A DNA stretch of 39,880 nucleotides from an uncultured bacterium (lineage in GTDB: Bacteria; Bacillota; Clostridia; Oscillospirales; Acutalibacteraceae), in the NCBI GenBank assembly GCA_949293385.1, contig CASFDQ010000014.1:1-39880 (forward strand), written 5' to 3'. Positions 1-39,880 of the stretch are shown in pieces. The position numbers and the translations under genes are program-made. Each line of letters begins with the position of its first letter. Within the stretch, counting starts at the first letter, position 1. The notes under the pieces were generated by a model. That model was not told the origin of the DNA, made no database searches, and saw only the letters and a list, made by a program, of their open reading frames with translations.

Positions 1-132
1 TTTACAAATTTCGTTGATGAATGAAAAATCTATATATTTATCTATTTTCCTTAAAAGATGATCCTCCGGTACTAAATTTTCTATATATACCAGTTCCAAT
101 TTGGATTGTCTTTTTGTATCTGTCTTAAGCAT
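1..132 (-). CDS. IS1182-like transposase, N-terminal 44 residues (cut by window edge)
   Basis: Reading the minus strand from an ATG at 132-130 gives 44 uninterrupted codons to the edge. The product starts MLKTDTKRQSKLELVYIENL and continues with VPEDHLLRKIDKYIDFSFIN, which I recognise as the conserved N-terminal region of IS1182-family (DUF772) transposases; these normally exceed 400 residues, so most of the gene lies outside. A G-rich ribosome-binding site precedes the ATG, and a TATAAT box with an upstream TG (169-174 on the complement) is a plausible extended -10 promoter. The element sits just beyond the terminator of the liv operon, a neutral landing site. Whether the full copy is intact cannot be seen, and I could not place its terminal inverted repeat. 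Confidence 0.8.
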   Translation of the reverse strand, partial: MLKTDTKRQSKLELVYIENLVPEDHLLRKIDKYIDFSFINEICK

Positions 133-215
133 CGAAATCCCCCTTTTTTGCAACTGTTCTTTGCTTTTATTATACCATATTTATCCCAATTTTTCACCTG
201 TTTTTACAAAAAAAT

Positions 216-272
216 GACCGCTGACTTACCTTTGTCAGCGGTCTGAGGACAGATAACCTGAGTTATCTGTCC
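216..272. terminator. tandem bidirectional terminator hairpins after livF
   Basis: Two perfect stems sit between the transposase start and livF. One is 11 bp (247-257 with 262-272) and is followed by T5 on the plus strand. The other is 10 bp (216-225 with 234-243) and is followed by a T-rich run on the minus strand. Transcription leaving livF meets both in series and ends at the second. Confidence 0.8.
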
Positions 273-281
273 TTTTTGCTT

Positions 282-995
282 TTAGCCGCCGAGGTAGGCT
301 TTCTTGACCTCATCGGAGGCGGCCAGCTCAGCACCCGTACCGGTGAGTACGATACTGCCGGTCTCGAGGACGTAGGCGCGATCGCTTATTGCTAAGGATT
401 TACCTGCGTTCTGCTCAACTAAGAGGATCGTGGTTCCGTCCTTGTTGATGCTCTTGATGATATCGAAAACCTGATCGACGAGGAGGGGAGAAAGTCCCAT
501 AGAGGGCTCGTCAAGCATTAAAAGCTTGGGGTGAGACATAAGAGCTCGTCCCATAGCCAGCATCTGCTGTTCGCCGCCCGAAAGGGTTCCTGCGATCTGA
601 TTTCTGCGTTCGGCAAGACGGGGGAAACGCTCGTAGATGCTTTCAATGTCGGCTTTGAAGGAAGCGTCGCTTGCCTTGACCGAATAGGCGCCCATCATAA
701 GGTTTTCGTAAACCGTGAGCTCCTGAAATACGCGGCGTCCCTCGGGAACCTGAGACATTCCGAGACGTACAATTTTATGGCAGGGCATTTTTGTAATGTC
801 CTTGCCGTCGTAGATGACCGAGCCGCTCCTTGAGGGGATAAGGCCGATTACCGACTGCATAGCGGTGGTCTTTCCTGCGCCGTTTGCGCCGATAAGGGTA
901 ACGATCTCGCCTTCGTTGACCTCGAAGCTTACTCCCTTAAGGGCATTGATAACGCCGTAGTAGACCGAAAGATCTTTAACTTCAAGAAGTGCCAT
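282..995 (-). CDS. livF: branched-chain amino acid ABC importer ATPase LivF
   Basis: ATP-binding subunit that, paired with LivG, powers high-affinity uptake of leucine, isoleucine and valine. It is 237 residues, the usual LivF length. Walker A GANGAGKTT lies at residues 36-44, the ABC signature LSGGEQQ near 138-144, and Walker B LLMLDEP near 158-164, followed by a D-loop and the switch His region. The ATG is preceded by AGGAGG and starts four bases after livG ends, so it is the last gene of the livH-livM-livG-livF unit. Twin hairpins follow. Orthologues in the same family can carry urea or other amides, so substrate identity rests on the operon as a whole. Confidence 0.95.
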   Translation of the reverse strand: MALLEVKDLSVYYGVINALKGVSFEVNEGEIVTLIGANGAGKTTAMQSVIGLIPSRSGSVIYDGKDITKMPCHKIVRLGMSQVPEGRRVFQELTVYENLMMGAYSVKASDASFKADIESIYERFPRLAERRNQIAGTLSGGEQQMLAMGRALMSHPKLLMLDEPSMGLSPLLVDQVFDIIKSINKDGTTILLVEQNAGKSLAISDRAYVLETGSIVLTGTGAELAASDEVKKAYLGG

Positions 996-999
996 TGCG

Positions 1000-1770
1000 T
1001 TATCCTCCTATATAGGCCTTAATGACCTCAGGGTCGTTAAGGGCGACGTCGGGGGTACCCTGAGCGAGAACGGTACCGAAGTTTAAAACGGTGATCTCGT
1101 CGCAAAGACCCGAAACAAATTTCATATCGTGCTCGATGAGCAGGATGGTTATCTTATACTCGCTGCTGATGCGGCGAACGATATCCATAAGCTCCTCGGT
1201 CTCGTGGGGGTTCATACCTGCGGCAGGCTCGTCGAGACATAAAAGCTTAGGATTGGTAGCAAGAGCGCGGGCGATCTCAAGCTTTCTCTGCTTGCCGTAG
1301 GGCAGGCTGCAGGAAAGGTTGTTACGCTCCTCCTCGAGACCTACGATGCGAAGGATCTCCTTGGCGCGCTCACGCATCGCCTTCTCGGTCTTAAAGTGAC
1401 GGGGAAGGCGGAGGATGCTTTCAAGCATAGAGCAACGGAATTCCTTCTGATTATGAAGACCGACGAGAACGTTACGGATGACCGTCATATTGTTGAAAAG
1501 ACGGATGTTCTGGAAGGTACGTGCAATACCCTTATGGTTGATGGTCTCCTGCTTTTTGCCGGTCAGATTCTCGCCGTCGAGCCAGAATTTACCGGTTGTG
1601 GGCTTGTAAACACCGGTTATCATATTGAAAACGGTGGTTTTTCCGGCACCGTTGGGTCCGACAAGGCCGTAGAGCTGACCCTCGTGAATTTCGAGGTTCA
1701 GGTCCTGAACAGCCTTAAGTCCGCCGAAGGAGATGCCGAGATTTTCGGTTTTAAGAACAACTTTCGACAT
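1000..1770 (-). CDS. livG: branched-chain amino acid ABC importer ATPase LivG
   Basis: Second ATPase of the importer, 256 residues. Walker A GPNGAGKTT occupies residues 38-46. The signature segment is the degenerate LPYGKQRKLEIARAL form that is typical of LivG rather than LivF, and Walker B is LLCLDEP. A C-terminal EHDM segment matches the H-loop. Its start codon shares one base with the livM stop (TAATG), which indicates translational coupling, and GGAG lies a few bases upstream. LivF and LivG are expected to form a heterodimer under the LivH-LivM permease. Confidence 0.95.
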   Translation of the reverse strand: MSKVVLKTENLGISFGGLKAVQDLNLEIHEGQLYGLVGPNGAGKTTVFNMITGVYKPTTGKFWLDGENLTGKKQETINHKGIARTFQNIRLFNNMTVIRNVLVGLHNQKEFRCSMLESILRLPRHFKTEKAMRERAKEILRIVGLEEERNNLSCSLPYGKQRKLEIARALATNPKLLCLDEPAAGMNPHETEELMDIVRRISSEYKITILLIEHDMKFVSGLCDEITVLNFGTVLAQGTPDVALNDPEVIKAYIGG

Positions 1771-2915
1771 TAGTTTTTCTCCTTCTCTGACTTATCGGGT
1801 GCGTAGGGGGAGCCGGTCTGAATATCGACCGAGAGAACTTCGTCAATATCGATCTTGGTGGGAACGCGGTCCCATTTAGCCTCGTCGTCGTGCACCTTAG
1901 AGGGATCGTGCTTTTTAGCGAATATTTTAGAGAAGAGATTTTTAATATTGTAGGTCTCTCTGAAGCCCTTGAGGGCAGGTGCGTTATTATAGATAACGAT
2001 AACGATAAGAACAATAGCGTAAATGAGATTCTTAAGAACCGCCATATTACCCTGAAGCTGAGTCTGAAGCACGTTGTTGATATAGGTTATAAGAACCGAG
2101 GCGACGATAGCGCCGTTTATGCTTCCCATACCGCCGAGAACGACGATAACGAGCATCTCGATAGAGTAGTTATAGTCGTAGGTAGCGGCCTGGATCTTGT
2201 TCTCGGTATAGCTCGAAAGTACGCCTGCTATACCTGCGAAGAGGGCGGCAATGGCGAATACCATAAGCTTATATTTGGTAACGTTGATACCGGTGGCCTT
2301 TGCGGCGATCTCGCTGTCGCGGATGGCGGTAATGGCGCGTCCGTGCTTGGAGCGGATAATATTCTGAGTAACGAAAAGGGTTACGAGAACGAGGATGAAG
2401 GAGATGAAGGGAAGGATCTGACGGTCGAGACGGGGGGTCTTCATTCCCGACTGATCTCCGAAAACTCCGCCCGAGTTCAGGAAGATTATACGGACGATCT
2501 CACCGAAGGCGAGGGTAACTATAGCAAGATAGTCTCCGCGGAGACGAAGGGCAGGCAGGCCGATTATAAAGCCGCAGAGCATAGCGGCAAGACCGCCTAC
2601 TGTCAGAGCGATAACGAAGATGATATACTCGTTAAGATCTGTAAACATCTCGGTAAACGTCGCCGCAAGCTTACCGCCGACGTAAGCGCCGACACACATA
2701 AAGCCTGCGTGACCGAGGGAAAGCTCACCTAAGAAGCCGACTACCATACTGAGGGATACGGCAAGGATTATGGTAACGCCGATATCGGTATAAAGGGTGG
2801 TCTGGGAGCGGGGCATATCTCCGGCAAAAGCCATATATGCGAGGTAGATGGTGAAAGCGCCGACTACGACGTAGTTTATGTAGTGCTTCCATTTGATGTT
2901 CATTAGTGCCTTCAT
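1770..2915 (-). CDS. livM: branched-chain amino acid ABC importer permease LivM
   Basis: Integral-membrane permease, 381 residues, of the BPD_transp_2/LivM family. The segment with SLSMVVGFLGELSLGHAGFM and the later LRLRGDYLAIVTLAFGEIVR stretch are hallmark LivM regions; the latter includes the cytoplasmic coupling loop that contacts the ATPases. About nine hydrophobic segments span residues 10-325. The C-terminal ~55 residues are an unusually long charged tail (many K, D, E) not needed for transport in shorter relatives. Start and stop codons overlap by one base with livH and livG respectively (TAATG both times). Confidence 0.93.
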   Translation of the reverse strand: MKALMNIKWKHYINYVVVGAFTIYLAYMAFAGDMPRSQTTLYTDIGVTIILAVSLSMVVGFLGELSLGHAGFMCVGAYVGGKLAATFTEMFTDLNEYIIFVIALTVGGLAAMLCGFIIGLPALRLRGDYLAIVTLAFGEIVRIIFLNSGGVFGDQSGMKTPRLDRQILPFISFILVLVTLFVTQNIIRSKHGRAITAIRDSEIAAKATGINVTKYKLMVFAIAALFAGIAGVLSSYTENKIQAATYDYNYSIEMLVIVVLGGMGSINGAIVASVLITYINNVLQTQLQGNMAVLKNLIYAIVLIVIVIYNNAPALKGFRETYNIKNLFSKIFAKKHDPSKVHDDEAKWDRVPTKIDIDEVLSVDIQTGSPYAPDKSEKEKN

Positions 2916-3790
2916 TATACCTTCTCCCTCCTTTTCTTACCAAGCAGTCCCGAAGGTCTGACGAGGAGTATGAGAATAAGTACCGCGAAAACGATTGCGT
3001 CGGTATAGGGGGCGGTGAATTCGAAGCTGTTGGAGAAGGCCCCGACTATACCCATAAGGATACCGCCCAGCATCGCTCCGGGAAGGGAGCCGATTCCGCC
3101 GATAACGGCAGCGGCAAAGGCCTTTATTCCGGGAAGAGCGCCGAGGGTAGGAGAAACCGAGGGAGCCTTCCAGATCATAAAGAAGCCTGCCACCGCGGCA
3201 AGTGCCGAGCCGATAGCAAAGGTTATAACGATGATCTTATTAACGCTTATTCCCATAAGCTCGGCGGCGCCTCTGTCCTCAGAGACGGCGATCATGGCGC
3301 GACCCGTACGGGTGTACTTAACGAAGAGGCTGAGCACGACCATTATAATTGCCGATGCGATAAGGGTAATAAGGGTAGAAACCGCGATAGAAAGGCCGAA
3401 AACGGAAATTTTTCCGAAATCGAAGAAAACGGGACGCTTGATGTCGGCGCCGAACACGATCTGTGCAAGGGCCTGAAGCAGGTAGCTTACGCCGATAGCC
3501 GTAATAAGAACGGCCAGAGGCGAAGCTCCGCGGAGAGGTCTGTAAGCCAGACGCTCGATGGTAATTCCGAGAAGCATACAAAGAACGACCGCTATAAGAA
3601 GACCTATTAGCGGATTTCCGAGCATCGTGAAGAATATGAAGATAGTATAAGCGCCCACCATAATAACGTCGCCGTGTGCGAAGTTAAGCATTTTTGCAAT
3701 ACCGTAGACCATCGTATAGCCTAAAGCTATCATAGCGTAGGTACCGCCGGCCGAAAGGCCGTTAATTAAAGTGGTTATAATCTGTTCCAT
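2915..3790 (-). CDS. livH: branched-chain amino acid ABC importer permease LivH
   Basis: Permease partner of LivM, 291 residues from the chosen start MEQIITTLINGLSAGGTYAM. That ATG (3790-3788) has GGAG seven bases upstream; an in-frame ATG ten codons earlier lacks a good site. Family features include the GYTMVYGIAKMLNFAHGDVI segment near residue 30 and a PLRGASPLA loop facing the ATPase. Roughly eight membrane segments are visible. The gene lies behind the binding-protein gene, separated from it by a hairpin that probably reduces permease expression relative to the binding protein. Confidence 0.93.
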   Translation of the reverse strand: MEQIITTLINGLSAGGTYAMIALGYTMVYGIAKMLNFAHGDVIMVGAYTIFIFFTMLGNPLIGLLIAVVLCMLLGITIERLAYRPLRGASPLAVLITAIGVSYLLQALAQIVFGADIKRPVFFDFGKISVFGLSIAVSTLITLIASAIIMVVLSLFVKYTRTGRAMIAVSEDRGAAELMGISVNKIIVITFAIGSALAAVAGFFMIWKAPSVSPTLGALPGIKAFAAAVIGGIGSLPGAMLGGILMGIVGAFSNSFEFTAPYTDAIVFAVLILILLVRPSGLLGKKRREKV

Positions 3791-3821
3791 AATAGAACTC
3801 CGGTTCTTTAAAATTGACAAA

Positions 3822-3852
3822 TTTGCCGGTGCAGAAAATCTGCGCCGGCAAA
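3822..3852 (-). terminator. attenuating hairpin between binding-protein gene and livH
   Basis: A 14-bp stem (3822-3835 with 3839-3852, loop of three) lies just after the binding-protein stop and is followed on the minus strand by a T-rich but interrupted run. On the minus-strand RNA one A-C mismatch occurs. A leaky terminator here would give the usual excess of lipoprotein over permease transcripts. The strength is inferred. Confidence 0.6.
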
Positions 3853-3878
3853 CCCGTTTTTATAAAATATATGAGAAA

Positions 3879-5075
3879 TTATTTCTCGCTGGCAGCCTTG
3901 ATCACGTATTTAACGGCTTCCTTGGAAACGTAGCCGGTCTCATCCCAGGTGATGTCGTTACCGGTAACGCCGGAGTAGGAGAAATCGCCCTGGAACTGCT
4001 CCTTAAGGATCTCGCAGAGGTCGGAAGCAGAGATGGTAACGTCGATCTCTTCGCCTGCATCCTTAGCGGCCTTCATAGCGTTAAAGAGAGCGTAAACGCA
4101 GTCGTAAGCAGAAGCGCCGAACTGGTTAAGGGTCTCCTTGCCGAACTTCTCGGTGTACTTCTTAACGAAGTCAGCAGCAGTGCCTTCGGTAGCCTTGGAG
4201 TTGAAGTGAGAAAGCATGGTAACTTCCTGAGGAATGGAATTGATGTCGAAGCCTTTTGCAGATTCGATTCCGTCGAATCCGTCGCAGCCGTAGTAGGTAG
4301 CGTTTGCGACAACGTCGTCCTTAGCCTGCATCATGAAGAGAGCAGCGGGATCGTAATAGATGGGCATAAAGATGAAGGAGCAGCCCTTAAGGGTAGAGAT
4401 CTGCTGAGTGAAGTCGGTAGCGTTAGCATCGGTGAAGGAAGCCTCAACGGTGTCGAGATCCTTGTTGATGTTAGCCTTGAACTGATCGTAGATACCCTTG
4501 GAGTAAGAGTCGTCGGACTTGTAGAAGATACCGATCTTGTCGAGGCCGAGGCCGTTAACGAAGTCGGCAGCTACCTTACCCTGGTTACCGTCTGCGAAGC
4601 ACATCTGATAAGCGTTGTCCTCAGCGGGAACGTCATCGTTGGAAGCAGAGGGAGTAAGGAAGAATACGTTGTCGTCTGCGGAGAATGCGCTGAACTCGAG
4701 GCAGGGGTTGGAGGTTACGCAACCGAGAGAAAGCTGCATACCGGCCTCATACATAGCAGCGTAGTTAGCTTCAACCTTGGTAGCGTCGTGAACGTCATCG
4801 TAAGCGAGAAGCTCGAACTTAACGCCGTCGAGACCGCCTGCTTCGTTGATCTCGTCGATAGCCATCTGAGCTGCGTTCTTAACAGCTACACCGTAAACAG
4901 CTGAGTCGCCGGTAAGGGGGCCGGACATGCCGATCTTGAAGGTGGTGTTGTCTGCGGTGTATCCATCGTTTCCGGAATTGCCGGTCTTGTCGCTGTTGCC
5001 GCCGCAAGCTGCGAAGGTAAGAAGTAAGCATACCGCGCAGAAGAGGGCAAGAGCTTTTTTGAATACTGATTTCAT
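3879..5075 (-). CDS. livJ: branched-chain amino acid ABC importer substrate-binding lipoprotein
   Basis: Extracellular receptor of the Liv importer, 398 residues, type I periplasmic-binding fold (Peripla_BP_6). The N-terminus is a lipoprotein signal: a short basic start, a hydrophobic core, then the lipobox LTFAAC with the lipidated Cys at about residue 23, followed by a polar GGNSDKTGN linker. The mature part opens with FKIGMSGPLTGDSAVYG, the conserved first strand and ligand-loop of Leu/Ile/Val receptors. It is the first gene of the liv unit, behind a strong promoter. Leucine-like substrate is likely but this fold also binds amides and other amino acids. Confidence 0.92.
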   Translation of the reverse strand: MKSVFKKALALFCAVCLLLTFAACGGNSDKTGNSGNDGYTADNTTFKIGMSGPLTGDSAVYGVAVKNAAQMAIDEINEAGGLDGVKFELLAYDDVHDATKVEANYAAMYEAGMQLSLGCVTSNPCLEFSAFSADDNVFFLTPSASNDDVPAEDNAYQMCFADGNQGKVAADFVNGLGLDKIGIFYKSDDSYSKGIYDQFKANINKDLDTVEASFTDANATDFTQQISTLKGCSFIFMPIYYDPAALFMMQAKDDVVANATYYGCDGFDGIESAKGFDINSIPQEVTMLSHFNSKATEGTAADFVKKYTEKFGKETLNQFGASAYDCVYALFNAMKAAKDAGEEIDVTISASDLCEILKEQFQGDFSYSGVTGNDITWDETGYVSKEAVKYVIKAASEK

Positions 5076-5138
5076 AATAAAATCTCCTCTTTTTTTGTTT
5101 GATATACATCCCCAGTTTAAGGGATTTGTATGTTATAT

Positions 5139-5167
5139 ATTTTAGCACACTAAAGTTAATTTGTCAG
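5139..5167 (-). promoter_or_regulatory. sigma-A promoter of the liv operon
   Basis: On the minus strand CTGACA (5167-5162) and TAAAAT (5144-5139) are separated by exactly 17 bases, about 65 bases before the binding-protein ATG. No clear operator palindrome overlaps it. Confidence 0.75.
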
Positions 5168-5231
5168 TTGTCAGTATTGACGAAAAAACGACAAGGTTAA
5201 TGTGCTTTTTGTGGTAAACTCGCCAAAAACC

Positions 5232-7325
5232 CTACATAACTCCGAAAAGCAGATCGCCGTAGGTGGGCATCGGCCAGAAATCGGCGGCGGTAAGGGTCTC
5301 CATTTTGTCTACCGAAGCGCGAAGCTCTTCCATGACCGTAAGGATGTTTTCCTTGTAGAATATCGAGCGGTCGGCGTAGTTTGCTATTTTGGCCGCCTCA
5401 CTTGTGGCCTTTTCGAGGGACGTAAGGCTTCTGAAGGCTTCGGCCTTAAGGGCGGAAAGCTCTCTTGCCGTTTTAAACTCGAAGCTGTCTCTCATATCGA
5501 GCTCTAAAACGTTTCCTGCGCTGACGGCGTCCGAAAGGGTGGTAATATAGTCGCTGACTGCGGGGAGAATGTCCTTTCTCGCCATATCTATCATGGTAAG
5601 CGCTTCGATATTAACTATCTTACAGTAGTTTTCGAGCATTATCTCAAGTCGGGACTTAAGCTCGGTCTCGGTATAGACCTTGTGTCTTGCGAAAAGCTCG
5701 ATGTTTTTGGGAGCAAGAAGCAGGGGCAGACAGTCGGGAGTGGTCTTAAGATTTAAAAGACCTCTCTTTTCGGCCTCCTTGGCCCAGTTTTCGTCGTAGC
5801 AGTTTCCGCCCCATATGATCTTCTTGTGCTTTCTTATGGTGTTCTGAATAAGGTCGTGAAGGGCGGTTTCAAAATCCTCTGCGGCCTCAAGCTCATCGGC
5901 GAAGCGGCTGAGAGCGTCTGCGGCGGCGGTGTTAAGGACCACGTTGGGCTCGGCCACCGAGTCGGAGGAGCCAAGCATACGGAATTCGAACTTGTTGCCC
6001 GTAAAGGCGAAGGGAGCGGTGCGGTTTCTGTCGGTGGTATCCTTCGGGAATTTCGGAAGAACGTGAACGCCGACCTTAAGGTTTTCCTTTTCCTTTGCAC
6101 CGTAGGGTCGGTCGGACTCGATACAGTCGAGAATTCCCTCAAGCTCGTCCCCTAAAAACATCGAAACGATGGCGGGAGGAGCCTCAAGGGCGCCGAGACG
6201 GTGATCGTTTCCTGCGGTGGCAACCGAAATTCTAAGCAGATCCTGATACTCGTCCACCGCCTCGATAACGGCACAGAGGAAAAGCAAGAACTGCGCGTTT
6301 TCGTAGGGAGTCTCGCCGGGGTTTAAAAGGTTTACGCCGGTATTTGTAGAGATCGACCAGTTGTTATGCTTGCCCGAGCCGTTGACCCCTTCAAAGGGCT
6401 TTTCGTGAAGCAGGCAGATAAGATCGTGCTTCTTTGCGGTTCTCTGAAGGACCTCCATCGTTATCTGGTTATGGTCGACGGCGATGTTGGTGGTGGCAAA
6501 GATGGGGGCCAGCTCGTGCTGTGCAGGGGCGGCCTCGTTATGCTCGGTCTTGGAAAGAACGCCGAGCTTCCAGAGCTCCTCGTCGACCTCGGTCATAAAG
6601 TTTTTAACGCGGGTCTTTATGGTTCCGAAATAGTGGTCGTCGAGCTCCTGTCCCTTGGGGGGCATAGCGCCGTAAAGGGTTCGTCCCGTGTACAAAAGAT
6701 CCTTACGGGCGAGGTAGGTCTCTTTGTCTATAAGGAAGTATTCCTGCTCGGGGCCGACGGTGGTCTTAACGGCGGTTACGTCCTCGTTTCCGAAGAGCTT
6801 CAGAACGCGAAGAGCCTGCTTATTGATGGCCTCCATACTGCGGAGCAGGGGGGTCTTTTTGTCGAGGGCCTCTCCTCCGTAGGAGCAGAAGGCGGTGGGG
6901 ATGCAGAGAACGCCGCTTTTAATAAAGGCGAAGGAGGTGGGGTCCCAGGCGGTGTAGCCTCTGGCCTCAAAGGTGGCGCGAAGGCCGCCCGAGGGGAAGG
7001 AGGAGGCGTCGGTCTCGCCCTGAATAAGCTCCTTGCCCGAAAATTCCATAATAACCTTGCCGTCGGCGGTTGGGCTTATAAAGCTGTCGTGCTTTTCGGC
7101 GGTGATACCGGTCATAGGCTGAAACCAGTGGGTGTAATGGGTGGCGCCTTTTTCTATTGCCCAGTCCTTCATTGCGTTGGCAACGATAGCTGCGGTTTCG
7201 GAATCGAGGCGCTTATTATTATGTATAGCGAGCTGCACCAGCTTAAAGGTCTCCATTGGAAGACGGGATTTCATAACCCGCTCGTTAAAGACGTTTTCGC
7301 CAAAATACTGTGTTACAGGTCTCAT
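5232..7325 (-). CDS. glnN: glutamine synthetase type III
   Basis: Makes glutamine from glutamate, ammonia and ATP. At 697 residues it is far longer than GSI (~440-470) and matches GSIII. Recognisable GSIII blocks include the N-terminal [14 protein letters not shown], the THWFQPMTG segment, [20 protein letters not shown], the glutamate-binding [15 protein letters not shown] region and the [20 protein letters not shown] block. The gene is monocistronic: its own promoter lies upstream, and the liv promoter begins within 100 bases downstream. No GSI adenylylation loop is expected in this class. It sits beside the amino acid importer, so this is a nitrogen-assimilation neighbourhood. I see no convincing GlnR box. 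Confidence 0.95.
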
Positions 7326-7378
7326 AAAAAACTCCTTATATATAATGTAGGAACTACAGAAATTACTAATGATTTACT

Positions 7379-7407
7379 ATTCTAACACAAAACTTTGCTT
7401 TGTTCAA
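7379..7407 (-). promoter_or_regulatory. sigma-A promoter of glnN
   Basis: TTGAAC (7407-7402) and TAGAAT (7384-7379) on the minus strand are separated by 17 bases. The ATG follows about 50 bases later behind AAGGAG. Confidence 0.75.
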
Positions 7408-7533
7408 GCAATTCCGACCTAATAAAATAAGGTAAATTTGCCGTTTTGCTTAATAAAATTAAGTCAAAACCCGAAAAGCGCCAAAAATTCGCCTACCCGC
7501 CTTAAAAAATAAAAGCGCAGCAACCGAAGGGCG

Positions 7534-7616
7534 CAGTGGACGGTGGACAGTGAACAGAGATCAGTGGTCAGTGGTCAGACGGATACCGAAGCAATTTATC
7601 AGGCGGTTGTAGGGGA
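7534..7616 (+). repeat. heptanucleotide array (CAGTGGT-type) plus unique flank, module A
   Basis: Six consecutive 7-base units (CAGTGGA, CGGTGGA, CAGTGAA, CAGAGAT, CAGTGGT, CAGTGGT) run 7534-7575. They continue into a 38-base single-copy flank ending GTTGTAGGGGA. The whole module recurs inverted at 8907-8975. The interval 7408-7533 holds only AT-rich spacer. Confidence 0.85.
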
Positions 7617-7631
7617 TAGCGTCCCCGACAT

Positions 7632-7687
7632 CCCGAGGAAAATGAGACGGGGATAAACGACTATGCTCGGTATAAAATATATGATAA
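7632..7687 (+). repeat. module B, left copy
   Basis: A 56-base stretch beginning CCCGAGGAAAATGAGACGG and including CTATGCTCGGTATAAAATAT. Its reverse complement recurs at 8674-8729 with about four differences. The following 7688-7855 is GC-rich with short palindromes but no supportable gene. Confidence 0.8.
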
Positions 7688-7855
7688 CGTCGTAGGGCGG
7701 GGTAAGCGAAGCGCACGAGGCGGTAGTGAATGACGACACGGTGCGTCGTCAGAGCCGCCGAGAGACCGAGCGCCGCAGCGCGAGAACTTGCTCCTGCCGC
7801 GAGATACAAAAATTTCGTAAAAACTCTACGGCTACGATAAAATGAGGCCATCACC

Positions 7856-8001
7856 CGACGGGTCATCCTGAGCGGAGTGAAACGGAGTCAAAATTTTGCG
7901 ACAATGAGATTCCGTCACCTACGGTGCCGCGCTACGCGTTCGACAGGCTCAGAATGACCCATTGTCGCTTGCATAGCCGCAGGCGGGATCTCGTCGGCGC
8001 G
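7856..8001 (+). repeat. dispersed palindromic element E, copy 1
   Basis: Begins CGACGGGTCATCCTGAGCGG and ends near CTCGTCGGCGCGG. It contains internal inverted pairs: GCGACAATG with CATTGTCGC, and GGGTCATCCTGAGC with GCTCAGAATGACCC. The block is repeated in the same orientation at 29813-29959 with the central 60 bases almost identical. A GTCATYCTGAGCG-type sequence is, from general familiarity, a common intergenic motif in many bacteria. Confidence 0.8.
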
Positions 8002-8059
8002 GAAAAAAGAAAACTTAAAATGGAAAGTTGAAAATTAAAAACGGATACCTAAATAATTC

Positions 8060-8101
8060 AGGGACGAGGGCCCGGGGCCTAGGGCCGAGGGAAGAGGCAA
8101 G
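8060..8101 (+). repeat. heptanucleotide array, AGGGNNN type, module C
   Basis: Six 7-base units: AGGGACG, AGGGCCC, GGGGCCT, AGGGCCG, AGGGAAG, AGGCAAG. Complementary-strand versions occur at 8324-8360, 9091-9125 and 14240-14267. A weaker A/T-rich heptad series (GAAAGTT, GAAAATT) occupies about 8009-8040. Confidence 0.8.
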
Positions 8102-8125
8102 CGGCGCGTATATAAACGGCAACCG

Positions 8126-8251
8126 AACATCGTTTTGCGCCAAGGGCGTAAATATAATTTTCGTTTGCGATCTGAAAACGATGTTGCTTTACGGCAAATG
8201 ATGTTATGCTTAGCATAAACGATGTTGCGACTACCGTCGCAAACGAAACTT
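8126..8251 (+). repeat. palindrome array, module D, left copy
   Basis: About 126 bases composed of consecutive short palindromes, for example TTATGC-TTA-GCATAA and TTGCGAC-TACC-GTCGCAA, joined by ATGATG/ACGATG linkers. It is the inverted, roughly 90% identical counterpart of 8741-8866. Several differences fall in hairpin loops. Confidence 0.85.
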
Positions 8252-8323
8252 TTTCATCGGCTGCCCGTGAGATACCGCAAAATTCGTAAATATATACGGC
8301 TACCGTAGGGCGCGCCGAAGGCA

Positions 8324-8360
8324 CCTTCCCTTGGCCTTAACCCCTCGGCCCTTGGCCCTA
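8324..8360 (+). repeat. heptanucleotide array, CCCTTGG type
   Basis: Five 7-base units (CCTTCCC, TTGGCCT, TAACCCC, TCGGCCC, TTGGCCC). They are directly adjacent to the terminator of the minus-strand 6S RNA candidate. Confidence 0.75.
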
Positions 8361-8392
8361 AAAAACGGCTACGATCAAATCGTAGCCGTTTT
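8358..8392 (-). terminator. intrinsic terminator of the 6S RNA candidate
   Basis: A 14-bp perfect stem (8362-8375 with 8379-8392, loop of three) carries the core CGGCTACGAT. It is followed on the minus strand by six T. The plus side also has a broken T run, so weak bidirectional action is possible. Confidence 0.85.
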
Positions 8393-8398
8393 CCTTTT

Positions 8399-8596
8399 AA
8401 CTGCGTCCCGCCCTGCCGTATCGGGCATTAAGATAACCTGCGACAAAGCAGGTGGGTGCTTCCGTCCGGTTCGGGCTTCCAACGTCTGCGGTAAACCGCA
8501 GGAGGCCTGCTCACCTGCGGACGAGATTAAAGCTCCCAATAAAAAGGTTGTAGGGTTATAAATGCCGCAGTCCGCGAACAGGGCAGGAGCGAGTTG
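8399..8596 (-). ncRNA. ssrS: probable 6S RNA
   Basis: The minus strand encodes a ~195-nt RNA with 6S architecture. The ends pair in a closing stem (AACT..CTGCCCTG with CAGGGCGG..AGTT), followed by GGCAT/ATGCC. Next comes an unpaired 5' strand with CCCTACAACC and TTGGGAGC. A terminal arm closes with GCAGGTG/CACCTGC and contains a CTGCGG-TTTA-CCGCAG hairpin. The 3' bubble strand GCACCCACCTGC folds its own ACCTGC/GCAGGT hairpin, as in known 6S RNAs. A TATAAA box lies a few bases upstream and an intrinsic terminator immediately downstream. 6S RNA binds the sigma-A holoenzyme as a promoter mimic. I assign it from remembered features, not a covariance search; another structured sRNA is the alternative. 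Confidence 0.72.
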
Positions 8597-8673
8597 TTTT
8601 TATATTCCGCCTTCGGCGCAGTTAAAATGCAAAATATATGCGTCGCAGACTACTTCTCTATTCTCCTACAGTG

Positions 8674-8729
8674 TTATTATATATTTTATACCGAGCATAG
8701 CCGTTTATCTCCGTCTCATTTTTCTCGGG
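8674..8729 (-). repeat. module B, right (inverted) copy
   Basis: The reverse complement of 7632-7687 with about four substitutions, including the TTTTATACCGAGCATAG core. It lies on the other side of the 6S RNA gene. Confidence 0.8.
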
Positions 8730-8740
8730 AGGAGCAGAGG

Positions 8741-8866
8741 AAAGTTTCGTTTGCGACGTTAGTCGCAACATCATTTATGCGAAGCATAACATCATTTACC
8801 GTAAGGCAACATAATTTTCCGACGCAAACGAAAATTATATTTGCGCCATTGGCGCAAAACGATGTT
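8741..8866 (-). repeat. palindrome array, module D, right (inverted) copy
   Basis: Stems in order: TTGCGAC/GTCGCAA (8751-8768), TTATGC/GCATAA (8775-8789), TTACC/GGCAA (8796-8809), TAATTTTC/GAAAATTA (8812-8837) and TTGCGCC/GGCGCAA (8841-8857). Linkers are CATCAT, CATCAT and CATAAT. The outer end with its flank (8851-8880) recurs at 14201-14230 with four differences in 30. Confidence 0.85.
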
Positions 8867-8906
8867 CCTCTCTGCGGTCGGAAATACGACCCTTTGGGTC
8901 GGCCCC

Positions 8907-8975
8907 TCCCCTACAACCGCCTGATAAATTGCTTCGGTATCCGTCTGATCACTGATCACTGACCACTGTCCACTG
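8907..8975 (-). repeat. module A, right (inverted) copy with heptad array
   Basis: TCCCCTACAACCGCCTGATA leads through the unique flank into heptads CTGATCA, CTGATCA, CTGACCA, CTGTCCA (8945-8972). This is the reverse complement of 7534-7616. Confidence 0.85.
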
Positions 8976-8989
8976 CGGCCAATCCCAAC

Positions 8990-9090
8990 GCCCCGCAGGG
9001 CATATCGCGTGGCACACATATCGCACACCGCAGGTGTATATCGCAAATCCTTTTGGGATTTATATCGCGGCACCGCGCACTGCGAGGTGC
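8990..9090 (+). repeat. palindromes separated by a constant ATATCGC linker
   Basis: ATATCGC occurs at 9002-9008, 9018-9024, 9038-9044 and 9062-9068. The five intervals around them are each a different palindrome: GCCC-CGCA-GGGC, GTG-GCA-CAC, ACACC-GCA-GGTGT, AAATCC-TTTTG-GGATTT, and GCACC..GGTGC. No ORF explains this pattern. Confidence 0.85.
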
Positions 9091-9125
9091 TTCCCTCGGC
9101 CCTAGGCCTCGGGCCCTTGTCCCTA
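9091..9125 (+). repeat. heptanucleotide array abutting the DUF1292 gene
   Basis: Units TTCCCTC, GGCCCTA, GGCCTCG, GGCCCTT, GTCCCTA end three bases before the DUF1292 stop codon. No terminator hairpin separates them. Confidence 0.8.
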
Positions 9126-9127
9126 AC

Positions 9128-9436
9128 CTACTGCTCGTCGATTTCGTAGAGGTCCTGAAGTCTTTCGATAAAGGCATCGGCTACAAAATCGTACTCGTCG
9201 TCGTCCTCGATGGGATAGAGGTATTCCTCTCCGTTTTCCTCGCCGACCTTAACGATAACAAGCTCTCCGCTGTCCTCGAGGGTCTTCTGAGGGTCGTCGT
9301 AGATGGGAAGCATTGCGAGATAGCGTCCGTCGTCCGACTCGATAGCGTCGAGGACCTCAAAGGTATACTCATTTCCCTCGTCGTCGGTGAGGTTGACGAT
9401 ATCGGGGGTATATTCAAGCTCTTTATTATCTGTCAT
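9128..9436 (-). CDS. DUF1292-domain acidic small protein
   Basis: A 102-residue, strongly acidic, cytosolic protein without signal peptide. The order DIVNLTDDEGNEYTFEVLD, then DGRYLAMLP, then EYLYPIEDDD, then a C-terminal helix (ADAFIERLQDLYEID) is the DUF1292 fold, widespread in Firmicutes and often near yrrK/ruvX or uL10 genes; its function is not established. The ATG has GGAG upstream. The gene stands alone between the repeat block and the divergent sugar kinase gene. Confidence 0.85.
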   Translation of the reverse strand: MTDNKELEYTPDIVNLTDDEGNEYTFEVLDAIESDDGRYLAMLPIYDDPQKTLEDSGELVIVKVGEENGEEYLYPIEDDDEYDFVADAFIERLQDLYEIDEQ

Positions 9437-9534
9437 AATTATTCTCCGTTCATTTAATATATATACATTTTAACCTCTAACCTCAAAATAGTCAATATGA
9501 TTATTTTTGCAATATAAAACGCTTAAAAAAGCTA

Positions 9535-9563
9535 TATACAAATTTAAAAATATGTTGTATAAT
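9535..9563 (+). promoter_or_regulatory. promoter of the sugar kinase gene
   Basis: TATAAT at 9558-9563 lies 17 bases after a weak TATACA -35 (9535-9540). AAGAGGTG and the ATG follow about 30 bases downstream. Confidence 0.6.
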
Positions 9564-9595
9564 AATGGCAGAAATTTATCAAGAGGTGTTTATTT

Positions 9596-10618
9596 ATGAA
9601 AAGAATAGTTACTTTCGGCGAAATTATGCTTCGTCTTGCCCCCAACGGCTACTATCGTTTCTTCCAGAACGATCAGATGCAGGCTACCTTCGGTGGCGGT
9701 GAGGCAAACGTTGCCGTTTCCCTCGCAAACTTCGGAATGAACGCTGCCTACGTTACCAAGCTTCCTAAGCACGCTATAGGTCAGGCCGCCGTCGATTCTC
9801 TTCGCTATTTCGGCGTCGATACCGACGATATCGTCAGAGGCGGCGAGAGAGTAGGAATCTACTACCTCGAAAAGGGCGCGTCTCAGCGTGGCTCGGTCTG
9901 CATTTACGACCGTGCACATTCCGCAATTCAGACCGCTTCTCCCGAGGACTTCGACTGGGACGACATCTTTGAGGGTGCCGACTGGTTCCACTTCACCGGA
10001 ATCACTCCCGCGCTGGGCGAAAACCTTGTTGAAATCTGTAAGCAGGCTTGTATTGCCGCTAAGAAGAAGGGCGTTAAGATCTCCTGCGACCTTAACTACC
10101 GCGGAAAGCTCTGGACCAGAGATCAGGCAAGAGAGGCTATGACCGAGCTTTGCAAGTACGTTGACGTCTGCATCTCCAACGAGGAGGACGCAAAGGACGT
10201 ATTCGGCATCGAGGCTGAGAATACCGACATCTACGGTGGTAAGCTCAATCACGAGGGCTACAAGAGCGTTGCTAAGCAGCTCGCCGACAAGTTCGGCTTC
10301 GAAAAGGTTGCAATAACCCTCCGCTCCTCCATTTCGGCCAGCGATAACGACTGGGCCGCTATGCTCTACGACGGCGAGAACTACTGCTTCTCCAAGGAAT
10401 ATCACCTTCACATCGTCGACCGTGTCGGCGGCGGTGATTCCTTCGGCGCAGGACTTATCTACGCCCTCCTTTCGGGTAAGGATACTCAAGCCGCAGTTGA
10501 GTTTGCGGTTGCCGCATCTGCCCTTAAGCATTCTATCGAGGGCGACTTTAACCGCGTAAGCGTTTCTGAGGTTGAAAAGCTTGCAGGCGGCGACGGTTCC
10601 GGCCGAGTACAGAGATAA
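9596..10618 (+). CDS. kdgK: PfkB-family sugar kinase, probably 2-dehydro-3-deoxygluconokinase
   Basis: 340 residues, ribokinase/PfkB fold. The first signature region GGGEANVAVSLANFG is at residues 33-47. The C-terminal VGGGDSFGAGL (278-288) supplies the anion hole and the catalytic Asp281. The N-terminal VTFGEIMLRLAPNGYYRFFQ is characteristic of KDG kinase-like members, which phosphorylate 2-keto-3-deoxygluconate from uronate or galacturonate breakdown. No aldolase or uronate gene adjoins it, so the substrate is inferred and fructokinase-type activity is the alternative. It is monocistronic, with its own promoter and a strong terminator. Codon choice is highly biased, suggesting high expression. 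Confidence 0.85.
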   Translation: MKRIVTFGEIMLRLAPNGYYRFFQNDQMQATFGGGEANVAVSLANFGMNAAYVTKLPKHAIGQAAVDSLRYFGVDTDDIVRGGERVGIYYLEKGASQRGSVCIYDRAHSAIQTASPEDFDWDDIFEGADWFHFTGITPALGENLVEICKQACIAAKKKGVKISCDLNYRGKLWTRDQAREAMTELCKYVDVCISNEEDAKDVFGIEAENTDIYGGKLNHEGYKSVAKQLADKFGFEKVAITLRSSISASDNDWAAMLYDGENYCFSKEYHLHIVDRVGGGDSFGAGLIYALLSGKDTQAAVEFAVAASALKHSIEGDFNRVSVSEVEKLAGGDGSGRVQR

Positions 10619-10624
10619 TTAAAC

Positions 10625-10656
10625 AAAAAATCCCATCCGCGAGGATGGGATTTTTT
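10625..10656. terminator. bidirectional terminator between the kinase and yfcE genes
   Basis: A 14-bp perfect stem (10625-10638 with 10643-10656) has a GCGA loop. A-runs before and T-runs after let it serve both convergent genes. Confidence 0.92.
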
Positions 10657-10657
10657 T

Positions 10658-10685
10658 AGTGGTCAGTGGTCAGTGGACAGAGTGA
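10658..10685 (+). repeat. heptanucleotide array after the terminator
   Basis: AGTGGTC, AGTGGTC, AGTGGAC, AGAGTGA: the same unit family as 7534-7575. It begins two bases after the terminator stem and ends 13 bases before the yfcE stop. Confidence 0.8.
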
Positions 10686-10698
10686 CACCTGCAACCTG

Positions 10699-11211
10699 CT
10701 AAAGCATTTTTCTTACAAAGCTGCCCTTTTCGAAAACTATATAGCCGTGGCCGGTGTCTTCCTTCGGGATAGAGACCGAGCCGGGGTTTATATAGCGGAA
10801 GCCGTCTGCCTCCTCGTCGGCGGCAACGTGGGTATGACCGCAGAGGAGGATATCCCCCTTCTTAAGGGGCGGCGGATCATCCTTACCGAATTTATGACCG
10901 TGGGTGGCGTAAATGTCGACGCCGTCGGCCGAAATAAGGGCATAATCGGCCAAAATGGGGAAAGGAAGAACCATCTGGTCTACCTCGGTATCGCAGTTTC
11001 CTCTGACGCAGAGGATCTCGTTCTTATACTCCGACAAAAGCTCGATAACCTTTTTCGGGGCATAATCGTCGGGCAGATCGTTTCTCGGACCGTGGTATAA
11101 AATATCGCCGAGAAGCAGCATACGGTCGGCCTTTTCGGCCCTGTAAGCCGCAAGCGTTTTTTTGCACCAATAGGCGCTTCCGTGAATATCCGATGCAATA
11201 AATATTTTCAT
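10699..11211 (-). CDS. yfcE: YfcE/MJ0936-type metallophosphoesterase
   Basis: A 170-residue calcineurin-like phosphodiesterase. All metal-site motifs are present in order: SDIHG near residue 8, GDILYHG, GNCD, THGH and GHTH. YfcE-type enzymes hydrolyse phosphodiesters in vitro; the physiological substrate is unsettled. I start at MKIFIASDIHG (11211), which has AGGTAG upstream lying across the end of the peptidase gene, rather than at the ATG five codons earlier. It is the last gene of the DUF5058/peptidase operon and may be coupled to the peptidase. Confidence 0.85.
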   Translation of the reverse strand: MKIFIASDIHGSAYWCKKTLAAYRAEKADRMLLLGDILYHGPRNDLPDDYAPKKVIELLSEYKNEILCVRGNCDTEVDQMVLPFPILADYALISADGVDIYATHGHKFGKDDPPPLKKGDILLCGHTHVAADEEADGFRYINPGSVSIPKEDTGHGYIVFEKGSFVRKML

Positions 11212-11219
11212 ATTACTAC

Positions 11220-12659
11220 CTAACATTTCTTCATAAGTCTTATATAAAACTCAACCGCTCTTGCCGCGCAGTCGACCCTTATACGTTCGTTGTTTCCGTG
11301 GATGGTGGCCCGTTCCTCACTTGTAAGGTCCATAGCCGAGAAGCGGTAAACCTTATCGGAGATTCGGCCGTAGTGACGGGAATCGGAGCACTGCACCATA
11401 AGATAAGGGGAAACGATGGCCCCCTTCCAGGTCGAGGCAATCGCCTCGGTCACCTTATCGTAGGCGGGGCAATCGGTCTCCGATATTCTGGAGGGGTTCA
11501 TACCGTGAACGATACTTACCTCGATAGACTCGTCCTTAATAGTCTTTTTTATGTATTTGAGGGCCGAGTCCATATTGTCGGTTGAAAGCAGGCGCATATT
11601 ACAGCCCATCGTAGCCTCGGGAGGGATAACGTTGGGGGCGTCGCTGCCCTTCATCTGGGTAAAGGCGACGGTAGTACGAAGGAGGGCGTTTATCTCGCCG
11701 CCCTGCTTTTTACACATAAAGTTATCGATAAGGGGCTTGAAGATCCCGAGATTAGCGAAGATCATTCGGAAAAGGAAGTTTGAATGACGGCCCAGAGTAT
11801 CGAACATCTTTTTAACGGGGGGAGTAACCGCCGATTTAAAGGGGTGCTTCTCCATTTTACAGCAGGCCGCCGATAAAACTCCCACAGGCGTATGGGGCTT
11901 CGGGGCCGAAGCGTGACCTCCCGCCGATTTGGTGGTAAATTTCACGTCCATCATACCCTTTTCGGCAATTCCGATAAGTCCGCAGGGAGCCTTAACTCCG
12001 GGGAAGACCCTTTCGACTACGGCGCCGCCTTCGTCGACTACAAGGCCGAGGGTAATACCCTTTTCCTCAAAATAATCGACGATCCTTACGGCTCCCTCGC
12101 CGTTTACCTCTTCGCCGCCCGAAAAGGCGAAATAGACGTCGTTTTCGGGAACGAAGCCTTCGGCTATGAGGGCGTCGGCGGCCGAGAGTACGCCGTTAAA
12201 GGTGACCTTTGTATCGAGGGTGCCTCTGCCCCAGATAACACCGTCCTCGAGTATTGCCTCAAAGGGGGGCTTATCCCAGCCCTCCTCGACTACGGGAACG
12301 ACGTCGTAGTGAGCCATAAGGACGGTAGGTTCGCCCTCGGTCTTGCCGCTCCACTTAAAGAGGAGGCCTCTATCCTCAAGACGGGTCAGCTCGCAGGTTC
12401 CGAAAACGTTCGGATAAAGCTCGGGCAGGGCCGAGATCAGTCCTTCGAATTCGCTGTCGTCCTCCAAAGAATGATCGCGGTAGGATACCGTTTTAAAACG
12501 GACGAGACGGCGAAGGCGCTCGACGATCTTGTCGGTATCGACCGTTACCTCGTATTCGTCAACCTTGGGGCCCTCTTTAGGCCTGAAAGCAAGGGCGCGT
12601 ATAAGAATTATCGCTATAAAGAGAAGGACGATTCCGAGAATTATATAAAGGGGTAACAT
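11220..12659 (-). CDS. membrane-anchored M20-family zinc peptidase
   Basis: 479 residues. An N-terminal hydrophobic helix (residues 3-22) suggests a membrane anchor. The M20 dizinc site is complete: AHYDVVP with His117 and Asp119, bridging-type Asp149 in GTLDTK, the catalytic pair Glu183-Glu184 in SGGEE, Asp209 in VVDEGG, and a late His in TIHGNNE. The length and the anchor resemble carboxypeptidase S-like M20 members that release C-terminal residues from small peptides. The ATG shares a base with the upstream membrane-protein stop (TAATG). Side of the membrane and substrate are unknown. Confidence 0.85.
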   Translation of the reverse strand: MLPLYIILGIVLLFIAIILIRALAFRPKEGPKVDEYEVTVDTDKIVERLRRLVRFKTVSYRDHSLEDDSEFEGLISALPELYPNVFGTCELTRLEDRGLLFKWSGKTEGEPTVLMAHYDVVPVVEEGWDKPPFEAILEDGVIWGRGTLDTKVTFNGVLSAADALIAEGFVPENDVYFAFSGGEEVNGEGAVRIVDYFEEKGITLGLVVDEGGAVVERVFPGVKAPCGLIGIAEKGMMDVKFTTKSAGGHASAPKPHTPVGVLSAACCKMEKHPFKSAVTPPVKKMFDTLGRHSNFLFRMIFANLGIFKPLIDNFMCKKQGGEINALLRTTVAFTQMKGSDAPNVIPPEATMGCNMRLLSTDNMDSALKYIKKTIKDESIEVSIVHGMNPSRISETDCPAYDKVTEAIASTWKGAIVSPYLMVQCSDSRHYGRISDKVYRFSAMDLTSEERATIHGNNERIRVDCAARAVEFYIRLMKKC

Positions 12660-13324
12660 TATATTATTCCTTTCTTATACATAATGCGTGCTACCAGCAG
12701 GGTAAAGAGAACGCCTACGGGAACCATTATGCCGACGGTGGACTTATTAAGGGCGGGGACGAAGATAAAGAGAGCAAGCATAAGGATGATCGGAGGGATA
12801 GCAAGCTTTACGTTCTTCGAGATAAATACGACGCCGAGACCGCCGAAAAGGGCAGGGAGTATCATTTCAAAGGCGGGCTTTAAAACGGGGTTTTCGAGGA
12901 TAGGCTGAAGAGGAACGATGAAGATAACGCCGAGGATTATAATGACCGTCGTAACGATAGAGGAAACGGCGATCGAAATAGTAGAGATGACCTCGGCCTC
13001 TTCGGTTCCGGGCTTGGTGCCTGCACGCTCCATAGCGTCGACGGCGCAGGGAAGCTTAAGGTTGGAGATATTTCCCGTTACGAAGGAAAGGTAGGTTCCT
13101 CCGGCTCCCAGCATGGGAACGTAGGTGAATATCTCGATAAGTCCTACCGCCCAGTACATAGGCAGGGTCGCGAGAAGTCCTTGCCCGAGGGCCTGCCAGT
13201 CGGGCAGAGCGTTAAATACAAAGCAAAGTACAACGGGAACGAGGATTATAAGGGCGGCAACCGAGAGGCCCCATATCTTACCGTCGCGATGTACCGAATC
13301 CATATAAGTTGCAGGCTTTTTCAT
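12659..13324 (-). CDS. multi-pass membrane protein, partner of the DUF5058-like protein
   Basis: 221 residues with about five hydrophobic segments. A conserved-looking central loop (TYLSFVTGNISNLKLPCAVD, then AMERAGTKPGTEEAEVIST) lies between the second and third. I do not recognise a characterised family. The loop has the look of a ligand- or partner-contacting segment: charged, with adjacent GN and KLP motifs. Start and stop codons overlap both neighbours by one base (TAATG each side), which usually marks subunits made in fixed ratio. I infer a two-subunit transporter with the gene at 13324-14097. It contains no ATPase or signal peptide. Confidence 0.75.
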   Translation of the reverse strand: MKKPATYMDSVHRDGKIWGLSVAALIILVPVVLCFVFNALPDWQALGQGLLATLPMYWAVGLIEIFTYVPMLGAGGTYLSFVTGNISNLKLPCAVDAMERAGTKPGTEEAEVISTISIAVSSIVTTVIIILGVIFIVPLQPILENPVLKPAFEMILPALFGGLGVVFISKNVKLAIPPIILMLALFIFVPALNKSTVGIMVPVGVLFTLLVARIMYKKGII

Positions 13325-14097
13325 TATGCACGTACCCCCTCTAACATTTCTTTAGTAATTTCAAATCCGCCGAAAAGATCGCTGAAAAGAATTGCCGAAG
13401 CCATTCCGCAGATAAGGCTTATGGGCAGGGCGTAGTCGGTCAGCCAGCGGATCTTAAATTTGGTCGAAAGAATACCTAAAACAGCCATAACTACGGCGGA
13501 TACCACCATTACGCAAACGGGGGTAAAGCCCTGTGCGAAGCCCTGGGAGAGGTAGGTAACGTCACAGAAAACGTAGCCTAAAAAGGCCGAGATCATACCG
13601 AGGAACATAGCGTTGAAGAAGATCTCGCCCCACTTCTTGTCCTTCATACCGATCTTGGAAACGCCCGTCTGAACCTTCTTTGTCATAATGGGGGCCAGCA
13701 CGAGGCTCAAAGCGATAGAAAGGGTCATAACGAGGAGGATGGTAACGTAGTGGGAGGGGTCGACGACCAGATCACTGCCGATGCCGAGGGGCTCGGAGGT
13801 GTTCTGTGCGGCGATAAGCTCGTAGGAAAGGGAGCCGACGACCGAAAGACGAAGCCAGGGCAGGGGAACGCCGAGGGTCTTTGAAAGGACCACGACCCCG
13901 AGAAGCACCGCAACGGCGGGGGCTATGGTGAAAACGGCCGAGGAGGAGACCGTCTTTTTTACCACCGAGCCGGCTATTCCGAGCTGTTTTGCGCGTTTAA
14001 GCGCTTTCACGAGGAAATATATCGACTGACCGAGGACAGCGGCGATAACAATTCCCACGATGATGAAAATTATGTAACTGTTTGCGCTGAAAGGCAT
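13324..14097 (-). CDS. DUF5058-like multi-pass membrane protein
   Basis: 257 residues, about seven membrane segments. The N-terminus has one helix and a basic ALKRAKQLG stretch. A later loop holds PLPWLRLSVVGSLSYELIAA, and a soluble segment (TKKVQTGVSKIGMKDKKWGE) lies mid-protein. I associate this pattern with DUF5058, an uncharacterised family often found beside a second small membrane protein and peptidases or amidohydrolases in Clostridia; that association is from memory. It is the first gene of the operon with its own strong promoter and AAGGAG site. A transport role for peptides or amino acid derivatives is inferred from the linked M20 peptidase. Confidence 0.7.
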   Translation of the reverse strand: MPFSANSYIIFIIVGIVIAAVLGQSIYFLVKALKRAKQLGIAGSVVKKTVSSSAVFTIAPAVAVLLGVVVLSKTLGVPLPWLRLSVVGSLSYELIAAQNTSEPLGIGSDLVVDPSHYVTILLVMTLSIALSLVLAPIMTKKVQTGVSKIGMKDKKWGEIFFNAMFLGMISAFLGYVFCDVTYLSQGFAQGFTPVCVMVVSAVVMAVLGILSTKFKIRWLTDYALPISLICGMASAILFSDLFGGFEITKEMLEGVRA

Positions 14098-14128
14098 AAT
14101 TACATCTCCTTTTTATATGATAGATACT

Positions 14129-14157
14129 ATTATAATATATATTTCCAAAGGTTGCAA
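14129..14157 (-). promoter_or_regulatory. sigma-A promoter of the DUF5058/M20 operon
   Basis: TTGCAA (14157-14152) and TATAAT (14134-14129) on the minus strand are 17 bases apart. The ATG follows 30 bases later. Confidence 0.8.
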
Positions 14158-14164
14158 GAGAAAA

Positions 14165-14267
14165 CAGTGGTCAGTGGTCAGTGGTCAGAGAAACGCCCTT
14201 GACGCAAAATGGTGTTCCTCCCTGCGGTCGAAATTTGTTTTCCCTCTTCCCTTTTCCCTTATCCCTA
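14165..14267 (+). repeat. composite repeat: two heptad arrays and a module-D fragment
   Basis: CAGTGGT three times (14165-14185) is followed by a 30-base match to 8851-8880 (14201-14230). A second heptad array TTCCCTC, TTCCCTT, TTCCCTT, ATCCCTA (14240-14267) comes next. The array starts just upstream of the DUF5058 promoter. No gene is present in 14158-14301. Confidence 0.8.
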
Positions 14268-14301
14268 ACGATAAGAACTAAACCTCCGCCGACGGCGGAA
14301 C

Positions 14302-14333
14302 CTAAAAAACCGCCCGTAAGGGCGGTTTTTTAG
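14302..14333. terminator. terminator after the DUF1624 gene
   Basis: A 14-bp stem (14302-14315 with 14320-14333, GTAA loop) has A/T runs on both sides and lies 20 bases beyond the minus-strand DUF1624 stop. A smaller TCCGCC-GAC-GGCGGA hairpin lies at about 14285-14299. Confidence 0.88.
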
Positions 14334-14354
14334 GTGTTGGGCCTCGGAAGAATT

Positions 14355-15080
14355 TTATGCGAAATATTCGAACCATAAATACATTCCGCCGTATATCAAG
14401 GGCTGATGTATAAGATAGACGAGCAGGGTATGCCTTCCGATAAAGGAAAGGGCCTTTACGGGGTTGGCTCTGAAAAACTTCGGCGCGGTACCCTTTTTAA
14501 AGGGGCGGCCGAGAAAGCTTCCTGCGAGGAATATGAAGACCCAAGGGAGTATCGGATAATAGTCGGCCGAAATTACTCCCGTATTAAAGCCGATAATACT
14601 TAGTATAATATTTAAAATTTCACTGTTCGTATATATCTCGACCGAATATACCTGAAAAGAAATTGCGAAAAGAACTACCGATACCGCCGCACCGACGAAC
14701 ACAGGTATCTTTTTAAGAAAACGTCCGATAGCGGCGTAAAGAAGCATTGCGACCCCGAAGAAATGAAGAATACCGAAAATAATAAGCTGATCGGGTATGG
14801 CGAAATAGGTTACCGCCGTTACGAGGAGTCCCGCGGCAAGGGTCTTTACTCCTCTTTTCGCGTTGCTTCGGGTAAGGGAGCAGGATATTCCCGAAATAAG
14901 CGCGAGGCAGACGACGAAAAATATTCTGAGACTGTCCATAACGACGGTTCCGAAAAGCCAGACGTCGACCGAGAATATTGCGGTAAGATTATACATTGCG
15001 TGATATATTACCACGAGGATTATGCAGATTCCACGAAACATATCCAAAAGATGATAGCGGTCTTTTTTCAGCGTAGCCAA
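14355..15080 (-). CDS. DUF1624/HGSNAT-like membrane acyltransferase-type protein
   Basis: 241 residues, about seven membrane helices. The N-terminal YHLLDMFRGICIILVVIYHA, with the RG and a following His on the first helix, is the signature of the DUF1624 / heparan-alpha-glucosaminide N-acetyltransferase catalytic family. The C-terminal LSFIGRHTLLVYLIHQPLIY segment is equally typical. Members are thought to move acyl groups across the membrane onto sugars, but bacterial substrates are mostly unknown. Translation starts at a TTG (15080-15078) with AGGAG eight bases upstream; no in-frame ATG fits. It is monocistronic, divergent from the symporter gene. Confidence 0.8.
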   Translation of the reverse strand: MATLKKDRYHLLDMFRGICIILVVIYHAMYNLTAIFSVDVWLFGTVVMDSLRIFFVVCLALISGISCSLTRSNAKRGVKTLAAGLLVTAVTYFAIPDQLIIFGILHFFGVAMLLYAAIGRFLKKIPVFVGAAVSVVLFAISFQVYSVEIYTNSEILNIILSIIGFNTGVISADYYPILPWVFIFLAGSFLGRPFKKGTAPKFFRANPVKALSFIGRHTLLVYLIHQPLIYGGMYLWFEYFA

Positions 15081-15132
15081 AGCTTTCTCTCCTAAAGCGT
15101 TTTTTTCATTATACCCTTCCGTGCCTTTTAAA

Positions 15133-15177
15133 TCAACAAAATAATTTGTTGAATAGTTATTTGAAATAGTGTATCCT
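15133..15177 (+). promoter_or_regulatory. promoter with operator-like palindrome for the AGCS gene
   Basis: TTGAAT (15149-15154) and TATCCT (15172-15177) are separated by 17 bases. A perfect palindrome TCAACAAA-ATAA-TTTGTTGA (15133-15152) overlaps the -35, so a dimeric regulator may control the symporter and perhaps the divergent DUF1624 gene. Confidence 0.55.
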
Positions 15178-15207
15178 TATATAAAACGTTTTGATTGGAG
15201 AAGCAAA

Positions 15208-16680
15208 ATGGATAATTTGTTTGAAAAAATTATTTCTGTTTTTACGGCTATAGGTAGGGATATCGCTTCGGCCTTCGGCGCGCTTGGCGACTTTATAAGC
15301 GGGCTGAGCGGCTGGATGTATACCTATCTGCTGGTAATACTTCTCGTTGCGGGCGGTCTTTTCTTCACCATCCGTACTAAATTTATTCAGTTTTCTATGC
15401 TTAAGGAGCAGTTTCGCGCCGTTACCGAAAAGCCGAAGGACAAAAAGAGCGTTTCCTCCTTTCAGGCCCTTATGGTCTCGACGGCCTCCCGCGTCGGAAC
15501 GGGTAATATAATCGGCGTTTCTACCGCTATCTGTATGGGCGGCTACGGTGCCGTTTTCTGGATGTGGGTGATCGCGATAATCGGCGCCGCATCGGCCTTT
15601 GTCGAGAGCGCTCTCGCTTAGATATTTAAGAGAAGAGGACCGCAGGGCGGCTACGGCGGCCCCGCCTACTATATCGAGCAGGGTCTCGGAAGCAAGGGAC
15701 TTGCGCTGCTTTTCTCGGTGCTTCTTATTATAACCTACGGCGTCGGCTTTAATATGCTTGCATCCTACAATCTGCAGTCGACCTTCGAGGGTTACTCCTT
15801 CTACGACCCCTCCTATACCCCTTGGATAATCGGACTTATACTCGCGGTTATCGTCGGCTTCTGCCTGTTTGGCGGCGGCAAGCGTATAATAAATATGACG
15901 ACCCTGCTTGTCCCCATTATGGGAACGGCATATATTCTCGTCGCTCTTATAATAGTAGTGATGAATATAGGAATACTTCCCGACGTATTCGGAAAGATAT
16001 TCGCAAACGCCTTCGATTTCCCCGCTATTTTCGGAGGAATTACCGGCTCCTGCCTTATGTACGGAATAAAACGCGGACTCTTCAGTAACGAGGCAGGCGT
16101 AGGCTCTGCTCCCAACGCTTCGGCCTCGGCCGAGGTAAGTCATCCCGTAAAGCAGGGACTCGTTCAGGTCCTTTCGGTGTTTATCGATACCATACTCGTC
16201 TGCTCGGCTACCGCCTTTATGTGCCTTTGCTCGGGAGTTGAGGCTACCTCTGAGGTTTCGGGCGCCCCCTACGTTCAGGCCGCTCTTACCAAGAACCTCG
16301 GCTCCTTCGGCCCGATATTTATAACCGTAGCGATGGTCCTTTTCGCCTTTACGACAATTATCGGAAACCTTTTCTACGTTGAAAAGAGCTTCCTTTATAT
16401 GAACAAAGGTCCTCTCTCGAAAAAGCAGGATACGGCATATAAGCTTGTTGCCTGCGGTCTTGTGCTTTTAGGCTCTGGGCTCAGCGCAGGACTTTTATGG
16501 GATATCGCCGACGTTACGATGGGCACAATGACCATAGTCAACATCCCCGTTATCCTTATTCTCGGAAAATACGTCTACCGAGCTTTAGACGACTATAAGC
16601 GTCAGAGAAAAGCGGGTATCGACCCCGAGTTTAAGGCGCAGTCTATCGGAATTAAAACAAAAACCGATTATTGGAACTAA
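15208..16680 (+). pseudogene. AGCS-family Na+/alanine(glycine) symporter with in-frame TAG
   Basis: The reading frame from ATG 15208 (GGAG upstream) to TAA 16680 encodes a 490-codon AGCS amino acid carrier. It contains the family block FQALMVSTASRVGTGNI and the later GGPAYYIEQGLG segment. Codon 138 (15619-15621) is TAG where relatives have Gln in an LAQI(Y/F) context, so a single C-to-T change would explain it. No frameshift or other lesion is visible and both halves remain well conserved, implying a recent nonsense mutation, a base-call error, or readthrough. The C-terminal half has no obvious independent start. If functional, it would import alanine or glycine with Na+. Confidence 0.8.
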
Positions 16681-16689
16681 AGGGGCCGC

Positions 16690-16905
16690 CCGAATGGGTG
16701 CGCACCATAATGAAAGTATGATATTCTCTGGTCGGAATTTCTTTAGAAACGGTCAGACCCGTTCTGCCTGTATAAGAGCTTTGCGGGCCGCCTTCACCGC
16801 CGTTTGCGTCGTAGCTTAAGGTATTGGTAGCGTGCAGTCGCTTCGACCTTATAGGTACCGCTATTATTCGCCGAACTTGCAATAGTTTTTTGTAATTTTC
16901 TTTGC
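16690..16905 (-). pseudogene. relic of an InlB B-repeat (Listeria-Bacteroides repeat) surface protein
   Basis: The minus strand encodes NTLSYDANGGEGGPQSSYTG followed by RTGLTVSKEIPTRE and HTF, the hallmark core of the ~70-residue InlB B-repeat found in clostridial adhesins. Just upstream, in another frame, ASSANNSGTYKVEATA reads like the preceding linker, so there is at least one frameshift. Nothing beyond supports a start, a signal peptide or an LPXTG anchor. This looks like a decayed fragment of a large cell-surface protein gene. The remaining 16906-17010 holds AT-rich sequence only. Confidence 0.6.
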
Positions 16906-17010
16906 GTTCGTTACGTTACAGTTCAACCTTTACGGTCAAGTTATTCCGCTTATATACTCTTAGCCGTGAAATTAAAAAACCGAAAAATAATATTTTACCG
17001 ACATAACAGA

Positions 17011-17039
17011 TTGACAAAACTTTATCAATTTGTTATACT
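17011..17039 (+). promoter_or_regulatory. strong sigma-A promoter of the alcohol dehydrogenase gene
   Basis: TTGACA (17011-17016), 17-base spacer, TATACT (17034-17039). AAAGGAGTG lies eight bases before the ATG at 17091. Confidence 0.88.
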
Positions 17040-17090
17040 GAAAACGGCATATTGCTAAACCATAACTATTCTTAAAGGAGTGCAATTACT

Positions 17091-18224
17091 ATGGCAACAT
17101 CTAAAGTGGCTTATCTTGTAAAGCCTAAAATCGTTGACGGTGTTGAGGGCGAGGCTATCGTTGAGCTCCGCGACATCGAAATTCCTACCCCCGGCCCCGG
17201 CGAAATTCTCGTTAAGGTTGAAGGCTGCGGCATCTGCGGCACCGACGTTCACGAATATCGCTACAATCCCTTCGGATATAAAGAGATCGTTCTCGGTCAC
17301 GAGGGAACGGGTGAAGTCGTAGCTATCGGCGAAGGCGTTACCACCGATACCAAGGGCGACCCCATCAAGGTCGGCGACAAGGTTGTTACCTCGGTTCTTC
17401 TTTGCGGCGAGTGTGATTACTGCCGTCGCTTCCCCGAGCTTCCCAACCTCTGTGCAGGTCTCGGCGTTTACGGTCTTATCGAGGACGACGCTGAGCATCA
17501 CAACAACGGCTGGTTTGCAGAACATATCCTCGTTCGTAAGAACTCCTCTATCTTCGTAGTTAATGGTATGACCGTTGACGAGAGAATGCTTATCGAGCCC
17601 GCTTGCGTTTGCGTTCATTCCTGGAACCGCGCACGCTCCACCAACCTCATCAATTTCGGCTCTACCGTACTCGTTCAGGGCTGCGGACCTATCGGTCTTA
17701 TGCAGATCGCAGTACTTAAGGCCGCAGGCGTTGTTAACATCATCGCCGTTGACGGCGTTGACACCCGCCTTGCACTTGCTAAGGAAATGGGCGCTACCGA
17801 GGTTATCAACTTCCGTGAGCTCAAGACCATCGAAGAGAGAGTTGCCCGCGTACAGGAGCTCACAAACGGCTTCGGCGCAGACTTCGTATTCCAGTGCACC
17901 GGCGTTCCTCAGGCAGCAGCCGACGCTTACAAGTACGTTCGTCGCGGCGGCGGATACTGCGAGATGGGCTTCTTCGTAAACGCAGGCGAATGCACCATGA
18001 ACCCCCATTTCGACCTCTGCAACAAGGAGATCACCCTCGTAGGCTCTTGGGTCTACTCTGCTAACGAGTATATCGAGACCCTCGGCTTCCTTAAGAACGC
18101 AAGAAATATGGGAATCCCCGTAGAAAAGCTCGTTACTCATCACTATCCCCTCGAGCAGTATGTTGACGCTATGGAGAAGAATATCTCCCTTACCGGCGTT
18201 AAGATCGCTATCGTAATGGAATAA
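17091..18224 (+). CDS. zinc-dependent medium-chain alcohol/polyol dehydrogenase
   Basis: 377 residues, MDR superfamily. Catalytic zinc ligands: Cys49 in CGICGTD, His70-Glu71 in GHEGTGE, and Glu169 in LIEPAC. Structural zinc: Cys105, Cys108, Cys111 and Cys121. The Rossmann motif GCGPIG (197-202) is followed by an acidic VDG at the second strand end, which suggests NAD+ rather than NADP+. The family includes sorbitol, threonine and butanediol dehydrogenases, and I cannot choose among them. A consensus promoter, a strong ribosome-binding site, highly biased codons and a private terminator point to an abundant monocistronic enzyme. Confidence 0.85.
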   Translation: MATSKVAYLVKPKIVDGVEGEAIVELRDIEIPTPGPGEILVKVEGCGICGTDVHEYRYNPFGYKEIVLGHEGTGEVVAIGEGVTTDTKGDPIKVGDKVVTSVLLCGECDYCRRFPELPNLCAGLGVYGLIEDDAEHHNNGWFAEHILVRKNSSIFVVNGMTVDERMLIEPACVCVHSWNRARSTNLINFGSTVLVQGCGPIGLMQIAVLKAAGVVNIIAVDGVDTRLALAKEMGATEVINFRELKTIEERVARVQELTNGFGADFVFQCTGVPQAAADAYKYVRRGGGYCEMGFFVNAGECTMNPHFDLCNKEITLVGSWVYSANEYIETLGFLKNARNMGIPVEKLVTHHYPLEQYVDAMEKNISLTGVKIAIVME

Positions 18225-18238
18225 TATCTTAAAACTAT

Positions 18239-18274
18239 AAAACCCGAGGTGTTTTTCACCCCGGGTTTTTCTTT
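18239..18274 (+). terminator. terminator after the dehydrogenase gene
   Basis: AAACCCGAGGTG pairs with CACCCCGGGTTT across a T5 loop, with one mismatch, and is followed by T-rich sequence. Confidence 0.85.
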
Positions 18275-18325
18275 TTCTATTGTCAAAAAAATAACAACAA
18301 ATTATTCTCAGAACGCATATTATCC

Positions 18326-18354
18326 TTGATAAAATATGAAAAAATTGGTATAAT
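18326..18354 (+). promoter_or_regulatory. promoter of the brnQ-V-ATPase-argH unit
   Basis: TTGATA (18326-18331), 17-base spacer, TATAAT (18349-18354), 43 bases before the brnQ ATG. I found no other promoter or terminator before 29670. Confidence 0.8.
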
Positions 18355-18396
18355 AATCGTAATTGGTTTTTTATACCCGACTATGCGGAGGTTTTA

Positions 18397-19713
18397 ATGC
18401 TAAAAAGCAAAAACAAGGTCGTTTTAGATAGTATTATTATAGGTGCCGCTCTCTTTTCAATGTTCTTCGGCGCAGGAAATATGATCTTCCCTCCGTATTT
18501 GGGACTTAAGGCCGGAACCGATTGGTTCAGCGGCTTTTTGGGCTACTATATTGCCGATATCGGACTTGCCGTCGTTGCCATCCTTGCTCAGATAAGGGTA
18601 GGGGGTCACGAAAGGTTTTTAAGCCCCTTGGGAAAATTCGTCGGCCCCGTGATGATGTTTGCGGTGGTTATGTGTATCGGACCTATCATAAGTATTCCCC
18701 GAACCGCCGCCACAACCTACGAGCTGTCAATAGCTCCGATCTTCGAAGGTTTTAATACGCCGCTTTTTTATATCATCTTTTTTTCGGCGGTTGCCCTGCT
18801 TTGTATAAATCAGTCGGCCGTTGTCGACATTATCGGAAAGATCCTTACCCCTCTGCTTTTTTTGGGGCTTATATTCCTTATCGTGATGGGACTTATAAAC
18901 CCTATGGGAAATATAACCCTTCCTCCCCGAACCGAAAACGTTATTGCCGACGGCATAAGCGCAGGGTATCAGTCGATGGACGTTTTAGCCTCGGTAATTT
19001 TCGGGGTCATAATCCTTTCCTCCGCCGCCGATAAGGGGCATACCGAGGAAAAGGCGAAATCCCGCGTTGCCGCAGGTGCGGGAATAGTTGCGGGAATAGG
19101 CCTTCTTATAATTTATCTTGGCCTTACCTATCTCGGAGCGACCGCTTCCTCGGGCTACGATATGCATATCGATAGAACAAGCCTGCTTACCTCGATAATC
19201 TCGACCCTTATGCCCGGAACCTGGGGACTCGTCTTCTTCGCGGTGGTTGCGGGACTTGCCTGTCTTTCTACCGCCATCGCACTCACGATCTCGGCGGCCG
19301 AATATTTGGAAGGACTTACGAAGGGCAAGATAAAATATAAATATTTCGTAATAGGTATCTGTATTTTCGACGCGATAATATCCCTCGCGGGAGTCGAAAT
19401 GCTTATAAGCTTTGCGGCGCCTATCCTCGAAATAGTTTATCCCCCGATACTGATGCTTGTTCTGACCTCCTTCCTGCCGAAACGGATAGGGGAACTGCCG
19501 AAGATGATCTCCGCCTTTTGCGCAATGCTTTTCGCGGTCCTTACGGTGATCTCCTCCTACGGAGTAGAGATACCTCTGCTTCGCGAGCTGCCCCTTTCTA
19601 CGCTGGGTCTCGGCTGGCTGTTGCCCTCGGTGGCGGTACTGCTCCTTGGGATCGCGGGCGATCTGCTCTTTAATACAAAAACAAAATTAAGCAAACACGA
19701 ATATAACTCTTAA
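18397..19713 (+). CDS. brnQ: branched-chain amino acid:cation symporter BrnQ
   Basis: 438 residues, LIVCS family, about twelve membrane helices. The N-terminal block GAALFSMFFGAGNMIFPPYL is the family signature, and the IGPIISIPRTAATTYE-like stretch follows near residue 90. BrnQ imports Leu/Ile/Val with Na+ (or H+). It ends 24 bases before the first ATPase gene with no terminator, so it is the likely first gene of the same transcript. It is the second branched-chain amino acid uptake route in this window, beside the ABC importer at 282-5075. Confidence 0.92.
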   Translation: MLKSKNKVVLDSIIIGAALFSMFFGAGNMIFPPYLGLKAGTDWFSGFLGYYIADIGLAVVAILAQIRVGGHERFLSPLGKFVGPVMMFAVVMCIGPIISIPRTAATTYELSIAPIFEGFNTPLFYIIFFSAVALLCINQSAVVDIIGKILTPLLFLGLIFLIVMGLINPMGNITLPPRTENVIADGISAGYQSMDVLASVIFGVIILSSAADKGHTEEKAKSRVAAGAGIVAGIGLLIIYLGLTYLGATASSGYDMHIDRTSLLTSIISTLMPGTWGLVFFAVVAGLACLSTAIALTISAAEYLEGLTKGKIKYKYFVIGICIFDAIISLAGVEMLISFAAPILEIVYPPILMLVLTSFLPKRIGELPKMISAFCAMLFAVLTVISSYGVEIPLLRELPLSTLGLGWLLPSVAVLLLGIAGDLLFNTKTKLSKHEYNS

Positions 19714-19737
19714 AATCTTAAAAAGGAGGCGACCGAC

Positions 19738-20049
19738 TTGGCAAAAGATATGGTCGAAAAAATCGTTCAGGCCGAAAGGCAGGCCGAGGAGCTGATCGAA
19801 GCCGCGAATAAAAAGGCCCGAGAGACCCTCGCCGCGGCCGAAGCCCGTACCAAGGAGACCTTGGCGGGGGCGAAGCGTCAGTCTGATGCAGATGCCGAAA
19901 AAATAGTAAACGAAGCCATCGCCCAGGCTGAAACTATCCGCAGTGATGCGGGACGTAAGGGCTGGACCGAGGGTGAAAAGCTTTCTGCCCGAGCCGATAA
20001 GGCGAGAGACGAAGCGGTTAAGGCCGCCGTTGAAATTATTTTTGGTTAA
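19738..20049 (+). CDS. ntpF: V-type ATPase subunit H/G (peripheral stalk)
   Basis: A 103-residue, almost wholly helical, Ala/Glu/Lys-rich coiled-coil protein. It corresponds to subunit G/H, which pairs with subunit E to form the peripheral stalk. It initiates at TTG (19738) behind AAGGAGG. It is the first gene of the ATPase block, as in many clostridial V-ATPase operons. Names vary between organisms (NtpF in Enterococcus, AhaH in archaea). Confidence 0.85.
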   Translation: MAKDMVEKIVQAERQAEELIEAANKKARETLAAAEARTKETLAGAKRQSDADAEKIVNEAIAQAETIRSDAGRKGWTEGEKLSARADKARDEAVKAAVEIIFG

Positions 20050-20083
20050 AAGAAAAAAACAACCTTAAAAAGGCGGTGATATT

Positions 20084-22042
20084 TTGGCAAAACTCGATAT
20101 GCAAAAGGTGAGTATTTTCGCCCTTAAAGGCGATAAAAAGAAGATACTTACCGCTTTGCAGAGCCTTGCGGCCTTCGATCTTTCGGGAGCTGAAGCCGCG
20201 CCGCGGGAAGGCTTTTACCGCGAAAGCGAAGAAGCCGACGGTATTCTGAAGCTAAGCGATGCGGCCGACGGAGCGCTAAAAATGCTTAACCGTATTGCTC
20301 CCGCGAAAAAATCCCTGCTTTCGGCTTTTTCGGGCCGAAGAAAGATATCCTCGGAGGAATTCTTCGCTATAGAAGAACGGTCCGACGAGCTTATAGGGAT
20401 ATGTAACGAGATACTTAGTATTGAACGAACGATCGCCGAGCATAAGGCGGAAATAGTACGGCTTGAGATCTCCTCGGAGCAGCTTTCGGCCTACGAGGCG
20501 CTCGACCTTCCGTTATCCTTTACGGGAACCGAAAAAACGGTGGCCGCTATCGGTACGGTATCGGGACTTCTGAGCCTCGACGACCTGCTTAAAAAGCTTG
20601 CCGAGGCCGCACCCGAAACCGAGATATATGCCGAGACCGTAGGCACTGCCTCGGGTCAGACGGCAATATTCGCAACCGCTCCGAGGCGGGAAGAGGAAGC
20701 CTTTAACTCGGCTCTTCGCGAGATAGGATTTTCAAGACCCTCGAATACGAGCGAGCTTTCTCCCCGAGAGGAGCTTGCCCGAATAAAGGACAGGAAAGAA
20801 GCCTTAGAGAAGGATATCTCACAGGGGAAGGAAAGGATCGCGTCCTTTGCCGAATACCGAAACGATATCGAGATACTTAGCGATTGGTACCTTTCAAAGT
20901 CTCTAAGGATCGAGGCGCAAAACTCCCTCGATAACTCGAAGCATACCGTGGTAATAACCGGTTATATCCCGACCTGCGATCTCGAGCTTTTAAAAACTGC
21001 TCTGACCGAAAAATTCACGGTCCATATCGAAAATGAGGCGGCCGACCCCGAAGAAGCTCCCGTAAAGCTTAAGGGAAACGCCTTTACCGAACCGGCAGAG
21101 AGTATTACCGCAATGTATGCGCTGCCCTCTGCGGCCGATATCGACCCGACCCCCGTAACCTCATTCTTCTATTATTTCTTCTTTGGAATAATGCTTAGCG
21201 ATGCGGGCTACGGACTACTGATGTGGATAGCGACCTGGGCGGTCAACAAGTTCCTCGACCCCGAGCCGAATATGCGAAAGAATATGAAGCTCTTTATGTA
21301 CTGCGGAATTTCTACGACTCTTTGGGGACTTTTCTTCGGAAGCTTCTTCGGAGTCGATATAATAACCGCGATCTTCGGTCAGCTTCCCTTTAAATACCCG
21401 TTTATAAATCCGATGAACGGTGACGCGGTAATAATGCTTGTGCTGAGCCTTGCCCTCGGCCTTGTGCAGATACTTGCGGGTCTTGCCGTAAAATTTTGGA
21501 TAACCCTTAAGAGCGACGGCTTCTTAGATGCCTTCCTCGATACGGGACTCTGGATAACGACCCTTTTGGGCTTTACCCTGCTTGCGGTGGGAATGATGCT
21601 TCTCCCCGTGCTTCAGACGGTCGGCCTTACAGTAGCCTTCGGCTCAATGGCGGGAATAGCCCTATTCGGGGGACGAAAGAAAAAGGGCGCGATGAAGTTT
21701 ATCGGAGGTCTGGCCTCCCTTTACGACATTACGGGATACGTCAGCGATCTGCTTTCCTTCTCGCGACTTATGGCCCTAGGGCTTACCACCGCCGCCATCA
21801 GTATGGTCTTCAATATGCTGGGCGTAATGGTTAGCGGAGGTATAATCGGAAAGGTCTTTATGGTGGCCGTACTGCTGGTCGGTCACGCCGTAAACTTCGG
21901 ACTTAATGCGCTTGGCGCTTATGTTCATACACTGAGACTTCAGTACGTAGAGCTTTTCTCGAAGTTCTACGACGGCGGCGGGCGAGCCTTCATCCCCTTC
22001 GCCTTCAAAGGTAAATATATCAGAATCAAGGAGGACAAATAA
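20084..22042 (+). CDS. ntpI: V-type ATPase membrane subunit I
   Basis: 652 residues, the a-subunit homologue that forms the ion half-channels. Residues 1-340 are a soluble helical arm binding the peripheral stalks. Residues ~350-640 hold about eight membrane helices, beginning near PTPVTSFFYYFFFGIMLSDA, a conserved block. The LSFSRLMALGLTTAAIS segment carries the essential arginine facing the c-ring. Translation starts at TTG (20084) after AGGCGG. It lies between the stalk and ring genes, in standard order. Confidence 0.95.
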   Translation: MAKLDMQKVSIFALKGDKKKILTALQSLAAFDLSGAEAAPREGFYRESEEADGILKLSDAADGALKMLNRIAPAKKSLLSAFSGRRKISSEEFFAIEERSDELIGICNEILSIERTIAEHKAEIVRLEISSEQLSAYEALDLPLSFTGTEKTVAAIGTVSGLLSLDDLLKKLAEAAPETEIYAETVGTASGQTAIFATAPRREEEAFNSALREIGFSRPSNTSELSPREELARIKDRKEALEKDISQGKERIASFAEYRNDIEILSDWYLSKSLRIEAQNSLDNSKHTVVITGYIPTCDLELLKTALTEKFTVHIENEAADPEEAPVKLKGNAFTEPAESITAMYALPSAADIDPTPVTSFFYYFFFGIMLSDAGYGLLMWIATWAVNKFLDPEPNMRKNMKLFMYCGISTTLWGLFFGSFFGVDIITAIFGQLPFKYPFINPMNGDAVIMLVLSLALGLVQILAGLAVKFWITLKSDGFLDAFLDTGLWITTLLGFTLLAVGMMLLPVLQTVGLTVAFGSMAGIALFGGRKKKGAMKFIGGLASLYDITGYVSDLLSFSRLMALGLTTAAISMVFNMLGVMVSGGIIGKVFMVAVLLVGHAVNFGLNALGAYVHTLRLQYVELFSKFYDGGGRAFIPFAFKGKYIRIKEDK

Positions 22043-22044
22043 TT

Positions 22045-22515
22045 ATGTCAGGAATCGTTTTAGCACTTATCGGTGCCGCACTCGCAACAATTTTATCAGG
22101 TATCGGCTCTGCAAAGGGAGTCGGAATGACCACCGAAGCAGGTATGGGAGTTTTGGCAGAAGACTCTTCAAAGTTCGGTAAGCTCCTCGTTTTAGAGCTT
22201 CTCCCCGGTACTCAGGGTCTTTACGGCTTCATCGTTGCCGTTATCATTATGCTTAACATCGGCGCTCTCGGCGGAACTATCGATATGGATATGAGCTTCA
22301 CTAAGGGTCTGCTCTATCTTATCGCCTCTATCCCGATCGCGTTGGGCGGCCTTTTCTCGGCTATCGCGCAGGGACGCGCCGCTACCGCAGGTGTCGGACT
22401 TATCGCCAAAAAGGGAGAAGACTTCTCTAAGGCAATGGTTTCCACTACCCTCGTTGAGATCTACGCTCTTCTTGCCTTCCTCATATCTCTGCTTTCCGTA
22501 ATCGCTATAGGATAA
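22045..22515 (+). CDS. ntpK: V-type ATPase c-ring subunit K, Na+-type
   Basis: 156 residues, a four-helix duplicated proteolipid. The ion-binding carboxylate is Glu138 in the LVEIYA motif. The Enterococcus NtpK Na+ ligands are all present: LLPGTQGLYG supplies Leu53, Thr56 and Gln57, AQG supplies Gln109, and Tyr60 follows. This supports Na+ rather than H+ translocation. As in NtpK, only the second hairpin has the carboxylate, halving the ion number per ring turn and suiting an ATP-driven pump. The gene starts two bases after subunit I. Confidence 0.95.
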   Translation: MSGIVLALIGAALATILSGIGSAKGVGMTTEAGMGVLAEDSSKFGKLLVLELLPGTQGLYGFIVAVIIMLNIGALGGTIDMDMSFTKGLLYLIASIPIALGGLFSAIAQGRAATAGVGLIAKKGEDFSKAMVSTTLVEIYALLAFLISLLSVIAIG

Positions 22516-22525
22516 GGAGAATAAT

Positions 22526-23107
22526 ATGAGCGCAGAAGAAAAAATTCTGGGTGGCATATTAAGCGAAGCCGAAGCGACTGCCAAGGCTGCCGAGGAAAAA
22601 ACGGCCGAAGAGGTCAAAAAAATGGAGGAAGCTGCCGCCGCTGAGGCGAAGGCCTACTCTGCCGAGGTTATCTCGGCCGCCCTCTTAAAGGCAAAGGCTA
22701 TAAAGAAAAACGCCGACTCGGCCGCAGAGCTTACCGTCCGCGATATGAAGCTCTCCAAAAAGCACGAGGAGATCGAAAAGACCGTCGCTATGGCTCTTGA
22801 GGCTACTCTGAAGCTTGACGACGAAAAATATTTCGCCCTTTTAAGCAAGGTAGCCGCACCCTATGCCAAGGACGGCGAGGCCGTTCTAAAGGTCGGTAAA
22901 AAGGATAAAAAGCGCGACCCTTCGGTCTTTCTTAAAGCCCTTGCGGAGAGGGGTATAAAGGCGATCCTTTCGGATACCTCTGCCTTAGAGGACTACGGCT
23001 TCGTGCTTTCCTACGGCGACGTGGAATATAACCTAACGCTTGCCGCCCTTATAAACGATAAACGCGATATTATAGAAGACCGTATTCATCGAATACTCTT
23101 TGAATGA
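22526..23107 (+). CDS. ntpE: V-type ATPase subunit E (peripheral stalk)
   Basis: 193 residues. An N-terminal ~100-residue Ala/Glu/Lys coiled coil is followed by a compact alpha/beta C-terminal domain ending in EDRIHRILFE, typical of subunit E. It pairs with the product of 19738-20049 to link V1 to subunit I. A short Shine-Dalgarno AAGGAG lies within the preceding stop region, indicating tight coupling to ntpK. Confidence 0.88.
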   Translation: MSAEEKILGGILSEAEATAKAAEEKTAEEVKKMEEAAAAEAKAYSAEVISAALLKAKAIKKNADSAAELTVRDMKLSKKHEEIEKTVAMALEATLKLDDEKYFALLSKVAAPYAKDGEAVLKVGKKDKKRDPSVFLKALAERGIKAILSDTSALEDYGFVLSYGDVEYNLTLAALINDKRDIIEDRIHRILFE

Positions 23108-23132
23108 TAAGCTATATAAAGGAGGCCCTTTA

Positions 23133-24107
23133 GTGGCAACAAGTTCATACGCCTTTGCGGTAGGAAACGTAAGGGCCAGAGAAACCGCGCTTCTTAAAAA
23201 ACAGGATATTTTTCAGCTTCTGTCCTTTAAGACCCCTGCCGAAGCGGTAGGCTTTTTAAGGGAGAAGGGCTTTGCCTGCCCCGATACTCCCGACGGCGAC
23301 CTTTTTAAGGTCGAGGAGCAGAAGCTCTGGGAGTATATTAAGGAGGTCGCTCCCGATTTTTCGGTATTTTCGGCCTTCATTCTTCAAAACGACTGTCACA
23401 ACATAAAATCGGTCCTTAAGTGTATGTCACTCAGCAGGGAGTATAAGGAGCTTATCCTTTCTCCCTATACCGTCGAGCCCGATCAGGTCTATCGCGCCGT
23501 AGCCGAAAAAAGGTTTTCGGAGCTGGGCGAGGATATCGCCGACGGCGTAAAGGAAGCGGCAGACGCCCTTCTTAAGGTAGGCGATCCGCAGCTTGCCGAC
23601 GCTATCATCGACGGTCTCTTTATGGAGCTTCGGCTGAAAAGCGCCGAAAAGCTTAAGCTTTCAATGCTTGAAAAGATTATAAAGACCTCGGTGTTCTACG
23701 ATAATATTAAGGCGGCTATCCGCTGTGCCCGAGCCAAAAAGCCTATGGCCTTTTGTGAGGTCTGCCTTATCGATACACCCGAGCTTTCCAAAAAAGACCT
23801 TATTCCCGCCGTGCTTAAGGGCCCCGACGAGGTTTTGGCCCTTTTGGAAAAGGCCTCGGCCCTCGGTTCTGCCGAAGCGGCCGCCGCTTATAAAAGGTCT
23901 CCCTCCGAATTTGAAAAAACGGTTGACGACCTTATTATGTCGGTTGCGGTAAAGGCGAAATACGTTGCCGTCGGAGCCGAACCCCTTATCGCCTATCTTC
24001 AGGCGAGACTTTGCGAAATAAAGGTCGCACGAATCGTCGTAAACGGTATTACTATCGGTGAAGGCGAAGAAAAGGTGCGGGAAATGTTGAGGGAGCTTTA
24101 TGGTTAA
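23133..24107 (+). CDS. ntpC: V-type ATPase subunit C (central-stalk adaptor)
   Basis: 324 residues of the V-ATPase C/AC39 (NtpC, d-subunit) family, all-helical. It forms the funnel that couples the rotor stalk to the c-ring. I place the start at GTG 23133 (VATSSYAFAVGNVRARE), since AAAGGAGG lies seven bases upstream. An ATG at 23100 would overlap ntpE and add eleven unlikely residues. The NVRARE and LKKQDI positions match the first helices of the family. The 3' end overlaps the subunit F start. Confidence 0.88.
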   Translation: MATSSYAFAVGNVRARETALLKKQDIFQLLSFKTPAEAVGFLREKGFACPDTPDGDLFKVEEQKLWEYIKEVAPDFSVFSAFILQNDCHNIKSVLKCMSLSREYKELILSPYTVEPDQVYRAVAEKRFSELGEDIADGVKEAADALLKVGDPQLADAIIDGLFMELRLKSAEKLKLSMLEKIIKTSVFYDNIKAAIRCARAKKPMAFCEVCLIDTPELSKKDLIPAVLKGPDEVLALLEKASALGSAEAAAAYKRSPSEFEKTVDDLIMSVAVKAKYVAVGAEPLIAYLQARLCEIKVARIVVNGITIGEGEEKVREMLRELYG

Positions 24108-24417
24108 GATAGCATTTTTGGGCGACCGCGAAAGCGTTAAGGGCTTCGCCTGCGTGGGGGTAAACGTTTTCCCCTGCGAAACGGCTGAAGAGGCCGAGAA
24201 AGCGCTTAAAAAATTAACCGACGGCGAGTACGGCATAATTTATATAACCGAAGAATACGCCCTCGCCCTATCCGAGCAAATAGAAAAGTTCGACGAGCGT
24301 CTGAGCCCCGCAATAATTCCTCTTCCCGGAGTTAAAAACAACAACGGAATAGGAATTACCCGTCTTAAGGCCTCGGTAGAAAAAGCCGTCGGTTCGGATA
24401 TTATATTTAATAAATAA
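24100..24417 (+). CDS. ntpG: V-type ATPase subunit F
   Basis: 105 residues, the small Rossmann-like rotor-stalk subunit. VKIAFLGDRESVKGFACVGV at the N-terminus, YGIIYITEEYA in the middle and IIPLPGVKNNNGIG toward the end are the recognisable family blocks. The start codon overlaps the end of ntpC by eight bases. It binds subunit D in the central axle. Confidence 0.9.
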   Translation: MVKIAFLGDRESVKGFACVGVNVFPCETAEEAEKALKKLTDGEYGIIYITEEYALALSEQIEKFDERLSPAIIPLPGVKNNNGIGITRLKASVEKAVGSDIIFNK

Positions 24418-24442
24418 TTTACTCTAAGGAGCTAAAAATATT

Positions 24443-26209
24443 ATGGCAAACGGAGTTATAACCAAGGTCGCAGGCCCTCTTATAATCGCCGAGGGAATGC
24501 GCGACGCAAATATGTTCGACGTTGTAAGGGTCAGCGATAAGCGCCTTATCGGCGAAATAATCGAAATGCACGGCGATAAAGCCTCGATTCAGGTTTACGA
24601 GGAAACCTCGGGTATCGGCCCCGGTGAGGAGGTCGTATCTACCGGAATTCCGCTGTCGGTTGAGCTTGGACCCGGACTTATCGGCTCTATTTTCGACGGT
24701 ATTCAGCGTCCTCTTGCTAAAATTATGGAGGTCAGCGGTACTAACCTCGAAAGGGGAGTAGAAGTACCCTCTCTTGACCGCGAAAAGAAATGGCCCTTCG
24801 TTCCCGTAAAGGAGATCGGTGACGAGGTCGTCCCCGGCGATACCTTGGGTACCGTTCAGGAGACCGCCGTTGTTTCGCATAAAATAATGGTCCCCGATAA
24901 GATTTCGGGTAAGATCGTCGATATTAAAAAGGATTTCTACTCGGTCAAGGATATCGTGGCCAAGATCGAAACGGCTAAGGGTATCGTCGAGCTCAAAATG
25001 ATGCAGACGTGGCCCGTTCGTGTAGGCCGACCCTATAAGACCAAGCTTTCTCCCGATATTCCCCTCGTCACGGGTCAGCGCGTTATCGATACCCTCTTCC
25101 CCCTTGCAAAGGGAGGCGTGGCATCGGTTCCCGGCCCCTTCGGTTCGGGTAAGACGGTCGTTCAGCATCAGCTTGCAAAGTGGGCCGCCGCCGATATTAT
25201 CGTATATATCGGATGCGGTGAGCGCGGTAACGAAATGACCGACGTTTTGAACGAATTCCCCGAGCTTAAAGACCCCAGAACGGGCAGCTCTCTTATGGAG
25301 CGTACCGTTCTTATCGCCAATACCTCGGATATGCCGGTTGCCGCCCGTGAGGCCTCTATTTATACGGGTATTACGATCGCCGAATACTTCCGCGATATGG
25401 GCTATACCGTAGCCCTTATGGCCGACTCTACCTCCCGTTGGGCCGAGGCTCTTCGTGAAATGTCGGGCCGTCTTGAGGAAATGCCGGGCGAGGAAGGCTA
25501 TCCCGCCTACCTCGGCTCCCGTCTGGCGCAGTTCTACGAGCGCGCAGGCCGCGTAATAGTTCGCGGAAGCGAGGATATAGAAGGTGCCCTTTCGGTTATC
25601 GGAGCCGTTTCTCCTCCCGGAGGAGATATCTCCGAGCCCGTTTCTCAGGCGACCCTTCGTATAGTCAAGGTCTTCTGGGGGCTGGACGCCTCCCTTGCCT
25701 ATAAGCGTCACTTCCCTGCGATAAACTGGCTTACGAGCTATTCCCTTTATTCCGATTCCTTAGAGGATTGGTTTAAGAAAAACGTTAATTCCGAGTGGAA
25801 CGACCTTCGCGCAAGACTTATGGCCATACTTCAGGAGGAGGCCGAGCTTGAAGAGATCGTAAAGCTGGTCGGTATGGACGCTCTGTCTGCTCCCGACCGC
25901 CTTACCTTAGAGGCCGCCCGCTCGGTAAGAGAAGACTATCTGCATCAGAACGCCTTCCACGAGACCGATACCTATACCTCCCTTGATAAGCAGTATTATA
26001 TGATGTCGGCCCTTATGGAATACTACGTAAGATCGCAGACGGCGGTTAAAAACGGCGCCGATATCGAAAAGATAGTTGCCCTGCCGTCTAGGGAGCGTAT
26101 CGGACGTCTTAAGTACGTCACCGAAGATAAGGTGAAAGTCGAGTATGACGCAATTCTTGCTCAGCTTGCCGAAGAACTCGACCGCGCGGCTGAAAATACC
26201 GAGAACTAA
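24443..26209 (+). CDS. ntpA: V-type ATPase catalytic subunit A
   Basis: 588 residues. Walker A GPFGSGKT occupies 231-238 and a catalytic Glu lies in GCGERGNEM. The [17 protein letters not shown] block is the invariant nucleotide-site segment. The ~90-residue insertion before the P-loop that separates V-type A from F-type beta is present (residues ~110-205). Length matches Enterococcus NtpA (593). It hydrolyses ATP in the A3B3 head. Intein insertion, common in this gene elsewhere, is absent. Confidence 0.97.
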
Positions 26210-26220
26210 GGAGGAAAGAT

Positions 26221-27585
26221 ATGGCTAAGGAATACAGAACCATCCGCGAGGTCGCAGGACCTCTTATGATGGTAAGCGACGTAGAAAACGTCAAATACGA
26301 TGAGCTTGGCGAGATCGAGCTTCCCTCGGGTGAGACGAGACGCTGTAAGGTTCTTGAGGTAAATGGCTCAAACGCCCTTTTGCAGCTTTTTGAAAGCAGT
26401 GCGGGTATAAATCTTCAGGACTCAAAGGTCCGTTTCCTCGGTCGCTCTATGGAGCTTGCCGTTTCGCCCGATATGCTTTCCCGCGTTTTCGACGGACTCG
26501 GCCGTCCTATTGACGGAGGTCCCTCGATAATCCCCGAAAAGCGTCTCGACGTTAACGGAAAGCCTATGAATCCCGCCGCACGTAACTATCCTCAGGAGTT
26601 TATTCAGACGGGAATTTCGGCTATCGACGGACTTAATACCCTCGTCCGCGGTCAGAAGCTTCCCATCTTCTCGGCTTCGGGTCTTCCTCATTCGAATCTT
26701 GCGGCGCAGATCGCCCGTCAGGCAACCGTTCGCGGCGACGGGGAGCAGTTCGCCGTCGTTTTCGCCGCTATGGGTATAACCTTCGAGGAGTCTAACTATT
26801 TTATCAATTCCTTTAAGGAGACCGGCGCTATCGATAGAACGGTTATGTTTATAAACCTTGCTAACGACCCCGCTATCGAGCGTATCGCGACCCCGAAAAT
26901 GGCTCTTACCTGCGCCGAATATCTTGCCTTCGAGCTTGGTATGCAGGTGCTTGTAATTATGACCGATATAACCAACTATGCCGACGCCCTTCGTGAGGTT
27001 TCGGCCGCCCGTAAGGAGGTCCCCGGCCGCCGCGGATACCCCGGCTATATGTATACCGACCTTGCTACCCTCTACGAGCGCGCAGGACGTCTTAAGGGTA
27101 AGGACGGCTCCATAACCCTTATTCCTATTCTGACTATGCCCGAGGACGATAAGACTCATCCTATTCCCGACCTTACGGGATATATTACCGAGGGTCAGAT
27201 AATCCTTTCCCGTGAGCTTTACCGTAAGGGTATAACTCCCCCCATCGACGTTCTGCCCTCCCTTTCCCGACTTAAGGATAAGGGTATCGGCGAGGGACGT
27301 ACCCGTAAGGATCACGCCGCCACTATGAATCAGCTTTTTGCCGCCTATGCCCGAGGCAAGGACGCAAAGGAGCTTATGGTAATTCTCGGTGAGGCCGCCC
27401 TCACCGCAACCGACAAGCTTTACGCGGAGTTTGCCGACCGTTTTGAAAAGGAATACGTTTCTCAGGGCTATTCCGCCAACCGTACCATCGAAGAGACTCT
27501 TGATCTCGGCTGGAAGCTTCTCCGTATTCTGCCCCGAAGCGAGCTTAAGCGTATAAGCGACGAGATGCTCGATAAGTACTACTGA
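26221..27585 (+). CDS. ntpB: V-type ATPase subunit B (non-catalytic)
   Basis: 454 residues, the regulatory partner of subunit A. The canonical P-loop is replaced by [16 protein letters not shown], as expected for V-type B. Family blocks [20 protein letters not shown] and [20 protein letters not shown] are intact, including the arginine finger region after ERAGR. It follows ntpA by eleven bases with AAGGAGG. Confidence 0.97.
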
Positions 27586-27613
27586 TTAACCGACCCGAAA
27601 GGACTGAAGAAAA

Positions 27614-28285
27614 TTGGCCGTTCTTAACGTGAACCCCACGCGAATGGAACTGACGCGCCTGAAAAAGCAGCTCACTACCGCCGTAAGAGGTCATAAACTG
27701 CTTAAAGACAAGCGCGATGAGCTTATGCGCCGATATCTCGACCTTATCCGCGAAAACCGAACCCTTCGCGAGGAGGTCGAAGCCGAGATAAAAGAGGCAA
27801 ACGGTCATTTTGTAAAGGCTACGGGCGTTATGTCGAAGGAAAGCCTCGATACCGCCCTTCTTGTTCCTAAGCAGGAGGCCTACCTCAGCGTCGGCTCTAA
27901 AAACGTAATGAGTGTCGACATCCCTGTTTACAGTATCGACTGGCGAACGGGGGACACCTCCGACGTCTACAGCTACGGCTTCGCCTCAACCTCCTTTGAG
28001 CTGGACGAAGCGGTAGACAGGGTAAACGCCCTTCTGCCCAAAATGTTAAAGCTTGCCGAGGTCGAAAAGGCTACGAGCCTTATGGCGGGGGAGATAGAGA
28101 AGACGAGACGAAGGGTAAACGCCCTTGAGCACGTTATGATCCCGCGCTACCGCGAAACCATTCGTATGATAACAATGAAGCTGGAGGAAAACGACCGCTC
28201 CTCCAGAGCAAGACTTATGAAGGTCAAGGATATGATGATAAAGCAGACTATTGAAAATCGTCAGGCGAATCCCGATACTATTTAG
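27614..28285 (+). CDS. ntpD: V-type ATPase subunit D (central axle)
   Basis: 223 residues: two long helices (residues ~5-75 and ~125-200) that form the rotating axle in the A3B3 head. The start is NVNPTRMELTRLKKQL and the later block is RRVNALEHVMIPRYRETIRM, both diagnostic. It initiates at TTG (27614) after AAAGGA. argH follows after eleven bases, with no terminator between them. Confidence 0.93.
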   Translation: MAVLNVNPTRMELTRLKKQLTTAVRGHKLLKDKRDELMRRYLDLIRENRTLREEVEAEIKEANGHFVKATGVMSKESLDTALLVPKQEAYLSVGSKNVMSVDIPVYSIDWRTGDTSDVYSYGFASTSFELDEAVDRVNALLPKMLKLAEVEKATSLMAGEIEKTRRRVNALEHVMIPRYRETIRMITMKLEENDRSSRARLMKVKDMMIKQTIENRQANPDTI

Positions 28286-28296
28286 GAGTTTTTTTA

Positions 28297-29670
28297 ATGA
28301 GCGAAAAAATGTGGGCAGGCCGCTTTAAAAAGCAGCTTGACTCGGAAGTAAACGATTTTAATTCTTCGATAAGGGTCGACTGCCGTATGTATAAAAGTGA
28401 CATCGGCGGCTCTATGGCCCACGCGGCAATGCTTGCCCGTCAGGGAATAATCGGCGAGGAGGATGCCGAGGCGATAATCGGCGGCCTCGAAGGAATTTTA
28501 GCCGATCTTGATAGCGGCGCCCTCACCTTCGATATGACGGCCGAGGACATACATATGTTTGTAGAAGCCGAGCTTACGAAGAGAATAGGCGATAGGGGTA
28601 AAAAGCTTCATACCGCCCGTAGCCGCAACGATCAGGTTGCCCTCGACGTAAGGCTTTATCTTCGCGATGAGGTTGAGGAGATCAAAGAGCTTCTTAAAAA
28701 CCTTATTACCGTAATTGCCGATAAGGCCGAGACCTATAAGGCTACCGTTATGCCCGGTTATACCCATCTTCAGCGGGCTCAGCCCATAACCTTCGGTCAT
28801 CATTTAATGGCCTATGCTCAGATGTTCCTACGCGATATCGAAAGGCTTCGTGACGCCTCCGACCGTATGAATTTTTCGCCCCTCGGCTCCTGCGCCCTTG
28901 CGGGTACGACCTATCCTACCGACCGCCGTTTTGTGGCCGAAAAGCTCGGGATGAAGGGTATCTGCGAAAACAGTCTCGACGGAGTAAGCGATCGCGACTT
29001 TGCGGTTGAGCTCGCTAATGCCTGCGCCCTTATTATGATGCATCTTTCCCGTTTCTCCGAGGAGATAATCCTCTGGTCAAGCTGGGAGTTTAAGTTTATC
29101 GAGCTTGACGATGCCTATTCGACCGGCTCATCCATTATGCCTCAAAAGAAAAACCCTGACATTTCCGAGCTGGTAAGAGGAAAAACGGGACGGGTCTACG
29201 GCGACCTTATAACCCTTCTCACAATGCTTAAGGGACTTCCTCTCGCCTATAATAAGGATATGCAGGAGGATAAGGAGGCCGTTTTCGACAGCATCGACAC
29301 CGTAAAGCAGTGCCTTTCTATATTTGCTCCAATGCTCGATACTATGACCGTAATCGAGAAAAATATGCTTGATGCCGCCGCAAAAGGCTTTATAAACGCC
29401 ACCGACGTGGCCGACTATCTAACCAAGAAGGGAACCCCCTTCAGAACGGCATATAAAATTTCGGGAACCTTGGTTGCCTACTGTATCGATAAGGGAACGG
29501 TTTTAGAAAAGCTTTCCCTCGACGAGTTTAAGAGCTTCAGCGAGGTCTTCGAAGCCGATATCTACGACGCCATAAACCTCGAAAACTGCACCTTCAGAAG
29601 AAACAGCGAAGGCGGAACCGCAGTAGAATCTGTCGAAGCCCAGATAGCTTCGGTAAGAAGCAAGCTTTGA
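28297..29670 (+). CDS. argH: argininosuccinate lyase
   Basis: Cleaves argininosuccinate to arginine and fumarate, the last step of arginine synthesis. 457 residues, fumarase/aspartase superfamily. TARSRNDQ (106-113), GYTHLQRAQP (154-163) and the mobile signature loop GSSIMPQKKNPD (277-288) with its catalytic Ser are all intact. Its position directly behind the ATPase operon, without argG, is unusual. The WAGRF and ESVEAQI ends match full-length enzymes, so it is not truncated. Confidence 0.95.
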   Translation: MSEKMWAGRFKKQLDSEVNDFNSSIRVDCRMYKSDIGGSMAHAAMLARQGIIGEEDAEAIIGGLEGILADLDSGALTFDMTAEDIHMFVEAELTKRIGDRGKKLHTARSRNDQVALDVRLYLRDEVEEIKELLKNLITVIADKAETYKATVMPGYTHLQRAQPITFGHHLMAYAQMFLRDIERLRDASDRMNFSPLGSCALAGTTYPTDRRFVAEKLGMKGICENSLDGVSDRDFAVELANACALIMMHLSRFSEEIILWSSWEFKFIELDDAYSTGSSIMPQKKNPDISELVRGKTGRVYGDLITLLTMLKGLPLAYNKDMQEDKEAVFDSIDTVKQCLSIFAPMLDTMTVIEKNMLDAAAKGFINATDVADYLTKKGTPFRTAYKISGTLVAYCIDKGTVLEKLSLDEFKSFSEVFEADIYDAINLENCTFRRNSEGGTAVESVEAQIASVRSKL

Positions 29671-29677
29671 TTAAACT

Positions 29678-30036
29678 AAAAAAGCACCTCGTAAGGCAGT
29701 TATGATTAGGGATAAAATTAGGACATATGTGTCTTTGCGGATACATATGTCCTTCTGATTTTGTAAAAATCGATAGCGAGCGTAGGGCGCGAAAAGAAAA
29801 TCGGCCTTACCCCGACGGGTCATTCTGAGCGTAAGTCGAAATTTTGCGACAATGAGATCCCGTCACCTGCGGTGCCGCGCTACGCGTTCGACAGGCTCAG
29901 GCAAGACCCATTGTCGCAGGTATAGTCGCAAAATCGCCATAGGCGGAATCTCGTCGGAGAACAAAACTATTCCGCCGCGCCCTACAACGATTACCGCAAA
30001 TCCCTATCATTACCCGCTATACGAGGTGCTTTTTTT
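29678..30036. terminator. bidirectional terminator split by a 326-nt insertion
   Basis: AAAAAAGCACCTCGTA (29678-29693), right after argH, is the exact reverse complement of TACGAGGTGCTTTTTT (30020-30035), which overlaps the stop of the convergent exporter gene. Together they would make a 16-bp terminator stem with A/T runs for both genes, but 326 nt lie in the loop. That insert has its own imperfect ends (GTTATGATTAGGGAT and the complement of GTAATGATAGGGAT), a GGACATATGTGTC hairpin at 29721-29752, and element E. Confidence 0.75.
29813..29959 (+). repeat. dispersed palindromic element E, copy 2
   Basis: The same-orientation copy of 7856-8001. It is flanked by TAGGGCGCG (29782-29790) and its complement CGCGCCCTA (about 29976-29984). 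It lies inside the split terminator. The only ORFs through it are antisense shadows. Confidence 0.8.
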
Positions 30037-31858
30037 ACGACTGCATCGTTTTATAGGTATAAAATTCGCCTTTTTTGGCCATAAGTTCATTGTAGGTTCC
30101 GAACTCGACACATCTTCCGTCCCGCATGACCGCGATCTTGTCGGCGTTTCGAATGGTCGAAAGTCTGTGAGCGACAATAAAGGTGGTCTTGTCCTTTGTC
30201 AGGTTGTTTATAGCGTTCTGGATCTCGGCCTCGCTGACCGTATCAAGGGCGCTGGTGGCCTCGTCGAAGATAATAACGTCGGGCTTTCTGATGATCGCTC
30301 GTGCGATAGATATCCTTTGACGCTGACCGCCCGAAAGCTTGTCTCCGTGCTCGCCGATAGAGGTGTTAAGTCCGTCGGGAAGCTTGGATATAACGTGGCG
30401 TAGGTTTGCCGCCTCGACCGCCGCCATAACCTCCTCGTCGCTGACGTTTGTGCGTCCGTAGGTGATGTTGTCGCGGATGGTTCCGCTGAATAGGATGGTG
30501 TTCTGCGGAACGACGGCTATGTGCTTACGGTAGGACTGAAGATCAAGGTCCTTCGAGTTCTTTCCGTCGATAAACATATCGCCCTCGGTGGGTCTGAAAA
30601 AGCCGATGGCCATATTTATTATGGTGGTCTTTCCCGAGCCCGATTCGCCGACCAGCGCTATGGTTTCGCCGGGGTTTATTTTAAGATTAAGGTTATTAAG
30701 AACCTTTCTGTCGTCGTCGGCATAGTGGAAGCAGATGTCCTTAAATTCGTACTCGCCCCTGAGCGTGGTCATCTTCTGCTTGCCCTTATAGTCCTCAACG
30801 TCGAAGGAGGAAAGTATCTCGCCGATAGAATGAACGCTTTCGGTACCCTTTGTGATAATGGGAAGAAGAGCGACTATTCCCGAAACCTTGGCCACAAGGC
30901 TGGTAAAATAGGTCTGATAAAGGGAGACGTCGCCGACCTCTATCTCGCCGTTTACCGCAAGAACTATGGAGCAAACGAGGCAGAGTATCTGAAAAACGTT
31001 GAATATTACCCAGCTTACCGAGCCGAAAAGCGACTGGATCATATCGAGCTTATAGCCCCGCTTTGCAACGTTGGTCACCTGACCCGTAAGCTTTTCGATC
31101 TCGTCGTTCTCCAGCGCGTGGGCGCGGGTTATGGGAACGAGCTCCACCATATCCATAACCTTCGAGGAGGTGCTTTCCATTTCCTGACGGAAAAGGTGAT
31201 TTTCCTTACTCATACTCTTCTTAAAGGGGAGCATCGTAAGCACCGCAACGGGTATGGTAACGAGGAATATCAAAAATACGATAATGTTTTTCGAAACGAC
31301 CACCGCAATGGTTACCGACATACTGAGAAGTACGTCGAGGGCCGTGTTGAATATCTGTGAGGATAGGGCCTCTACCGCCTCAACGTCGCGCATGACCTTA
31401 GACTGTATCTTACCCGATTGCATTTCCTTATGAAAGGAGATGGAAAGCTGCTGCAGCTTTCGTATCATGGCGCCGCGAAGTCCCGCCTCAACGTTTCGTC
31501 TCGCAATACTGAAGTATTTCACGTGAAGCATGTGGAAGGGGATATTCAGCATAAGCACGCCCACCGCAACCGCCACGTTGATAATGATCTGCGTGAGGGC
31601 GTCTGCAGGCTGCGCTACGGCAATATTTATAAGATTTGCCGTAATTATCGGCAGCACCCAGGTCGGTGAGACCTTGATGGCGTAAAAGAGCGCCGAAAGA
31701 AGAAGCTTCCATTTATGAGTTCGGTAGAGCTTAAAAAGAATCTTGAAAGCACCGCGCTTTTTCTCGGTGTAGGTTCTTATAAAGTCGTTCTCCTCCCGAA
31801 CTATTTCGGCATCGCTGAAATGTGAATGTTTCTCATGTTTTTGGTCTTTGTTTAACAT
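30035..31858 (-). CDS. ABC exporter, fused membrane and ATPase domains (MsbA/MDR type)
   Basis: 607 residues from MLNKDQKHEKHSHF (GGGGTGA upstream); an ATG eleven codons earlier lacks a site. Six membrane helices lie between about residues 45 and 320. The nucleotide-binding domain has Walker A GESGSGKTT, signature LSGGQRQR and Walker B VIIFDEATSALD, plus a Q-loop (PQNTILFSGTI) and a switch His (VAHRLSTIR). A single half-transporter gene would act as a homodimer. Lipids, peptides or drugs are typical cargo for the family; nothing here specifies which. The His-rich soluble start is unremarkable. Confidence 0.9.
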   Translation of the reverse strand: MLNKDQKHEKHSHFSDAEIVREENDFIRTYTEKKRGAFKILFKLYRTHKWKLLLSALFYAIKVSPTWVLPIITANLINIAVAQPADALTQIIINVAVAVGVLMLNIPFHMLHVKYFSIARRNVEAGLRGAMIRKLQQLSISFHKEMQSGKIQSKVMRDVEAVEALSSQIFNTALDVLLSMSVTIAVVVSKNIIVFLIFLVTIPVAVLTMLPFKKSMSKENHLFRQEMESTSSKVMDMVELVPITRAHALENDEIEKLTGQVTNVAKRGYKLDMIQSLFGSVSWVIFNVFQILCLVCSIVLAVNGEIEVGDVSLYQTYFTSLVAKVSGIVALLPIITKGTESVHSIGEILSSFDVEDYKGKQKMTTLRGEYEFKDICFHYADDDRKVLNNLNLKINPGETIALVGESGSGKTTIINMAIGFFRPTEGDMFIDGKNSKDLDLQSYRKHIAVVPQNTILFSGTIRDNITYGRTNVSDEEVMAAVEAANLRHVISKLPDGLNTSIGEHGDKLSGGQRQRISIARAIIRKPDVIIFDEATSALDTVSEAEIQNAINNLTKDKTTFIVAHRLSTIRNADKIAVMRDGRCVEFGTYNELMAKKGEFYTYKTMQS

Positions 31859-31874
31859 AAAAATCACCCCATAA

Positions 31875-31927
31875 ATGATAAATTTTATCATCCACCTACA
31901 TTATATACTGACCCTCGGAAATTGCAA
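31875..31927 (-). promoter_or_regulatory. promoter and operator-like palindrome of the ABC exporter
   Basis: TTGCAA (31927-31922) and TATAAT (31905-31900) on the minus strand are 16 bases apart. A perfect 17-base palindrome ATGATAAA-T-TTTATCAT (31875-31891) covers the predicted transcript start, the position of a classic repressor operator. Confidence 0.65.
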
Positions 31928-31960
31928 GCAATTTATTTGCAAAAATCAAAAGTTTTTTGT

Positions 31961-31989
31961 TTGACATAAGGGTATGATTATAGTAAAAT
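31961..31989 (+). promoter_or_regulatory. upstream promoter toward murA
   Basis: TTGACA (31961-31966), 17-base spacer, TAAAAT (31984-31989). Confidence 0.7.
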
Positions 31990-32033
31990 ATAATAGTTAT
32001 GTTATGTACAGAAACGGTCTTTTTAAAACCCTG

Positions 32034-32062
32034 TTGACATAATGCCTAAATCGGTATACAAT
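32034..32062 (+). promoter_or_regulatory. proximal promoter toward murA
   Basis: TTGACA (32034-32039), 17-base spacer, TACAAT (32057-32062). It leaves a ~150-nt untranslated leader that contains a GGAAT/ATTCC hairpin (about 32072-32096) and no recognised riboswitch. Confidence 0.75.
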
Positions 32063-32216
32063 ACAAGGTGTGGAATCTACTATATTGTGGTATTCCGCTT
32101 AGTTTTGTTCTTGGGCATACTAATTATGCTAAGCAAAGACGAAAGATCCTCCTTTTAAAAACGGGCTCGGATCATTCGTCACCTTATCGCGAAATACTTA
32201 TTAGGGAAGTGCCGTC

Positions 32217-33503
32217 TTGGATAAATTTATAGTAAACGGAGGAAACAGGCTGGTCGGACGCATTTGCGTAAGCGGTGCCAAAAATGCCGCGGTTGCGATT
32301 TTGCCTGCGGTCCTGCTTGCTGATTCTCCTTGCGTAATTGAAAACGTCCCCGATATTTCCGACGTTCACGGAATACTTCGCGCCTTAAGCGGTCTCGGCT
32401 GTACCGTAACCCCTCTTTCCCGTACCTCCTTCGAGATCGACCCTACCGGAGCGAATTCTTATATAGTAAATAAGGAAATGGCTCAGGGTATGCGCGCCTC
32501 GAGTTATTTTTTGGGTGCCCTTCTCGGAAGAAGCCTGCGTGCCAAGGTTGCTCCTCCCGGAGGCTGTGCTATAGGCCTTCGCCCCATCGATCAGCATATC
32601 AAGGGCTTCGAGGCTTTAGGTGCTAAGGTGACTATCGAATCGGGTATGGTCGTAGCCCGCGCCGAAAAGCTTATGGGCGGCTCGGTATACCTCGATATGG
32701 TCTCGGTAGGCGCTACGGTCAACATTATGATCGCCGCCGCAAAGGCCAAGGGTATGACGGTTATCGAAAACGCCGCAAGAGAGCCTCATATCGTCGATCT
32801 GGCCAACTTCCTTAACTCTATGGGTGCCGATATAATGGGCGCGGGAACCTCGGTTATAAAGATCCGCGGCGTTGAGCGTTTAAGAGGAACCTCTTACAGT
32901 ATAATCCCCGATCAGATCGAGGCCGGAACCTATATGGTAGCCGCCGCCGCAACAAAAGGCGACGTCGTTATAAGTAACGTTATCCCTAAGCACTTAGAGT
33001 CGATAATCGCCAAGCTCAAGGAAGCGGGCGTTACGGTCGAGGAAGGGGACGAGTTCGTAAGAGTTACTATGGACAAGCGTCCGGGCAGATGTAACGTTAA
33101 AACTATGCCACACCCCGGCTTCCCCACCGATATGCAGCCGCAGTTTGCGACCCTGCTTGCCATCGCCGACGGAACCTCTATAGTTACCGAAAGCGTTTGG
33201 GAGAGCCGTTTCCGCTACGTTGAGCAGCTTACCTTTATGGGAGCCGATATTCAGGTCGACGGAAAATCGGCAATAATCTCGGGAACCGAGCGTCTTAAGG
33301 CCGCCCCCGTAAAGGCCGACGACCTCAGAGCGGGAGCCGCTATGATAATTGCGGGACTCGTTGCCGAGGGTCAGACCGAAATTGCCGATATCGAATATAT
33401 TGACCGCGGATATGAGCAGGTAGTCGAAAAGCTTACCGCCGTCGGCGCCGATATAAAACGCGTATCCGACGAAAACATCGGATATTCTTTGAAAGCGAAT
33501 TAA
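32217..33503 (+). CDS. murA: UDP-N-acetylglucosamine 1-carboxyvinyltransferase
   Basis: First committed step of peptidoglycan synthesis: transfers enolpyruvate from PEP to UDP-GlcNAc. 428 residues. Lys22 in SGAKNAA binds substrate. Cys117 in PPGGCAIGLRPID is the PEP-attacking, fosfomycin-alkylated residue, so the enzyme is of the sensitive Cys type. Translation begins at TTG (32217) after AGGGAAGTG; no in-frame ATG fits the family N-terminus. Firmicutes often have two MurA paralogues, and I cannot say which this is. It leads a small unit with walJ and rlmH. Confidence 0.95.
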   Translation: MDKFIVNGGNRLVGRICVSGAKNAAVAILPAVLLADSPCVIENVPDISDVHGILRALSGLGCTVTPLSRTSFEIDPTGANSYIVNKEMAQGMRASSYFLGALLGRSLRAKVAPPGGCAIGLRPIDQHIKGFEALGAKVTIESGMVVARAEKLMGGSVYLDMVSVGATVNIMIAAAKAKGMTVIENAAREPHIVDLANFLNSMGADIMGAGTSVIKIRGVERLRGTSYSIIPDQIEAGTYMVAAAATKGDVVISNVIPKHLESIIAKLKEAGVTVEEGDEFVRVTMDKRPGRCNVKTMPHPGFPTDMQPQFATLLAIADGTSIVTESVWESRFRYVEQLTFMGADIQVDGKSAIISGTERLKAAPVKADDLRAGAAMIIAGLVAEGQTEIADIEYIDRGYEQVVEKLTAVGADIKRVSDENIGYSLKAN

Positions 33504-33570
33504 AAGATCCGTAGGGCGGGGGCTTGCTCCCGCCGTTTATTATATTATATATAATGTGTGAGGTGAGGAT

Positions 33571-34359
33571 ATGGCTAAGTTTTTTCCGATGTTTTCGGGA
33601 AGCGGAGGAAATTCTTCCTACATAGGCGACTCCGAAGGCGGTGTCGTAGTTGATATCGGCGTTTCCTATAAGCGCTTTAAGACCGCCCTTGCCTCTGCCG
33701 ATATTCCCCTTGAAGCCGTAAAAGCCGTCCTCATAACCCACGAGCATACCGACCACGTAAAAGGCCTTAAGGTCTTTCTTAAAAACAACCCCGTTCCCGT
33801 TATCGCTTCAAGAGAGACGGTCTACGCGTTGGAGTTTGCGGGGATAATGACCTACGAAACTCCCCGTATCTATCTTGACGGAGAGGGGTACGAGCTTGAC
33901 GGAATAAGGCTTACCCGCTTTGCTACGAGTCACGACTGTGTCGGCTCAAGCGGCTACGTTATCGAGCTGGCGGGAGGTACTAAGGTCGCCGTTTGTACCG
34001 ATCTCGGTGTTATGACCGACTGTATAAAGGATAAGCTTTGCGGCTGTGACCTCGTAATGCTGGAGTCTAACCACGACCCCGTTATGCTCAGACTCGGACC
34101 TTATCCCGCCGAGCTTAAGCTTCGTATCGCCTCGGAAAAGGGTCATCTTCCCAACGCCGTCTGTGCCGAGACGCTGGCTCATCTTTACGAAAAGGGCACC
34201 TGCCGTTTCGTGCTGGCTCATATTTCGAAGGAGAACAATACCCCCGAAAAGGCCGCCTCTGCCGCCCGCGCCGCCCTTATGGATAAAGGAGCAAAGGAGG
34301 GCCGCGACTACGCGCTGTATATCGCCGAGCCCGAGGGGAGTAGGATCATACCGCTATGA
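33571..34359 (+). CDS. walJ: MBL-fold metallohydrolase, WalJ/YycJ type
   Basis: 262 residues, metallo-beta-lactamase fold. The dizinc motif HEHTDH (His57, His59, Asp61, His62) is complete, with later SHDCVGSSGY, CTDLG and LAHIS blocks. The N-terminal FSGSGGNSSYI is typical of YycJ/WalJ. In Bacillus this gene belongs to the walRK cluster and adjoins rlmH, as it does here, although no WalRK genes are present. A 5'-3' exonuclease role has been proposed for the family. A short GC-rich hairpin (33515-33534) lies between murA and this gene. Confidence 0.85.
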   Translation: MAKFFPMFSGSGGNSSYIGDSEGGVVVDIGVSYKRFKTALASADIPLEAVKAVLITHEHTDHVKGLKVFLKNNPVPVIASRETVYALEFAGIMTYETPRIYLDGEGYELDGIRLTRFATSHDCVGSSGYVIELAGGTKVAVCTDLGVMTDCIKDKLCGCDLVMLESNHDPVMLRLGPYPAELKLRIASEKGHLPNAVCAETLAHLYEKGTCRFVLAHISKENNTPEKAASAARAALMDKGAKEGRDYALYIAEPEGSRIIPL

Positions 34360-34838
34360 TAAAGCTGAAACTTATAACTCTCGGTAAACTTAAAGAAAAA
34401 TATCTTCGCGAAGCCTCCGACGAATACGTTAAAAGGCTTTCGGCCTACGCAAAAACCGAAATAATCGAGCTGGAGCCCGTAAAGCTTCCCGAGTCTCCCT
34501 CCGAGGCCGAAACAGAACGTGCCCTCCTTGCCGAAGCCGAAATGATAAAGAAGAAGCTTTCGGGCGGCGCCCTTATAACCGCTATGTGCATCGAGGGGAA
34601 GCAGTTTTCGAGCGAGGAATTCAGTAAAAAGCTCAATACGTATATAAACAGCGGCAGAGGAGAGCTTATATTTATAATAGGAAGCTCCTTCGGACTTCAC
34701 GAAAGTATAAAGGCCCTTGCCGATATAAAGCTGTCCTTTTCGGCTATGACTTTTCCGCATCAGCTCTTCAGAATTATGCTGCTTGAGCAGGTCTACCGAA
34801 GCTTCAAGATAGCCGAAGGCTCCCGATATCATAAATAA
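34356..34838 (+). CDS. rlmH: 23S rRNA (pseudouridine1915-N3)-methyltransferase
   Basis: 160 residues, SPOUT knot fold. It methylates pseudouridine 1915 in helix 69 of assembled 70S ribosomes. The C-terminal knot is complete: FIIGSSFGLHESIKA for SAM binding, then LSFSAMTFPHQLFRIMLLEQ and VYRSFKIAEGSRYHK, almost identical to RlmH generally. It overlaps the walJ stop by four bases (ATGA), so the two are co-translated. Confidence 0.96.
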   Translation: MIKLKLITLGKLKEKYLREASDEYVKRLSAYAKTEIIELEPVKLPESPSEAETERALLAEAEMIKKKLSGGALITAMCIEGKQFSSEEFSKKLNTYINSGRGELIFIIGSSFGLHESIKALADIKLSFSAMTFPHQLFRIMLLEQVYRSFKIAEGSRYHK

Positions 34839-34861
34839 TTTTAAAAACTTCAAAAAAACAC

Positions 34862-34890
34862 TTGACCGCAGAGGTAGGTTGTGATATAAT
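34862..34890 (+). promoter_or_regulatory. promoter of the rpmG-secE-nusG cluster, inside a hairpin
   Basis: TTGACC (34862-34867), 17-base spacer, TATAAT (34885-34890). CAGAGGTAG (34869-34877) and CTACCTCTG (34895-34903) flank the -10, and nine T follow at 34911-34919. Further hairpins (GGTTTCG/CGAAACC) occupy the leader to 35037. Confidence 0.8.
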
Positions 34891-35037
34891 TACTCTACCT
34901 CTGTAGGTTCTTTTTTTTTGCAAAGAACTTTTTCAAAGCGAAAACGGTATGTGTGCACGCCGTTTCGTTGAGGGAGGCTAAATAGGTTTCGGACAGGAAC
35001 GAAACCGAAAATATTCCGTAAAACGGGAGGTGCCGTC

Positions 35038-35187
35038 ATGAGAGTAAAAATTACACTCGCCTGCACTGAGTGCAAGCAACGCAACTACAATACTATGAAA
35101 AACAAAAAGAACGATCCCGACAGACTTGAAATGAACAAGTACTGCAGATTCTGCAAGAAGCACACAGTTCACAAGGAAACAAAATAA
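35038..35187 (+). CDS. rpmG: 50S ribosomal protein bL33 (zinc form)
   Basis: 49 residues, [12 protein letters not shown] to HTVHKETK. Cys9, Cys12, Cys36 and Cys39 make it the zinc-ribbon (C+) version, so no zinc-independent substitute is seen here. GGGAGG lies eight bases upstream of the ATG. The order rpmG-secE-nusG is the Firmicute standard. Confidence 0.96.
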
Positions 35188-35198
35188 GGAGGAATAAT

Positions 35199-35876
35199 AT
35201 GAAGGCAGTTAATAAGATCAGTCAGATTTTAACTGTGCTCTTTTCAGCAGCCGCAGTTATTCTCTTCTTCTTGCCCTTCGCCACCGTCGCTTTCGGCGGA
35301 AAGGATTACACCTTCATCGGTGCCCAGTTCGCATTCGGAACCGGTATCGAAGGCTTTAAGGATTCTCTGGCTAAATCAGGTCAGGTCCTGTTTTGTTTCA
35401 TCCTTGCTCTGCTTACTCTTGTTTTCTCCGGACTTACCTTTAAGTTCAAAAAGATGAGATATTGGGCTCCCGGTGTGGGCCTTGCAGGTGCTGTATTTAT
35501 GCTGGTTCGCGCGCTCAGAGGAGCAGGTCACTTTATCGACCACAGACCCTTAGAGCCCGCCAAGATCGGCTACGAGCCCTTCGTATGGCTTACCGTAGGC
35601 GCCCTCTTCGCAGCAGTCGTTTTCGGTATTTGTCATCTCTTCATCGACGATCGCATTATGGTCAGCGAGGGAAAAGCAAAGCGCACTATTATTCAGCGCA
35701 TCGTTCACGCTCTCCGCGACTACAAGAGTGAAATTAAGAAGATCGTTTGGCCCGGTCCTCGCGATGTCGTTAAAAACACTCTCGTCGTTATCGCCGTATG
35801 CGTATTGGTCGGTATCTTTATCTGGCTCGTCGACTTCGGTCTTTCTTGGCTTATCCGTCTGGTTACAGGCGCTTAA
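35199..35876 (+). CDS. secE: SecE with large N-terminal membrane extension
   Basis: 225 residues, versus the ~60-75 usual in Firmicutes. The C-terminal 63 residues (163-225) are a normal SecE: an amphipathic helix (RDYKSEIKKIVWPGPRDVV) and one membrane anchor, the part that clamps SecY in the translocon. The first ~155 residues carry four more predicted helices (about 8-31, 62-81, 88-107, 127-149) and a G/F-rich loop. There is no frameshift and no internal ribosome-binding site before residue 163, so it appears to be one fused protein. I do not recognise the extension. Operon position between rpmG and nusG is canonical. Confidence 0.88.
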   Translation: MKAVNKISQILTVLFSAAAVILFFLPFATVAFGGKDYTFIGAQFAFGTGIEGFKDSLAKSGQVLFCFILALLTLVFSGLTFKFKKMRYWAPGVGLAGAVFMLVRALRGAGHFIDHRPLEPAKIGYEPFVWLTVGALFAAVVFGICHLFIDDRIMVSEGKAKRTIIQRIVHALRDYKSEIKKIVWPGPRDVVKNTLVVIAVCVLVGIFIWLVDFGLSWLIRLVTGA

Positions 35877-35891
35877 CTTGGAGGGCCTTAT

Positions 35892-36419
35892 ATGTCAGAG
35901 AGCAGTCAGGCAAGATGGTATGTCGTTCATACCTATTCGGGTTATGAAAATAAGGTAGCGAGCGATCTTGAGATCATGGTAGAGAACCGCAAAATGCAGG
36001 ATCTCATTATGGACATCAAGATTCCTACCGAGACCGTTACCGAAATCAAAGAAGACAAGGTAAAAGAATACGAACGAAAGATTTTCCCCGGTTACGTACT
36101 CATTAAAATGATTGTTACCGACGATTCCTGGTATGTCGTGCGCAACATTCGCGGAGTTACCGGATTTGTAGGTCCCGGATCCAAGCCGGTGCCTCTTACC
36201 GACGCGGAGGTAGAAGCCCTCGGCGTTGAGAAGCACAGTGTTGAGGTCGGCTATAAGATCGGCGACCTTGTTAACATTGTGGACGGACCCCTTAAGGATT
36301 TTCAGGGTACCGTTACCGCTGTCGATCTCGAAAACGGAAGCGTCAGCGTAAACATTTCGATGTTCGGAAGAGAAACCCCTGCCGAGCTCGAACTCGACCA
36401 GATCGCTCTGGCCGACTAA
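35892..36419 (+). CDS. nusG: transcription antitermination/termination factor NusG
   Basis: 175 residues. The N-terminal NGN domain begins RWYVVHTYSGYENKVASDLE and binds RNA polymerase. The C-terminal KOW domain includes GDLVNIVDGPLKDFQGTVTA. The ATG has GGAGGG upstream, 15 bases after secE ends. It stimulates pausing or processivity and links to ribosomes through S10. Length and domains are ordinary. Confidence 0.97.
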   Translation: MSESSQARWYVVHTYSGYENKVASDLEIMVENRKMQDLIMDIKIPTETVTEIKEDKVKEYERKIFPGYVLIKMIVTDDSWYVVRNIRGVTGFVGPGSKPVPLTDAEVEALGVEKHSVEVGYKIGDLVNIVDGPLKDFQGTVTAVDLENGSVSVNISMFGRETPAELELDQIALAD

Positions 36420-36430
36420 CATCAGTAAAT

Positions 36431-36588
36431 ACGCAGCTTGCTGCTTAATGCGTCAATAAAAGGCGCGTTGACCCTTGAACTTCAAGGGGTATTAAAACCG
36501 CGGCAGTTTGCCGCCGACGCGAAAAGCGTCACGGTGGGAGGAACGGGTATACGACCGTTCCGCCAAGTGAAAAAATCACTGTTACCAC
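36431..36588 (+). promoter_or_regulatory. structured rplK leader with L1 rRNA-mimic core
   Basis: A run of hairpins fills the nusG-rplK gap: 36433-36444, 36472-36488, 36500-36514 and 36516-36530. The core follows: GGTGGGAGG (36533-36541) closes with GTTACCAC (36581-36588) around two hairpins (GGAACGG/CCGTTCC and AGTGA/TCACT). 23S rRNA binds L1 through GGUGGGAGG..AAAUACCACC around two helices, so this core mimics the L1 stalk. L1 represses the L11 operon in E. coli. Confidence 0.7.
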
Positions 36589-36608
36589 GAATAATGGAGG
36601 TGCAAACA

Positions 36609-37034
36609 ATGGCTCAAAAAATTATTGGTTACATTAAACTGCAGATTCCCGCCGGAAAAGCCACTCCGGCTCCCCCGGTAGGTCCTGCACTGGGACAGCA
36701 CGGCGTCAACATTATGGCGTTCACTAAGGAATTCAACGAACGCACTAAGAATGACGCAGGTCTCATAATTCCGGTAGTTATTACCGTTTATGCAGACCAC
36801 TCGTTCAGCTTCATCACCAAGACCCCCCCTGCAGCAGTCCTCATTAAGAAGGCTTGCGGCATTGAGAGCGGTTCAGGTGTTCCGAACAAGAACAAAGTTG
36901 CAAAGATCACCAGTGAGCAGGTTAAGAAGATTGCAGAGCAGAAAATGCCCGACCTTAACGCCGCAAGCGTAGAAGCCGCTATGTCTATGATAGCAGGTAC
37001 CGCTCGCAGTATGGGTATCGAAGTAGTCGACTAA
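36609..37034 (+). CDS. rplK: 50S ribosomal protein uL11
   Basis: 141 residues from [20 protein letters not shown] with GGAGG upstream. Proline-rich [15 protein letters not shown] in the N-terminal domain and the rRNA-binding C-terminal domain with GTARSMGI are standard. L11 forms the GTPase-associated centre base and is needed for RelA-type stringent signalling and thiopeptide binding. A longer in-frame upstream ATG (36438) runs through the leader hairpins and is not used. Confidence 0.97.
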
Positions 37035-37042
37035 TCTCTCTC

Positions 37043-37069
37043 GTGGGAGGAAATTTCCGATTATACCAC
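37043..37069 (+). promoter_or_regulatory. minimal L1-binding motif before rplA
   Basis: GTGGGAGG (37043-37050) and ATACCAC (37063-37069) flank a GG-AAATTT-CC hairpin, with an asymmetric GA/GATTAT loop. This is the compact L1 recognition form, placed 18 bases before the rplA ATG and overlapping no coding sequence. Confidence 0.65.
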
Positions 37070-37087
37070 TTATTGGGAGGTAAAACA

Positions 37088-37783
37088 ATGAAACACGGTA
37101 AAAAGTATAACGAAAGCGCAAAGCTTATCGAAAGCGGTAAGCTTTACGAGCTCGGCGAAGCTTGCGATGCCGCAGTAAAGTCTGCAACCGCAAAGTTCGA
37201 CGAGACTGTAGAAATTCACGTTCGTCTGGGTGTTGACTCCCGCCACGCTGACCAGCAGGTCCGCGGCGCAGTAGTTCTCCCCAACGGAACAGGTAAAACT
37301 GTCAGAACCCTCGTTCTTACCAAGGGCGACAAGGCTAAGGAAGCCGAAGCAGCAGGCTCTGACTATGTAGGTGCAGAAGAACTCGTAGCCAAGATTCAAA
37401 ACGAAGGCTGGCTCGATTTCGACGTAGTAATCGCAACCCCCGACATGATGGGTATGGTTGGTCGTCTTGGTAAGGTTCTCGGACCCCGTGGTCTTATGCC
37501 TACCCCCAAGGCAGGTACCGTTACCCCCGACGTTGCTAAGGCTGTTGCTGAGGCAAAGGCCGGTAAGATCGAGTACCGTCTCGACAAGACCAACATCATT
37601 CACTGCCCCGTAGGTAAGGTTTCCTTCGGCAAAGAAAAGCTCGAAGAGAATATCGATACCCTTATGAACGCTATTGCAAAGGCTAAGCCCGCAGCAGCAA
37701 AGGGTCAGTACATCAAGTCCTGCACCATCGCTACCACTATGGGACCCGGAATAAAGGTCGCCACCGGCAAATACGCCAACTAA
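37088..37783 (+). CDS. rplA: 50S ribosomal protein uL1
   Basis: 231 residues from [20 protein letters not shown]. Domain-II block [19 protein letters not shown] and the ending [13 protein letters not shown] are family signatures. L1 forms the mobile stalk that guides deacylated tRNA out of the E site and represses its own operon. GGGAGG lies upstream. Two candidate target sites for it occur at 36533-36588 and 37043-37069. Confidence 0.97.
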
Positions 37784-37975
37784 TTTAAGCAAAATTCGTC
37801 CGATACTTTGTCGTTAGCACATAGGATGCATCTATATGCTATCCTATGCGCTACTCCTCGTCTCGAACGAATTTTATCTTAAATTTAAGAGAGATTTTTT
37901 GTTTCAGATTTACGAAACGTGTTCGCGTGTATAGCACATACAGCGCTTCGCGGCGCTTCTCGTCTTACGCAAAAT
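37782..37975 (+). other. two related structured elements between rplA and the rplJ promoter
   Basis: The first (37782-37890) is a long imperfect hairpin beginning at the rplA stop: AATTTAAG..AAATTCGT pairs with ACGAATTT..CTTAAATT. Inside it TAGC-CATAGGAT pairs with ATCCTATG-GCTA. T6 follows at 37895-37900, so it may act as a terminator. The second (about 37906-37975) repeats TAGCACATA and a GCGCTNCTCGTCT-like end around a GCGC-TTCG-GCGC hairpin. No coding potential is visible. Confidence 0.55.
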
Positions 37976-38034
37976 TCTCGCAAAATTAAACTAAATTCAT
38001 TTTAGTTAAAAACCTAAATTCTTTTAAGTTTTTC

Positions 38035-38063
38035 TTGACAACGCAGGTTTTCTGTGTTATCAT
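38035..38063 (+). promoter_or_regulatory. promoter of rplJ-rplL
   Basis: TTGACA (38035-38040), 17-base spacer, TATCAT (38058-38063). Confidence 0.85.
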
Positions 38064-38070
38064 CTTTAAG

Positions 38071-38191
38071 CATCCAAAGACAGCAGGTCGCTTTTTCGAT
38101 AAGTTTTATCGCCTGCCGAGGTAATGCGAATAGCTTTTTATAAAAGTATTATTCTGCCTGTCCTCACCGTCTTTGGAGGACAGGTTTTTTT
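38071..38191 (+). promoter_or_regulatory. ribosomal protein L10 leader with attenuator
   Basis: The leader opens with CATCCAAAGACAGCAGGT and contains a GCCTGCCGAGGTAATGCGAA segment, the recognisable L10-leader core. CCAAAGAC (38074-38081) can pair with GTCTTTGG (38169-38176). The latter lies in the loop of a terminator stem CCTGTCCTC/GAGGACAGG (38157-38184) followed by T7. Binding of the L10-L12 complex is expected to favour termination, giving autoregulation. Confidence 0.88.
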
Positions 38192-38221
38192 AATTCACTA
38201 ATTTCGGAGGTGAAAACTTTA

Positions 38222-38737
38222 ATGCCTAACGCAAAAGTTCTCGAAGCAAAACAGGCAGCCGTTGCTGCTATCGCTGCAAAAATCGCAGACTCCGTTGCCG
38301 GTGTCGTTGTAGACTATTCCGGAACCTCTGTTGCTGACGATACCGTTCTCCGTAAAGAGCTTCGCGAAGCAGGAGTTGAGTACACCGTTATTAAGAACAC
38401 CCTCTTAAAGCGTGCCATCGCAGGTACCGACCTCGAGGGAATGTCCGTGGTACTCGAAGGAACCACCGCTATCGCTATGTCTAAGGACGATCATACCGCA
38501 GCTGCAAGAATTCTCGGTAAATTCGCAGACGCACACGACAACTTCAAGATCAAGGCAGGTTACCTCGATGGAAAGACAATTTCCGTTGAAACCGTTAACG
38601 ATCTTGCAAAACTCCCCACGAGAGACGTTCTTCTCGCAACCGTACTCGGTGCTTTCCAGGCACCTATGGCATCCTTCGCTCGCGCCGTACAGGCCATCGT
38701 TGATAAAAACGGTGAAGGCGAAACTGCCGTAGAATAA
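38222..38737 (+). CDS. rplJ: 50S ribosomal protein uL10
   Basis: 171 residues from MPNAKVLEAKQAAVAAIAAK. The ATG 38222 lies eleven bases after GGAGG; a GTG four codons earlier overlaps that site and is rejected. VVVDYSGTSVADDTVLRKEL and YTVIKNTLLKRAI are family blocks. The Ala/Val-rich C-terminal helix docks L7/L12 dimers. Regulated by the leader upstream. Confidence 0.96.
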   Translation: MPNAKVLEAKQAAVAAIAAKIADSVAGVVVDYSGTSVADDTVLRKELREAGVEYTVIKNTLLKRAIAGTDLEGMSVVLEGTTAIAMSKDDHTAAARILGKFADAHDNFKIKAGYLDGKTISVETVNDLAKLPTRDVLLATVLGAFQAPMASFARAVQAIVDKNGEGETAVE

Positions 38738-38774
38738 TTTTAAAAAACTATAATATTTATTGGAGGAAAATAAA

Positions 38775-39152
38775 ATGGCATCTGAAAAAGTAACAGCTAT
38801 CATTGAAGAACTTAAAGTTCTTACCGTTCTTGAGCTTTCTGAGCTCGTTAAAGCAGTAGAAGAGGAATTCGGCGTATCCGCAGCAGCAGCTGTAGCAGTA
38901 GCAGCTCCCGCAGCAGGCGGCGCAGCAGCAGTTGAAGAGAAGACCGACTTCGACGTTGTTCTCGCAGCAGCAGGCGCTGAGAAGATCAAGGTTATTAAGG
39001 CAGTTCGTGAGATCACCGGTCTTGGCCTTGCTGAGGCTAAGGCTCTCGTAGACGGCGCTCCCAAGACCCTTAAGGAAGCTGTTGCCAAGGACGAGGCTGA
39101 AGCTATGAAGGCTAAGCTTGCTGAGGTTGGCGCTACTGTTGAGCTTAAGTAA
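38775..39152 (+). CDS. rplL: 50S ribosomal protein bL12 (L7/L12)
   Basis: 125 residues. The N-terminal dimerisation domain is followed by an Ala/Val/Gly-rich hinge (residues ~42-58). The C-terminal domain, with [20 protein letters not shown] and [15 protein letters not shown], recruits translation GTPases. The start is ATG 38775 behind TGGAGG; an upstream TTG overlaps the ribosome-binding site. Codon bias is extreme, as expected for an abundant protein. Confidence 0.97.
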
Positions 39153-39169
39153 TTTAAGTTTAAACACAC

Positions 39170-39200
39170 AAAAAAACCGTTGCTCTGCAGCGGTTTTTTT
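39170..39200 (+). terminator. terminator after rplL
   Basis: CCGTTGC pairs with GCAGCGG (one G-T) across TCT, with A7 before and T7 after. Confidence 0.9.
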
Positions 39201-39256
39201 ATTTTTAATCTTGACTTATTTGTTTTGATATAATAAACTGTTCCGAGGTGATGATT

Positions 39257-39880
39257 ATGATATTCAGAGAAGAAAAAGAAGCTTCGAAAAAATACAAGCA
39301 GAACTATCTTGACGGAATAAACGGCCTAATTTCTTCCCGTCAAAAAAAGGCGGCGGGGATAAGGAAAAATTACGTTAAAAATATTTTCAACGATTCCGAA
39401 AAATACAGGACCGAGTTTAAAGAGATGCTGGGCTGGCCCCTCGTAGACCATAAGCCCTGCGACCTTCCTGCCGTTAAAAGCACTAAGCTGGCCGAGGACT
39501 CTGATTTCGAAATACTGCGTATGGAGATTGAAGTTTTAGAGGGTCTTTGGATGACCGGTCTTTTCTTTAAAATGAAAGGCGCGGATAAAAAGCCGCTCGT
39601 CCTCGTTTCCCATGGAGGCCTCGGTACTCCTGAACTCATTTCTGGGGTCTACGGCGATACCTCTAACTACAACGATATCCTGCCCCGTGTTATAAAATAC
39701 GGCGTTCACGCCTTTGCTCCGCAGCTTCTTTTGTGGCAGGACGACTATGACGTCCCCTTCGACCGCAAGGAGATTGATGCCCGTCTTAAAAGGGTCGGAA
39801 GCTCCATAACCGCCGTCGAGGTTTTCGGATTTACCCGTGTACTCGACTATTTTGAAGACCAGCCGTTTGTAAAGAACTTC
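39257..39880 (+). CDS. alpha/beta hydrolase, N-terminal 208 residues (cut by window edge)
   Basis: Open from ATG 39257 (GAGGTG six bases upstream; a second ATG at 39251 is too close) to the edge. The first ~100 residues are a helical charged lead-in. A hydrolase core then starts: KPLVLVSHGGLGTPELISG contains the strand and HGG oxyanion turn of acetyl xylan esterase-like or dienelactone hydrolase-like enzymes, and GVHAFAPQLLLWQDDY follows. ITAVEVFGFTRVLDYF is the helix before the nucleophile elbow; the catalytic Ser would lie just outside. An extended -10 (TGATATAAT, 39226-39234) serves it. A carbohydrate deacetylase role is possible but unproven. Confidence 0.75.
   Translation, partial: MIFREEKEASKKYKQNYLDGINGLISSRQKKAAGIRKNYVKNIFNDSEKYRTEFKEMLGWPLVDHKPCDLPAVKSTKLAEDSDFEILRMEIEVLEGLWMTGLFFKMKGADKKPLVLVSHGGLGTPELISGVYGDTSNYNDILPRVIKYGVHAFAPQLLLWQDDYDVPFDRKEIDARLKRVGSSITAVEVFGFTRVLDYFEDQPFVKNF

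Follow-up and report, generated by a model that had tools for sequence, protein, structure and literature searches.

The SecE protein encoded in the window, a 39,880-nucleotide stretch from an uncultured bacterium of the family Acutalibacteraceae (contig CASFDQ010000014.1 of assembly GCA_949293385.1), carries four additional predicted membrane helices in front of its essential anchor, and this N-terminal domain recurs, fused to SecE in the same way, in a lineage of gut Clostridia. Its predicted fold resembles that of claudins and TARPs. Few machines of life are as conserved as SecYEG, whose SecE subunit tends to be viewed as a minimal clamp. A lineage-wide five-helix SecE with a claudin-like domain apparently is undescribed; a literature search for such a protein, with subscription papers outside its coverage, found no description.

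The secE frame is open from position 35199 to 35876 of the forward strand, and its ATG start is preceded by AAGGAGG. The C-terminal part was matched by the Pfam profile SecE (PF00584; residues 172-222, E 1.4e-17, 63.8 bits at a cut-off of 22.7) and by TIGR00964 (residues 169-223, E 1.2e-16, 60.4 bits at a cut-off of 27.55). The gene order rpmG-secE-nusG-rplK is canonical, with ribosomal protein genes downstream. The source genome (2.1 Mb, 149 contigs, 96.2% complete) contains one copy of SecE, and SecG was found as well. This frame is the organism's genuine and only SecE. An earlier note, made from the sequence of the window, had described a SecE fused to a four-helix membrane domain, located at the canonical operon position and apparently without a second copy. 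The profile matches, 11 relatives and 49 complete contigs confirm the fusion, the gene holds the same place in relatives, and a second, short secE was looked for in the 96.2%-complete genome and not found. Features of the locus are compiled in Table 1. Three further observations were made in the window: at 34862-34920, the strong promoter-like site upstream of rpmG lies within an inverted repeat (AGAGGTAG...CTACCTCT) followed by a T run, which may be the rlmH terminator and the rpmG promoter joined; a ribosomal protein L10 leader (RF00557, 56.4 bits) is located at 38056-38200 upstream of rplJ; and positions 20084-28285, going by ORF sequences only, hold a V-type ATPase operon.

Table 1 Features of the secE locus and of the five-helix SecE protein (positions in the window; residue numbers of SecE in parentheses).
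Feature	Position	Strand	Basis
Likely promoter of the rpmG-secE-nusG operon	34862..34890	+	TTGACC-17-TATAAT, extended -10; consensus scan 11/12, consensus only
rpmG (ribosomal protein L33)	35038..35187	+	ORF and position; synteny query
secE, five-helix form, 225 aa	35199..35876	+	ORF, Pfam/NCBIfam, synteny
N-terminal four-helix claudin/TARP-like domain, predicted (1-156)	35199..35666	+	AlphaFold2, Foldseek PDB, 52-sequence alignment
TM1 (2-22)	35202..35264	+	AlphaFold2
Two extracytoplasmic strands (26-32, 35-40) at the start of loop 1; conserved G41 next	35274..35318	+	AlphaFold2, alignment
TM2 (61-79); conserved S60 just before, F65, C66	35379..35435	+	AlphaFold2, alignment
Cytoplasmic loop between TM2 and TM3 (80-87), positively charged (net charge averages +3.4 in homologues)	35436..35459	+	charge count
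TM3 (86-107), YMLVI-ALS motif in homologues	35454..35519	+	hydropathy, AlphaFold2
Second extracytoplasmic loop (108-126), invariant D114, strand 122-125	35520..35576	+	AlphaFold2, alignment
TM4 (127-156)	35577..35666	+	AlphaFold2
SecE cytoplasmic amphipathic helix (164-181)	35688..35741	+	Pfam, AlphaFold2
SecE essential anchor helix (187-223)	35757..35867	+	Pfam, AlphaFold2
nusG	35892..36419	+	ORF; synteny

A hydropathy scan found five helices in total in 49/50 proteins; the exception is the window protein itself, in which three of the four extra helices were found and TM3 stayed below the threshold. The AlphaFold2 model, calculated with 52 sequences (mean pLDDT 89.5), runs from TM1 through a two-strand extracellular hairpin, a short helix, TM2, TM3, a strand and TM4 to the amphipathic helix and the anchor; at a pTM of 0.71, the placement of the domain relative to the SecE helix is uncertain. 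Positive-inside charges fit a cytoplasmic N-terminus and a TM2-TM3 loop that is strongly positive, and the topology is predicted to be N-in/C-in with TM4 just before the SecE amphipathic helix. The model and the hydropathy of the homologues thus agree with the approximately 155 residues and four helices that had been read from the sequence. The earlier note had also seen no known domain in this part and had proposed an HMM search of residues 1-160, which gave no Pfam or NCBIfam domain above cut-off; a PDB sequence search likewise gave no match. We rejected sub-threshold Pfam matches to BrkB (in 1/52 homologues) and to CcmD and B12D (outside the 25 commonest families among the homologues) as well as a weak, unsupported NCBIfam match to SLATT (in 2/52 homologues). 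The absence of recognised relatives stands for Pfam and NCBIfam, but not for the predicted claudin/TARP-like fold, nor for distant bacterial relatives in sequence.

Comparison of the model with the PDB using Foldseek returned as top matches LHFPL4/GARLH4, GSG1L, TARP gamma-2 and gamma-8, claudins and E. coli LetA, with probabilities of ~1, a best E-value of 1.7e-3 (none below 1e-3) and TM scores of 0.3-0.56 for chains of comparable size. With the claudin fold (claudins, TARPs, GSG1L, LHFPL/GARLH and PMP22), the N-terminal domain model shares four helices with both termini inside, one inner loop, and outer strands contributed by loop 1 and loop 2. In the strict sense, a claudin fold comprises five strands, with a disulfide in loop 1 (PMC13307082). 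Loop 1 supplies four of its strands and loop 2 the fifth, whereas the model shows two main strands plus one; the conserved disulfide is absent, residues 26-60 of the window domain being free of cysteine. Because of the fewer strands in the model and the missing loop-1 cysteine, the predicted domain is properly called 'claudin-like' and not 'a claudin', from which it also differs in being bacterial and fused to SecE. The bacterial match is the transmembrane domain of LetA (9n8w, E 0.024), which, unlike the SecE domain, is a lipid transporter module outside the translocon.

Among 60 relatives compared, the N-terminal domain was matched in 9/9 genomes of the same genus, in one of which a contig end cuts it short; three genomes of other genera have full-length homologues at 43-50% identity, while nearly all others matched in the SecE part only. 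When the N-terminal alignment was run against a set of 84,980 species genomes, it yielded 52 loci from Clostridia MAGs that came mostly from the guts of ruminants and horses. Each of the 49 complete contigs has the domain fused to SecE, with rpmG and nusG as neighbours wherever the contig reaches. As a matter of sequence, the fusion is far beyond chance because it is kept at 43-64% full-length identity in 11 relatives and occurs in these 49 contigs. At family level, 68/398 genomes and 29/135 genera were matched (E 0.001), a count that includes a handful of weak matches to other proteins; strong matches that were read out proved to be SecE-fused unless cut by a contig end. Strong matches in the order (394 genomes) were confined to the window's own family, and in the phylum (398 genomes) the scan turned up, apart from the window itself, no more than two weak matches. 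A few weak order-level matches (L143, L144) are short and partial and were treated as chance. In a NusG tree, carriers of the five-helix SecE form nearly one clade with one-anchor sisters beside it, and the form apparently has a single origin. One locus with a one-anchor SecE (L027) falls within the clade on a long branch, by either loss or tree error.

Could the additional helices belong to a separate or spurious upstream frame, with a short SecE made from an internal start? Some in-frame ATG is found near the SecE boundary in 17/50 homologues, which would fit such a reading, yet a start with an SD sequence occurs there in only one of the 50, whereas all 50 have an SD sequence at the long start. 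No conserved internal start was found, and conservation of the upstream frame is at the level of the protein. A start near residue ~155, which the earlier note had named as evidence that would speak against the fusion, is hence unsupported by sequence; internal initiation was rejected, as were frameshift, misassembly and chimera by the same fusion in 49 contigs, and we consider an artefact of this kind extremely improbable. The N-terminal domain also behaves like a selected protein: in close pairs its dN/dS is mostly 0.04-0.36, similar to that of the SecE part, and K2, F23, S60, L102, V103 and D114 are invariant in 52 aligned sequences. By these measures the domain is under purifying selection. 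The domain has no known function and seemingly arose once in one clade, which would suit a passenger that became fixed by chance and hitchhikes on an essential gene; yet its reading frame is preserved across 49 contigs and dozens of genomes. Taken together, the SD sequences at the long start, the low dN/dS and the invariant residues argue against passenger and artefact alike, and a neutral passenger appears very unlikely to us.

Where did the domain come from? A profile of the 52 sequences also matched, more weakly, the four-helix N-terminus of a PstC-like ABC permease (L114, L115, L116) at E ~1e-6, although hydrophobic segments can inflate the scores of such distant relatives. Further weak matches were obtained with the C-terminus of a protein with an 842-aa frame and with four-helix domains beside zinc ribbons or FHA; one locus (L140 of G853) combines a four-helix-like segment with a zinc ribbon and an FHA domain at distant profile similarity. 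The permease and zinc-ribbon matches span most of the domain and have the FF-P end of TM1 and the loop-1 SG motif in common with it. DUF4293 was weakly matched in 24/52 domains (best E 8.5e-5, below the Pfam gathering score) and had no match in the window domain itself; DUF4293/zinc-ribbon four-helix proteins of Bacillota show weak profile similarity, yet are unfused to SecE. A paralogue of the domain was not found elsewhere in its own genome. In one-anchor relatives the rpmG-secE gap is mostly 0-50 bp, with no separate four-helix ORF in it and no room for one, and such a gene was rejected. Its sequence relatives make the domain look mobile, a module added to a SecE with a single anchor. The simplest history would have a one-anchor secE capture this movable domain: in an ancestor of the lineage, a claudin/TARP-like module would have been joined in frame to the N-terminus of an ordinary SecE.

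One-anchor SecE proteins, as in Bacillus, Streptomyces and the nearest relatives, have the same SecE domain and operon place without the N-terminal domain. Extra helices of the E. coli type are normally absent from Gram-positive SecE (PMC3087755, PMC12445088). The three-helix SecE of E. coli likewise carries N-terminal helices before the same amphipathic helix and anchor, and the four-helix domain is likewise attached directly ahead of the amphipathic helix; in both proteins the linker is cytosolic because the number of extra helices is even. E. coli SecE has exactly two accessory helices and no beta-bearing outer loop, whereas the window SecE has four helices and such a loop, in line with the earlier remark that its layout differs from the three-helix form. 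Other SecE forms were seen in the same order. Another family of the order, f15 (L137/L039 of G050; L138/L145 of G437), has a second kind of five-helix SecE, present in two genomes and 44% identical between them; homology of its N-terminal domain to that of the window is unsupported (hhalign probability 0.2%). Within the window's family, L031 (G032) and L038 (G036) encode a three-helix SecE with two added N-terminal helices. In L040:1047-1598 (G055), likewise of the order, the SecE domain is preceded by a start resembling a signal peptide, an acidic linker and one extra helix. Apparently, the order thus holds at least three other N-terminal SecE extensions, which we regard as independent because of their lack of similarity and their tree position.

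Why should an essential part of the export channel carry such a domain? SecE acts as a clamp on the back of SecY, and FtsH degrades SecY that lacks SecE (PMC8082313). Since SecE clamps SecY, the extra bundle would, as we infer, be held beside SecY in every translocon. It would probably be a built-in accessory subunit, its small beta face turned outward, that packs on SecY close to either the lateral gate or the back hinge and might tune gate dynamics or stability, a role much like the one proposed for the two additional helices in E. coli SecE. The latter form a tilted hairpin reaching SecY TMH8 and the TMH7-8 helix near the lateral gate (PMC6776908). Our best guess is thus a SecY-docked module that would tune the gate or stabilise the complex and, second to that, could be a docking platform for a partner. 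The earlier suggestion of an extra module on SecYEG is supported as regards fusion and conservation, whereas contact with SecY is our deduction. That a mobile claudin/TARP-like domain was grafted onto SecE and acts as a SecY-docked accessory subunit seems to us an evenly balanced proposition, since the distant relatives on unrelated proteins may point to a generic role (anchor, lipid or protein binding) that is not specific to translocation, the Foldseek E-values miss 1e-3, the pTM is limited and a one-anchor SecE (L027) sits inside the clade. The sharper version, in which a TARP-like auxiliary subunit was made permanent by fusion to SecE and would directly modulate the lateral gate or hinge of SecY, in parallel to the TARP/LHFPL auxiliary subunits of animal channels, we regard as rather unlikely.

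Equally doubtful is a domain that, without acting on SecY, recruits an extracytoplasmic or membrane partner to the translocon, such as a chaperone, SecDF, YidC, a protease or a wall enzyme. It would suit the invariant or near-invariant residues on the outer side and in the loops (G41, S60, S107, F112, V113, D114 and Y125 in the 52-sequence alignment), and such members of the claudin fold as TARPs and LHFPL4 are auxiliary or scaffold proteins. SecDF is kept in 22/22 five-helix genomes as opposed to 9/18 others of the family, a pattern confounded by ancestry as many SecDF-less genomes are grouped in the NusG tree; moreover, no partner gene is linked in the operon. With SecG in the source genome, SecDF in all 22 and YajC in 20/22 five-helix genomes, compensation for a loss of these components was rejected. 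SecDF was not found in the high-completeness genomes G011, G012, G014, G015, G017, G018, G027, G030 and G031 of the same family, and in several of these genomes SecE has one anchor and ends in a long C-terminal tail rich in Thr and Glu. The helices might instead do little beyond turning a tail-anchored SecE into a polytopic protein inserted via SRP/Sec, given that one-anchor SecE is tail-anchored-like and E. coli SecE polytopic and Sec-dependent (PMC3087755). If almost any helices sufficed, repeated additions of unrelated N-terminal membrane segments, as in at least three other lineages of the order, would be expected. The conservation, which includes loop residues, and the SecE-like dN/dS, however, exceed the needs of an insertion signal, and we consider this reading improbable, clearly more so than partner recruitment.

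A selected four-helix domain on SecE throughout a lineage amounts to a natural experiment on accessory helices beside SecY. Together with the five-helix form of f15, the three-helix forms of G032 and G036 and the signal-peptide-like extension of G055, it suggests a recurrent pressure on this subunit. With the predicted fold, bacteria too would have a claudin-like domain, one that moves as a module between several unrelated membrane proteins. In this lineage of gut bacteria, an essential part of the export channel thus appears to carry a conserved module that is predicted to be shaped like the accessory subunits of some animal ion channels.
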